From the NCBI GenBank assembly GCA_030835085.1, contig JAUQWQ010000175.1:1-45818 (forward strand): 45,818 nt of DNA. Reading direction: 5' to 3'. Shown piece by piece: positions 1-45,818 of the stretch. Below the pieces are notes generated by a model. The model worked only from the letters and a program-made list of their open reading frames with translations. It did no database searches and was not told the DNA's origin. The first letter of the stretch is position 1, and each line of letters starts with the position of its first letter. This stretch comes from Ignavibacteria bacterium. Its GTDB lineage: Bacteria; Bacteroidota; Ignavibacteria; Tepidaquicellales; OLB5. The position numbers and the translations under genes are program-made.

Positions 1-687
1 GGAAAGAGTATTATTACTGCATATGCAAGGATTGACGGCTGGTCAGTTGGAATAGTTGCGAATCAGAGAACTATTTCAAAGACCGCAAAAGGTGAAATGC
101 AGGTTGGGGGAGTGATATATTCCGATAGTGCTGATAAAGGCGCGCGCTTTATTATGAACTGCAACCAAAAAAAAATACCATTGGTTTTTCTGCAGGATGT
201 AACGGGATTTATGGTCGGCTCCAGGGCTGAGCACGGAGGAATTATCAAAGACGGCGCAAAGATGGTTAATGCTGTGGCAAATTCCGTAGTACCTAAAATT
301 ACTATTATTGTTGGCAACAGCTACGGCGCAGGAAACTACGCAATGTGCGGCAAGGCTTATGACCCGAGGTTTATTTTCGCTTACCCAACTGCATCAATTG
401 CGGTTATGGGCGGTGCACAGGCAAGCAATGTACTTCTGAATATTAAAATAGGGCAGCTGAAGAAGCAGGGCAAAACCGAGCTTACTCAGGAAGAACAGGA
501 TGCAATGCTGAAAGAGATTAAGGATCATTACGATGCTCACGCAGACCCGCTTTATGCCGCTTCGCGGCTGTGGGTAGATGGAATAATAGATCCTGCGGAT
601 ACAAGGAAAATCATTTCAACCAGTCTTGGCTGCGCCAATAATAACCCCGAAATACCTAAGTTCAATCCGGGTGTGCTTCAGGTGTAG
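1..687 (+). CDS. Acyl-CoA carboxylase, carboxyltransferase (beta) subunit, 3' part
   Basis: The frame is open from base 1, so the gene starts upstream and 228 C-terminal residues are visible. This is the second crotonase-like half of a biotin-dependent carboxyltransferase, which moves CO2 from carboxybiotin to an acyl-CoA. Visible marks are TGFMVG (fragment residues 68-73), the acyl-CoA/biotin loop GNSYGAGN (105-112) with MCGKAY after it, and the C-terminal LWVDGIIDPADTR. The GGIIKDGAKMV and GNYAMCG forms resemble methylcrotonyl-CoA carboxylase beta more than propionyl-CoA carboxylase, so leucine catabolism is possible, but the substrate cannot be fixed from a fragment. The biotin-carrier partner is not in the window. 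An internal ATG at 97 is not the real start because homologous sequence continues upstream of it. Confidence 0.9.
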   Translation, partial: GKSIITAYARIDGWSVGIVANQRTISKTAKGEMQVGGVIYSDSADKGARFIMNCNQKKIPLVFLQDVTGFMVGSRAEHGGIIKDGAKMVNAVANSVVPKITIIVGNSYGAGNYAMCGKAYDPRFIFAYPTASIAVMGGAQASNVLLNIKIGQLKKQGKTELTQEEQDAMLKEIKDHYDAHADPLYAASRLWVDGIIDPADTRKIISTSLGCANNNPEIPKFNPGVLQV

Positions 688-741
688 TTTTGAATCAATG
701 AATATGGATTTAGAAGTGAATACAGAAAGTAAATTTATATT

Positions 742-1086
742 TTGAAAATTGTTGAAGATAAAATATCTGTTACAGAATTAAAACAAATAGCTGAAAGTGG
801 CTTCGGTGACTTTGTTAAAGGGGTGGTAGATATAGAAAAAGAAATTATGGTAATTGATGCTGAGCTGCATTCAGATGAAGAAGGATTGCTCTTGCAGAAT
901 GGTTCTCAGCAGAAAGATTTATGGGGCATTAATATCTACCCTTTTAATGAGATTGATAAAATGATCGAGTTTGATTCTATGATAAATATTCGTCCCAGGC
1001 AAGGTAACCGTTCAAGAGATGTAGAGGATATTGAAGTGCGAAACAGAATCATCTTAATTATTGAAAAATTAGTAAATTATGAATAA
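742..1086 (+). CDS. DUF5674-like small protein
   Basis: A 114-residue soluble protein read from a TTG codon; the sequence right after it (KIVEDKISVTELKQIAE) looks like a natural N-terminus and no in-frame ATG lies upstream. The core FVKGVVDIEKEIMVIDAELHSDE, then LWGINIYP, then FDSMINIRPRQGNRSR matches my memory of family DUF5674, whose function is unknown. Length is normal for the family. It starts 54 nt after the carboxylase and its last codons overlap the next gene by 8 bp, so the two small genes are probably translated together. No membrane segment or signal peptide is seen. Confidence 0.75.
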   Translation: MKIVEDKISVTELKQIAESGFGDFVKGVVDIEKEIMVIDAELHSDEEGLLLQNGSQQKDLWGINIYPFNEIDKMIEFDSMINIRPRQGNRSRDVEDIEVRNRIILIIEKLVNYE

Positions 1087-1423
1087 GGACTATCATGTTG
1101 ATCTGGCTCAGGGCAGGTGGTTCACAATGACACTAGCTGAGCAGCTTGCAAATATTGGCAGTGAAGTCAACAGAACAATCGCTTCTTTTGAAAAAGATGA
1201 TAAGGTACGCATGGATAAAGCGATTGACAGAACTCTGGAACTTTTTGACCTGACTGTGGCCGATAGAAGATGGAAAGACAGATTGAAGGAGATTACACGA
1301 AGCCGTGAATTATTCTGTTCATTATTTTTCGATCAGAAATATTATAAGGATCTCAAAAACCAAATGGACTTCCTAAATGAGTATTTTTTACAGTTTGCTG
1401 TGCTTGCAAGAGCTAAAAGATAA
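1079..1423 (+). CDS. Small helical protein coupled to DUF5674 gene
   Basis: A 114-residue, mostly alpha-helical protein whose ATG lies inside the last codons of the DUF5674 gene (8-bp overlap). I recall similar proteins (KDYHVDLAQGRWFTMTLAEQLANIGSEV at the N-terminus) beside DUF5674 genes in other genomes, but know no assigned function. The RWFTMTLAEQL stretch and the later DRRWKDRLKEITRSRELF helix are the likely conserved parts. No HEPN-type R-x4-6-H motif is present, although size and helicity resemble HEPN/antitoxin folds. The overlap suggests the two products form a complex or a regulated pair; a toxin-antitoxin role is only a guess. Confidence 0.7.
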   Translation: MNKDYHVDLAQGRWFTMTLAEQLANIGSEVNRTIASFEKDDKVRMDKAIDRTLELFDLTVADRRWKDRLKEITRSRELFCSLFFDQKYYKDLKNQMDFLNEYFLQFAVLARAKR

Positions 1424-1441
1424 ATTGCTGCAAAAGTATTA

Positions 1442-2002
1442 TTACTTTAAATAATCTATGATCTTCCCTACGTTAACATCAAATTCATTAAATGCGCTTA
1501 GCTCCATGTTGAATCTTATCTTCCGTGAGGTAAGTTCTTTTGCTGTGATCTCCATTTTTTCCCAGTTGCGGGCTGAGTTGGTTTTCTGAGCCCTATCGCG
1601 TTCCTTAATATTCTTCAGGCGCAGATCTTCCGGTGCTGTCATTCTGAAAATATAATTGCTCTTGGGGTAGGGAAGCATTGTATCGATTATCATATACCTT
1701 CGGATAGTGAAAGGTTTGCCGCCGGTTTTATTTATCCTCAGTAGTTTATTAAAATCAAAATCCGGTGTTTCTGCCGCGAGCCCGATCGGGGTATTTATGA
1801 CCTGTTGTATCATTTCCCAGTCATATTTAAACGGAGTGTTCATGTAATCTTCAAGCGGTTCTCCGTTGTATGATTTCAGGTAGTAGTCACCGGGTATCCT
1901 TGAAGCCATGTCTTCTCCAAGCTCTTTAACCAGTTTTTTTGCGAGTGTTGATTTGCCGGCACCCGCTGCGCCGCATATACTTATTACTATTTTATCGTTC
2001 AT
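1442..2002 (-). CDS. P-loop nucleoside kinase-like ATPase
   Basis: A 186-residue cytoplasmic protein with a Walker A motif GAAGAGKST at residues 11-19 and the general layout of the uridine kinase/phosphoribulokinase-like P-loop kinases. It probably phosphorylates a small molecule, but the substrate is not clear: the middle part (PFKYDWEMI, later RYMIIDTMLP) has only loose uridine-kinase character. IIDTML may be a Walker B-like strand and RNWEKMEITAKEL the lid region. It converges with the small-gene pair on the plus strand (18 nt between stops). The gene stands alone; the next minus-strand gene upstream lies beyond a hairpin pair. Confidence 0.7.
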   Translation of the reverse strand: MNDKIVISICGAAGAGKSTLAKKLVKELGEDMASRIPGDYYLKSYNGEPLEDYMNTPFKYDWEMIQQVINTPIGLAAETPDFDFNKLLRINKTGGKPFTIRRYMIIDTMLPYPKSNYIFRMTAPEDLRLKNIKERDRAQKTNSARNWEKMEITAKELTSRKIRFNMELSAFNEFDVNVGKIIDYLK

Positions 2003-2012
2003 TGAAATGTTT

Positions 2013-2081
2013 GGTCATGCTGTACTTGTTACAGCATCATGTTATTTGTTGTTTACTGATCCTGAAACAAGTTCAGGATTT
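2013..2081. repeat. Pair of inverted hairpins with compensatory changes
   Basis: Two hairpins lie between the kinase and the glycosidase. The first (2017-2037) has 8-bp arms ATGCTGTA / TACAGCAT with loop CTTGT. The second (2059-2079) has arms ATCCTGAA / TTCAGGAT with loop ACAAG. The second is the reverse complement of the first except at two positions per arm, and each change is matched on the opposite arm so pairing is kept. This is a REP-like repeat; similar words (ATGCTGAACTTGTTTCAGCAT-like) are common, as I recall, in Bacteroidota-type genomes. Confidence 0.75.
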
Positions 2082-2097
2082 CAAACGCAGAAAAATT

Positions 2098-3144
2098 CTA
2101 TTTGCTTAATTTATATTCGCTTACAAATACGGGTTGTGCTATTGCTTCTTTGTAAAACCTGAGTGATTCAGGGGATGAATCTATCTGAATTGCTGACATT
2201 GTTCCGTCATTGTTTATCCAGGTTGAGTTCCACCAGCCCACTGCCTTTATACGGCTGAACTCCGGCTGCTGTACTGTATATAACGCGCTTTGTATCCAAA
2301 GCGCTTTGTTTACATTGGGCAGGTAATCTGCAACGCCAAACTCAAGTATCGCAATCGGCTTATTACCCGATAGCTTCAGGAGTTCATCATAACCGGGCTG
2401 CATGATATCGACAAATCTCTGGTAGCTCTCGCCCCATCTCTGTGCGCCGTAGGCGCTGATGCCTATCCAGTCAATGTAACTATCGCCCGGGTAATAATTC
2501 TTTATATTGTTCCACTCTTCATCCGGTGCACCTACTGAATTCACATGAAATATCCATGTAACTTTCATTGCACCTTCATCTTTAAAGATATCTATTATAT
2601 ATCTGTACGCATCACGGTAAAGCTCCGGACCGTCTGCAAGATTTTTATCGCCGTAACCGTTGGTTGTACCTCCGCCGTTTTGTATGCCGCTCCATGGAAA
2701 CCAATCACCATTCGGTTCACCCGCAAACCCAATTAATACCGGGATGTCAGTTCTTTTTAAATCCTTAGCCCATGTTCTGAGCTCTTTCTCAAACTTGCCG
2801 TCAACAATTTTCTTAAGTGAGTACGTTTTATCATACTTATCATAAGTGCTCCACGGCAGCATTCTGATTGAGGGAATTGCGCCATACTTCCATATGTTCT
2901 TTACTGATTCAGCCGGGAATTTTATTCCGTTAAACCAGTCGCTTTGAAAATTAAGCCATACAAGTTTTTTTCCCGCAAGATTTTCGAAATGCGAAACTTC
3001 ACTATCGGAAACATTATTGGATGAAGAATAAGTTGTAGAAAAAGCAGTATGGTAAATCCCTGATTCAGGCGGAAGCAGTTTTACTTCTTTCTGCTGGCAA
3101 AAAAGATTAATTGCGGCTAATGCAAGTATGATTAATATTTTCAA
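2098..3144 (-). CDS. GH26-like endo-beta-mannanase family protein
   Basis: A 348-residue exported protein. The N-terminus (KILIILALAAINLFC) is a short signal peptide ending at Cys16, possibly a lipoprotein although Phe at -1 is not a standard lipobox residue. The rest is a TIM-barrel hydrolase resembling glycoside hydrolase family 26: FAGEPNGDWFPW (Glu143) fits the acid/base site and IAILEFGVAD (Glu268) the nucleophile. The barrel strand WIGISAYG lies between them. It may cut mannan or another beta-glycan outside the cytoplasm. It starts 4 nt after the GrpB-GNAT gene ends, so the two are likely co-transcribed, with no obvious functional link. Confidence 0.75.
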   Translation of the reverse strand: MKILIILALAAINLFCQQKEVKLLPPESGIYHTAFSTTYSSSNNVSDSEVSHFENLAGKKLVWLNFQSDWFNGIKFPAESVKNIWKYGAIPSIRMLPWSTYDKYDKTYSLKKIVDGKFEKELRTWAKDLKRTDIPVLIGFAGEPNGDWFPWSGIQNGGGTTNGYGDKNLADGPELYRDAYRYIIDIFKDEGAMKVTWIFHVNSVGAPDEEWNNIKNYYPGDSYIDWIGISAYGAQRWGESYQRFVDIMQPGYDELLKLSGNKPIAILEFGVADYLPNVNKALWIQSALYTVQQPEFSRIKAVGWWNSTWINNDGTMSAIQIDSSPESLRFYKEAIAQPVFVSEYKLSK

Positions 3145-3148
3145 TAGT

Positions 3149-4456
3149 TTAGTTTAAGTTCTGGTCGTTGATACGAACGTAATTAGGCCTGTTATACATT
3201 AAACGGAATCCATACCTCAATATGTTCCAGTAGGATGGATTCGGATTCTCTTCTGAATCTTCACCCGTGTCTACAAATACCCATTTCACACCGCGCTTGC
3301 GCGCTATGTCTATTCTGCGTTTAAGCAGCTCTCCCTGTATACCGCGCCTTCTGAATTCAGGCAGTACATTGGCAAACGAGAGATATGCGGTTTCACCCGT
3401 AATACATATTCCGGCTGAGCCGGCAGGCTTAGAGCCGTCAAATGCCATAAAATTTATCCATGGCTCAGTGCCAATTGTTGAGCTTATCACCCCGTCAAAT
3501 TCATGGGGAAAGCTAAATACTTCATTAAGCATATATGCAAAATCTGACGCGTTTTCTGCTGTCACTTCACGTATCTCAAGATCTGTTCCTTTCGATTCTA
3601 CCGGAGATGTATCCCTGTAGAAAGTAATCCAGGAGTTTGCATAATTGTAGTTCCTTGATCTCAGTAATTCTCTATTTTCATCATTCAGTAAATCAGGCGG
3701 AATCTGCAGGGCATATTTTCCTTCTTTGCCCATAAAAAAATCATCAATCACATCAAGAAACTCATTATCTATATTTTTCATTCCTAGCACTCTGTTAAGA
3801 GAAAATCCAGGGAAAATATCTGACCTGATGGCCGTTAAATTATCTTTGTGCATTAATTTGAAGCCGGCCTTGTTCATTGAGCCTTCATCTGCAAATTTGT
3901 GCATCAAGTACGTTGCTTCTGCTTCTGTCTTTTCAAACATATCACCAAAATACTTAAGCGCATCAGATTTCAGTTTTAAGCATAGTTCATCTTTTGCGTG
4001 ATTATACCCCTGCAGCTCTTCAAAATCAATATCTGCCAGTTTCAGTTTCAGGTCTTCGTATTCTTTCGCTGCTGCTTTGTTAACTGAAACGTAATCCCTG
4101 AACATCAGGTCAATATTTCTGAAATAATGACCCGCATGCGTTGCATGTATGTGAAAAGAACGTTTGCCATTAATGAATTTCCTGAAGTACCTTCTGAAGG
4201 GAAGCACATCTTCAAAATCTTTGTAATATTCATAACCCAGTTCAGTTAAAGGGGCGATAAGGCTGTGTGCATCATCAATTGACCTTGTCCCAATGTAAAT
4301 ATCAATAACCGGTTTGGCAGCTAAACCCTCAACAGAGGTACTGCCGGCATGTTCAATAATCAGGATCTTATCACCGCATTTTTGTTTTATTACAAGGGCT
4401 TCGTGTAAATACTTTTCTTTCCATGCAGGATCATATGGAACAACTTCGGTTTTCAT
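3149..4456 (-). CDS. GrpB (UPF0157) nucleotidyltransferase-like / GNAT fusion
   Basis: A 435-residue two-domain protein. Residues 1 to about 165 are a GrpB/UPF0157 domain: VPYDPAWKEKY, IIEHAGSTSVEGLAAKPVIDI (31-52) and RSFHIHATHAGH, all typical of this nucleotidyltransferase-fold family. Residues about 295-430 are a GNAT acetyltransferase with the acetyl-CoA loop RRRGIQGELL (369-378) and a YWNILRYGFRLMYNRPNY end. The region between (about 170-290) looks like the helical N-terminal part found in some two-part GNAT proteins. Each half is known alone; the fusion is unusual. GrpB-GNAT might modify a nucleotide or small molecule in two steps. No frameshift or internal start separates the halves. 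Confidence 0.8.
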   Translation of the reverse strand: MKTEVVPYDPAWKEKYLHEALVIKQKCGDKILIIEHAGSTSVEGLAAKPVIDIYIGTRSIDDAHSLIAPLTELGYEYYKDFEDVLPFRRYFRKFINGKRSFHIHATHAGHYFRNIDLMFRDYVSVNKAAAKEYEDLKLKLADIDFEELQGYNHAKDELCLKLKSDALKYFGDMFEKTEAEATYLMHKFADEGSMNKAGFKLMHKDNLTAIRSDIFPGFSLNRVLGMKNIDNEFLDVIDDFFMGKEGKYALQIPPDLLNDENRELLRSRNYNYANSWITFYRDTSPVESKGTDLEIREVTAENASDFAYMLNEVFSFPHEFDGVISSTIGTEPWINFMAFDGSKPAGSAGICITGETAYLSFANVLPEFRRRGIQGELLKRRIDIARKRGVKWVFVDTGEDSEENPNPSYWNILRYGFRLMYNRPNYVRINDQNLN

Positions 4457-4532
4457 GAATAAATACTGCTCTTAAGTATGAATGGTTAACTGTAAGATAC
4501 AATATCAAAACCACTATAAAAATCCATTTATG

Positions 4533-5387
4533 CTACAAAATTACATTAATTTTGATATCATCAAAATCTTCTAAAAGCAGTTGTTTGCCGTCAAAATTTT
4601 TCAGAACCAGCCCGGCTTCGCCGGCGCGATTCTGAATTTCCTGAATGTACTGCGCATCAGGGACTTTTATGGTAAAACTAATCATACCCATGGTATTTTC
4701 CGGAGCGGGTGAGCCGTTCCTGGATGACCATATATTTGTCCCTATATGATGGTGATAGCCCCCGGCTGAAAAGAACATCGCGCCGTTATATGATGAGTTC
4801 GTAACATTCATGCCTAAAATAAAACTGTAAAAGTTCTGAGCCTTTTTGAGGTCACTCACGTTCAGGTGGATGTGCCCGATTTCAGTATCAGGGTGAATGC
4901 CGTTCCATACATCCCTGTCATCAAGTTCATCTGTTATTACATTCAGATTCAGCGGGAGTGTATCCATTGCGATCTGTCCCATTTCATACTGCCATTCATC
5001 TTTGGGCCTGTCCGCATAAAGCTCAACTCCGTTCTCATCAGGATCTGCAAGATACAAAGCTTCGCTGACGATATGATCTGAAAAGCCCTGGAACTTGACC
5101 CTTTCTTTAAACAGCCTGAGGAAAACCCTCGCAAGCTCTTTCCTGTTTGGCAGTCTTATTGCTATATGGAAAAGCCCGGTGGTACTTTTATGTCTGTATA
5201 CTGCGGTTTTATCTTCAGCAAGTTTTAAAATGTAAGGTTGTTTGCCGTTGGCTGATAGCTCCGCAGAACTATCGGTTTGGTTTATTATTTTAAATCCCAT
5301 TAAGTGTGAGTAAAAGTTAAGAGACCTTTTCAGGTCCTTAACTTTCAGTTCCACGCTCTGAATTTTTGTATTATCAGGTATCTTCAT
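4533..5387 (-). CDS. CatE-like VOC-family extradiol dioxygenase/glyoxalase
   Basis: A 284-residue protein of two vicinal-oxygen-chelate modules. Module 1 is about 8-125 (VELKVKDLKRSLNFYSHLMGF ... DPDENGVELYADRP) and module 2 about 168-280 (GHIHLNVSDLKKAQNFYSFILGM ... GGYHHHIG). His174 and the His212-214 cluster are likely metal ligands. The EWQYEMGQIAMDTLPLNLN linker matches the CatE/YfiE group, which ring-cleaves catechols and protects against quinones in Firmicutes. It lies at the 3' end of the MarR-headed series of redox genes, supporting a role in catechol or quinone detoxification. Substrate not proven. Confidence 0.82.
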   Translation of the reverse strand: MKIPDNTKIQSVELKVKDLKRSLNFYSHLMGFKIINQTDSSAELSANGKQPYILKLAEDKTAVYRHKSTTGLFHIAIRLPNRKELARVFLRLFKERVKFQGFSDHIVSEALYLADPDENGVELYADRPKDEWQYEMGQIAMDTLPLNLNVITDELDDRDVWNGIHPDTEIGHIHLNVSDLKKAQNFYSFILGMNVTNSSYNGAMFFSAGGYHHHIGTNIWSSRNGSPAPENTMGMISFTIKVPDAQYIQEIQNRAGEAGLVLKNFDGKQLLLEDFDDIKINVIL

Positions 5388-5452
5388 TATATGTTTATTC
5401 TAACTAGTTGAGATTATCACATAAGGGTAAAACATGCTTCATACCGGAAAAT

Positions 5453-5758
5453 TCAGTTCACTGAAAAATCCGGTATTTTCATACTAATGCTGTTATGAAA
5501 AGTCAGTCTGTGTACATTGTAAAAAATGTGTTCAGCAATCGGAAAACTGTCAATCAGTGTTCTTACATTATCTTCGGATTCTGCGATGATATTTATCCAC
5601 AACTTACCGCTTTCAATTGAAAGCGCATAACTTGAAATTACCCCTTCATTCATAAGTTTATTCACCATAGCTCTTTGCCTGGGTACCAGCGAAAGAAAAT
5701 CATCGGTAAACGGAACCGGCAGGTCAATATCTGCCAGGTATTCATACATTACTATCAT
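5453..5758 (-). CDS. Small alpha-beta protein, muconolactone-isomerase/YciI-like size
   Basis: A 101-residue protein of unknown function. The reading frame is open further upstream into the deacetylase gene, but I choose ATG at 5758: GAGG sits 13 nt before it, it clears the upstream stop by 22 nt, and the product then starts with a beta strand (MIVMYEYLADIDLP). The pattern strand, RQRAMVNKLMNEGVISSYALS, SGKLWINIIAES, helix, HRLTFHN suggests a ferredoxin-like dimer such as muconolactone isomerase or YciI proteins. That fits the neighbouring CatE-like gene in an aromatic-compound context. Fold assignment is by eye only. Confidence 0.6.
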   Translation of the reverse strand: MIVMYEYLADIDLPVPFTDDFLSLVPRQRAMVNKLMNEGVISSYALSIESGKLWINIIAESEDNVRTLIDSFPIAEHIFYNVHRLTFHNSISMKIPDFSVN

Positions 5759-5780
5759 ATTTTTTATTTGTCCTCTATTA

Positions 5781-6485
5781 TTATAAACCTTCAAACAGGT
5801 CTTTAAGTTTTGGTTCATGTGTTTCCCCGTAGATCTCAAATACAGCTTCATCGGGAATCTGTTCTTTGATCTTTGTAGCGTCAATTGTTTCCTTAAAAGT
5901 TACATAACAATCAAGCGCCTTTATGGAATTTTGTACATCCTGCTTATCAACCTTTACGATACAGTCAATTTCTTCAGGTTTTGAGCCGCTTATTTTAAAA
6001 TGGGTCTGTTTCGCAGCGGCTTCTTCTGTTATTGTAAACAGCGCAAGCCTTTTTAAGTATGGAGCAGATTCCTTCATTTCAACAAACACCCGTTTAACTA
6101 TTCCGTGGATTATCAGGTGATCATGGAAGCCGCTTATTCCGTGTACTGCATATGTTACTATTACATCCGGCTTCAGGCGTTCAATTTCATCTTTCACAAC
6201 TTTTTCAATATCCCTGGGGTCCATTTCCTTCAGGCCGCTATCGGGAAGGTCCAGCACATTCATGCCTGATAAGTTAAGTACTTTTTCAACATCAAGCATT
6301 TCTTTGTACCTTATTTCACCCATTTCTTCCACAGAGTATCCGAATTTATGGCGCTGTTTTGTGGCGCCGCCTTTTGTCAGTGTAAGGAGGTAAACATCGT
6401 GACCATCCCTGCGCTGCTTTGACATTACCTGTGCGGGTCCGAATGACTCATCATCGGGATGCGGGAATATATACAGTATTTTCAT
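5781..6485 (-). CDS. LmbE/PIG-L family deacetylase
   Basis: A 234-residue zinc-dependent N-acetylglucosaminyl-type deacetylase. The zinc motif PHPDDE is at residues 8-13 and the second ligand region HGISGFHDHLIIHGIV lies mid-protein. This family removes acetyl groups from GlcNAc-malate (bacillithiol, BshB), GlcNAc-inositol (mycothiol) and related compounds. In a redox-stress cluster a role in making or recycling a low-molecular-weight thiol (BshB-like) is attractive, but BshA/BshC partners are not in the window, so this is inference. It follows the nitroreductase by 27 nt on the same strand. Confidence 0.85.
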   Translation of the reverse strand: MKILYIFPHPDDESFGPAQVMSKQRRDGHDVYLLTLTKGGATKQRHKFGYSVEEMGEIRYKEMLDVEKVLNLSGMNVLDLPDSGLKEMDPRDIEKVVKDEIERLKPDVIVTYAVHGISGFHDHLIIHGIVKRVFVEMKESAPYLKRLALFTITEEAAAKQTHFKISGSKPEEIDCIVKVDKQDVQNSIKALDCYVTFKETIDATKIKEQIPDEAVFEIYGETHEPKLKDLFEGL

Positions 6486-6512
6486 TTGAAATTATTATTT
6501 TCTTTAATTGAA

Positions 6513-7091
6513 TTACTTCCATGTTATTTTTTCTTCTACCGGAATTACTCTTTTGCCATCATATTCACTATCACTGTATCCAAGGTATATCAATCCCAAA
6601 ACATTATCATTAATATTCAGTCTCAGGAATTCCTTCATAGCATCTGTATGTGTCATTCCGCCTGTTGACCAGAAGCTAGCAATACCTAAAGATGCTGCGC
6701 CGAGCAGTATATTCTGAATAGCTGCTGCTGTAGCGGAAATTTCTTCAATTTCCGGAACGCGTTTTTGTTCATCGCGCTTCATGATGCATACTACCAGGTG
6801 CGAAAGGTTTTTCCCGTTACCCAATATCTTTTCATATTTATCATTATTGAATTTATCTTCCGCAACGCTTTTTCTGTAAAGCTCAGCATGATGAGAAACG
6901 AATTCTTTTGCTTTTTGACCTGCATAAACAATGAACCTCCATGGTTCAGTATGTTTATGTGTGGGTGCCCAGTCAGCAAGCTCTAAAAGCTGCTTCACCT
7001 GTTCATCTGGTACAGAGTTGCCGTTCATCTTTGAAGGCTTTACAGTCCTGCGTTTTTTTATTACAGTTGATACAACATCGAAATCACTCAT
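6513..7091 (-). CDS. Nitroreductase family flavoprotein
   Basis: A 192-residue FMN-dependent oxidoreductase of the nitroreductase family. Typical marks are the N-terminal KKRRTVKP FMN-phosphate loop, LLELADWAPTHKHTEPWRFIVY, then AIQNILLGAASLGIASFWSTGG and the C-terminal LGLIYLGYSD. The THKHTEPWRF form resembles the YdjA branch. Such enzymes reduce quinones and nitro compounds with NAD(P)H. It sits 15 nt after the pirin gene, consistent with one transcript from the MarR/YceI side. Confidence 0.88.
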   Translation of the reverse strand: MSDFDVVSTVIKKRRTVKPSKMNGNSVPDEQVKQLLELADWAPTHKHTEPWRFIVYAGQKAKEFVSHHAELYRKSVAEDKFNNDKYEKILGNGKNLSHLVVCIMKRDEQKRVPEIEEISATAAAIQNILLGAASLGIASFWSTGGMTHTDAMKEFLRLNINDNVLGLIYLGYSDSEYDGKRVIPVEEKITWK

Positions 7092-7106
7092 ATTAATATT
7101 AATTTT

Positions 7107-7817
7107 TTAATTCATTGGAACTTCTATCAACAGCAATTCGGAGTTTTCATTTGCGGAAATTGTGACTTCATCAGTATCTTCAATTCCCAAGCCGTCACGC
7201 TTACCGAGTTTTACTCCGGCAGCTGTAACTGAACCTTCTAAAAGGAACAAATATAAGCTATTTCCTTTTTTATTGATATTATATGAAACATCCTTACCTT
7301 TTTCGAGGTTCACCAGTGAAAAATAGGCATCCTGATTTATCCATAGACTCCCTTTATTCTTATCAGGAGAAACAACAAGCTGAAATTTGTTCTTCCTGTC
7401 ATCAGCGTTGTATGTTTTCTGGTCATACCTTGGTTTTATATCCCGCTCTTTTGGGAATATCCAGATCTGCAGGAAATTTACTTCATCCTTTTGGGATGCG
7501 TTGTATTCACTGTGGTACAGCCCTGAACCTGCTGACATAATCTGTACATCTCCGGTATTTATAACATGCTCATTGCCGGTGCTGTCTTTATGAGCCAGTG
7601 AGCCTTTTAAAGGGATTGAAATAATTTCCATGTTATCATGCGGGTGAGTGCCGAAACCTTCACCCGGCTGTACTATATCATCATTCAATACACGCAGCAA
7701 TCCGAATCTTACCCTTTCAGGGTTATGATAAGACGCGAAACTGAATGTATGGTGTGAATTCAACCATCCGTGATCAGCTTTGCCGCGCGAATCTGCTTTA
7801 TGCAATGTTGTTTTCAT
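7107..7817 (-). CDS. Pirin family protein (YhhW-like quercetinase)
   Basis: A 236-residue bicupin of the pirin family. The N-terminus (HGWLNSHHTFSFASYHNPERV, RVLNDDIVQPGEGFGTHPHDNMEIIS) carries the metal-binding HPH pattern. A further His and Glu come from SAGSGLYHSEYN. The E. coli homologue YhhW oxidises quercetin in vitro, and pirins often sit next to quinone- or oxidant-response genes. The C-terminal half is the degenerate second cupin. It lies 94 nt after YceI, so it could share that transcript or have its own start. Confidence 0.88.
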   Translation of the reverse strand: MKTTLHKADSRGKADHGWLNSHHTFSFASYHNPERVRFGLLRVLNDDIVQPGEGFGTHPHDNMEIISIPLKGSLAHKDSTGNEHVINTGDVQIMSAGSGLYHSEYNASQKDEVNFLQIWIFPKERDIKPRYDQKTYNADDRKNKFQLVVSPDKNKGSLWINQDAYFSLVNLEKGKDVSYNINKKGNSLYLFLLEGSVTAAGVKLGKRDGLGIEDTDEVTISANENSELLLIEVPMN

Positions 7818-7911
7818 TTTTTATTCTATTATCTGTTATTATTAGTTTGATCTTTTTCTGCTCACTTATTTGAAGCAGTAAATTTAACGATTTATTTTAT
7901 AAATTAAAAAC

Positions 7912-8457
7912 TTAAGCAGCCTTGTTTACTTCGGAAGCTTCCTTCATCTCAGCAAATATCTCAAGCTTAACATCCGGACCCACAACTATGCCGCCTGCTT
8001 CTGTCATTGCGTTCCACTGCAAACCGTAATCAAACCTGTTAAGTTTACCGGTAATTTCAAAACCTGCGACTTCAAGTCCGTCAAATCCTTTAGCTATACC
8101 ATTATATTCAACATGTAGTGTCACTTCTTTGGTTATCCCTCTTATTGTCATATCACCGGTCAGCTCAAACTTACCGTCTGATAATTTCTTAAATTCTTTT
8201 GAAACGAAAGTGAGCTTGGGGTTTTTCTCTGCATCAAAAAAATCTGCTGATTTTAAGTGTCCATCCCTTTGTTCGTTTTTAGTATCTATTGAATCAACAT
8301 CAGCCGAAAATGATACTTTAGCATTCTCAAATGTTTCATCAGGCGCTTCAATTTCAGCATCAAATTTGTTGAATTGCCCGGTTACTGTTGAAACCAGTAA
8401 ATGTTTCACTTTGAATTTCACTTCTGAATGTGCGGAATCAATTTTCCAATTTTTCAT
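7912..8457 (-). CDS. YceI family lipocalin-like protein
   Basis: A 181-residue YceI protein: WKIDSAHSEVKFKVKHLLVSTVTGQFNKF, later DGHLKSADFFDAEKNPKLTF, then LTGDMTIRGITKEVTLHVEYNG. This beta-barrel fold binds isoprenoid chains such as polyprenyl or ubiquinone tails. There is no signal peptide, so unlike E. coli YceI it is predicted cytoplasmic, as in the family branch found beside MarR and pirin genes. A GGAGGG ribosome site lies 8 nt before the ATG. The 91-nt leader to the MarR gene contains AT-rich palindromes (for example TGTTTAAACA at 8520-8529). Confidence 0.9.
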   Translation of the reverse strand: MKNWKIDSAHSEVKFKVKHLLVSTVTGQFNKFDAEIEAPDETFENAKVSFSADVDSIDTKNEQRDGHLKSADFFDAEKNPKLTFVSKEFKKLSDGKFELTGDMTIRGITKEVTLHVEYNGIAKGFDGLEVAGFEITGKLNRFDYGLQWNAMTEAGGIVVGPDVKLEIFAEMKEASEVNKAA

Positions 8458-8548
8458 TTTATTACCCTCCAGGTATTATTTATTTTAAAATTTGTTTTTA
8501 TATCTGTTAAAACAATATTTGTTTAAACACGCATTATATTAAATTTTT

Positions 8549-9016
8549 TTAAATCTCATTTTCATACAATTTTTCAAGAAGCACTGATAGTTGTTTGCAT
8601 TCTTCTTCGGTCAGATTTTTTGTATGCACTTTATGTTCCTCTTCAACAATTTTGTTCAGCTTGTTCAGTATATCAATTCCTTTTTCTGTTATCCTGGTAA
8701 TTGAGATCCTTCTGTCTTCATTTGTCCTGTCGCGCTCTACAAGTCCCTGTCTTTCAAGCCGGTCAATTATCCTTGTTATATCAGAAGCTCTTTCTACCAT
8801 TCTTGAAGCAATCTCGCATCGGGCATGGCCTTCCGGGTAGACGCCTTTTAATATCCTGAGCACATTATACTGTGCTGAAGTAATTCCGTAAGCTTCAATT
8901 GTCTTATCAAACTTAGAATCCAGCAGTGCAACTGCAACTCTTAAGTTCAGCCCAACTTCTTCCCGGATCGGAAGTTCCTTTGACATCTTTAACCACTTTT
9001 TTAAAGCTTCACCCAT
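8549..9016 (-). CDS. MarR family transcriptional regulator
   Basis: A 155-residue winged-helix regulator. The DNA-binding part includes ITSAQYNVLRILKG, EIASRMVERASDITRIIDRLERQGLVERDRTNEDRRISITRITEKG with the wing at DRTNEDRR. The long first helix and the C-terminal helix give the usual dimer. It heads the minus-strand series YceI, pirin, nitroreductase, deacetylase, small protein and CatE-like gene, which recalls the quinone-sensing MarR regulators (MhqR, QsrR, CatR) that control dioxygenase, nitroreductase and related genes. A single-Cys sensor like QsrR is possible: one Cys lies near the HTH (HARCEIASRM). Its promoter carries two palindromes (see 9044-9091). Confidence 0.9.
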   Translation of the reverse strand: MGEALKKWLKMSKELPIREEVGLNLRVAVALLDSKFDKTIEAYGITSAQYNVLRILKGVYPEGHARCEIASRMVERASDITRIIDRLERQGLVERDRTNEDRRISITRITEKGIDILNKLNKIVEEEHKVHTKNLTEEECKQLSVLLEKLYENEI

Positions 9017-9043
9017 TTGAAAAAATTATCTGTATTTACATTG

Positions 9044-9091
9044 TTTGTTGCAACAAATATAAGCAATTACATTATGTGTGTCAACACATAA
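9044..9091 (-). promoter_or_regulatory. marR promoter with two palindromic operators
   Basis: On the minus strand TTGACA (plus positions 9079-9084) and TATATT (9056-9061) are 17 bp apart, a near-consensus housekeeping promoter. A 20-bp inverted repeat (arms TTATGTGT / ACACATAA at 9072-9091, 4-bp centre) covers the -35. A perfect 14-bp palindrome TTTGTTGCAACAAA (9044-9057) begins at the -10 and covers the start region. This is the standard layout for MarR autorepression. The TATATTTG string also fits the Bacteroidota -7 box, so either promoter reading works. Confidence 0.7.
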
Positions 9092-9120
9092 ATTCATAAC
9101 TTGCTGTTATTACAATAATA

Positions 9121-9672
9121 TTATTTTGTAAATTTGTACATAAGGACACTATCTACATATTTTCCGTTTATGATCATATCTCTGCGACAGCAGCCTTCAC
9201 GCCTGAATCCAAGTTTCCTGTAAAGCGCAATGGCGTTTTTATTAGTTGAAAATACCGCAAGTGATATCTTTTTATTCACTGGATTGTGTTTACCCCAATT
9301 CAGCATACTTTTTATTAAAAGTTTGCCAATTCCCATACCCCTGAATTTTTTCTTCAGAAAAATTGAGAATAAACCGGTATGCGTAGTTCTTCTTGTATCC
9401 CAGTTATCAAATGATATAAATCCCGCGATCTCATTTTTCATTTCTGCAACAAGATAAATCTTTCCCGGGGCATCTTTAAATCTTTTAATTCTTTTGGCTT
9501 CACTTTTTGCGGTTGAGCTGTATTCATCGCTTTCATAGAGTGTAAAAGGACCTTCTTTAATCACGCCTTTCATTAGTTTTACTAACTGCGATGCATCTTT
9601 AGCAAGCGCTGTTCTGATAGTAAGTTTTTTACGGTTTTTTAAAGTATATACTTCAGGATCAATAGTACTCAT
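9121..9672 (-). CDS. GNAT family N-acetyltransferase
   Basis: A 183-residue acetyltransferase. After LTIRTALAKDASQLVKLMKGV it has IYLVAEMKNEIAGFISF, the acetyl-CoA loop KKFRGMGIGKLLIKSML and the closing strand AIALYRKLGFRREGCCRRDMIINGKYVD, a RimJ/RimL-like or aminoacyl-type GNAT ending. Substrate unknown. It begins 10 nt after the choice-of-anchor B gene on the same strand, and the MarR promoter region starts after its stop, so it belongs to the upstream transcript rather than to the stress cluster. Confidence 0.85.
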   Translation of the reverse strand: MSTIDPEVYTLKNRKKLTIRTALAKDASQLVKLMKGVIKEGPFTLYESDEYSSTAKSEAKRIKRFKDAPGKIYLVAEMKNEIAGFISFDNWDTRRTTHTGLFSIFLKKKFRGMGIGKLLIKSMLNWGKHNPVNKKISLAVFSTNKNAIALYRKLGFRREGCCRRDMIINGKYVDSVLMYKFTK

Positions 9673-9682
9673 TATAAAATAT

Positions 9683-11071
9683 TTATTTTAAAAGTATCAT
9701 TTTATTTGATTCACTAAAAACTTTTGTAACTCCTTCCCTGTATGAAGCGGATATACTGTAAAAATAAACACCGCTTGCAAAATTGCTGCCATCAAAGTTT
9801 ATCTGACTGTTGCCTGCGGCAACATTGCCGTCAATTATGGTTGCTGCAAGTTTTCCTGTAACGTCATATATCCTTAGAGTAACATAGCTGTCAAACTTCA
9901 GCGAATACTTTATTGTTGTTACAGGATTAAAAGGATTCGGGAAATTCTGGCTCAACGAAAAATTCTCAGCAATAGCCGGATTTTTTTCCTTAAGCGGAAA
10001 GTTTGTTCTGAGTACATACAATCCCGTAGCCCTGTCGGAAGCAATTATCTTTTCTGAGTTGAAAATATACGGTCCCCAGCATCCTTCAAAGCTGAAGTCA
10101 TCATTTGCCGGATAAGTATCATAATATGCAGCTTCAACAGGACCGAAGGGATTGCTTACGTCTATCACGCGAAGACCTGCCGAATAGTGCCCTGCAAACA
10201 AATACCTGCCAAATAATTCAACATTATGAATAATTGATGTTGTAATTCCCGGCGGATGCCATTCCGCAATTTTTACTGCGTTACTCAGATTTGAGATATC
10301 CCAAATCTTCAAAAGTCTCGGATTTCCGCCAATTTCATCGGTAACAAATGCGAATCTTCGGTTTTCTGAAATAGCAATGTTATGAGGACCCGGGCTCGGG
10401 ACATTTTCCCAATAAGCTACGGTACGCAAGTTATCCTTATCAGTTGCATCAATTACGGTTATCCTTCCAGGGGGATTATAAATATTACATGCAAATATAG
10501 TATCGTTTACAATTCGGGAATCGTGAACAACATATTCTTCCCATTCACCGCGCTTAACCGGGTTAACAGGATCAACACTCAGATCAAGTACAAATACACC
10601 GCCAATATTATAATCGCCCCCGTGAATATAAAGGTAAGGACCCGATTGAGATATCGTATGCCCCATTGTAAAATCACCGACAAAATATGTATTCACCAGT
10701 CTGACTGAATCAGGCAAATATTGCAGGTCAATTATCTGCAATCCGCTGGGGATACCATCAGCAACTACGTATGCGTAATGACTGAAGACCTTCATTTCCC
10801 TGCAACAGGAAGGCATATCAAGTCCCGGAAGGTATGCAGCTTCATAAATATTATTCGTATCTGTAATATCAATGAATGCAGTACCTTTGGCGCAGCCAAG
10901 TATTCCGTACTCTCTTCCATCAGGGGCAGTGTATCCCCAGCATGCGGAATATTCGCCATCTGCATGATGATTATTAATATTGGCAAGAAGCCTCATATTT
11001 TGGGAATTCTGAGCAAATATTGACAGAGGAAACAGAATGAGGGCAAGTATTTTCAGAACATTTTTCGACAA
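9683..11071 (-). CDS. Choice-of-anchor B (LVIVD-repeat) T9SS-secreted protein
   Basis: A 462-residue secreted protein with signal peptide NVLKILALILFPLSIFAQ. The body is a repeat beta-propeller of the choice-of-anchor B type: ADGEYSACWGY, GILGCAKGTAFIDITD, SHYAYVVADG, HTISQSGPYLYIHGG, HNVELFGRYLFAGHYSAGLRVIDVSNP. The last 80 or so residues are a T9SS C-terminal domain starting near SLSQNFPNPFNPVTTIKYSL and ending NKMILLK. It is therefore exported through the T9SS and attached to or released from the surface. Ligand unknown. Followed after 10 nt by a GNAT gene. Confidence 0.88.
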   Translation of the reverse strand: MSKNVLKILALILFPLSIFAQNSQNMRLLANINNHHADGEYSACWGYTAPDGREYGILGCAKGTAFIDITDTNNIYEAAYLPGLDMPSCCREMKVFSHYAYVVADGIPSGLQIIDLQYLPDSVRLVNTYFVGDFTMGHTISQSGPYLYIHGGDYNIGGVFVLDLSVDPVNPVKRGEWEEYVVHDSRIVNDTIFACNIYNPPGRITVIDATDKDNLRTVAYWENVPSPGPHNIAISENRRFAFVTDEIGGNPRLLKIWDISNLSNAVKIAEWHPPGITTSIIHNVELFGRYLFAGHYSAGLRVIDVSNPFGPVEAAYYDTYPANDDFSFEGCWGPYIFNSEKIIASDRATGLYVLRTNFPLKEKNPAIAENFSLSQNFPNPFNPVTTIKYSLKFDSYVTLRIYDVTGKLAATIIDGNVAAGNSQINFDGSNFASGVYFYSISASYREGVTKVFSESNKMILLK

Positions 11072-11135
11072 ATTTTATGTAATATTATTACTCTTAACTT
11101 AATATTATATTTAGATAAGTAACTGTAAATAGTGT

Positions 11136-11741
11136 ATGAATATGAAATATAATCTATTAATTCTGATATTAATTTCATTTAATTTAATACAAATTTATTC
11201 ACAAGTAAAGGATAGTAATAATCTTGTCCATTGCGATATAGATATTTCTGAAGTATATATCAATGAATCAAACAGCCTTATCGGACCTGTAATGGGGTAT
11301 TCATTAAAATCAAAAGTTTTAAGCTATGGTATAAATTACGAATATGCTTTTGCGCAGAGGAGAGAAGGAATATTTACATCCGGTATTACAGGTAAGTACA
11401 GCACAGATAAAGAGGATATAATTGATAATACAGCTCGGTTGAAAACTTCGGTACTATCAATTGGACTGCAGCTGAATTTTAATCTGAACAATTTATCAGC
11501 AAAAAAAGTAGTTCCTTTTGCAGGTATGGTTATAGGTTACAATTATTCTGCAACTGACTATGAATTCAATAGCGGCATTGAAAATCCCTTATTTCCGGAT
11601 ACAAAAAAACATTCATTATACATATTTGGTCAGGCCGGTGTTCGCTTTTTTGTAACCCGCTATATGGCCTTTAATATAAAAGGCGGAACCGGAAATATTG
11701 ATAAAAGTTTGGTCGGGCTTGGGTTGGAATACAAATTTTAA
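11136..11741 (+). CDS. Small outer-membrane beta-barrel-like protein
   Basis: A 201-residue exported protein with signal peptide (NLLILILISFNLIQIYSQ). The mature part has alternating strands such as PVMGYSLKSKVLSYGINYEYAF, FTSGITGKYS, VLSIGLQLNFNLN, VVPFAGMVIGYNYSAT and ends GLGLEYKF, an aromatic C-terminal residue typical of outer-membrane barrels. Resembles the next gene in the pattern FVPFxGxVxGYNY and GxxGxRYF, so the two look like diverged paralogs. Size fits an 8-strand barrel. Divergent from the choice-of-anchor B gene; 64 nt separate the starts and hold the promoters. Confidence 0.75.
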   Translation: MNMKYNLLILILISFNLIQIYSQVKDSNNLVHCDIDISEVYINESNSLIGPVMGYSLKSKVLSYGINYEYAFAQRREGIFTSGITGKYSTDKEDIIDNTARLKTSVLSIGLQLNFNLNNLSAKKVVPFAGMVIGYNYSATDYEFNSGIENPLFPDTKKHSLYIFGQAGVRFFVTRYMAFNIKGGTGNIDKSLVGLGLEYKF

Positions 11742-11905
11742 GTACAACTTCTTTTTAGATATACAGCGTACTGTAATTTTTTCATAAAGTAATGTATTTT
11801 TATACTTCGATAATTTAGTGCTGAGGGTTATTATATAAGTCAGGAATTGTTCGTATATTCTTTCAAATTTCGTTAATTTTATAAAATAGCCATAGGAGGT
11901 AAATT

Positions 11906-12448
11906 ATGAAGAGAATTCTTTTAGCGTTGATCATTATTACAGCAGGAAGTACGATTATTTTCTCTCAGCTTAAAGAAAAAGATAACCTCCTGGGAGCTTC
12001 TGTTGGGTTATGGGCAAAGGGAGAAGTTCCAATGTTTGGTGTGAATTTTGAATCACAGTTAACCCAGGCGGGAATAGGCACATTAAGCCTTGGCGGAATT
12101 TTCAGGTATTATAATTACTCATTTGTATATACAAACGGAGATTCAAGAAAATATTCCTTCACATCTATCGGCCTTCAGTCAAACTACAATTTTAACCAGA
12201 TAGGTGAAGGGAAGTTTGTACCTTTCTTTGGACTTGTACTGGGTTACAATTATGTAAATTCGACTTATACTGATTTTACCAAAAGGGGAGTATATGTAAC
12301 TGATTTATCTTATAAAAGCGGAGCATGGCTCTGGGGTCAGCTTGGAATGAGGTATTTCTTCAGTTCAAATGTTGCAGGTTCAGTGAGACTTGGATTAGGA
12401 AACAACGATTTTAACACAATAGAGCTTGGTGTAGATTTTAAGCTTTAG
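11906..12448 (+). CDS. Small outer-membrane beta-barrel protein (paralog of previous)
   Basis: A 180-residue exported protein: signal peptide RILLALIIITAGSTIIFSQ, then strands including LLGASVGLWAKGEVPMFGVNFESQL, SIGLQSNYNFN, FVPFFGLVLGYNYVNS, LWGQLGMRYFFSSN and the terminal ELGVDFKL. Same architecture as the gene before it, with shared SIGLQ-N-NFN, VPFxGxVxGYNY and the GxxGxRYF stretch. A strong ribosome site (AGGAGGT) stands 6 nt before the ATG. Function unknown. Confidence 0.8.
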   Translation: MKRILLALIIITAGSTIIFSQLKEKDNLLGASVGLWAKGEVPMFGVNFESQLTQAGIGTLSLGGIFRYYNYSFVYTNGDSRKYSFTSIGLQSNYNFNQIGEGKFVPFFGLVLGYNYVNSTYTDFTKRGVYVTDLSYKSGAWLWGQLGMRYFFSSNVAGSVRLGLGNNDFNTIELGVDFKL

Positions 12449-12568
12449 TAATGAGGCTCTGAATTTTTAACTACTTGGTATACTATAATTTAGGAAAGAG
12501 ATTTAACGTAACTTTACCAATATTTGGTTTGTTATATAAATATGACTCGAATTGTATAATAAATTAAA

Positions 12569-13651
12569 ATGAAGAAGTCTATGAAATATTTGTATGGTTT
12601 TATACCGGTAATATTTTTCGCTGTTTTGCTGAGCAGTTGTGGAGATGACGGCGATATATTAATTCCGCCAATTGGTCCGCCATCAGATCTGACACGAAGT
12701 GGTAAATTTGTATCATTTACTTCGAATCTGAATGGAAACTATGACGTTTTTCTTGCACAGGTAAACTCTTCCGGTGTGCTAGAAACAAGTGGTTTGGTAT
12801 ATCAAACAAACCCGTTTAATCTGACATCCCTGAATATTTCTGATGACAGGCAGTCAAACTGGTCACCGGATGGCAAGGTATTGGTATTTTCAAGGACAGA
12901 CGGAAACCAGCAGGAAGTATATGCTTTCTTCTTTAATGCAGATGGAAGTGTAGATAGTTCTATAACCCAAAATCCCGGAAGATTATTTTCATCTTCAGGT
13001 AACTGGGATAATAATCCATCGTTTTCACCGGATGGAAAGTTTTTAATCTGGGACAGAAGAACCGATACTGATTCTTCCGGTACTATAAATAGTGATGATT
13101 CCCGTGATCTTTATATAGGCGATGTAACCGGCGCCGGCAGCAGTTTCCAGGTTTCTAACCCCAGAGCTATTTCCGCAACAAACGGGGGTGATGAGTATAA
13201 TCCTAAATGGTCACCAAGAATTTCAGTAAGAAGAGTCGCTTATGAATACCAGACTTCGGCAACTTCAACTGACCATGATGTTTACATAGTGGACCCGCTG
13301 GACCCGGTAAATAATGTAAATTTTTATAACCCCAATAATTCAGGATACCCAGCATGGGCTCCTGCATGTGACAGGATAATTTTTGAATCTGACAAAAATC
13401 CGGGTGATTACTGGTCTATAGTAGGGCTGCCATATCCTGCTTCAGGTAATCCGGTTGATGTGGTAAATGAAGCCGGCATTAATTCCAGGTATCCGACATG
13501 GCTGCCAAACGGCGGGCTTCTTGCATACATCAGATTTTCGGGTGGTAATGGTAATATTTATGTAGTTACAACATCAGGAGGAACACCTTCGAAGCTTTTA
13601 CAGGGGCAGCCCCAGTTTGATGGCGCAAATAATTTATGGCCGGCTTGGTAA
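12569..13651 (+). CDS. PD40/TolB-like beta-propeller lipoprotein
   Basis: A 360-residue lipoprotein. The N-terminus YGFIPVIFFAVLLSSC is a signal peptide with lipobox LSSC (Cys24). The rest shows five WD40-like PD40 repeats marked by W/F-SPDG and aromatic pairs: NWSPDGKVLVFSR, SFSPDGKFLIWDR, KWSPRISVRRVAYE, AWAPACDRIIFES and TWLPNGGLLAYIR. Such TolB-type propellers sit in the periplasm or on the outer membrane and bind proteins or glycans. It lies between barrel genes in an envelope block. Confidence 0.85.
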   Translation: MKKSMKYLYGFIPVIFFAVLLSSCGDDGDILIPPIGPPSDLTRSGKFVSFTSNLNGNYDVFLAQVNSSGVLETSGLVYQTNPFNLTSLNISDDRQSNWSPDGKVLVFSRTDGNQQEVYAFFFNADGSVDSSITQNPGRLFSSSGNWDNNPSFSPDGKFLIWDRRTDTDSSGTINSDDSRDLYIGDVTGAGSSFQVSNPRAISATNGGDEYNPKWSPRISVRRVAYEYQTSATSTDHDVYIVDPLDPVNNVNFYNPNNSGYPAWAPACDRIIFESDKNPGDYWSIVGLPYPASGNPVDVVNEAGINSRYPTWLPNGGLLAYIRFSGGNGNIYVVTTSGGTPSKLLQGQPQFDGANNLWPAW

Positions 13652-13730
13652 TGTGAATTTTCAACAATAAATTTAAATTTTTACAGGAATTTTTGTATTT
13701 TAGTATAAAATTAAACCAACTTTTCATAAT

Positions 13731-14471
13731 ATGAAGAAAATAATAGTTTTATCTGCTCTCATCATAATATCATTTGTTAATGTTTCGTATTCACAAATTA
13801 GCATTAAACTCGGTCCTGAGCTTGGCTTAACATCCCCAACTGTTGATTACAGCGGCGATGCAAAGGATTTTTATGCGGGCACTAAGTACGGTTTAAGATC
13901 CGGCCTGCATTACGGAATTATGGGTAAAGTACAACTGGGTCCGTTAAATGGCAGGCTTTCTATCAGTTACGCATCACTTGATAACAGCGGCAACGCAAAT
14001 CCTGAACAGCCAAACAGCACTCTTGAAATAAAGAATAACGTTTTCATGTTCACTCTGGGAACGGAATTTGGCTTTGGAATACCTTTCAGCCCCGTCAAAC
14101 CATATGCCGGAATTGATATCTTGTTTTCGACTATCAGCGGTACATATAATTTCCAGGGGACCTCCGAAGTATCATCAGGTGAGAAAAGTATAAAATCTGC
14201 CTCAAGAACCGGTTTGGGTTTTGCTATCGGCTCTGAAGTTGCATTCGGTAAATCGTTTACTCTTGATCTCAGTTTAAGGTACAACTTAATAAACCTGTTC
14301 GGCAAGAGTTATGATGGAGTAACAAATTCAAACGATAGAAATGACGCTTATACAAATCTGAATGATGCTGCGGACCCGAACTATAGCGCGACAAACAGCA
14401 AACACCCTGTGGGTAACGACAGGTCAATTGCAACTATCCAGATAAATGTAGGCTTACTTTTCGGATTTTAG
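13731..14471 (+). CDS. Outer-membrane beta-barrel protein
   Basis: A 246-residue exported protein with signal peptide KKIIVLSALIIISFVNVSYSQ. Amphipathic strands such as ISIKLGPELGLTSP, GLHYGIMGKVQLGPLNGRLSISYASL, FMFTLGTEFGFGIPF, VKPYAGIDILFS, GLGFAIGSEVAFGKSFTLDLSLRYNLINLFG and the C-terminal VGLLFGF indicate an 8- to 10-strand barrel ending in Phe. It is longer than the two barrels at 11136 and 11906 and not obviously their paralog. The LEA14-like lipoprotein follows after 50 nt, so they may share a transcript. Confidence 0.78.
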   Translation: MKKIIVLSALIIISFVNVSYSQISIKLGPELGLTSPTVDYSGDAKDFYAGTKYGLRSGLHYGIMGKVQLGPLNGRLSISYASLDNSGNANPEQPNSTLEIKNNVFMFTLGTEFGFGIPFSPVKPYAGIDILFSTISGTYNFQGTSEVSSGEKSIKSASRTGLGFAIGSEVAFGKSFTLDLSLRYNLINLFGKSYDGVTNSNDRNDAYTNLNDAADPNYSATNSKHPVGNDRSIATIQINVGLLFGF

Positions 14472-14521
14472 AAATTGGTAATTTTGCAAATTCAAATCAA
14501 TTAATAATAATATTCTATATT

Positions 14522-15148
14522 ATGAAAAAACTGTACAAACCGTTTTTAAGTGTAATACTCGTTGCTTTTGCATTCATGAATTTTGGATGTTCGGGTGTTA
14601 TGGATGCGATTACAAATATCCAGCGATTGCAGTTTAAGCTGGATAAAGTCACTGCGATGAAAGTCGCAAATGTGCCGCTCTCAAACTTCTCATCAATTTC
14701 AAACATTGGAGTTATAGATGCAGCAAACCTTCTGGCAGCGTTTACATCGGGTAAACTTCCGGTTAGTTTCACATTGAATGTTCTGGCAAAAAATCCGAAT
14801 GACGGCACAGGGGGCACAAAGCAATCAAGCGCTGTCATAGAAAATCTCGCGTGGCGCCTTTTCATTGATAACAATGAAACTATCAACGGGAACGTAGGGA
14901 ATATTTCTGTTCCGGGAGTCGGGCAGTCAACTAATATACCTATTGGAATGTCATTTGACCTGCTGAAATTCTTTACCAATGGGAATTATAACGATCTTAT
15001 CAATCTTGCACTTGCTCTAGGCGGGCAGAACGGTTCATCTTCCAGGATTACACTGAAAGTTAAGCCAACTGTCAGCACAATTTTCGGTCCGCTTACTTAC
15101 CCGGGAGAATTTGATGTAATTGACAGGGAGTTCCGCGGAGGAAATTAA
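14522..15148 (+). CDS. LEA14-like (LEA type 2) lipoprotein
   Basis: A 208-residue lipoprotein: signal peptide KLYKPFLSVILVAFAFMNFGC, Cys at 21 in FGC. The mature part has the LEA type 2/WHy pattern: IQRLQFKLDKVT, then VSFTLNVLAKNPNDG with the family NPN signature, VIENLAWRLFIDN, VPGVGQSTNIPIGMSFDL and a closing strand RITLKVKPTV. Such proteins form a small beta-sandwich linked to stress tolerance; the specific role here is unknown. A strong bidirectional terminator follows. Confidence 0.75.
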   Translation: MKKLYKPFLSVILVAFAFMNFGCSGVMDAITNIQRLQFKLDKVTAMKVANVPLSNFSSISNIGVIDAANLLAAFTSGKLPVSFTLNVLAKNPNDGTGGTKQSSAVIENLAWRLFIDNNETINGNVGNISVPGVGQSTNIPIGMSFDLLKFFTNGNYNDLINLALALGGQNGSSSRITLKVKPTVSTIFGPLTYPGEFDVIDREFRGGN

Positions 15149-15176
15149 AAATTTCTGTTTTTATTACGTATTATAT

Positions 15177-15204
15177 AAAAACCCATCCGATTGGATGGGT
15201 TTTT
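15177..15204. terminator. Bidirectional rho-independent terminator
   Basis: A perfect 12-bp stem (AAAAACCCATCC at 15177-15188 with GGATGGGTTTTT at 15193-15204) closes loop GATT. T-runs on both strands make it usable by the plus-strand lipoprotein gene and the convergent minus-strand T9SS gene. Confidence 0.9.
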
Positions 15205-15240
15205 AATTTCAGTAAGGTTATACTCGAAATATTTGAACAA

Positions 15241-17415
15241 CTATTTGATAAGTACCATCTTTTTGGTTTCCGCGAAATTACTTCCTTCCAGCCGGTAAAA
15301 ATAAATACCGCTGGGAAAGTTTGAAGCATCCCAGTTCACGGAATAAGTTCCGGCAGACAGATTTTCATTGGCTAAAATCTCAATCTCTCTGCCAAGAATA
15401 TCATAAACAGAAAGCTTGATAAGTCCGGCATCAGGCACTGCAAATTTTATAGTAGTAGCCGGGTTAAACGGATTCGGGTAATTCTGGCTAAGCAAATATT
15501 TTGTTGGAATATTCTCATTAATAATATTTATTCCAATTAACGGACTCCCCATATCGAAATTAATATTGTTCAGGCTGCTGTTTGTGATTGTGACATTCTG
15601 TGTAACGGGTGCAAATCCCATTCTGTGAGTAATGAGTTCATAACTACCTGCGGGAAGTTTTGTTGTAATATAGGAACCGTCCCCGTTTGTTACGCCGTAG
15701 TTTCTGAATGTACCGCCGCTCTTGGCATATACTATAGCATCCTTAATTGAAGTAACCGATGAGTTATCCAGTTTTGTTGTAACCTGACCGCTGATATTAA
15801 ACGGATTTGCTGTATTGTTTATTCTGTATACCTGGCAATTAATATTTGTTAAATTTTGAGATGTGTACACGGGTGTTGCTTCTCTCCAGTCAATGGTTGA
15901 AACATAATAAGTAGGAACGAAATCCAGTTCTTCATCATCCTGGTAAAACATCAGATCAATTGTATCTTTTGGAACATTCGTTAATGCGTAATATCCATTG
16001 CTTTGAATATTTGTTGAATCTACAGTTACAATACCGGATGATGATTCATCGTAATAAAGAGCCTTTACGTATCCAGACTGAACAGGCTGGTTGTTATCTT
16101 TAAAGGTAACATATCCTGAAACACTGTAATACTGTTCTGTATTTTTAACTGTGTGAAAATCATTTTTTCTCGGGTTTCCTATTCCGGTTGTAGCTGTAAA
16201 GATATTGTGATAATCGCCAAAAGCCATTATTAAACTTCCTGTACCCATCGAAGTATCAAAAATCTGGCTTTCATTTATGTGGCTCCATTTAAGTATGCCG
16301 TTGGAATTAAACTTAGATATTCCCGAATATGATCTTAAATCGATCTTAGCTCCCATGTAAGATATGTAAATCCTGCAAGGTGACTGAACTTTCAAGTCCT
16401 TTAAGTACTCAGAGAATTCCCCTCTTTCATGATATCTGAACCATAACATTGTGCCGTTTTTGTTAAACTTCACAACACCCGGTCCTTTCAGATTCCCGGA
16501 GTAGATATCGGCACCGGCATAAATATTATTGAATTGGTCGGTAGCAATCTTAGAGATAATAAAACTCTTATTAATATAAGTCCAAAGAACGTTTCCCTGT
16601 GATGAATACATCACAATTGATCCACGAGCAAAAGAAGACGAGTCAGCAAGTGATCCTGCAGCACATATGCTGCCATCTGAAAGAACTGTAAAATCATCAA
16701 AACTATCAAAGGAATTAAAAATGCTGTTATATGTTCTAGACCATATCATATTTCCGTTAGTATCAAACTTTACAAGCAATGCGTCCGCAAAACTATGTGG
16801 AGAATGGGTTCTGCCGCTCAGAATTAAATCATTATTCTTCCCAATTTTCAATGCTTTACATATATTACTGGTTGTATTCGGATAAATAAAATTTTTATGC
16901 CACATGATTTCCCCGTTGATACCGAATTTCAATATTATGATACTATCCAGGTGATTACCTGAAGCAATTACGTTACCCTGAGCGTCTCCGATAATATAAT
17001 CTATTGACCCATAACCTGATAAATCGAACACTGAAATGAAGTTTCCATTGAGATCGTATTTGAGAATTATTGGTGTACCTGCCGTGTGGCCGGCAAGATA
17101 AATGATATCGTTATTGATAAAAATAGCATTAGGGGCATCAGTATTATCTGTTTTTCCATTATATCTTACAGTCCACTGTTGCACACCAAGTGAATTATAT
17201 TTAACCAGTGCTATATCTCCATACCCTGTATTAACTCCTTTACTTGTTCCGGCAGTATAAATATTGCCTTTACCATCTAAGGCAATACCGGAAGGTGAAT
17301 CGTCACCATAGCCGGGTCCGTTATAAACGCTTTCCCAGTTCTCGATTAACTGTGAATATGTATAACCTGCATTCAGAATGAAGATTAAACAGAATATTTT
17401 TATTAGATTTTTCAT
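15241..17415 (-). CDS. T9SS-secreted SBBP-propeller protein with two carboxypeptidase-regulatory-like domains
   Basis: A 724-residue secreted protein. Signal peptide at 1-21 (KNLIKIFCLIFILNAGYTYSQ). Residues about 25-420 are SBBP/PQQ-like repeats of the type GDIALVKYNSLGVQQWTVRYNG and DALLVKFDTNGNMIWSRTYN. Then come two CarboxypepD_reg-like beta-sandwiches, YSVSGYVTFKDNNQPVQSGYV and FNISGQVTTKLDNSSVTSIKDA, about 430-630. The T9SS C-terminal domain starts near LSQNYPNPFNPATTIKFAV and ends KKMVLIK. Probably a surface or released structural protein; no enzyme site is visible. Upstream is the TrmB-like gene, ending 34 nt before this start. Confidence 0.88.
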   Translation of the reverse strand: MKNLIKIFCLIFILNAGYTYSQLIENWESVYNGPGYGDDSPSGIALDGKGNIYTAGTSKGVNTGYGDIALVKYNSLGVQQWTVRYNGKTDNTDAPNAIFINNDIIYLAGHTAGTPIILKYDLNGNFISVFDLSGYGSIDYIIGDAQGNVIASGNHLDSIIILKFGINGEIMWHKNFIYPNTTSNICKALKIGKNNDLILSGRTHSPHSFADALLVKFDTNGNMIWSRTYNSIFNSFDSFDDFTVLSDGSICAAGSLADSSSFARGSIVMYSSQGNVLWTYINKSFIISKIATDQFNNIYAGADIYSGNLKGPGVVKFNKNGTMLWFRYHERGEFSEYLKDLKVQSPCRIYISYMGAKIDLRSYSGISKFNSNGILKWSHINESQIFDTSMGTGSLIMAFGDYHNIFTATTGIGNPRKNDFHTVKNTEQYYSVSGYVTFKDNNQPVQSGYVKALYYDESSSGIVTVDSTNIQSNGYYALTNVPKDTIDLMFYQDDEELDFVPTYYVSTIDWREATPVYTSQNLTNINCQVYRINNTANPFNISGQVTTKLDNSSVTSIKDAIVYAKSGGTFRNYGVTNGDGSYITTKLPAGSYELITHRMGFAPVTQNVTITNSSLNNINFDMGSPLIGINIINENIPTKYLLSQNYPNPFNPATTIKFAVPDAGLIKLSVYDILGREIEILANENLSAGTYSVNWDASNFPSGIYFYRLEGSNFAETKKMVLIK

Positions 17416-17449
17416 TTTAATATTTCTAAATTGTAGTACTTGTTTTGAT

Positions 17450-18301
17450 TTAAGATTTATACTTCTTGTTTAATGAAGCGCGGTTCCAGTAAAACTCAAA
17501 CAGGTCCACCATATACTTTGCAAAATTAGAGCGGCGCATAATAAGATCAGCCTGTGACATGTTTGGATGCTCAAGGTCATCTGTATTTATAAAAACTGAT
17601 TGCCTGTCTATAATTGTCATGTTGGGAATATCAAAGTCACATATGCGCAGCTGTTCGCCGATTGATTCATATTTTTTGCAGACTTCTGCAAGGTTTTCAT
17701 TATTTGCTTCTTCAATATTTCCATTAATTGAAACCTTAAAATCGAGACCGGTTCTGTAGATCGATCTGATCACTCCGCCGCGTTTTATAAACTTCAGTGA
17801 GAATTCATCAGCCTCATCACTAACCAGTCCTTTGAAAGTATACATTCCGCAAATTTCTTTTTTTGCTGTGAGCAGCAGCTCTTTGTATTTCGCAACACGG
17901 TGTTTGTTGTATCCCCGGATAAGCTCAATATTAAGAAGTTTGCTTTCCTGTTTGCTTTCTTTTGCAAATTTGGATTTTATATCAGTAAATGTACTTTTAA
18001 CTTTTGTCAGGGAATTATTGTGTTCTTTTGTATATTCCTTAATTATTTTATCAAGAATGATATCAGGGTCAATTATCTGATATTGCAGTATCCTGTCAGT
18101 TTCGATTTCGTTGCAGTATCCAAGTTTTACAAATGATTTAAGGATATCATAAATTGAGCCGCGGATTATTTTAGCTTCATTAACAATTTCTGAAGCACTC
18201 ATAATTTTCCCCGAAGCGAGAACCAAAAGTACTTTGGCTTTATATTCACTAAAGCCAATTTCTTTTAACTGTTCAATAATCCTTTCGCTATCTTTATCCA
18301 T
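17450..18301 (-). CDS. TrmB family transcriptional regulator
   Basis: A 283-residue regulator. The N-terminal winged helix IIEQLKEIGFSEYKAKVLLVLASGKIMSASEIVNEAKIIRGSIYDILKSFVKLGYCNEIE (residues 8-67) is the TrmB DNA-binding domain. The Q/D-rich helix after it is a coiled-coil linker (EYTKEHNNSLTKVKSTFTDIKSKF). The C-terminal half (LLNIELIRGYNKHRVAKYKELLLTAKKEICGMYTF) is a PLD-like effector fold found in TrmB proteins. Ligand unknown; TrmB proteins often sense sugars. A perfect inverted repeat sits 4 nt upstream of its ATG and may be its own operator. Confidence 0.82.
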   Translation of the reverse strand: MDKDSERIIEQLKEIGFSEYKAKVLLVLASGKIMSASEIVNEAKIIRGSIYDILKSFVKLGYCNEIETDRILQYQIIDPDIILDKIIKEYTKEHNNSLTKVKSTFTDIKSKFAKESKQESKLLNIELIRGYNKHRVAKYKELLLTAKKEICGMYTFKGLVSDEADEFSLKFIKRGGVIRSIYRTGLDFKVSINGNIEEANNENLAEVCKKYESIGEQLRICDFDIPNMTIIDRQSVFINTDDLEHPNMSQADLIMRRSNFAKYMVDLFEFYWNRASLNKKYKS

Positions 18302-18305
18302 AAAA

Positions 18306-18328
18306 TGCTGAACTTAATAAGTTCAGCA
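18306..18328 (-). promoter_or_regulatory. Perfect inverted repeat at the trmB-like start
   Basis: Arms TGCTGAACTT (18306-18315) and AAGTTCAGCA (18319-18328) with a 3-nt centre, ending 4 nt before the minus-strand ATG at 18301. It occupies the place of the ribosome site. It could be an autoregulatory operator or an mRNA hairpin controlling translation. Confidence 0.6.
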
Positions 18329-18434
18329 AATTTAAATTGTATTTATAGCTAAGTCAAGTAATTTTTTAGATTTATTTGATGTAAGTGCAAATTGTGATAA
18401 ATGTAACTCTTTTTGAACGTTTTTTATAAACATC

Positions 18435-18461
18435 AAGCCTGCTATATTATATAACAGGCTT
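18435..18461 (-). terminator. Hairpin downstream of the anti-sigma gene
   Basis: Arms AAGCCTG (18435-18441) and CAGGCTT (18455-18461) with an inner TATAT/ATATA stem. It lies 20 nt past the anti-sigma stop codon. The T-run is better on the plus strand, so termination of the minus-strand transcript is likely but not certain. Confidence 0.5.
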
Positions 18462-18481
18462 TTTAAAAATATGCATTTAAG

Positions 18482-19492
18482 CTATTTTACTTCTTTTTTG
18501 TCAAAATTCACTTTTACTTTTACTTCTTTACCTGTTCTATCAATAATAATATCGGTGTCTTTCAATTCAGGATTTCCAATATCTTTCTTTACCATTTCCC
18601 GTATTTCGCTATCGGTTTTTCCTGCAAATCTTTTGGGATCAGCCTTTTGTGTCAGGAGTTTTATTTTTTCTTTGCCGTTATCATCTTCAATGTTCATTTC
18701 AAATGATTTAGGCTCATTGTTTGCATCAAGCATCTGTTCATGTTCTACTGTTATATCTCTTCTGCCATCGGGTCCTGTTGTGAATTTGAATTTCATATCA
18801 ACGCCCTGCTCCCTGAGTTTTGATTCAATTTCATTCTTCAGTTCTTCATCGCTCTTTCCAGTTGCGTCAATATCAATGCTTAAAATATCATGAAGCGCTG
18901 CTGAATAAAGCGGACGTTTTACATCATAATCCATTCCGGTTATTCTGATAGTAACAATACCGCCAATAGCTTCAAGTTCATTTGCATAACCTTTAACCTG
19001 CTCTTTGGTTGTATTAGGCAGAACTATCCTGTACAATAACTGTGCCTGGCCATTGTTTGTATTTTCGTTGGTTGTGATCTGTGCATTCTTTATCCAGGGA
19101 AGTTCATTCATCTTACTTACGAAATCACTGTTTTCCTTAGGTATGGTAAATGTTATCATCTGCCCGGCTGATTCAGTTTGAGTTACAGGCATGTTACATG
19201 CGCCAATTAATACAGCGAAGGCGATTATAGTATATACAAGCCTGAGTTTTGTGCCAAAAAAGAAATTTTTCATTTTATGGAGCGTCCTTTCGTTTGATAG
19301 ATTTTTATCTGTTAACTGTTGATTGCTTTGGATATTTACGGATGTTTTATAGATCCAGCTTTCAATTTCAGGAAAAGTTGTATCGTAGTTTTCCTGTTTT
19401 AACTGATTAAAATGATGCTCCAGTGATTTATCTTTAGTTTCGTTCAATTTACCGTTCTGTTCTGATCTCTGTGATGAGTTTGAGTGTTTCAT
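18482..19492 (-). CDS. Putative membrane anti-sigma factor partner of ECF sigma
   Basis: A 336-residue protein whose ATG overlaps the sigma gene by 44 bp. Residues 1-80 are polar and cytoplasmic (FPEIESWIYKTSVN), followed by one hydrophobic segment LRLVYTIIAFAVLIGAC and a long polar extracytoplasmic part. The latter has two repeats of a similar fold: DATGKSDEELKNEIESKLREQGVDMKFKF and AGKTDSEIREMVKKDIGNPELKDTDIII. The arrangement fits an anti-sigma factor; no zinc-binding HXXXCXXC motif is visible. An alternative start at Met73 would turn the hydrophobic stretch into a lipoprotein signal (IGAC), so location is somewhat open. Confidence 0.65.
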   Translation of the reverse strand: MKHSNSSQRSEQNGKLNETKDKSLEHHFNQLKQENYDTTFPEIESWIYKTSVNIQSNQQLTDKNLSNERTLHKMKNFFFGTKLRLVYTIIAFAVLIGACNMPVTQTESAGQMITFTIPKENSDFVSKMNELPWIKNAQITTNENTNNGQAQLLYRIVLPNTTKEQVKGYANELEAIGGIVTIRITGMDYDVKRPLYSAALHDILSIDIDATGKSDEELKNEIESKLREQGVDMKFKFTTGPDGRRDITVEHEQMLDANNEPKSFEMNIEDDNGKEKIKLLTQKADPKRFAGKTDSEIREMVKKDIGNPELKDTDIIIDRTGKEVKVKVNFDKKEVK

Positions 19493-20060
19493 TTTCCAGA
19501 TCTCCGTTAAGCTCCCAAAAGGAACTATCCTTGTGGGTTAAAATTTTTTCTTCCTCTTCAATAAACTTTCGCAGCTTTGCCCTTGCCCTGCTGAGCCTTG
19601 ATTTAACTGCGGAAATACTTTTTTCACCCTGTATTGCTGTCACTTCTTCGATGGAAAAATTTCCAAGTTCAAAAAGCAGTATTGCAGCGCGTTCTTTTGA
19701 TGAAATTCCGGCAAGCGCCTTATTGATTACCATCCTGCTTTCGGTTTGTTCTGCCCTGTCAAAAACTTCAGGCATATTATGAACAGTGGATCTTTCGCCA
19801 TCTGATGGCAGGAATTTTTTCCAGAAATGTTTCCTGATGGAAGAATAAAATGTTGTTGTTATTATTTTAAAGAACCATGAACGAAATTTAGAATGATCTT
19901 TCAGACTGCTGAAATTTTCAAGTGCCAGTAAAAATGACTGCTGCAGCACGTCTTCCGCATCATCGGCTGACCATGTGGAACACAGGGCTCTTGAATACTT
20001 CAGAGCATCATTGTAATGCGGCTTTAAAAGACCGCTGAATTTTGCTGAATCTATAGTCAT
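19449..20060 (-). CDS. ECF-type RNA polymerase sigma factor
   Basis: A 203-residue sigma-70 family protein. Region 2 is ALKYSRALCSTWSADDAEDVLQQSFLLALENFSSLKDHSKFRSWFFKIITTTFYSSIRK, about residues 19-78. Region 4 is INKALAGISSKERAAILLFELGNFSIEEVTAIQGEKSISAVKSRLSRARAKLRKFI, about 112-168. Its last 44 bp overlap the start of the putative anti-sigma gene, the usual layout for an ECF sigma and its regulator. Target promoters are unknown; a direct repeat GTTTAC-CG-GTTTAC just upstream of the gene could be an autoregulated site. Confidence 0.9.
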   Translation of the reverse strand: MTIDSAKFSGLLKPHYNDALKYSRALCSTWSADDAEDVLQQSFLLALENFSSLKDHSKFRSWFFKIITTTFYSSIRKHFWKKFLPSDGERSTVHNMPEVFDRAEQTESRMVINKALAGISSKERAAILLFELGNFSIEEVTAIQGEKSISAVKSRLSRARAKLRKFIEEEEKILTHKDSSFWELNGDLENETLKLITEIRTER

Positions 20061-20197
20061 TAATGAATATTTGTGTTTACCGGTTTACAAAGAATATGAT
20101 GCTTTGCCCTATGAAAAAGTCGCACAGAAAAATATTAGTTTAATTTATATAAAAATATGTTAATTTTGATCTTAATTTCATTCATTTATCGGACATT

Positions 20198-20470
20198 GTG
20201 AAAATAAGAGAATTATCACCTGAGAGGGAATTAATGAAAATTCCGGGTGTTGGTAAGTCAATTGCACAGGATCTGCTGAATATTGGTATTAATTCAATCA
20301 GCGATCTCAAAGGCAAAGATCCTGAGATGCTTTATGATAAATCTAACCGGTACACAGGTGTGATCCAGGATAGATGTTTGCTTTATGTTTTCCGGTGCGC
20401 AGTATATTTCGCTTCCAATATGAAACATGAACCGGATAAGCTTAAATGGTGGAACTGGAAAGATAAGTAG
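20198..20470 (+). CDS. Helix-hairpin-helix 'pathogenicity locus' (Cdd1) family protein
   Basis: A 90-residue protein read from GTG. The HhH core LMKIPGVGKSIAQDLLNIGINSISDLKGKDPEMLYDK and the RCLLYVFRCAVYFAS segment match the Cdd1 family. The HhH fold suggests DNA or nucleotide contact; the actual role is unknown. It starts 137 nt from the divergent sigma gene and ends 41 nt before the cyclase. Confidence 0.8.
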   Translation: MKIRELSPERELMKIPGVGKSIAQDLLNIGINSISDLKGKDPEMLYDKSNRYTGVIQDRCLLYVFRCAVYFASNMKHEPDKLKWWNWKDK

Positions 20471-20511
20471 AATTTCATTTTTATATTATTGAATTTATTA
20501 TTCTCATAGAA

Positions 20512-21582
20512 ATGAGCAAGAGATTTAAAGAGATCAGGTTTAACCTGGTAGCCTGGCTGATCGCCGGGAATATGTTTGTCATCTTCAGGTTTTTTGGAAT
20601 GTATGATTTCGAGCAGTATTTTATCCTTAAGAAGCCGATCGAAATGGAACTGATGTTCCTTGAAGCAAATGTTGTTGCTGTTGTGAACGGGCTGCTTCTA
20701 TCGCTGGTTGATATTTTACTGGATACCCCAAAATTAAAGAGGGAGTCATTCAGGTATATTCTGACTATTAAAAGTATTGCATATATAGTAACAATGTTCA
20801 TTTCCATAGTTTCGATATTTGTTCTTCACGGGATAATTACCGGCAGGGATAATAACCTGCTTTATTCGCTGAATTATACATTGGCCAGCCAATATACCAT
20901 TGCTTTGTACCTGTATGGAGCTTTTATAAGCCTGCTGATAAATTTCCTGAAAGAAGTAAACAAAAAATTCGGTCCCGGGATACTTGTTAAGCTGTTTTCA
21001 GGAAAGTATTATAACCCAAGGGTTGAAGACCGTATTTTTATGTTCATCGATCTGAAAGCTTCAACCACAATTGCTGAAAAACTGGGTCACATCAGGTACA
21101 GCAGGCTGATACAGGACTGTTTCTATGATGTGACTGATGTTGTTGCCAAATACAAAGCAGAAATTTACCAGTATGTTGGTGATGAAATAGTGCTTACATG
21201 GGAGCTTGAAAAAGGTATTGAGAACGATAATTGCTTCAGATTCTTTTTTGAATTCAAAAAGAAGATAGAAGCTTTATGCGGTTATTACAGCGATAAATAC
21301 GGCGTTGTTCCTGTATTCAAAGCCGGTATGAACTGCGGTACCGTCACCGTTGCTGAAATTGGTGAACTGAAAAAGGAAATAGCTTATCACGGCGATGTTC
21401 TTAATACTGCTTCAAGGATACAGGACCAATGCAATCAGTATAATAAACCATTTTTGATATCAAATAATCTGTACAAAAAAATGCCCAGAACCGGATTCTT
21501 CAAAATGGACCTGATTGGTGAAATGATGCTCAAAGGCAAGCTGAATCCGGTTGCAATTTACAGCGTTGAAAGCGTAAGATGA
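20512..21582 (+). CDS. Membrane-bound class III adenylate cyclase
   Basis: A 356-residue protein with an N-terminal membrane part of four likely helices (LVAWLIAGNMFVIFRFFGM, ANVVAVVNGLLLSLVDILL, SIAYIVTMFISIVSIFVLHGII, YTIALYLYGAFISLLINFL) and a cytoplasmic cyclase from about residue 175. Both metal Asp regions are present (FMFIDLKAST and YVGDEIVLTW), as are the adenine-contact Lys in FKAGMNCG, Asp in YHGDVLNTASR, and the catalytic Asn and Arg in that same motif. ATP rather than GTP is therefore the expected substrate. The 4-TM domain resembles the membrane part of other bacterial class IIIb cyclases. The next GNAT gene overlaps by 4 bp (ATGA). Confidence 0.88.
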   Translation: MSKRFKEIRFNLVAWLIAGNMFVIFRFFGMYDFEQYFILKKPIEMELMFLEANVVAVVNGLLLSLVDILLDTPKLKRESFRYILTIKSIAYIVTMFISIVSIFVLHGIITGRDNNLLYSLNYTLASQYTIALYLYGAFISLLINFLKEVNKKFGPGILVKLFSGKYYNPRVEDRIFMFIDLKASTTIAEKLGHIRYSRLIQDCFYDVTDVVAKYKAEIYQYVGDEIVLTWELEKGIENDNCFRFFFEFKKKIEALCGYYSDKYGVVPVFKAGMNCGTVTVAEIGELKKEIAYHGDVLNTASRIQDQCNQYNKPFLISNNLYKKMPRTGFFKMDLIGEMMLKGKLNPVAIYSVESVR

Positions 21583-22025
21583 CTGAATATACTCTGAGAA
21601 ATGCAACTGTAAATGACTATGAGTTGTCATTCGAAATCAGAAAGAACGCACTTGGTGAATATGTTTCCCAAACATGGGGTTGGGATGAAAATTGGCAATG
21701 GAAGTATCACAAGGATGATTTCAATCCCGATATTCTGAAAATAATCGAAGTTGGCCAAGAGCCTGCCGGAAGTCTGGAAATTTATTCTGAAGATAATCAC
21801 ATGATCGTAAGCGGCCTGTATATTACTGATAAATTTCAGAACCAGCAGATTGGGACAAGAATAATGACTTCGATTCTCAGAGATGCATCTGCAAATTCCG
21901 CTAATGTTAAACTGCAGGTTCTAAAAGTCAATCTTAAAGCAAAAGCACTATACGAAAGACTTGGTTTCAAAGTATTTGAAATTACTGATACTCATTTCAA
22001 AATGATTTTTAAACCTGTTGAATAA
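21579..22025 (+). CDS. GNAT family N-acetyltransferase
   Basis: A 148-residue acetyltransferase starting in the last codons of the cyclase gene (ATGA overlap), so translation is coupled. It has LRNATVNDYELSFEIRKNAL, then MIVSGLYITDKFQNQQIGTRIMTSIL with the acetyl-CoA loop QNQQIGTRI, and KALYERLGFKVFEITDTHFKMIF. The WGWDENWQWKYHKDDF segment occurs in a small-molecule branch of GNATs. Coupling to a cyclase raises the idea of cAMP-linked regulation, but no cNMP domain is visible. Confidence 0.82.
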   Translation: MTEYTLRNATVNDYELSFEIRKNALGEYVSQTWGWDENWQWKYHKDDFNPDILKIIEVGQEPAGSLEIYSEDNHMIVSGLYITDKFQNQQIGTRIMTSILRDASANSANVKLQVLKVNLKAKALYERLGFKVFEITDTHFKMIFKPVE

Positions 22026-22080
22026 TAATTTATGAACTGTTAATTTGCATTGCCCTCTGAATTTAATTCAGGTTAAATTA

Positions 22081-22479
22081 ATGAAAAAACCATTCGTTTT
22101 ATTCTTTACGCTTGGCGCAGGATTGTTCACAGGTTTACTGATCATTGTAATACTCTTCCAGTTATTGGGATTTACAATAAGCGACAGGGTTATCATGGAA
22201 TCCTCACAGGGTGATTATGTTAAGTACAATTCATACGACCCGTATAAATTATCCATAATCAAGCAGAGCCAGCCCCTGAGCTCAAACTATATTGTCCTGA
22301 TATCCCGCAAAGGTGATGACAGCTATGGCCATGTGATAAATTATATTGATCCCACAGAGCTTAGCGATGAAAATATTAAAAGAACAAGGGTGATATGGAG
22401 CACCGAGGGAATTGAAATGACATTCCCAATGGGACATAAACTATACATACCAAAAGAACGCTTTATTGGAGGAAGGTAA
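22081..22479 (+). CDS. Small membrane-anchored protein of unknown function
   Basis: A 132-residue protein; I choose the ATG at 22081, which gives a natural N-terminal hydrophobic anchor (KKPFVLFFTLGAGLFTGLLIIVILFQLLGF). An earlier in-frame start at 22045 would add 12 residues without a signal. The outside part ends in a charged, aromatic domain, IWSTEGIEMTFPMGHKLYIPKERFIGGR. I recall similar C-termini in unnamed small membrane proteins but know no function. It lies between the GNAT and the convergent symporter gene (3 nt to its stop). Confidence 0.6.
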   Translation: MKKPFVLFFTLGAGLFTGLLIIVILFQLLGFTISDRVIMESSQGDYVKYNSYDPYKLSIIKQSQPLSSNYIVLISRKGDDSYGHVINYIDPTELSDENIKRTRVIWSTEGIEMTFPMGHKLYIPKERFIGGR

Positions 22480-22482
22480 CAA

Positions 22483-23979
22483 TTAATCCCTCACCTTCAT
22501 CTCACTAAGTACTCCTTCGCTTTTTGCAAGTACAACGCTTGCCATTGTATCGCCAATTACATTTACAGTTGAGCGGCACATGTTGATCAGCCTATCCACA
22601 CCAACAATTAATGCAATGCCTTCAACAGGCAGACCCACTGCATTTAATACAACTACAAGCATGATCAGTCCCGCACCCGCAACGGGTGCTGTTGCCGCCC
22701 CGGTGATCACACATGTGATAAAAATTGTAAATTGCTGCGCAAGGCTGAGGTCAAAACCATAAACCTGCGCTATAAAGATAGCGGCTACTGCCTGGTATAA
22801 TGCAGTACCATCTTTATTTATTGTTGTGCCAATTGGCAAAACAAAAGCTGCGATCTTATTCGGGACGCCAAGCCTGTTTTCGGTTACATCAATTGTAACA
22901 GGCAGAGTTGCCGAGGATGAACTTGTTGTGAATGCAACTGCCATTACCTGCTTTTGCGCCAGGAAAAAATCGATCGGTGAAACTTTGCCAAATACTTTTA
23001 CCAATGCCGGATAAAGCACAAAGCCCACGATCAATAAAGCAAGCAGGCATGTTAACGCATACCAAAATAGCGTCCCCAGTATACTGAATCCGAATTCCGC
23101 AACAGTTGCCGAAATTAACGCGAACACCGCCAGCGGAGCCATCAGTATTACTTTTTCTACAAGCTTTATCATTGCCTCTGATACTCCTTCAAAAAATGCT
23201 ATCACTGGCTTTGCACGTTCTTTGGGAATATAGCAAAGAACAAGTCCGGTAAGGATAGCATAAAACACTATTTGAAGGAAGTCACCTTCAGCCAGTCCGC
23301 GAAACGGATTTTTAGGAACAATATTCACCAGGAATTCAACCAGGTCCATTTTATATTCCTGCTGCAGGGGAGCTTTAACTTCATCCCTGTATGCTTCAAC
23401 AAGGTGTGTTTTCGCTTCAGGCGTCATATGCATTCCGGGCTGAATGACAATAGTAAGTACCTGTGCCAAAGCAACTGATATTGCCGCTGTGAACAGGAAG
23501 AGCACCAGCAGCTTACCGCCAAGTTTTGCAAGATGCTTAACATCATGCAGCGAAGCTGCGCCAACAATCAGTGATGCAAGTACTAATGGGACTGCTATCA
23601 TATTCAAGAGCCGTATAAATATTTCTCCAACAGGCTTAATATCTGCCCCAATTGAACTTGTTTTATTTATGGATGTTATATTTTCGTAAGTATGGATCTC
23701 ACCTGAAGCAGGGAAAACAACATTTATCCTTACACCTTCGGTTTTCTTATCTTTCTTTAAGGATTCAAAATAGCGTACAACACCTGATTGTGAAGTTTCA
23801 TTAAAACTTATCAAAACTGAATCACCCTTTAAAAATGTTACCTGCTGCCAGTTTTTTATTTCGGTCTCATTACTGCCTGATATCACCAGCAGGCTGTTGT
23901 GGTCAACATTAAAAATTGCACCGAAGGCAATTCCCAAAATAAAGCCAATTAAGATTTGTATGTGAAGTTTTATTTTCAA
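22483..23979 (-). CDS. DAACS-family symporter with extracytoplasmic insert and NKDGT motif
   Basis: A 498-residue cation/dicarboxylate or amino-acid symporter (SLC1/GltP type), read from TTG. It keeps the serine-rich HP1 TTSSSSATLP (351-360). The TM7 motif reads NKDGT (388-392) instead of the common NMDGT; Met in this motif contributes to the Na+ site, so coupling may differ. Between TM1 and TM2 there is an insert of about 85 residues (about 25-112), much longer than in GltPh. The P-type ATPase gene ends 11 nt upstream, so the two form an operon. A paralog lies at 27143-28648 with NMDGT intact. Substrate unknown: acidic amino acids or C4-dicarboxylates. Confidence 0.9.
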   Translation of the reverse strand: MKIKLHIQILIGFILGIAFGAIFNVDHNSLLVISGSNETEIKNWQQVTFLKGDSVLISFNETSQSGVVRYFESLKKDKKTEGVRINVVFPASGEIHTYENITSINKTSSIGADIKPVGEIFIRLLNMIAVPLVLASLIVGAASLHDVKHLAKLGGKLLVLFLFTAAISVALAQVLTIVIQPGMHMTPEAKTHLVEAYRDEVKAPLQQEYKMDLVEFLVNIVPKNPFRGLAEGDFLQIVFYAILTGLVLCYIPKERAKPVIAFFEGVSEAMIKLVEKVILMAPLAVFALISATVAEFGFSILGTLFWYALTCLLALLIVGFVLYPALVKVFGKVSPIDFFLAQKQVMAVAFTTSSSSATLPVTIDVTENRLGVPNKIAAFVLPIGTTINKDGTALYQAVAAIFIAQVYGFDLSLAQQFTIFITCVITGAATAPVAGAGLIMLVVVLNAVGLPVEGIALIVGVDRLINMCRSTVNVIGDTMASVVLAKSEGVLSEMKVRD

Positions 23980-23990
23980 TACTTACTTTT

Positions 23991-26408
23991 CTAATTACTG
24001 TGAGGGTTAATAAACTTCCCGCGTATGAATTGCATAACAAACAATGCTGCTCCGCTGATTAAAGCAATTGCGGCTGTAATACCCAAATATCGGTGTTCAA
24101 GGAATGATATTTCATAAAATGTTTTTACCCAGCTTATCAAAATAAACTGCGACTGCGTTAAGCTGAGGAAAGAATAAAGTGCAACCAGTCCAATTGCGTA
24201 TAATACATAAAGCTTCATGTTCTTTTCATTTTTATGCATAACGACTGATAGGAAGTTAACCGATGTTATGAATATCATAACAGAAAGCATCACCATCTGT
24301 ATATCTTCAGCGGAGAAGCCGCTGAATTTTTCTGTGTAGAATTGCCCGATGTATGAGCCGGCGACGAGTATTCCCGCTGATATAAGCACAAAACTGAAGA
24401 GATCTTTGGAAAAATTCGTAAGCCTGCTTACGTTTGAGTTCCTTAAGGCAATAATGAAAGAGGGGAGCCCGATAGAGAAAATATTTATCAGTGATACCCT
24501 GCGCGGTGTTAAAGGGAATTCAAAAGCGAAGAACATTGAAAGTATGGTAAAGTAAATTACCATAAAATTCTTTGTTAAAAAAAGCTTGGCAACTGAGCTG
24601 ACCGTATTAACAATCTTATTTCCTTCATCAAATATACTTGGCAGCAGCGCAAATTTATTTTTCAGCAGAACAATATCAGCGACTTCTTTGGTTATCTGGC
24701 TGCCTTCTTCCATGGCAATACCCATATCGGATTCTTTGATAGCGGGCAGGTCGTTAACACCATCCCCGATCATTGCAGTGTATATCTTTTCTTTGCGTAG
24801 CGTTTTAATGATGCGGAGCTTGTGCTCAGGCTTTAAGCGGGCGAAAATTTTCTTACTCATTATGACCTTAAATATATCACTATCGCTTACCTGCTCAATT
24901 TCGATGCCTGAAATTAACTCGTTATCTTTAATATCCCAACCAATTTCTTTAGCTACTGCCTGAATAGCAAAAGCATTATCCCCGGAAAGTATTTTAATTT
25001 CGATGTTATTTTTATGGAAAAGGTTTATTGCTTCCATAACATCACCGCGCACCTGGTCTGTGATAGATACAATACATACAGGCTCAATTTTTATATCCGT
25101 TAAGTTTTCTTCAATCTCTTTCAGGCTCCTGCCTGAAGTTTCTATGCCAAACAAAAGATTTCGGTATATTTTTAATCCGTCTTTTTCAAAAATCTCTTCG
25201 GCTTTCTGCTTATCAACCGATTTCTCATTTAATATATCATACCCGCCAAAAATTATGGTTAGATTCTGTTTTTCTATTGATAATTGAAGTAAGCTCATTT
25301 TATTTTCAGAGCTGAAAGGGATTTCTTCAACAACACTTGCACCTGCATCCGGCTGATATATCTCAAGGGTCCTTAAAGTTGCATTCTTATCTGAAGAAAG
25401 CTTTGCATATGTACCAAGCAATTCTTCAATCTGTTCCTTTGTAAATTTGGTGGTTAAGGGAGTTATCCTGTTCACAGCAAGCTTATTTTGCGTAAGCGTG
25501 CCGGTTTTATCTGTACAAACTATCTTAACGTTTGCAAATGATTCAATAGCGTTCAGCTTCTGAATTATCGCCCCTATCTTGCTTATTCTGTATATACCAA
25601 GGGCAAAAGTGACCGAGGACATTAACACAAGTCCCTGTGGTATGAGCGAAAGCATTACTGTTGAAATTTTCCTGATAAAATCGAGGTCCTGGAACCCGCC
25701 GGGATTGCGGATTATTTCAAGTATAACAAGGAATATTGCGGTTGAAAATAAAACCTTTACTATAAAATTCAGTTTAACCTGCAGGGGAGATAAGTTCAGC
25801 TTGAATTTTTTCGCGGTCTTTGTAATTTCATTGGCGTAGCTGTTATCACCTACTTTTTCGGCTTTATAAAATCCGTTGCCCGAGAGGCAAAAGCTGCCCG
25901 AGAGCACTTCATCGCCGTTTTTCTTATTTATCGGCAGTGATTCACCTGTCAATAATGACTCATCTATTTCAAGTTTGTTTGATTCCACCACAGAACCATC
26001 TACTACAACCTGGTCACCGCGCTCAAGTACAATTATATCATCAACAACAACATCCTTTTGGTCAATTACCTCTTCTTTACCATCACGTATGACTTTTACT
26101 TCCTTCTTTAAAAGCAGGCTGACCTTATCAAGCGCTTTTTTGGCGCGAATCTCCTGGTAAACGGCAATGAATGTATTGAGTGAAATTACAAGTGTGGTGC
26201 CTATTGTATCGTAGAGCAGTCTTTCATCACCTGAAGTTATATAGAAATAAAGCAGAAAGAGTATTACGGAAGTAATAACAAGATTGAAAACAGAGAATAC
26301 ATTTTCCAGAATAATTTCCCTGATCTTTTTGGTCTTGGTAACAGTCGACCTGTTTTGCTGACCTTTATTGATTCTTTCCTGTACTTCGGTATTTGTTAAT
26401 CCTGTCAT
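23991..26408 (-). CDS. CtpE-like P-type cation-transporting ATPase
   Basis: An 805-residue P-type ATPase. Actuator motif TGES at 154-157; phosphorylation motif DKTGTLTQ with Asp300; hinge GDGVNDLPAIKESDMGIAM near the end of the P domain. TM4 reads IPQGLVLMSSVTFALG (256-271), as I recall for the CtpE group, rather than the IPEGLP of Ca/Mg pumps or CPC of heavy-metal pumps. CtpE is linked to Ca2+ uptake in mycobacteria; the ion here is a guess. No N-terminal metal-binding domain. The symporter gene follows after 11 nt; a shared job such as keeping ion balance during solute uptake is possible. Confidence 0.86.
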   Translation of the reverse strand: MTGLTNTEVQERINKGQQNRSTVTKTKKIREIILENVFSVFNLVITSVILFLLYFYITSGDERLLYDTIGTTLVISLNTFIAVYQEIRAKKALDKVSLLLKKEVKVIRDGKEEVIDQKDVVVDDIIVLERGDQVVVDGSVVESNKLEIDESLLTGESLPINKKNGDEVLSGSFCLSGNGFYKAEKVGDNSYANEITKTAKKFKLNLSPLQVKLNFIVKVLFSTAIFLVILEIIRNPGGFQDLDFIRKISTVMLSLIPQGLVLMSSVTFALGIYRISKIGAIIQKLNAIESFANVKIVCTDKTGTLTQNKLAVNRITPLTTKFTKEQIEELLGTYAKLSSDKNATLRTLEIYQPDAGASVVEEIPFSSENKMSLLQLSIEKQNLTIIFGGYDILNEKSVDKQKAEEIFEKDGLKIYRNLLFGIETSGRSLKEIEENLTDIKIEPVCIVSITDQVRGDVMEAINLFHKNNIEIKILSGDNAFAIQAVAKEIGWDIKDNELISGIEIEQVSDSDIFKVIMSKKIFARLKPEHKLRIIKTLRKEKIYTAMIGDGVNDLPAIKESDMGIAMEEGSQITKEVADIVLLKNKFALLPSIFDEGNKIVNTVSSVAKLFLTKNFMVIYFTILSMFFAFEFPLTPRRVSLINIFSIGLPSFIIALRNSNVSRLTNFSKDLFSFVLISAGILVAGSYIGQFYTEKFSGFSAEDIQMVMLSVMIFITSVNFLSVVMHKNEKNMKLYVLYAIGLVALYSFLSLTQSQFILISWVKTFYEISFLEHRYLGITAAIALISGAALFVMQFIRGKFINPHSN

Positions 26409-26419
26409 ATTTTTTTTAA

Positions 26420-26474
26420 GTCAAAAGGCAAAAGTGATTTAATTCTGTCAAAAGGCAAAAGTGAAAAGGCAAAA
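26420..26474 (+). repeat. GGCAAAAG repeats, left side of the four-helix-bundle cassette
   Basis: Two copies of GTCAAAAGGCAAAAGTGA (26420-26437 and 26447-26464) followed by AAAAGGCAAAA (26464-26474). The stretch AAGGCAAAAGTGAAAAGGCA is matched, in inverted orientation and with one difference, by the array at 26961-27140 on the other side of the gene. Confidence 0.8.
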
Positions 26475-26514
26475 AAATGATATTAAAAGAATTTATACCC
26501 AATTAATCAAAAGT

Positions 26515-26870
26515 CTATTTTGTGTTGTTTATCATTGCTGTTAACAATGCAAAGACATTGTTCAATTCTGCATCTAAGTCAATTAATTCGTCTTCTTTGA
26601 AATATTCCAACAGTTTGCATATTCCATTTGTGTATCAATTTCAACCGAAGAGGATCTTGATATTTCGTAAAATCTTTTTCTGTCATTTACTGATTTTCGG
26701 GAAGCGCCTTCTGCAATATTAGATGCTACAGAAATTGATGCTCTTCTGAGTTGTGATGTTAATATGTATTTTTCTTCCTTTGGCAGCTTGTTTGTAAGCT
26801 TATATACCTCCTTTATGAGTCTCAAACTTTTATCCCAAACCGCCAGCTTTTTATGATTAAGTTTTAACAT
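26515..26870 (-). pseudogene. Four-helix-bundle (S23, 23S-IVS type) gene with a frameshift
   Basis: The minus-strand frame from ATG 26870 gives the S23 core: KKLAVWDKSLRLIKEVYKLTNKLPKEEKYILTSQLRRASISVASNIAEGASRK, then FYEISRSSSVEIDTQME. After GAATATGC the frame runs into a stop at about 26583 (95 aa). One extra base there would restore EICKLLEYFKEDELIDLDAELNNVFA and on to TAMINNTK, ending at a TAG at 26515-26517, a full-length protein of about 118 aa. So a one-base loss in the A-run (GAAAT to GAAT) has broken it, or it is a read error. The family is known from 23S rRNA intervening sequences and stand-alone genes; function not settled. It is flanked by inverted repeats. Confidence 0.85.
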
Positions 26871-26960
26871 ATTATTAAGATTTTATTTATTTATTACAGA
26901 TGGTTTATTTCCTTTGGATTTTTCTAATTGTTACTTTGCTTTTTATTTTTTGATTCTATT

Positions 26961-27140
26961 TGTTGCCTTTTGCCTTTTTACTTTTGCCTTAAATGCTTTT
27001 GCTTCTCTTTTTGCCTTTTGCATTTTTACATTTGCCTTAGATGTTCTTTTTCTTCTTTTTTTGCCTTCTGCCTTTTTACTTTTGCCTTAAATGCTATTTC
27101 GCTTCTCTTTTTGCCTTTTGCCTTTTTACTTTTGCCTTAA
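26961..27140 (+). repeat. Four-copy ~50 bp tandem repeat
   Basis: Copies begin with TTGCCTT at 26963, 27011, 27061 and 27111 (steps of 48, 50 and 50 nt); each has the core TTTGC[CA]TTTTTAC[TA]TTTGCCTTA, then a variable AAATGCTTTTGCTTCTC-like tail. The last copy is partial and stops beside the symporter stop codon. There are no unique spacers, so it is not a CRISPR array. Confidence 0.9.
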
Positions 27141-27142
27141 CA

Positions 27143-28648
27143 CTACATCGCCCCATCATACTCAGCATCCGGTTTTATTTTGCCAAGCTCACCTTCGCTG
27201 GAGGCAATTACAACGCAGGCTAGGGAGTCAGCAAGTACATTCGGTACAGTACGGCACATATCAAGGAAACGGTCAACGCCGATTATGAGCGCGATGCCTT
27301 CTTCAGGTACGCCGACCGATTTCAGTACTATTATAAGCATTAACAAGCCCACACCCGGCACGGGTGCCGTGCCAACGGCGGCTAAAGCTGCAGTTAAAAC
27401 AATTGTCAATTGCTGTGTTAAGTTCAGCTCAAATCCAAAAACCTGGGCAATGAATACGGTTGCAACTGCCTGGTACAGCGCCGTTCCATCCATGTTTACG
27501 GTAGTACCCAATGGGAGCACAAAACTTGCTATTTTATTCGGTACCCCCAGCCGCTTTTCGCATACATCCATTGTAACGGGAAGCGTTGCTGCAGATGAGC
27601 TTGTTGAAAACGCAACAGCCAATACCTGCCTCTGTGCCCGAATGAAATCCCTGAATTTAATTTTGGTAAATACTTTCAGCAGCAGGGGATACTCAATAAA
27701 TGTCAGAATCAAAAGGCCCAGCACAACAGTTAGCGAGTACCACATCAGGGTTTTGAGGATGGAAAATCCAAACTCAGCTACTGTTGCCGCAATTAAAGTA
27801 AACACGGCATATGGAGCAATTATCATAATTTTTTCAACCAGCACTATCATAGCATCACTTATACCGCTGAAGAAATTTATAACGGGCTCTGATTTTGCCT
27901 TGGGTATCTGCATCAGGAAAATTCCCGTGAGAATTGCAAAGAATACTATTTGCAGAAAATCGCCATCGGCAATTGCCTTAAATGGGTTTTTAGGCACGAT
28001 ATTTACAAGGAACTCAACAATATTCATAGAAACATTCTGCTCAATTCTGCTTTTTGCGTCATCCTGGTAAGTATCGAGCAAACGGTCTTTGGCGCTTTGG
28101 TCCATAATATGACCCGGTTGAATAAAATTCACGCAAAGCAGACCGATAGTTATTGCCATAACGGCAGTGAGAGCGTAGAATCCCAGTGTTTTGCCGCCAA
28201 TTTTCGCAACGTGCTTCAGGTCTGTGAGCGATGCCGCTCCAACTATAAGTGAAGCCAGCACAAGCGGAACAGCGATCATGTTGAGCAGTCTTACAAATAT
28301 ATCGCCAATTGGTTTGAACCAGACACCGATACTTTTTATTTTTTCAACTGAAACTACATTTTCAAATACCTTTTCAGTGCCATCAGCCAGTTTTATTTTG
28401 AGCTTAACGTCTTTTTTATCTTTCAGATTCTTGTAGTACTTTACAATTGCAAGCTGGTCATCATGGTAAAAGGTCTTAACAACGGAGTCCTTTTTGAGGT
28501 AGGTAAATTCCTGCCAGTTTTCGATCTGTTCTGAGCTATCTTTATAGTTTAGTTCAACTTTGTTCGGATTTATTGCAAAGATAGCCCCGAAAATGGCTCC
28601 GAGAATGAGTCCGATAACTATTTTGGTATGAAGCTGTAATTTTGGCAA
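27143..28648 (-). CDS. DAACS-family symporter with extracytoplasmic insert
   Basis: A 501-residue SLC1/GltP-type symporter, paralog of the one at 22483-23979 along its whole length. HP1 is STSSSAATLP, and the TM7 motif is the normal NMDGT (385-389), so Na+ coupling is likely. It too has an insert of about 85 residues between TM1 and TM2 (about 27-112). The TTG start is supported by a strong AAGGAG site ending 8 nt upstream. The start codon, the insert and the gene pair mark an ancestral duplication now split by the ATPase and the S23 cassette. Confidence 0.92.
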   Translation of the reverse strand: MPKLQLHTKIVIGLILGAIFGAIFAINPNKVELNYKDSSEQIENWQEFTYLKKDSVVKTFYHDDQLAIVKYYKNLKDKKDVKLKIKLADGTEKVFENVVSVEKIKSIGVWFKPIGDIFVRLLNMIAVPLVLASLIVGAASLTDLKHVAKIGGKTLGFYALTAVMAITIGLLCVNFIQPGHIMDQSAKDRLLDTYQDDAKSRIEQNVSMNIVEFLVNIVPKNPFKAIADGDFLQIVFFAILTGIFLMQIPKAKSEPVINFFSGISDAMIVLVEKIMIIAPYAVFTLIAATVAEFGFSILKTLMWYSLTVVLGLLILTFIEYPLLLKVFTKIKFRDFIRAQRQVLAVAFSTSSSAATLPVTMDVCEKRLGVPNKIASFVLPLGTTVNMDGTALYQAVATVFIAQVFGFELNLTQQLTIVLTAALAAVGTAPVPGVGLLMLIIVLKSVGVPEEGIALIIGVDRFLDMCRTVPNVLADSLACVVIASSEGELGKIKPDAEYDGAM

Positions 28649-28868
28649 GAAAATCTCCTTTTTAAACTAACTTAATCCTGCAATTTAGGAATAAAGTTTT
28701 TAATAATCGTTAATTTTATTAATTCCTTTTAAACCCGTGAAATTTTGCTTTGTTGTAAGCTCTTCCGTTTCTCATTTACATTCTCACTTAGAAAACGAAT
28801 TTTTTTTTGAGGGGTTTTGTAAGTGGTTTTTTGCGAAATCGGCTCGCTTTTCTTAAGTGTTACTTTCC

Positions 28869-28983
28869 CATTATGAAAATATTCATGTTGGGAATACGTT
28901 TCTACGTGATAATCATAATGAGAATGGATTGAAATTTCATAGCTTTAGATCCGCTAAAATTCCCATGATGAATATTCATAATG
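28869..28983. repeat. 115-bp element with imperfect terminal inverted repeats
   Basis: The left end 28869-28895 (CATTATGAAAATATTCATG then TTGGGAAT) matches the reverse complement of the right end 28959-28983 (ATTCCCATGATGAATATTCA then TAATG) apart from a 2-nt gap and three mismatches. The centre contains another CATAATGAGAA word. No target duplication is visible. MITE-like or a long hairpin. Confidence 0.6.
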
Positions 28984-29016
28984 AGAAAACTGTGAAAAAA
29001 AAGAATTTTTTAGCAA

Positions 29017-29092
29017 AAGAAGAAAAAGACTTTTTCTTCTTCCATCCCCCCAGAGGAGTACTTAGTACAAATTCCTCCCCGCGAAAGCGGGG
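29017..29092. repeat. Two hairpins: A/T-rich palindrome and GAAA-loop stem
   Basis: A 25-bp palindrome (12-bp arms AAGAAGAAAAAG / CTTTTTCTTCTT centred on 29029) is followed by CCCCGC (29077-29082) and GCGGGG (29087-29092) with a GAAA loop. The latter is the common 'CCCCGCGAAAGCGGGG' type intergenic stem. Confidence 0.75.
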
Positions 29093-29174
29093 ATCGGGAT
29101 GGCACTCAAAGCAGGTAAAACCACATATCCCTTCAATATGACTTTTAAGAAGAAACATGTAAAATCAACATATC

Positions 29175-29401
29175 GCTCCTACGGAGCTCGACAAAGGGGG
29201 TTATCTCAATCTACAAACATACCGCTCCTAACGGAGCTAAATAGATTGATAATATTCATTTATTCAAACAATCTGCTTTTGAATATGGATACCATATTCT
29301 CTTTTTTTTAATTATTGAACCCCGTAGGCCTATGGACTGGCTTTGACAGTGGTGATATGTTTGTAGAAAACGGTAACAATAAAACGGAGCTCCGTAGGAG
29401 C
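29175..29401. repeat. Three GCTCC-TAC-GGAGC hairpins with shared flanks
   Basis: Hairpins at 29175-29187 (GCTCC, loop TAC, GGAGC), 29224-29237 (loop TAAC) and 29389-29401 (inverted copy, loop GTA). Each is preceded, on its own strand, by an ACAAACATA- or ACATGC-type word, so the repeat unit is longer than the stem. Confidence 0.75.
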
Positions 29402-29433
29402 GGCATGTTTTATTTTTCTATCAGTTTAAATTG

Positions 29434-29616
29434 AACGATTGGAATTCCGGAAATTGGCGTGAAAAAAATATTTCGTTGACCGAATGGAATGCGCAATTCG
29501 CTCTGAAACTGGCGTTATTCCAGTCGTTGGGGGTTAAATCGCCGAAAGTCCGGAATGTTGGAAAACTTAAATTCCGCGAGATTTTTAGGATTTCTAAAAA
29601 TTCGAACGACTGGAAA
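29434..29616. repeat. Structured segment with three mutually pairable 12-mers
   Basis: AACGATTGGAAT (29434-29445), its inverted relative ATTCCAGTCGTT (29517-29528) and AACGACTGGAAA (29605-29616). The middle copy can pair with either outer one. Next to the last copy lies an 8-bp hairpin (ATTTTTAG 29581-29588 / CTAAAAAT 29594-29601). The segment is open in more than one frame but shows no protein family. Confidence 0.6.
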
Positions 29617-29862
29617 ACAATACCCACGGTAGCAATGCAATGGAATCTGATGTTTCATATTTAAAAGGGATAAGTTTATTATATGCAATACGCATATATT
29701 AGTAAATATAATATATGATAATTACAGATGCAAGGAAAGTTTTTGTGAGCATAATATCGAAACCGTTGGTTTTAGAGGTTAATTCAATTTTTTATGCCGC
29801 AAATCATTGTTCTGCCATAATTGCTGTATTATATTTGTAAAGAGGAAAATTTGGCTCTATAC

Positions 29863-31449
29863 ATGAAAAAAACCCATTTAATATTATTTCTTATCTTTAC
29901 TTATTACTCATTCATTCCGGGTACGCAGGATTGTTTTCCTCAATCTCAATTCCAACTAGTGGTTAGAGATTCTTCAAATTCAGGCGTAGAGGCTCGTTCT
30001 ATCATACAGACAACCGATGGCGGATTTATTGCAGTTGGGGAAAGTAATTGGCCGAACGGCGATATGTATATAGTAAAACTTAATTCTTCCGGTCAGCTGG
30101 GGTGGAGCAAAACCATAGGAGGAATTGGGCAAGATCTTGCTTTATCCGTAGTGCAAACAACTGATGGCGGTTTTGCTGTTTCCGGATTTGGGAATTCATT
30201 TGGAGCCGGTGTAGCCGGCGCGTTTATTGTTAAGCTCACCCCCGGGGGTACAATTGAGTGGGCAAGAGTTTTGGCCGATGGTTTTCTCGACGCTGCGTAT
30301 TCTATTGTCCAAACGTTTGATGGTGGGTACGCAGTTGCCATATCCCCTGGTGAAGGCGGCTTCTCACCTGATAGAATGATAATTGTTAAACTCAGTAGTA
30401 TGGGAATTCTGCAATGGAGTAAAAGAATTGGAGGGCTCTCTTATGCGCGTTGTATAAAACAGACGACTGACAGGGGTTATGTTGTGGCTGGAGCAACTGA
30501 AACGTTTGGTGCTGGGGAATTTGATATGTTTGTTGTAAAGATTGATTCAAATGGCTCTCTGCAATGGTCAAAGACAATAGGAGGAACAGACGATGATTTT
30601 GCTTATTCAATAGTACAAACTACTGACGGCGGTTATGCAGTGGCAGGAAGAACCGCCTCTCAAACTAATGGAGATGAAATGTATATTGTTAAATTAGACA
30701 GCAGCGGTATGCTTCAGTGGACGAAAGTATATTCAGTATTTTTAGACCGTGCCTATTCAATAGTTCAAACTACTGACGGTGGTTATGCCGTTGCTGGTTA
30801 TACCGGAGGAGGTAGTAGTATGCTCATTGTGAAGCTCAACCCTGATGGTTCGCTTCAATGGAGCCGGGTTGTGGATGGCGGCTCTGTACAAACATACGCG
30901 TACTCCATTATTCAAACCACTGATGGTGATTATGCCGCAGCAGGTTATGGGGGTATTGTCGGAACAACAGGTATGTACATTGTAAAGTTTGATAACAATG
31001 GGAATACATGTGGTAACACTATTTCTCATAACATTTCAGTAGATACGGGGGGTATTTTTGGAAGTCCAGTCCCAACAGTTACTAATATATCACTAATGGA
31101 TACATTAGTCACACCCCCAATAGGTTCACTCGGCTACGTAAGCCCAATTTGTGTTATCGGGATTCAGCCCATATCAAGCGAAATACCCGACTCATATAAA
31201 CTTTATCAGAATTATCCAAATCCATTCAATCCTGTAACCAACATAAGATTTGATTTACCAAATGATTTAAATGTAAGCATCAGGATATATGATATTCGCG
31301 GCAGGGAAGTTTTCAGTATAAACGAATACAAAAAAGCAGGAAGTTATGAAGTTCAGTTTGATGGTACGAATTTTGCCTCGGGAATGTATTTTTATATGTT
31401 AGAAGCTGGTGGATTTACAGAAACGAAGAAAATGGTGTTGTTAAAGTAA
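29863..31449 (+). CDS. T9SS-secreted propeller protein with QTTDGG repeats
   Basis: A 528-residue secreted protein. Start ATG 29863 begins a signal peptide (KKTHLILFLIFTYYSFIPG); a TTG at 29851, 5 nt after GAGG, would add four residues and is an alternative. The body is a repeat of about 50 residues with the signature SIVQTTDGGYAVAGYT ... MYIVKLDSSGMLQWTK (SBBP/delta-60 type), at least seven copies. The T9SS C-terminal domain starts near LYQNYPNPFNPVTNIRFDL and ends KKMVLLK. Related in style to the protein at 15241-17415 but not close. Function unknown. Confidence 0.88.
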   Translation: MKKTHLILFLIFTYYSFIPGTQDCFPQSQFQLVVRDSSNSGVEARSIIQTTDGGFIAVGESNWPNGDMYIVKLNSSGQLGWSKTIGGIGQDLALSVVQTTDGGFAVSGFGNSFGAGVAGAFIVKLTPGGTIEWARVLADGFLDAAYSIVQTFDGGYAVAISPGEGGFSPDRMIIVKLSSMGILQWSKRIGGLSYARCIKQTTDRGYVVAGATETFGAGEFDMFVVKIDSNGSLQWSKTIGGTDDDFAYSIVQTTDGGYAVAGRTASQTNGDEMYIVKLDSSGMLQWTKVYSVFLDRAYSIVQTTDGGYAVAGYTGGGSSMLIVKLNPDGSLQWSRVVDGGSVQTYAYSIIQTTDGDYAAAGYGGIVGTTGMYIVKFDNNGNTCGNTISHNISVDTGGIFGSPVPTVTNISLMDTLVTPPIGSLGYVSPICVIGIQPISSEIPDSYKLYQNYPNPFNPVTNIRFDLPNDLNVSIRIYDIRGREVFSINEYKKAGSYEVQFDGTNFASGMYFYMLEAGGFTETKKMVLLK

Positions 31450-32053
31450 TCCCGCCAAGGCGGGACTGCGAAAATGTCTCTGACATTTTCTTGAAAGCAA
31501 AAGTATTTTATTAAGTGTCCGGTTGAATTTTACCGGGCATTTTTTATTGCGCCCTTTCAGGGCTTATTTAAATAGGTAACCAATTCGATGGGCTCTGCCC
31601 ATCGCTGATGTATTGCGCCACTTCGTGGCTTGAATCAATTAATCCCTTCATTCGTTTAGCTCATAAACGCAGACGTGATATTCGTGAAATTTGTGAAATT
31701 CGTGGTTTAAGTTTTTTGATTTTAATTTTGCAATTATACTAAAATGTCCGGTTGAATTTTGCCGGGCATTTTTATTGCGTCCCTACGGGGCTTGAGTATG
31801 TTTTTTGTTTTTTCGATGGGCTTCGCCCATCGCTGAGATATTACGCCGCTTCCCCGAAGGGGCGAGCGTGGCTTCTATTTTTGTAGTTACCCTGCTTCGA
31901 ACACAACTCCGTTGTGTTCTCTTCTCCCACGTGCCGTTGGCAGTCCTTTGGCCTGTAAGGGGGAGATTAAGAGGGGGTATTTTCCCAAGTTTTGCTATTA
32001 TGAAAATGGGCTTCGCCCATTTAACCCCCGTTGTTGGTGTTCTCACCAACAAC
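31450..32053. repeat. Island of 3-nt-loop hairpins, including a duplicated ~120 bp unit
   Basis: At least ten short perfect hairpins, nearly all with 3-nt loops: 31470-31490 (GAAAATGTC/TCT), 31551-31563 (GCCCT/TTC), 31586-31604 (CGATGGGC/TCT), 31617-31629 (GCCAC/TTC), 31779-31791 (GTCCC/TAC), 31814-31832 (CGATGGGC/TTC), 31899-31919 (GAACACAAC/TCC), 31932-31942 (TGCC/GTT), 32004-32022 (AAATGGGC/TTC) and 32030-32053 (GTTGTTGGTG/TTCT). The order terminator-like stem, C-rich stem, CGATGGGC stem, GCCxC stem occurs twice (from about 31515 and 31744). Confidence 0.85.
31515..31546 (+). terminator. Terminator-like hairpin, first of two copies
   Basis: Arms GTCCGGT (31517-31523) and ACCGGGC (31532-31538, one G.T pair) followed by ATTTTTTATT. 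It is the likely terminator of the T9SS propeller gene. The second copy (about 31745-31775, GTCCGGT / GCCGGGC then ATTTTTATT) has no gene before it and is part of the repeat. Confidence 0.65.
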
Positions 32054-32279
32054 CAATAAAGGTCATCTGCGACACTGAAATAAGTGAAATAATTCAGGTA
32101 AAAATCCTTTCATTCTTTAATCAATAAGCTAATTTTTTATGTTTAAGTTATTTAAACCAATTTTTTCGTCAAGTCACCTTTAAACCCCTAAAAAATATGA
32201 CTTATATCATTTGTTTATTTAGCCCGTTTTGTTAATTTTGTTAGATAATTTTTTTGAAAATAATCGGATAACAACAATA
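31640..32279. other. Gene-free interval before the transhydrogenase operon
   Basis: No gene is supported. After the first hairpin unit comes a short tandem run (TTCGTGAAATTTGTGAAATT, 31681-31700), then the second hairpin unit, further hairpins to 32053, and an AT-rich stretch with the transhydrogenase promoter. Confidence 0.7.
32210..32240 (+). promoter_or_regulatory. Bacteroidota-type promoter of the transhydrogenase operon
   Basis: TTTG (32210-32213), a 19-nt gap, then TAATTTTG (32233-32240), an exact fit to the TTTG-N19-TAnnTTTG consensus of Bacteroidota housekeeping promoters. Transcription would start near 32246-32250, which rules out the TTG at 32229 and supports the GTG at 32280 as start codon. 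Confidence 0.65.
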
Positions 32280-33404
32280 GTGGCTATAATAGGAATTCTC
32301 AAAGAGCCGGAAGGCGAAAACAGAGTAGTAGCGCTTCCGGAAATAGCAGCGCAGTTGGTAAAGATGAATTTTCAGGTCCTTGTCGAGAGCGGTGCAGGAA
32401 GCAAAGCTTTTGCAAGTGATGAAGACTACAAGGCGCTGGGCGCTGAAATAGGCGATAAAGCCAAGGTGCTTTCTTCATCAGATATCATCCTCAGAATAAA
32501 TTCACTTACGAAAGATGAGATCACAAAACTGAAAACAGGCTCAGTGGCATTTGCCATTTTCCAGCCGTTCTTTAACCCCGAAACAGTAAAGCTGCTTTTG
32601 GAACAAAAGGTATCGGGCTTCAGTCTTGAAACCATTCCAAGAACAACACGCGCCCAGTCAATGGATATTTTATCCTCGCAGGCAACTGTAGCAGGTTACA
32701 AAGCTGTTTTAGTTGCGGCATCAAATCTGCCAAAATTCTTCCCGATGTTCATGACTGCAGCAGGAAGTATTACTCCCGCCAAAGTACTGATACTCGGCGC
32801 AGGTGTTGCTGGTTTGCAGGCTATAGCGACCGCAAGAAAGCTTGGTTCAGTAGTGGAAGCATTTGATACGCGCAGCGCGGTTAAGGAAGAAGTAAATTCA
32901 CTTGGCGCGAAATTTGTTGAGGTCGAAGGCGCAAAAGATGATAAAGCTGCCGGCGGTTACGCGGTTGAGCAGACTGAGGAATTTAAAGCAAAACAAAGAC
33001 AGGTCATTCATGACCATGCGATAAAATCTGACGTGATAATTACAACTGCGCAGATACCGGGCAGAAAAGCCCCTGTGCTTATCACAAAAGAAACAGTTAA
33101 GGCCATGAAAAAAGGCGCTGTAATAGTTGATCTTGCGGCATCAACAGGCGGAAACTGTGAACTTTCAAAGAATGAAGAAACAGTGGATGTTGACGGTGTA
33201 AAAATAATAGGTTCATCATTTTTACCTTCAACTATACCGTTTGACGCAAGCAAGATGTTCGGCAAGAACGTTCTTACTTTCCTGAAGCTCATATTGAAAG
33301 ACGGCCAGATCAACCTGAACTTTGAAGATGACCTTGTAAAAGGAACATGCATTACACATAACGGTGAAATAGTTAACGAGAAATTAAAAGAGGTGGTTAA
33401 ATAA
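32280..33404 (+). CDS. pntAA: NAD(P) transhydrogenase alpha subunit, part 1
   Basis: A 374-residue NAD(H)-binding (dI) subunit of the proton-translocating transhydrogenase. The GTG start gives VAIIGILKEPEGENRVVALPE, the family's normal N-terminus. VLILGAGVAGLQAIATARKLGSVVEAFDTR is the Rossmann loop, followed by the mobile-loop region and GAVIVDLAASTGGNCE. Split three-gene type (dI, small membrane part, beta), as in Rhodospirillum. The stop codon and the next ATG share one base. The complex transfers hydride between NADH and NADP+ driven by the proton gradient. Confidence 0.93.
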   Translation: MAIIGILKEPEGENRVVALPEIAAQLVKMNFQVLVESGAGSKAFASDEDYKALGAEIGDKAKVLSSSDIILRINSLTKDEITKLKTGSVAFAIFQPFFNPETVKLLLEQKVSGFSLETIPRTTRAQSMDILSSQATVAGYKAVLVAASNLPKFFPMFMTAAGSITPAKVLILGAGVAGLQAIATARKLGSVVEAFDTRSAVKEEVNSLGAKFVEVEGAKDDKAAGGYAVEQTEEFKAKQRQVIHDHAIKSDVIITTAQIPGRKAPVLITKETVKAMKKGAVIVDLAASTGGNCELSKNEETVDVDGVKIIGSSFLPSTIPFDASKMFGKNVLTFLKLILKDGQINLNFEDDLVKGTCITHNGEIVNEKLKEVVK

Positions 33405-33715
33405 TGGAACAGGTACTAAGCTTCATAAGTGAGAATATCAGGTTCATTTACCTGCTCATTCTCATGGTTTTCCTCGGGATCGAGGTAATATCACACGTTC
33501 CTTCGGTTCTGCACACTCCGCTGATGTCAGGCGCTAACGCCATTCACGGTGTGGTAATAGTGGGAGCTATTATTGTAATGGGAAGGGCAGAGCCCGATAA
33601 TTACCTGGCTCTTACACTGGGTTTTATATCGGTAATATTAGGCACATTAAATGTAGTAGGCGGGTTTGTAGTAACAGACCGCATGCTGGAAATGTTTAAG
33701 AAGAAGAAAAAATGA
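33404..33715 (+). CDS. pntAB: NAD(P) transhydrogenase alpha subunit, part 2 (membrane)
   Basis: A 103-residue membrane subunit with three hydrophobic helices: FIYLLILMVFLGIEVISHVP, ANAIHGVVIVGAIIVMG and YLALTLGFISVILGTLNVVGGFVVTDRML. The VPSVLHTPLMSGANAIHG motif is the family signature. It is part of the dII proton channel with PntB. TAATG overlap with the previous gene; the next gene starts one base after its stop. Confidence 0.93.
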   Translation: MEQVLSFISENIRFIYLLILMVFLGIEVISHVPSVLHTPLMSGANAIHGVVIVGAIIVMGRAEPDNYLALTLGFISVILGTLNVVGGFVVTDRMLEMFKKKKK

Positions 33716-33716
33716 C

Positions 33717-35096
33717 ATGGAAAAATATATAGTTGATATAATTTACTTAATAGGCTCGGTCTCATTTATTTTAGGTTTAAAAATGCTGAGCCATCCTGAT
33801 ACTGCCAGAAGGGGAAACCTTTACGCAGCAGCAGGTATGATACTTGCGATACTTGGTACTATCTTTTTAGAACCGGGAATTGGGAATCTTATATGGATCT
33901 TTGGCGGTATTGTTATCGGTACTGTTGTAGGATGGATAGCCGCTAAACGGGTTAAGATGACAGCTATGCCGCAGATGGTTTCACTCTTTAACGGAATGGG
34001 CGGCGCATGCGCAGCTGTTATTTCCATTGTTGAGTATACCAAACATGACTTCAGTCATGGCGGAGCTGCTTTGGTTGCGATAATCATGGCCGGTTTGATA
34101 ATAGGTACCGTATCATTTACAGGCAGTATGATTGCTTTCGGAAAACTTAACGGTAATATTGGCGATAAAGTATTTCCGGGACAGAAATTCATTAACCTGG
34201 TAATTTTACTTGCTGCAGTCGGACTCGCAACATACCTTTCAATGCAGCCTGTAGCTGATAACATGCTTCTCTACGTTGTTCTTGGTATCGCAGTTCTTTA
34301 CGGAGTAATGTTTGTAATGCCTATTGGCGGCGCAGATATGCCGGTAGTGATATCACTGCTTAACTCCTTTACAGGCGTTGCAGCAGCTTTTGCCGGATTT
34401 GTTTACAACAACCAGGTTATGTTAACAGGCGGTATCCTTGTAGGATCAGCCGGTACGATATTAACAATCCTTATGTGCAAAGCCATGAACCGCTCTTTAT
34501 TCAATGTAATAGCAGGTGCATTCGGCACTGCCGGCGGCGCAGTTGGCGGCGATAAACAGCAGGGTACCGTTAAAGAAATTTCAGCTTCTGATGCAGCAGT
34601 ATTACTGGCTTATTCAAAGAAAGTATTCATAGTTCCGGGTTACGGACTTGCTGTTGCACAGGCACAGCATACCTGCCATGAGCTTGAAAAACTTCTTGAA
34701 GAAAAAGGCGTTGAAGTTAAATACGCTATTCACCCGGTTGCAGGCAGAATGCCGGGTCATATGAACGTGCTTCTTGCAGAAGCAGATGTTCCGTATGATA
34801 AGCTTCTTGAAATGGAAGATGCAAACGGCGAAATGCCTAATACGGATGTAAGCATTATTATCGGTGCAAATGACGTTGTAAATCCTGCTGCAAGGCATGA
34901 CCAGTCCAGCCCGATATACGGAATGCCGATACTTGATGTTGATAAATCAGCTAACGTGATAATTATGAAACGCTCAATGGCAGCGGGTTACGCAGGTATT
35001 GATAACGAGCTGTTCTACTATCCGAACAACCGTATGTTATTTGGTGATGCAAAAGCATCATTGCAGAAATTAGTTACTGAAGTAAAAGCGTTATAA
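33717..35096 (+). CDS. pntB: NAD(P) transhydrogenase beta subunit
   Basis: A 459-residue subunit. Residues 1 to about 270 are membrane helices (TVVGWIAAKRVKMTAMPQMVSLFNGMGGACA, PIGGADMPVVISLLNSFTGVAAAFAGF). The C-terminal NADP(H)-binding dIII domain has VPGYGLAVAQAQHTCHELEKLLEEKGVEVKYAIHPVAGRMPGHMNVLLAEADVPYD, GANDVVNPAA and MKRSMAAGYAGIDNELFY. All expected motifs are intact, so the operon is likely active in supplying NADPH. Confidence 0.95.
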   Translation: MEKYIVDIIYLIGSVSFILGLKMLSHPDTARRGNLYAAAGMILAILGTIFLEPGIGNLIWIFGGIVIGTVVGWIAAKRVKMTAMPQMVSLFNGMGGACAAVISIVEYTKHDFSHGGAALVAIIMAGLIIGTVSFTGSMIAFGKLNGNIGDKVFPGQKFINLVILLAAVGLATYLSMQPVADNMLLYVVLGIAVLYGVMFVMPIGGADMPVVISLLNSFTGVAAAFAGFVYNNQVMLTGGILVGSAGTILTILMCKAMNRSLFNVIAGAFGTAGGAVGGDKQQGTVKEISASDAAVLLAYSKKVFIVPGYGLAVAQAQHTCHELEKLLEEKGVEVKYAIHPVAGRMPGHMNVLLAEADVPYDKLLEMEDANGEMPNTDVSIIIGANDVVNPAARHDQSSPIYGMPILDVDKSANVIIMKRSMAAGYAGIDNELFYYPNNRMLFGDAKASLQKLVTEVKAL

Positions 35097-35135
35097 GATA
35101 TAGATTCTTGGTTACATTATAGTTAATTGAAAGAA

Positions 35136-35164
35136 AAAGGACACTGAAAATGTGTCCTTTCTTC
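35136..35164 (+). terminator. Terminator of the transhydrogenase operon
   Basis: Arms AAAGGACAC (35136-35144) and GTGTCCTTT (35152-35160) around loop TGAAAAT, followed by a T-rich run. It lies 40 nt after the pntB stop. Confidence 0.8.
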
Positions 35165-35268
35165 TTTATCCTGTTATATTTCTTTCATCCAAAAGGGTGG
35201 AATTTGCGTATATCCTTATGAGTTTATTTAAGAAACTTTAATTACGATATTTATATTGATTTATAATA

Positions 35269-36570
35269 ATGGGGATACCAAAACACGTTATATTTATAGT
35301 GTTATTTTACATAGTGTTAGCTGATTCTGTTTTGTTAACGCAATGGTCAAGAATAAACACTTCAGGCAGTGTGCCGCATTTAAAAAATGCGTCAGCAATT
35401 TATGACCCTCTGGGCAACAGGATGATTGTATTTGGAGGGAGGAATGCAGCCGGAGAGCCTTCCGATATGATATGGAGCCTGAACCTTATGAACAACTCCT
35501 GGATGCAGATCATGCCAAACGGCGGACCCAATCCCCATGCAAGATACACACATAACCTCCATTACCATCAGAACGCAAATGCAATGATAATGTGGTCAGG
35601 GCAGGGTGTTTCATCCGCAGTCTATAACGATGTATGGAAATTCAGTTTTGCATCCAACAGCTGGTCTCAATTGTGGCCGGATGGCAATGCCAGCGGTGTG
35701 CCGCTTAAGAGATACGGTACAGCATCGGTTTTCGAACCTGTCTCGGGAATGATAACAACCTTTGCCGGTTTTACAACAAACGGCAGGTTTGATGATACAT
35801 GGACTTTTGACGCGGTAAATATACTTTGGCAGGATAGAACAAGTTCTGTGCATCCTCCTAAACGCTGCCTGCACTCGGCAGTTTACGCAAATGATCTTGG
35901 AAGGTTCGTGATTTACGGGGGACAGGATACCGGACCGCTGGATGATATTTGGCAATGCACATTAAGCAATTACCAGTGGGCAAATATTACTCCGGCAATA
36001 AAGCCGCCCGCAAGGTTCTGGAATACGATGATTTATTACTCGGGAGGGAATATTATTATTTTTGGCGGTCTGGGTACATCTGCAAGGAACGATATGTGGA
36101 AATACAGAATGTCAGAAAATTCGTGGGAATATATTAACCCCGGTTCATCAGTGCCGGCGGCACGGTGGGGCCATACCGCTGTTTATATTTCATCCCAGGA
36201 TAGAATGATAATTTTCGGCGGCGAAGGAGACTCTTTATATAAGGATACCTGGCAATATAACAATGTAAGCGCAATCGGAATAGAGCCCATATCAAATGTT
36301 ATTCCTGATGAATATTCACTGGAGCAGAATTACCCGAACCCGTTTAATCCGGTTACAAATATCGGATTTCGGATCGCAGAATCCGGATCAGTGAAGCTTG
36401 CTGTATACGATATGTTGGGAAAAGAAGTTCAGGTTTTAGTTGAACAAGAACTCCGGCAGGGAATTTATAATATTCAATGGGATGCAGGTAGTTTTCCAAG
36501 CGGAGTGTATTATTATCAATTAAGCTCCGGCAGCTTTATGCAGGCAAAGAAGATGATTTTGGTTAAATAA
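35269..36570 (+). CDS. T9SS-secreted kelch-repeat protein
   Basis: A 433-residue secreted protein with signal peptide (KHVIFIVLFYIVLADSVLL). About six kelch-type blades follow, each with a pattern like AIYDPLGNRMIVFGGRN ... DMIWSLNLMNNSWMQI: double Gly then spaced Tyr/Trp. The C-terminal T9SS domain starts near LEQNYPNPFNPVTNIGFRI and ends KKMILVK. It would form a six-blade propeller at the surface. Partner unknown. Stands alone, with a terminator after it. Confidence 0.9.
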   Translation: MGIPKHVIFIVLFYIVLADSVLLTQWSRINTSGSVPHLKNASAIYDPLGNRMIVFGGRNAAGEPSDMIWSLNLMNNSWMQIMPNGGPNPHARYTHNLHYHQNANAMIMWSGQGVSSAVYNDVWKFSFASNSWSQLWPDGNASGVPLKRYGTASVFEPVSGMITTFAGFTTNGRFDDTWTFDAVNILWQDRTSSVHPPKRCLHSAVYANDLGRFVIYGGQDTGPLDDIWQCTLSNYQWANITPAIKPPARFWNTMIYYSGGNIIIFGGLGTSARNDMWKYRMSENSWEYINPGSSVPAARWGHTAVYISSQDRMIIFGGEGDSLYKDTWQYNNVSAIGIEPISNVIPDEYSLEQNYPNPFNPVTNIGFRIAESGSVKLAVYDMLGKEVQVLVEQELRQGIYNIQWDAGSFPSGVYYYQLSSGSFMQAKKMILVK

Positions 36571-36611
36571 AAAATTTGTAAGTGGTTTAAATATTTATGT
36601 TTTACGCTAAA

Positions 36612-36640
36612 AGTCGGGTTGTTAACCCGACTATTTTTTT
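36612..36640 (+). terminator. Rho-independent terminator with 3-nt loop
   Basis: Arms AGTCGGGTT (36612-36620) and AACCCGACT (36624-36632) around GTT, then ATTTTTTT. It ends the kelch gene's transcript. Confidence 0.85.
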
Positions 36641-36741
36641 GATTGATTAGCGTTAAATTTTTGAGTATTTTTACTGTTTAGGCTAAAATTAACAATTACT
36701 TAACAGAAGTGCCCGTTTTTTAGGGAAAAAAACAACAGAAA

Positions 36742-37806
36742 ATGTCAAGAATAGAAATTATTAAAGGATTCCTTACTGAATTAAATCTGGATGCAATATA
36801 CATTACGCACATACCAAATATTCGTTATATAAGCGGATTCTCGGGTTCTTCAGCGTACATTATAATTACAAAAGATAAAAATTATTTTTTCACAGATTTC
36901 CGTTATAAGACTCAGTCAGCCGAACAGGTTAAGGGTTTTGAAATTGAGGTCAATTTTTCACCTGCGGTAAAAATAAAAGAAACGATACTTAATGCGAAGC
37001 TGGTTAATATCGGTTTTGAATCGACCCATTTAACAATTCACCAGCTTGAACAATTGAAGGAATCACTGCCGGGTGTGAATTTTGTAAGCGTACCTGAAAG
37101 AATTGAAAAGCTTACAATGATAAAAACACCCGATGAAATAGCAAAAATAAAAGCCGCATGTGAAATAACTGACAGGGTTTTTACTAAGCTGCTTGAAATT
37201 ATCAAACCGGGTATGAAGGAGAGCGATGTATCTGCGGAAATTTCATACTGGCATAAAAAATACGGTGCTGAAAAGGATTCATTTGACCCCATAGTTGCAA
37301 GCGGCTGGCGCGGAGCGCTTCCGCATGGTATGGCAAGCCAAAAGGTGATCGAGTCAGGTGAGATGGTCACCCTGGATTTTGGATGTATCTATGAAGGTTT
37401 CTGCAGTGATATGACCAGAACAATAGCTGTTGGCAAGCCTAAGAGCGATGAAATGGTAAAGATATATGATGTAGTACTTCAATCACAGTTGCTTGCTGTT
37501 AAAGCTGCGAAAGCTGGAGCAGTTACAAAAGACCTGGATACAATATCACGTGATTTTATAAACTCACACGGTTATGAAGGAAAGTTCGGGCACGGTTTAG
37601 GTCACGGGCTTGGAATAGAAGTTCACGAAATGCCAAGCGTTAGCCAGAGGATGGATATGACAATACCCGAAAACGTAGTGTTTACAATAGAGCCGGGTAT
37701 TTATATTGAAGGGCTTGGGGGCGTAAGGATAGAAGATGATGTGGTTACCAAAGCCGGCGGATGCGATGTTCTGAATAAATCACCCAAAGAACTGATAATA
37801 ATCTAA
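36742..37806 (+). CDS. Xaa-Pro aminopeptidase/dipeptidase (M24B)
   Basis: A 354-residue metallopeptidase. The N-terminal creatinase-like domain is about 1-125 (IYITHIPNIRYISGFSGSSAYIIIT). The catalytic domain has all five dimetal ligands in place: VTLDFGCIYEGFCSDMTRT (two Asp), GHGLGHGLGIEVHE (His), FTIEPGIY (Glu) and GGVRIEDDVV (Glu). It trims proline-containing dipeptides or peptides in the cytoplasm. Length fits the PepQ/YqhT branch. Spacing of 48 nt to the glycosyltransferase suggests possible co-transcription. Confidence 0.93.
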   Translation: MSRIEIIKGFLTELNLDAIYITHIPNIRYISGFSGSSAYIIITKDKNYFFTDFRYKTQSAEQVKGFEIEVNFSPAVKIKETILNAKLVNIGFESTHLTIHQLEQLKESLPGVNFVSVPERIEKLTMIKTPDEIAKIKAACEITDRVFTKLLEIIKPGMKESDVSAEISYWHKKYGAEKDSFDPIVASGWRGALPHGMASQKVIESGEMVTLDFGCIYEGFCSDMTRTIAVGKPKSDEMVKIYDVVLQSQLLAVKAAKAGAVTKDLDTISRDFINSHGYEGKFGHGLGHGLGIEVHEMPSVSQRMDMTIPENVVFTIEPGIYIEGLGGVRIEDDVVTKAGGCDVLNKSPKELIII

Positions 37807-37854
37807 TTGTAAATCAGCATTGATATAGTCAATGCAATCTCAAAGAATATATAT

Positions 37855-39183
37855 TTGAAAAAAGTTTTAGTAATAACGCATGATTATCCACCGTTGGGCA
37901 AGGGGAGTGTACTGCGCCCGCTTAAGTTCAGCAAGTATTTCAGAAATTACGGCTGGGAGCCTATCGTGCTTACATCAACCCCAAGGTCATATTACTTCAG
38001 GGATAACAGCCTGCTCAGGGAATCGGAATCATGCGGAATAAAAGTATACAGAACACCCGGAAGCGGTAATAATCTGCTTACCGGCAGAAAGCTGAAAGAT
38101 CTTCCGAATGAAGGTCCGAGAATTTTAAAACGCAAGCTCAGCCGTTACCGCAAACAGCCCGATGAACACAGAAGCTGGATTAATAAAGCTGTGAAGCTTG
38201 GCAAAGAAATTATTGAGTCACATAAAATTGAAATAATTTACGCTACCGGTCCTTCGTTCACGGCGCTTATTGCAGCGGGTGAATTAAAGGAGAAATTCAA
38301 AATTCCCCTTGTTACCGATTACCAGGATTCATGGCTGCACTCACCAGGCGCTTATTACCCCATGGGGTATCACCGCCTGCGCAACTTAAAGCTTGAGCAG
38401 GAAGTGATCAAGGTAACAGATGAGATAATCACAACTAACCGAAGGATAAAGGAATACCTTATTGAGGAGTATGATTACCTGAGGCATGAGGATATTAATA
38501 TAATTCATCATGGATATGATAATGATGACCTGAAGCTGGCAGCTGAGGGTCCGTTGCCGGAAAAACCCAAAATGCGTTTCACAACTTCGGGAAACTTCTT
38601 TGACCTGGTTACCCCGAAATACTTTTTTGAAGGCATGCGCCTGGCTTTTGAAAAAAAGCCGGAAATGCGCGGGAAGATAGAAGCGTGTTTCATCGGGGGA
38701 CTTTCAAAGGAAAATCTGAAGCTTATACAAAAAAATAATGTATCAGACTCGGTAATAAATCCCGGGTATGTTGATCACATTGAATCGATTAAATACCTGA
38801 TGGCAAGTGATGTGTTATGGTTTATGATTGATAAAGGTGTTGGTGATGAAGTAATTGCGCCGGTAAGACTTGCCGAGTACTTTGGCGTACGCAAGCCAAT
38901 ACTTGCCTGTGTGCCGGATGGCGCTGCGAAGCAGCTTATGCGCGATTATGACGCAGTGAGGATATGCGAACCGGATGAACCTGAAGATATTGCCACACTG
39001 ATAATTGAATACTATGAGCTTTATACAAAACGTATGATGCCTATTGCAAATGAGGAAGTAGTAAGGAAATTCAATATAGATAAATTGACTTACCAGTTGG
39101 TACGGTATTTTGAGTTCCTGCGTGATATTCCGCCGGAGTTTGGTATACGAAAGGCGAAGCCTGCTGTAGAGAATGAGTATTGA
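37855..39183 (+). CDS. Glycosyltransferase, GT4-like (group 1)
   Basis: A 442-residue cytoplasmic glycosyltransferase read from TTG (KKVLVITHDYPPLGKGSVLRPLKFSKYF). The N-terminal Rossmann domain includes IIYATGPSFTALIAAGELKEKFKIPLVTDYQDSW. The C-terminal domain has FTTSGNFFDL, NPGYVDHIESIKYLMASDVLW and PVRLAEYFGVRKPILACVPDG, the nucleotide-sugar binding part with the Glu in AEYFG. Likely acts in surface polysaccharide or glycolipid synthesis. A 100-bp TIR element begins 2 nt after its stop. Confidence 0.83.
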   Translation: MKKVLVITHDYPPLGKGSVLRPLKFSKYFRNYGWEPIVLTSTPRSYYFRDNSLLRESESCGIKVYRTPGSGNNLLTGRKLKDLPNEGPRILKRKLSRYRKQPDEHRSWINKAVKLGKEIIESHKIEIIYATGPSFTALIAAGELKEKFKIPLVTDYQDSWLHSPGAYYPMGYHRLRNLKLEQEVIKVTDEIITTNRRIKEYLIEEYDYLRHEDINIIHHGYDNDDLKLAAEGPLPEKPKMRFTTSGNFFDLVTPKYFFEGMRLAFEKKPEMRGKIEACFIGGLSKENLKLIQKNNVSDSVINPGYVDHIESIKYLMASDVLWFMIDKGVGDEVIAPVRLAEYFGVRKPILACVPDGAAKQLMRDYDAVRICEPDEPEDIATLIIEYYELYTKRMMPIANEEVVRKFNIDKLTYQLVRYFEFLRDIPPEFGIRKAKPAVENEY

Positions 39184-39185
39184 AA

Positions 39186-39286
39186 CCTCACCCCCGTCCC
39201 CCTCTCCTACAAGGAGAGGGGGGGACATTCCTGAAATTTTGGGTTTGACTCCCCTCTCCCTTCGGGAGAGGGGATTGGGGGTGAGG
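39186..39286 (+). repeat. 101-bp TIR element, copy 1
   Basis: Perfect 10-bp terminal inverted repeats CCTCACCCCC (39186-39195) and GGGGGTGAGG (39277-39286). Inside are two hairpins: CCCCTCTCCT with AGGAGAGGGG (loop ACA), and CCCCTCTCCC with GGGAGAGGGG (loop TTC), separated by ATTCCTGAAATTTTGGGTTT. A second copy lies at 40952-41051 in the same orientation. MITE-like. Confidence 0.85.
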
Positions 39287-39302
39287 GAGAAATCAATTAT
39301 CT

Positions 39303-39339
39303 GTTTCCCAAACCTCCGGGGCGGACCAGTTTGGGAAAC
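39303..39339. repeat. Nested GTTTCCCAAAC hairpin
   Basis: Arms GTTTCCCAAAC (39303-39313) and GTTTGGGAAAC (39329-39339). The 15-nt loop itself contains a small stem TCCG / CGGA with loop GGG. The plain version at 39697-39722 has only a TCCA loop, so this looks like a hairpin inside a hairpin. Confidence 0.75.
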
Positions 39340-39397
39340 GAAATATACATTAAAAAAATTGTAACTATTATAGCATTCAAAATTAGTTTTAATGTTC

Positions 39398-39630
39398 TTT
39401 TTGTCTTGACACAAAAAGAACCAAAAAAGTCAAGGCTGATGAAAAACAGCTAAAACTTTTCGAACGCATTAGCTGCAAAAAATAAACTTCCTCTGCTAAA
39501 GCAGATTAAGTCCTTCGGCTCGTCACGCTTGATACGCACCATAGGTGCGATTTGCGTGACTCAAACAGATTTTTTGCACCTATTTATTGCGTTCTCAAGT
39601 TTTTCAACGCCGTTTTTCATAGGCCGTTTT
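39398..39630. repeat. TCTTGACACAAAAAG-type composite repeat
   Basis: It starts with TTTTTGTCTTGACACAAAAA (an inverted repeat TTTTTGT / ACAAAAA), goes through AAAAAAGTCAAGGCTGATGA and ends after tandem GCCGTTTTT words. In between, arms GTCACGC (39522-39528) and GCGTGAC (39554-39560) enclose a second stem CGCACC / GGTGCG with loop ATA. I recall similar starts in many Bacteroidota genomes, without a known role. Confidence 0.6.
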
Positions 39631-39696
39631 TATTACGTTGTTTGAATTAAATGTAAGAACGGAAAGCATGAGATGTAATTGTTAATTTAGTTTCCT

Positions 39697-39722
39697 GTTT
39701 CCCAAACTCCAGTTTGGGAAAC
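39697..39722. repeat. Plain GTTTCCCAAAC hairpin
   Basis: Perfect 11-bp arms GTTTCCCAAAC (39697-39707) and GTTTGGGAAAC (39712-39722) with loop TCCA. It lies 32 nt past the 3' end of the oxidoreductase gene, which runs on the minus strand, and might end its transcript, but there is no T-run. Confidence 0.8.
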
Positions 39723-39754
39723 GTAATCTATTTTGAGCTTTGGAATTTGGCATT

Positions 39755-40771
39755 TTATTTACTTTCCTCCATACTCTTATATATCCTTTCAATTATCTCA
39801 ACGGTTTTCATTCCCTCAAAAGCATTGGCTGCTATTGTGCCCCCTTTTGTCAAAACATCAATAACATTCTCATACACCTTTTCGTGGTTACTCATTGAGC
39901 CCTGGTAGAAGCCATAATCATTGGCGGGCCGCGAAGCGGGAAGTCCTTCTATTCTAAATCCGTCTATTGACTGGTATTCAAGTACATTTAAATACTGACC
40001 GCCTATCTTAACTGTACCATTATTGCCGAATACAGTAATTGAGCCTTCCATGTTTTGCTTATAGCTGTTGACCGTATAATTGATAGTGCATAAAGCTCCA
40101 TTTGTGAATTCACCAACAACAACACCTGTATCTTCAAATTCAACCAGCTCGTTATGAATGAAATTCCTGCCTATTCCGTTTAAAGTTTTAAAATCACCGA
40201 TAAGCCAATAGAGCAGATCAATGAAATGCGAGAACTGTGTGAAGAGCGTTCCGCCATCAATTGCTTTTTTGCCCTTCCAGTCTGATTGCCTGTAATACTC
40301 ATCATTGCGGTTCCAGAAGCAGTTGAGCTCAACACTTAGTATATTTCCCAACTTCCCTGAATCTATAACTTCTTTAAGCGCGGCGACGGGCGGATTGAAG
40401 CGGTTCTGTTTAACAATAAAAAGATCCTTGCCTGATTTATCGGCTTCTATCATCATCTTGTTGCACTCACTTACGCTTATTGCCATAGGTTTTTCGCAAA
40501 GTACATTCATGCCCGCATTTAGTGCAAGTATGGTATGCGCTGAATGAAATGAATTGGGTGTGCAAATGGATACAACATCGATATTTTTTTCTTTTTCAAG
40601 CAATTCTTCGATTGTTGTGTAAGGCTTAGCTGAGAATTTTTGCGCAAACTCGTTTGCGCGTCCGGGTTTAGTATCACATACAGCGGTAAGCTCTGCAATG
40701 CTGTTTATTATTTCCGCATGGCGCATTGCTATTCTGCCGCAGCCTATTATTGCAAATTTTAGCTTATTCAA
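39755..40771 (-). CDS. Gfo/Idh/MocA family NAD(P)-dependent oxidoreductase
   Basis: A 338-residue dehydrogenase. I place the start at a TTG (40771), which gives NKLKFAIIGCGRIAMRHAEII, the normal N-terminal Rossmann fold (GCGRIA). An open frame extends upstream to 40891, but that part lies in hairpin repeats and has no family match. The EKPMA motif (CEKPMAISVSECNKMM) carries the catalytic Lys, and FTQFSHFIDLLYWL the later His region. Such enzymes oxidise or reduce sugars or inositols, often nucleotide-sugars for surface glycans, which fits the glycosyltransferase nearby. Confidence 0.85.
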   Translation of the reverse strand: MNKLKFAIIGCGRIAMRHAEIINSIAELTAVCDTKPGRANEFAQKFSAKPYTTIEELLEKEKNIDVVSICTPNSFHSAHTILALNAGMNVLCEKPMAISVSECNKMMIEADKSGKDLFIVKQNRFNPPVAALKEVIDSGKLGNILSVELNCFWNRNDEYYRQSDWKGKKAIDGGTLFTQFSHFIDLLYWLIGDFKTLNGIGRNFIHNELVEFEDTGVVVGEFTNGALCTINYTVNSYKQNMEGSITVFGNNGTVKIGGQYLNVLEYQSIDGFRIEGLPASRPANDYGFYQGSMSNHEKVYENVIDVLTKGGTIAANAFEGMKTVEIIERIYKSMEESK

Positions 40772-40796
40772 TAAAAATAAGATTTTAAAGTTATTG

Positions 40797-40842
40797 CATT
40801 CCCAAACCGGAGTTTGTCCGAAGGACTCCTTTGGAGGGAATG
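40797..40842. repeat. 46-nt perfect cloverleaf repeat
   Basis: Closing stem CATTCC (40797-40802) / GGAATG (40837-40842). Inside are three directly abutting arms: CAAAC/GTTTG with loop CGGA (40803-40816), TCC/GGA with loop GAA (40817-40825) and CTCC/GGAG with loop TTT (40826-40836). Every base is either in a stem or a loop; there are no unpaired junction bases. Confidence 0.8.
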
Positions 40843-40857
40843 AGATTTTTGTTTTCT

Positions 40858-40882
40858 GTCGTTGGTCAGCAAGACCAACGAC
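40858..40882. repeat. GTCGTTGGTC hairpin
   Basis: 10-bp arms GTCGTTGGTC (40858-40867) and GACCAACGAC (40873-40882) with loop AGCAA. It resembles the GTTGTTGGTG / CACCAACAAC hairpin at 32030-32053, with paired substitutions. Confidence 0.8.
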
Positions 40883-40951
40883 GGGGAACACTAGTTATTA
40901 TGCAAATATCCCGAAAAAGAAGGGGTATTTCAAGTTAAAAGAAGTTTACAA

Positions 40952-41051
40952 CCTCACCCCCGTCCCCTCTCCTAAAAGGAGAGGGGGGACATTCCTTGAA
41001 ATTTTGGGTTTGACTCCCCTCTCCCTTCGGGAGAGGGGTTAGGGGGTGAGG
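40952..41051 (+). repeat. 100-bp TIR element, copy 2
   Basis: Same terminal repeats (CCTCACCCCC 40952-40961, GGGGGTGAGG 41042-41051) and inner hairpins as copy 1; the first inner loop is AAA-rich (CTCCTAAAAGGAG) and a few single-base changes separate the copies. It ends 16 nt past the stop codon of the minus-strand gluzincin gene. Confidence 0.85.
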
Positions 41052-41067
41052 GAAAATCAGCTTTTCT

Positions 41068-41958
41068 TCACTCGTACTTCAAAGTCTTTACCCATGCCAA
41101 ATAATCTGCATCAAGCTCGCTTATTGATCTGCCCGTAATCTTTTCCATTTGCGAAATGCCGGTGTTATCTGTATTGTATGCATCGCGGAAATGTTTGTAA
41201 TATTTTTTAAGCAGGCCCTGCTCCTGCAGGTACATGCACAGGTAACGGGCTTGTGAATAATTCACGTCGCTTCCGTCACCATAGAATTCTTCCCAGTTGG
41301 TTTTCATCAGCTTTTCAATTGAAGTGTAGCTTTTATCGGCAATGGCATCCTGCAGCGCCGGCAGGCGCCAGTTAACATAGCCGAGTATGGTTTTGTTGTT
41401 CAGCGAGCATCTTTCGTAAAGCGAGCCCAAGCCCTCATTGAACCATGAAGGGATATCGGGGAAGTCATACCGCGCAAGCGCATGTGTCATTTCATGCACA
41501 AGCGTTCCTGTGCCGGTGTTGATATTCATAAGCATTGTTTTTTCTGATGGCTTGTAATATCCGTATTTTGAGAGGTCATCATCATCGTAAAGAGTCTTAG
41601 CCCAGTACCTGTATGTTTTATCATCTTTGAAAAGGAAAATTGTTGTAGCTTCACCGGGTCTTGTGGAAAAATAATCGTTGTAAAAGCACTCAACGGCTTT
41701 ATCAATTGTGCTGTTCAATATCTTTTCGGTTTCCGTCTCACTCAGATTACTGGCTATTACAAAATATGAATGCTCCTTGACGATAAAATCATCACTTAGC
41801 GAACGCTTTAACTCGTTTATACGTGCTGTAAAGTTAATATTCACACTGTCAGAACCGGTGACGGGATGGGTTGGTTTATCCATTACAGCAGGTGAGTTTG
41901 CCGGGCGGCAATCTGAAACAAAAAATACCAGCATCAGATATAAAATAAATGTCTTCAT
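41068..41958 (-). CDS. Gluzincin-type metallopeptidase-like lipoprotein
   Basis: A 296-residue exported protein. The N-terminus KTFILYLMLVFFVSDC looks like a lipoprotein signal (Asp at -1 is unusual). The zinc motif is HEMTH in TGTLVHEMTHALARYDF, followed by PSWFNEGLGSLYER with the downstream Glu, the pattern of the peptidase MA/DUF1570 gluzincins. YWAKTLYDDDD and the end ISELDADYLAWVKTL complete a compact domain. Likely an envelope peptidase of unknown substrate. The gene stands alone between the TIR element and the divergent sigma operon. Confidence 0.78.
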   Translation of the reverse strand: MKTFILYLMLVFFVSDCRPANSPAVMDKPTHPVTGSDSVNINFTARINELKRSLSDDFIVKEHSYFVIASNLSETETEKILNSTIDKAVECFYNDYFSTRPGEATTIFLFKDDKTYRYWAKTLYDDDDLSKYGYYKPSEKTMLMNINTGTGTLVHEMTHALARYDFPDIPSWFNEGLGSLYERCSLNNKTILGYVNWRLPALQDAIADKSYTSIEKLMKTNWEEFYGDGSDVNYSQARYLCMYLQEQGLLKKYYKHFRDAYNTDNTGISQMEKITGRSISELDADYLAWVKTLKYE

Positions 41959-42133
41959 ATTACGTATATATAGTTGTTACACCATTAAACTTAAATAATA
42001 AAGTTTTGTTTCTTGCCTAACAAGTGTTAGCTAAATGATGTAATTATTTTATCAATTTTACAAATATTTACACCAAATTGAGGAAAATTTTATCATATTA
42101 AGAAGTAACTATTTTAAGTAAGTTAACGGAAAT

Positions 42134-42161
42134 TTGACAACTTGAAATAGTGCATTAAATT
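42134..42161 (+). promoter_or_regulatory. Candidate promoter of the sigma operon
   Basis: TTGACA (42134-42139), 16 bp, TAAATT (42156-42161). It stands 34 nt before the TTG start codon. The preceding T also gives TTTG, so both promoter styles partly fit. Confidence 0.5.
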
Positions 42162-42195
42162 GCTTAATTTAATGAACTAAAAATAAGGGAAATTG

Positions 42196-42909
42196 TTGAA
42201 AAAAGATAACTCAAAACACGAGAAAGATATTAATACAACACAGAACTTACCAGAGCCCGAAAATCTGCCCGTAAATGATGAGGATATTGATGCTGATGAA
42301 TCAATGGGTGAAGATAACCCGCTGGATAAATTAAGTCCTGCTGAGCTTGATGCCCGTAAAAAGGACTTTGAAGCCGAGGCAATTCCTCACATGAAAATAC
42401 TGTATAATTACGCACTTCGGATGTCAGGTGACCAGCTTGAAGCTGATGACCTGGTACAGGATACCTATATGCGCGCTTTCAGGTTTTTCCACAAGTTTGA
42501 GCGGGGAACTAACTGCAAAGCGTGGCTGTTCAGGATAATGAAGAATTGTTATATCAACAAGTACCGCAAGACTAAAAAAGAGCCATCAAAAGTTGATTAT
42601 GAAGATGTACAGAACTTTTACGACTCAATAAGAGATGATGTAGTTGATCCGAACGATCTGGAACACAAGGTGTTCTCGAACCTGCTTGATGATGAATTAA
42701 TGAATGCTCTCAATTCACTGCAGGATGATTATAAAACGGTTGTAATACTGTGTGACCTTGAAGGATTAAGCTATGAAGAAATAGCTGAGTTCCTTGATGT
42801 GCCGATAGGTACAGTAAGAAGCCGCCTTCACAGGGGAAGAAAAATATTACAGAAAAAGCTTCAGGACTACGCAAAGTCCAGGGGCTATTCGGTTGAATCA
42901 ATGGCGTAG
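42196..42909 (+). CDS. ECF-type RNA polymerase sigma factor
   Basis: A 237-residue sigma factor. TTG 42196 is 5 nt after an AGGGA site; TTG 42193 is the alternative. An acidic N-terminal extension (about 1-55, LPEPENLPVNDEDIDADESMGED) precedes region 2 (KILYNYALRMSGDQLEADDLVQDTYMRAFRFFHKFERGTNCKAWLFRIMKNCYINKYRK). Region 4 is MNALNSLQDDYKTVVILCDLEGLSYEEIAEFLDVPIGTVRSRLHRGRKILQKKL. It heads an operon with a membrane anti-sigma-like protein and a TlpA-like protein. Confidence 0.9.
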   Translation: MKKDNSKHEKDINTTQNLPEPENLPVNDEDIDADESMGEDNPLDKLSPAELDARKKDFEAEAIPHMKILYNYALRMSGDQLEADDLVQDTYMRAFRFFHKFERGTNCKAWLFRIMKNCYINKYRKTKKEPSKVDYEDVQNFYDSIRDDVVDPNDLEHKVFSNLLDDELMNALNSLQDDYKTVVILCDLEGLSYEEIAEFLDVPIGTVRSRLHRGRKILQKKLQDYAKSRGYSVESMA

Positions 42910-42990
42910 GTCTTTTAAACCTGCTTCCCATAAGGGTTTAACCGGATCTAAAAAGGAGAAAATTGTTATTATCAAAAACCATCAAATACT

Positions 42991-43926
42991 ATGCCTATGG
43001 GTCTAAATACTACTACTTTTAACATAGATGAATTAATTTCATCTTATGCAGATAACCAAATTACAGATCCTGAAACAAAGAAACAAATAGAAGACCTTTT
43101 AAGCAAAGATCAGAAGCTTAGTGCGAAATACAAAGCGGAAGTTCTTACAAAAGAGTTATTAAGATCAAGGTTACCTGAAGCGGAGCTTCCAAAAGCAACA
43201 TATCAGAAAGTGATGTTATCAATTGATAACATGATAGCTGATTCTAAAAAAAAATACAGTACAGCCTCAATTAGTCACGGTATAACATCCGCGGCTGAAG
43301 CTGAATATCCCTCATTCTGGCAATCATTAAAAGAATCTTTCACCGAAAAATTCATCGGCGTTCCAAGATATGCATTTGCCGTTCTGGCATTTGTTATTAT
43401 CGGGGGACTCGTTGTATTTTCAGGCAGTAAAAAAACACGCAATCCGTATATTCTAACCGGCACAGAATCAAGCTTAATGGTGCAGGCAGTTAACAGCTTC
43501 CATAAAGTATTAAAGGGAGATGTTAAGCCGCAGCTTACTTCTAGCAATGCAGCCGAAGTTGAAAAATACGTGATGGAAAAAGCGCACTTCGATCCGTACG
43601 TGCCCGTAATTGAAAATTACCAGATAGCAGGCGTGGTTTGCAATGAATATAAAGGACAGGAGCTTGCTCATATTATTTACAAGAACAATGACGGCTCTAT
43701 GTTATATATTATGCAGGTGCCAATTTCAGCGTTAAATAAAAAGAGCGTTGATCTGCCCGATGATGTACAAAAGGAAATAACAAAGGCGCAGTTTTACATG
43801 TGCGATGAAGTTGATGAAAACGACTGTACTATGACACTTTGGTACAAGGAAAACAATGTTTGTGCCTCTATGACAACAATGCCCAAGCAGGAAATGTACA
43901 CAACATTCACAAGGTTCAATAAATAG
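42991..43926 (+). CDS. Membrane anti-sigma factor-like protein
   Basis: A 311-residue protein with a cytoplasmic N-terminal part (FNIDELISSYADNQITDPETKKQIEDLLSKDQKLSAKYKAEVLTKELL), one membrane segment at about 127-146 (RYAFAVLAFVIIGGLVVFSG) and an extracytoplasmic domain. The N-terminal SYADNQI...EDLL pattern is that of anti-sigma factors without a zinc site. The outer domain has several Cys (VVCNEYKG, MCDEVDENDC, NNVC), which could sense redox state, in line with the TlpA-like neighbour. The gene follows the sigma gene by 81 nt; an AAGGAG site at about 42952 is too far from the ATG to serve it well. Confidence 0.75.
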   Translation: MPMGLNTTTFNIDELISSYADNQITDPETKKQIEDLLSKDQKLSAKYKAEVLTKELLRSRLPEAELPKATYQKVMLSIDNMIADSKKKYSTASISHGITSAAEAEYPSFWQSLKESFTEKFIGVPRYAFAVLAFVIIGGLVVFSGSKKTRNPYILTGTESSLMVQAVNSFHKVLKGDVKPQLTSSNAAEVEKYVMEKAHFDPYVPVIENYQIAGVVCNEYKGQELAHIIYKNNDGSMLYIMQVPISALNKKSVDLPDDVQKEITKAQFYMCDEVDENDCTMTLWYKENNVCASMTTMPKQEMYTTFTRFNK

Positions 43927-43961
43927 AATTTTTTTAAGAAAGATAAATAAGAAATATTTCA

Positions 43962-44567
43962 ATGAAACGGGTACTTTTAGCAGCAATACTGGCCGCAGCA
44001 GTTTCTTTTAATTGTTCAAAAACAACTGAAAAGACTGATGTAAAGCCGCAGGATAATAAACAGAATACTCAGCAGCAGCAGAAGCAGGATACAAAACCCG
44101 CCTCAGGCAGCTCGTTTGTTGTGAAGGATGTTGATAAAGATGTGACCAAAAACGAGATGGTTGATTTTAAGTGGGATGAGAACGGCAAAGAAATGAAGCT
44201 TAGCGATTACAAAGGTAAAGTAATTTTACTGAACTTCTGGGCAACATGGTGCCCCCCGTGCAGGAAAGAGCTGCCGGACCTTTCGACACTATCAACTGAA
44301 TTAAAAGATAAAGATTTCAAGATGATTGGCGTATCTGTGGATGATAACCAGGAGGTGCTGAATAATTTCCTTAAATCAAATAACCTTTCATACACGGTTG
44401 TATTTGAACCCAACGAGCTTGTGGCAAAGTATATGACATCAGCAGGGCAGAACCAGAACGTTGTGCCGCAGACATACATCATAGATAAGAACGGCAAGGT
44501 TGTTGAGGCAATAATGGGTTCCAGAAGCAAAGCTGATTTTTTGAGTTTGATAAATAAGTATTTGTAA
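43962..44567 (+). CDS. TlpA-like thioredoxin-fold lipoprotein
   Basis: A 201-residue exported protein. Signal peptide RVLLAAILAAAVSFNC, probably a lipoprotein (Cys20), then a Gln/Lys-rich linker and a thioredoxin domain: VILLNFWATWCPPCRKELPDL with active site WCPPC (about residues 94-98), MIGVSVDDNQEVLNNF and cis-Pro in VVPQTYIIDKNG. It reduces disulfides in the periplasm, e.g. in cytochrome maturation. Third gene of the sigma operon, 35 nt after the anti-sigma gene, so the sigma factor may control a thiol-stress or cytochrome function. Confidence 0.9.
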   Translation: MKRVLLAAILAAAVSFNCSKTTEKTDVKPQDNKQNTQQQQKQDTKPASGSSFVVKDVDKDVTKNEMVDFKWDENGKEMKLSDYKGKVILLNFWATWCPPCRKELPDLSTLSTELKDKDFKMIGVSVDDNQEVLNNFLKSNNLSYTVVFEPNELVAKYMTSAGQNQNVVPQTYIIDKNGKVVEAIMGSRSKADFLSLINKYL

Positions 44568-44593
44568 GTGATAAATTTTATAGTTTTATAATG

Positions 44594-44623
44594 AGCCGGC
44601 TCACATTTTGAGCCGGCTTTTTT
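44594..44623 (+). terminator. Strong rho-independent terminator
   Basis: Perfect 10-bp arms AGCCGGCTCA (44594-44603) and TGAGCCGGCT (44609-44618), loop CATTT, then a T-run. It ends the sigma/anti-sigma/TlpA operon. Confidence 0.92.
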
Positions 44624-44750
44624 AATTATAGTTGCAGGTGATAAACAGCCGCAGCAGTCAGGCACTAACAACAGGAAAAGTCAGGATTTCTGATTAAATG
44701 ACGATCGTCATTTGATCAGCCTTAGAAACAAGGTTGATTAAAAAACTTCG

Positions 44751-45818
44751 TTATTTTATCAACAACATCTTCTTTGTTTCTGCAAATACCTCCTTTCCGG
44801 AAGTCACTGTTAATTTGTAAAAAAATACACCTGATGCGTATTTACTTCCATCAAAATCTACCTTATATATTCCTGCATTCTGTTTTTGATTTATAAGCAT
44901 TTTTAAACTTCTGCCAACTATATCATATACTTCCAAATTAACATATGAATTGTTCTTTGATATTTGGTATTTGATATTTGTAGTTGGGTTGAATGGATTC
45001 GGGTAATTCTGAAATAACATAAACTCCTTTGGTACTTCACTGCTAATTTGCTGCAATCCTGTTATAAAAGTTGTATCTCCTCCATTGGTTGTATGGATAC
45101 CGCCGTTTGAATTGTATGCCCAGCCTATTCTTTTATTTATAAACTGTACATGTGAGTATGCTGCTAAATGTATAGTTGTATCAGGTACATTAAATAACCA
45201 GTTATTACCGCCGTTTGTTGTGCGGAATAAGATCCCCCTGAACTGCCCTGCACCATAAAATGCTTCTCCGCCGGCTGCCCAAACAGTATCACTATTCAAA
45301 ATTGAAATACTTGAAACCGCCGCAGAAAGTATTATCCCGCCAGTGGGTAATACCTGGTTAAACCAGTTCAATCCGCCATTTGTGGTTTTATCAAAATATG
45401 GTGTCCCGTTTATATTACTGCATTTCCAGCCTGTTAATGTATCAACTAATTTCATATCTGTAAAACCTGTTGTACCCGTTATTATATTCCAGTTCAATCC
45501 TCCATTCGTTGTTTTATATAAAAAAGTATTTCCTCTGCTGCTAAAACCTATTCTGCTGTTATACATATATATCTTATCAGGCTTTATGGTATTATTCACA
45601 ATCCAGTTTGTACCGCCGTTAGTGGTCTTAAATACGCCGCCTGTTAGATTTTCTGATTCTACTAACCAAATAGTATCATTATTTAACACACTCATATCAT
45701 CCCATTTTTCTGCCGAAGGACTATTTACTAAAAACCAATTTAAACCTGCGTTAGTGGTTTTACTTAAATAAGTCGTCCCTCCCCCGCTTCCCCCGCAAGC
45801 ATAACCTGTATTTATATT
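44751..45818 (-). CDS. T9SS-secreted Ycf48/BNR-repeat protein, 5' end cut by window
   Basis: The minus-strand frame is open to the window edge; 355 residues are visible and the start lies outside. An ATG at 45695 is not the start because the same repeats continue upstream (LSKTTNAGLNWFLVNSPS). The body repeats TTNGGTNWIVNN, KTTNGGLNWNIITG and FRTTNGGNNWLF (photosystem II assembly factor Ycf48/BNR-like propeller). The T9SS C-terminal domain starts near LFQNYPNPFNPTTNIKYQI and ends KKMLLIK. Fifth T9SS cargo in the window; function unknown. Confidence 0.87.
   Translation of the reverse strand, partial: NINTGYACGGSGGGTTYLSKTTNAGLNWFLVNSPSAEKWDDMSVLNNDTIWLVESENLTGGVFKTTNGGTNWIVNNTIKPDKIYMYNSRIGFSSRGNTFLYKTTNGGLNWNIITGTTGFTDMKLVDTLTGWKCSNINGTPYFDKTTNGGLNWFNQVLPTGGIILSAAVSSISILNSDTVWAAGGEAFYGAGQFRGILFRTTNGGNNWLFNVPDTTIHLAAYSHVQFINKRIGWAYNSNGGIHTTNGGDTTFITGLQQISSEVPKEFMLFQNYPNPFNPTTNIKYQISKNNSYVNLEVYDIVGRSLKMLINQKQNAGIYKVDFDGSKYASGVFFYKLTVTSGKEVFAETKKMLLIK

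Follow-up and report, generated by a model that had tools for sequence, protein, structure and literature searches.

The S23 gene of the analysed stretch of DNA (hereafter the window; 45,818 nt, contig C87 of a 4.05-Mb Ignavibacteria genome) is enclosed by inverted arrays of a tandem heptamer, and an S23 gene inside inverted heptamer arms is a general pattern of which the window is one case. We consider it probable, at roughly 60%, that the window contains a copy of a two-part, widespread system resembling REPIN-RAYT, in which the S23 protein would act as the driver by binding the heptamers and promoting their copying. S23 genes are known as genes of obscure function within rRNA intervening sequences; heptamer arrays have been reported separately and left unexplained.

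The S23 gene of the window (26515..26870, minus strand) matches the PF05635 profile at 1.3e-28, and its score of 99.8 bits, against a curated cut-off of 33.8, places it in the family. The open frame spans 26583-26870 on the minus strand (95 aa); past it, family similarity shifts to a different reading frame and ends with the stop codon at 26515-26517. Near 26620 the gene lacks one base relative to the ortholog of G005, the nearest congener, whose SDF symporter is 97% identical to that of the window. This agrees with the one-base frameshift noticed from the sequence alone and refines its position from about 26600. Because the orthologs in five congeners (G003, G005, G007, G008 and G010) are intact, it is either recent or an assembly error.

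Both neighbouring genes are co-directional with the S23 gene on the minus strand. An SDF symporter (PF00375; 27143..28648) lies directly upstream of the unit, and a P-type ATPase (PF00122, PF00702; 23991..26408) directly downstream. The gene had been described as sitting between duplicated symporters, which holds for one side; on the other side the neighbour is the ATPase, and the second SDF symporter (22483-23979, 57% identical to the first) lies beyond it.

The gene-upstream arm (26959..27138, minus strand) consists of GGCAAAA/GTRAAAA heptamers, as read on the minus strand, and is arranged in four copies of about 50 bp with a copy spacing of 48/50/50 (TRF score 282). The gene-downstream arm (26418..26474, plus strand) has the opposite orientation and contains three CAAAAGGCAAAA copies. 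The complementary ends are able to form a stem: positions 26452-26474 pair with two stretches of the upstream arm, 26968-26990 and 27116-27138 (23 nt, 96%). The inverted-flank score of the window is 41, compared to 21.2 +/- 2.8 (maximum 38) for 1000 dinucleotide shuffles, none of which reaches 41, and this confirms the inverted repeats that the sequence-only reading had seen around the gene. The basic repeat of both arms is the tandem heptamer, and the 50-bp unit is a later duplication of one arm. The 50-bp amplification was seen otherwise only in G005; the 4 x 50 bp array that had been highlighted earlier is thus real, but as a lineage-specific feature it does not define the element. The earlier reading missed the 7-nt period, the locus-specific units and the scattered copies, and also that S23 has the direction of the gene it follows. 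Another period-7 stretch in the window (44946-44985) lies inside the gene of a T9SS-tail protein and was read as coding sequence, not as an array.

Inverted repeats of short period enclose all six S23 genes of the window genome, and the unit differs from gene to gene (GGTGAGTAG-type, GTGAAAT, TAGTTGA/TAGTTTA, GGCAAAA, CAAATAG and TGTCAAA). The PF05635 domain is present in 52 of 59 relatives, and the search of S23 genes in the genome and its relatives, which had been proposed as a check, found the same kind of flanking repeats. We scored the best alignment between the 300-nt upstream flank and the reverse complement of the downstream flank at 113 loci with sufficient flank from the window genome and its relatives; these genomes are related and do not represent independent data. 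The median score is 41 in the inverted orientation, compared to 19 both in the direct orientation and for flanks exchanged between loci. A score of at least 36 is reached by 64% of inverted, 6% of direct and 2.4% of swapped flanks, and by 0.6% of 335 genes that served as controls, taken from the window and from 20 stretches of 20 kb in relatives. When each locus is compared with shuffles of its flanks, 97 of the 113 are above z = 3. Self-identity of the arms is 0.58 at lag 7, 0.54 at lag 14 and 0.49 at lag 21, compared to 0.25 at lag 7 in the neighbouring sequence, and the gene-upstream arms contain 587 G and 185 C.

The pattern extends to a cross-phylum set of 80 named S23 loci from a genome collection, which includes Gemmatimonadota, Acidobacteria, Clostridia, Patescibacteria, Kiritimatiellae, Proteobacteria and Bacteroidota. 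Inverted scores of at least 34 are found in 40% of the 77 loci with sufficient flank, compared to 9% in the direct orientation, and the arms have lag peaks at 7, 14 and 21, with smaller ones at 8, 16 and 24. An 8-nt unit replaces the 7-nt unit in some Bacteroidota S23 arms (L186, L197, L204, L214 and L231; e.g. AGTAGCTG, CAAAGGTT). High direct-orientation flank scores around S23 at two loci (L163, 112; L228, 136) point to another arrangement or to duplicated flanks.

The resemblance to 23S rRNA intervening sequences, proposed from the plan of the window unit, is supported. Intervening sequences such as those of Coxiella and Leptospira also contain an S23 gene and inverted ends, and that of Coxiella has terminal inverted repeats with tandem heptamers just upstream of the S23 gene (PMC4990558). 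The units described here differ from them in lying between protein genes, as at the symporter-ATPase junction of the window; none of the S23 loci scanned was found inside 23S rRNA, by the presence of at least two of 15 23S motifs. The shared stem plan and heptamers, and the co-directional position between genes, would suit an RNA-processing unit, in which the arms pair in a polycistronic transcript and an RNase III cut frees the S23 message, the scattered arrays being unrelated. Selection on RNA pairing is not visible in the arms, since their mismatches show no excess of G-U over A-C (74 vs 78), and we rejected RNA pairing as a selected property of the arms. As RNA processing also leaves unexplained why scattered arrays share the arm unit, we regard it as improbable.

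The S23 gene and its heptamer unit travel together. Among 78 elements, and with pairs excluded whose flanking ORFs are detectably homologous, the arms of two elements are the more alike the higher the identity of their S23 proteins (Mantel r 0.28, null sd 0.024; 0 of 2000 permutations). In the groups examined, mostly the same units form scattered arrays elsewhere in the genome, as we found in genome-wide scans with sequence patterns and in 20-kb stretches. In 400 kb of DNA from the Ignavibacteria relatives, eight period-7 arrays were found, compared to 0-2 for periods 5, 6 and 8-11. The window unit has 31 matches with at most two mismatches in its own genome, compared to none for the backwards control; congeners without the GGCAAAA element at the symporter-ATPase junction have 1-13 matches and those with it 6-35. 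Some solo arrays in G009 and G012 are built of CAATTAA/CAATGAG, and the prediction of such arms for S23 genes of these genomes not yet seen held (L249-L252). A CAATTAA/CAATGAG foldback without a gene, with a spacer of 31 nt, is located at L118:7306-7413 in G009 and matches the arms of the S23 gene at L249. Another array, of GGCAAAA, occurs apparently in frame within a methyltransferase-like ORF of G011 (L309, about 1500-1545); the reading frame is kept because three heptamers make 21 nt.

The link between arms and scattered arrays was further examined in Xanthomonadaceae, where S23 is present in 54 of 119 genomes; these genomes are related and the statistics do not rest on independent data. 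In many of them the S23 gene lies between apparent accB and accC genes (named by sequence inspection) and has GGGAATC or GGGATTC arms. Doublets of GGGAWTC, counted with overlaps within arrays, number 144, 44, 85 and 95 in four genomes of the accB-accC type and 0 in four unrelated S23 genomes. Genomes with GGGACTC/GGGACCC arms contain the predicted GGGACYC doublets (249 in G149, 218 in G122, 151 in G150 and 44 in G175). More than 50 GGGAWTC matches are found in 27 of 54 S23-positive genomes and in one of 65 S23-negative ones. Among the 54 S23-positive genomes, those with GGGAWTC arms have a median of 154 matches to GGGAWTC, compared to 3 in the others (p 7e-7), and those with GGGACYC arms a median of 173 matches to GGGACYC, compared to 0 (p 8e-6).

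In the reverse direction, the counts of genomes were used to predict arms still unseen. This prediction, recorded beforehand, held for 12 of 15 GGGAWTC and one of two GGGACYC genomes. Among the genomes expected to have other units, G100 (five loci), G103, G069, G090 and G095 agreed with the expectation, as did one of the two loci of G182 but not the other; the misses are G073 and this second locus of G182, together with G080, G152 and G085 by the strict criterion. S23 presence and arrays do not correspond one to one. Only 5-6 scattered matches accompany the GGGAWTC arms of G104 and G182, and seven S23-positive genomes have at least 50 GGGAWTC matches (e.g. 229 in G160) yet satisfy the strict arm criterion, which missed near units, for neither scanned unit. 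The S23-negative genomes G070 (98) and G170 (88) retain arrays. For the 98 GGGACTC doublets of G070, which has no S23 match, the gene could have been lost or missed by the assembly, or arrays may persist without S23. In G099 the backwards control pattern CYCAGGG gave 87 matches, being the unit of this genome's own S23 arms (AGGGCTC).

The GGGAATC repeats of Xanthomonas were published without an explanation; they include 70-75 convergent inverted pairs, and S23 is absent from the text of the paper (PMC4692102). Their unit is that of the Xanthomonadaceae S23 arms. S23 is mentioned in neither of the two papers on heptameric arrays, of which this is one. Other heptameric arrays are those of Nostoc (GGGGATT/GGGGACT) and Beggiatoaceae (TAACTGA). 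The polarity of the published pairs recurs in G061: its array pairs within 300 nt are all convergent (15, with 0 divergent), have spacers of 24-98 nt and show the polarity of S23 arms. One G061 foldback lies between the stop of pheS and the start of pheT (names by sequence inspection); it is absent in two relatives with 92% identical pheT, and the distant G187 has a similar, partly decayed copy.

Heptamer arrays could arise by replication slippage alone, with S23 units merely landing in or next to them. Such an origin would agree with the fast change of array length between congeners, including the 50-bp amplification, and with the arrays of some S23-negative genomes, but it does not account for arms that are inverted rather than direct around the gene, for a unit predicted by S23 subfamily at unrelated sites, or for the concentration of arrays in S23-positive genomes. 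We therefore consider slippage as the sole cause very improbable.

Comparison of filled and empty sites, suggested earlier as a check, was made at the symporter-ATPase junction in 12 genomes of the genus. The GGCAAAA element is present in seven, including the window genome (G000, G003, G005, G007, G008, G010 and G011). In G004 and G006 the junction is unoccupied and only a few bases separate the symporter stop from the ATPase start, and G002, G009 and G012 carry a solo AAATGCC/AAATGTC array without S23. These solo arrays (L140, L141 and L142, in G009, G002 and G012, respectively) resemble the TGTCAAA arms of L006. Other S23 genes carry such repeats and empty alleles exist, so neither of the two outcomes that would have spoken against the mobile unit of the sequence-only reading was found, and presence and absence at the same site in congeners support it. 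No target-site duplication is visible where filled and empty junctions were compared at two sites (symporter-ATPase and pheS-pheT); at both, the spacer is replaced in the filled junction and no clean boundary is seen. The orientation of the units is biased: the gene upstream of S23 is co-directional at 113 of 114 loci (63 of 74 across phyla) and the gene downstream at 91 of 108 (64 of 74 across phyla).

S23 is under strong purifying selection. Orthologous pairs with computable dS have dN/dS of 0.01-0.13, and three saturated pairs have a crude pN/pS of 0.17-0.23; decay, suggested by the frameshift in the window, is not supported as the typical state of these genes. Such selection also fits a host function, and S23 could be a nucleic-acid-binding regulator or structuring protein that serves the host, the scattered arrays being its operators or binding sites and the arms autoregulating the gene. 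This would be in line with the low dN/dS, with orthologous S23 loci retained at one site across the genus, and with an arm unit common to the scattered arrays. The patchy presence of S23 in Xanthomonadaceae (54/119), the several S23 genes per genome with differing units, the site empty in close relatives and the array sites polymorphic between relatives argue against it, and we hold a regulator of this kind to be unlikely.

The units could, alternatively, be non-autonomous and moved in trans by another enzyme, such as an IS200/RAYT-type transposase or a reverse transcriptase, with S23 as a passenger or accessory. S23 has no enzymatic domain, and Avd of diversity-generating retroelements, which is structurally related to PF05635 proteins, partners a reverse transcriptase (PMC10053308); in the literature on nucleic-acid binding by Avd we found nothing usable. 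Among 19 S23-positive genomes tested, however, RVT_1 is absent from 12, which sets the S23 units apart from diversity-generating retroelements. Y1_Tnp is present in 16 and absent from G028, G086 and G160, the last two being rich in arrays (328 and 229 array matches, respectively). We rejected the RVT_1 reverse transcriptase and the Y1 transposase as necessary partners: neither of these two families looks necessary, recent loss being possible. Mobilisation in trans has little probability in our view.

In the reading that we prefer, the first part of the system would be a driver copy, that is, an S23 gene framed by inverted arrays of an element-specific heptamer and inserted after one gene's stop codon, ahead of the start of the following gene; from this position the unit would be readable through from the upstream gene. 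The second part would be the arrays of this unit that lie scattered in the genome; often these are short convergent pairs that enclose nothing, and they resemble derivatives from which S23 has been deleted. The S23 protein may recognise its own heptamer, and the likeliest target would be the hairpin folded back from the two inverted arms, as single-stranded DNA or read-through RNA. We speculate that S23 promotes the copying of this hairpin into new stop-start junctions via host replication or repair, to which the copying step is ascribed because S23 has no catalytic domain; slippage and recombination could then change how many repeats there are and make the unit uniform across a genome. A solved S23 relative, 2gsc, identified as such by a sequence match, is a homopentamer according to a passage in PMC4990558 that cites Lin 2006. 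Binding of the heptamers by S23, the hairpin as substrate and the copying step are inferences from genome sequences.

In REPIN-RAYT systems a conserved protein gene has short inverted repeats beside it, and further copies of these repeats are dispersed as inverted doublets (PMC3116915). The S23 gene is likewise flanked by a repeat that is also scattered as inverted doublets, with exceptions (G070, G170, G104 and G182). It does not belong to REPIN-RAYT because the transposase is lacking: the gene is of the PF05635 family without a Y1/HUH transposase domain, and S23-positive genomes such as G028, G086 and G160 have no Y1_Tnp match. Moreover, the repeats are tandem heptamers and not REP palindromes, and several S23 genes with different units coexist in a genome. 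Foldback elements, such as Galileo, have inverted repeats made of tandem units. The S23 units resemble these elements and MITEs in their terminal inverted repeats of tandem units and in the short gene-less versions, and differ from them in the lack of a transposase gene and in a 7-nt unit that differs between elements; no target-site duplication was seen at the two sites compared.

Among openly licensed papers, the search for a link between S23 and heptamers found only that on the Coxiella intervening sequence, and a paper may exist elsewhere. The S23-heptamer system fits none of the known systems compared, no openly licensed paper was found that connects S23 with the heptamer arrays, and its mechanism is a proposal. 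We suggest tentatively, at somewhat less than even odds, that it represents a new class of intragenomic repeat system, in which a non-enzymatic pentameric S23 protein spreads and maintains its own tandem-heptamer foldbacks, explaining much of the unexplained excess of heptamers in bacterial genomes. Linking S23 with heptamer arrays gives the protein a partner testable in vitro and the arrays a reason for occurring as convergent pairs, and it suggests that repeats could spread with no transposase of their own. The rRNA intervening sequences would likewise gain an origin open to testing, as S23 units that landed in 23S helices.

A 236-aa lipoprotein-like gene that is not S23 was found inside inverted repeats in G009 (L118:11100-12120, score 79), which include the heptamer GTGAAAA and a second, palindromic repeat (TGAAATC...GGATGCC); judging from this case, the arms may carry cargo other than S23.
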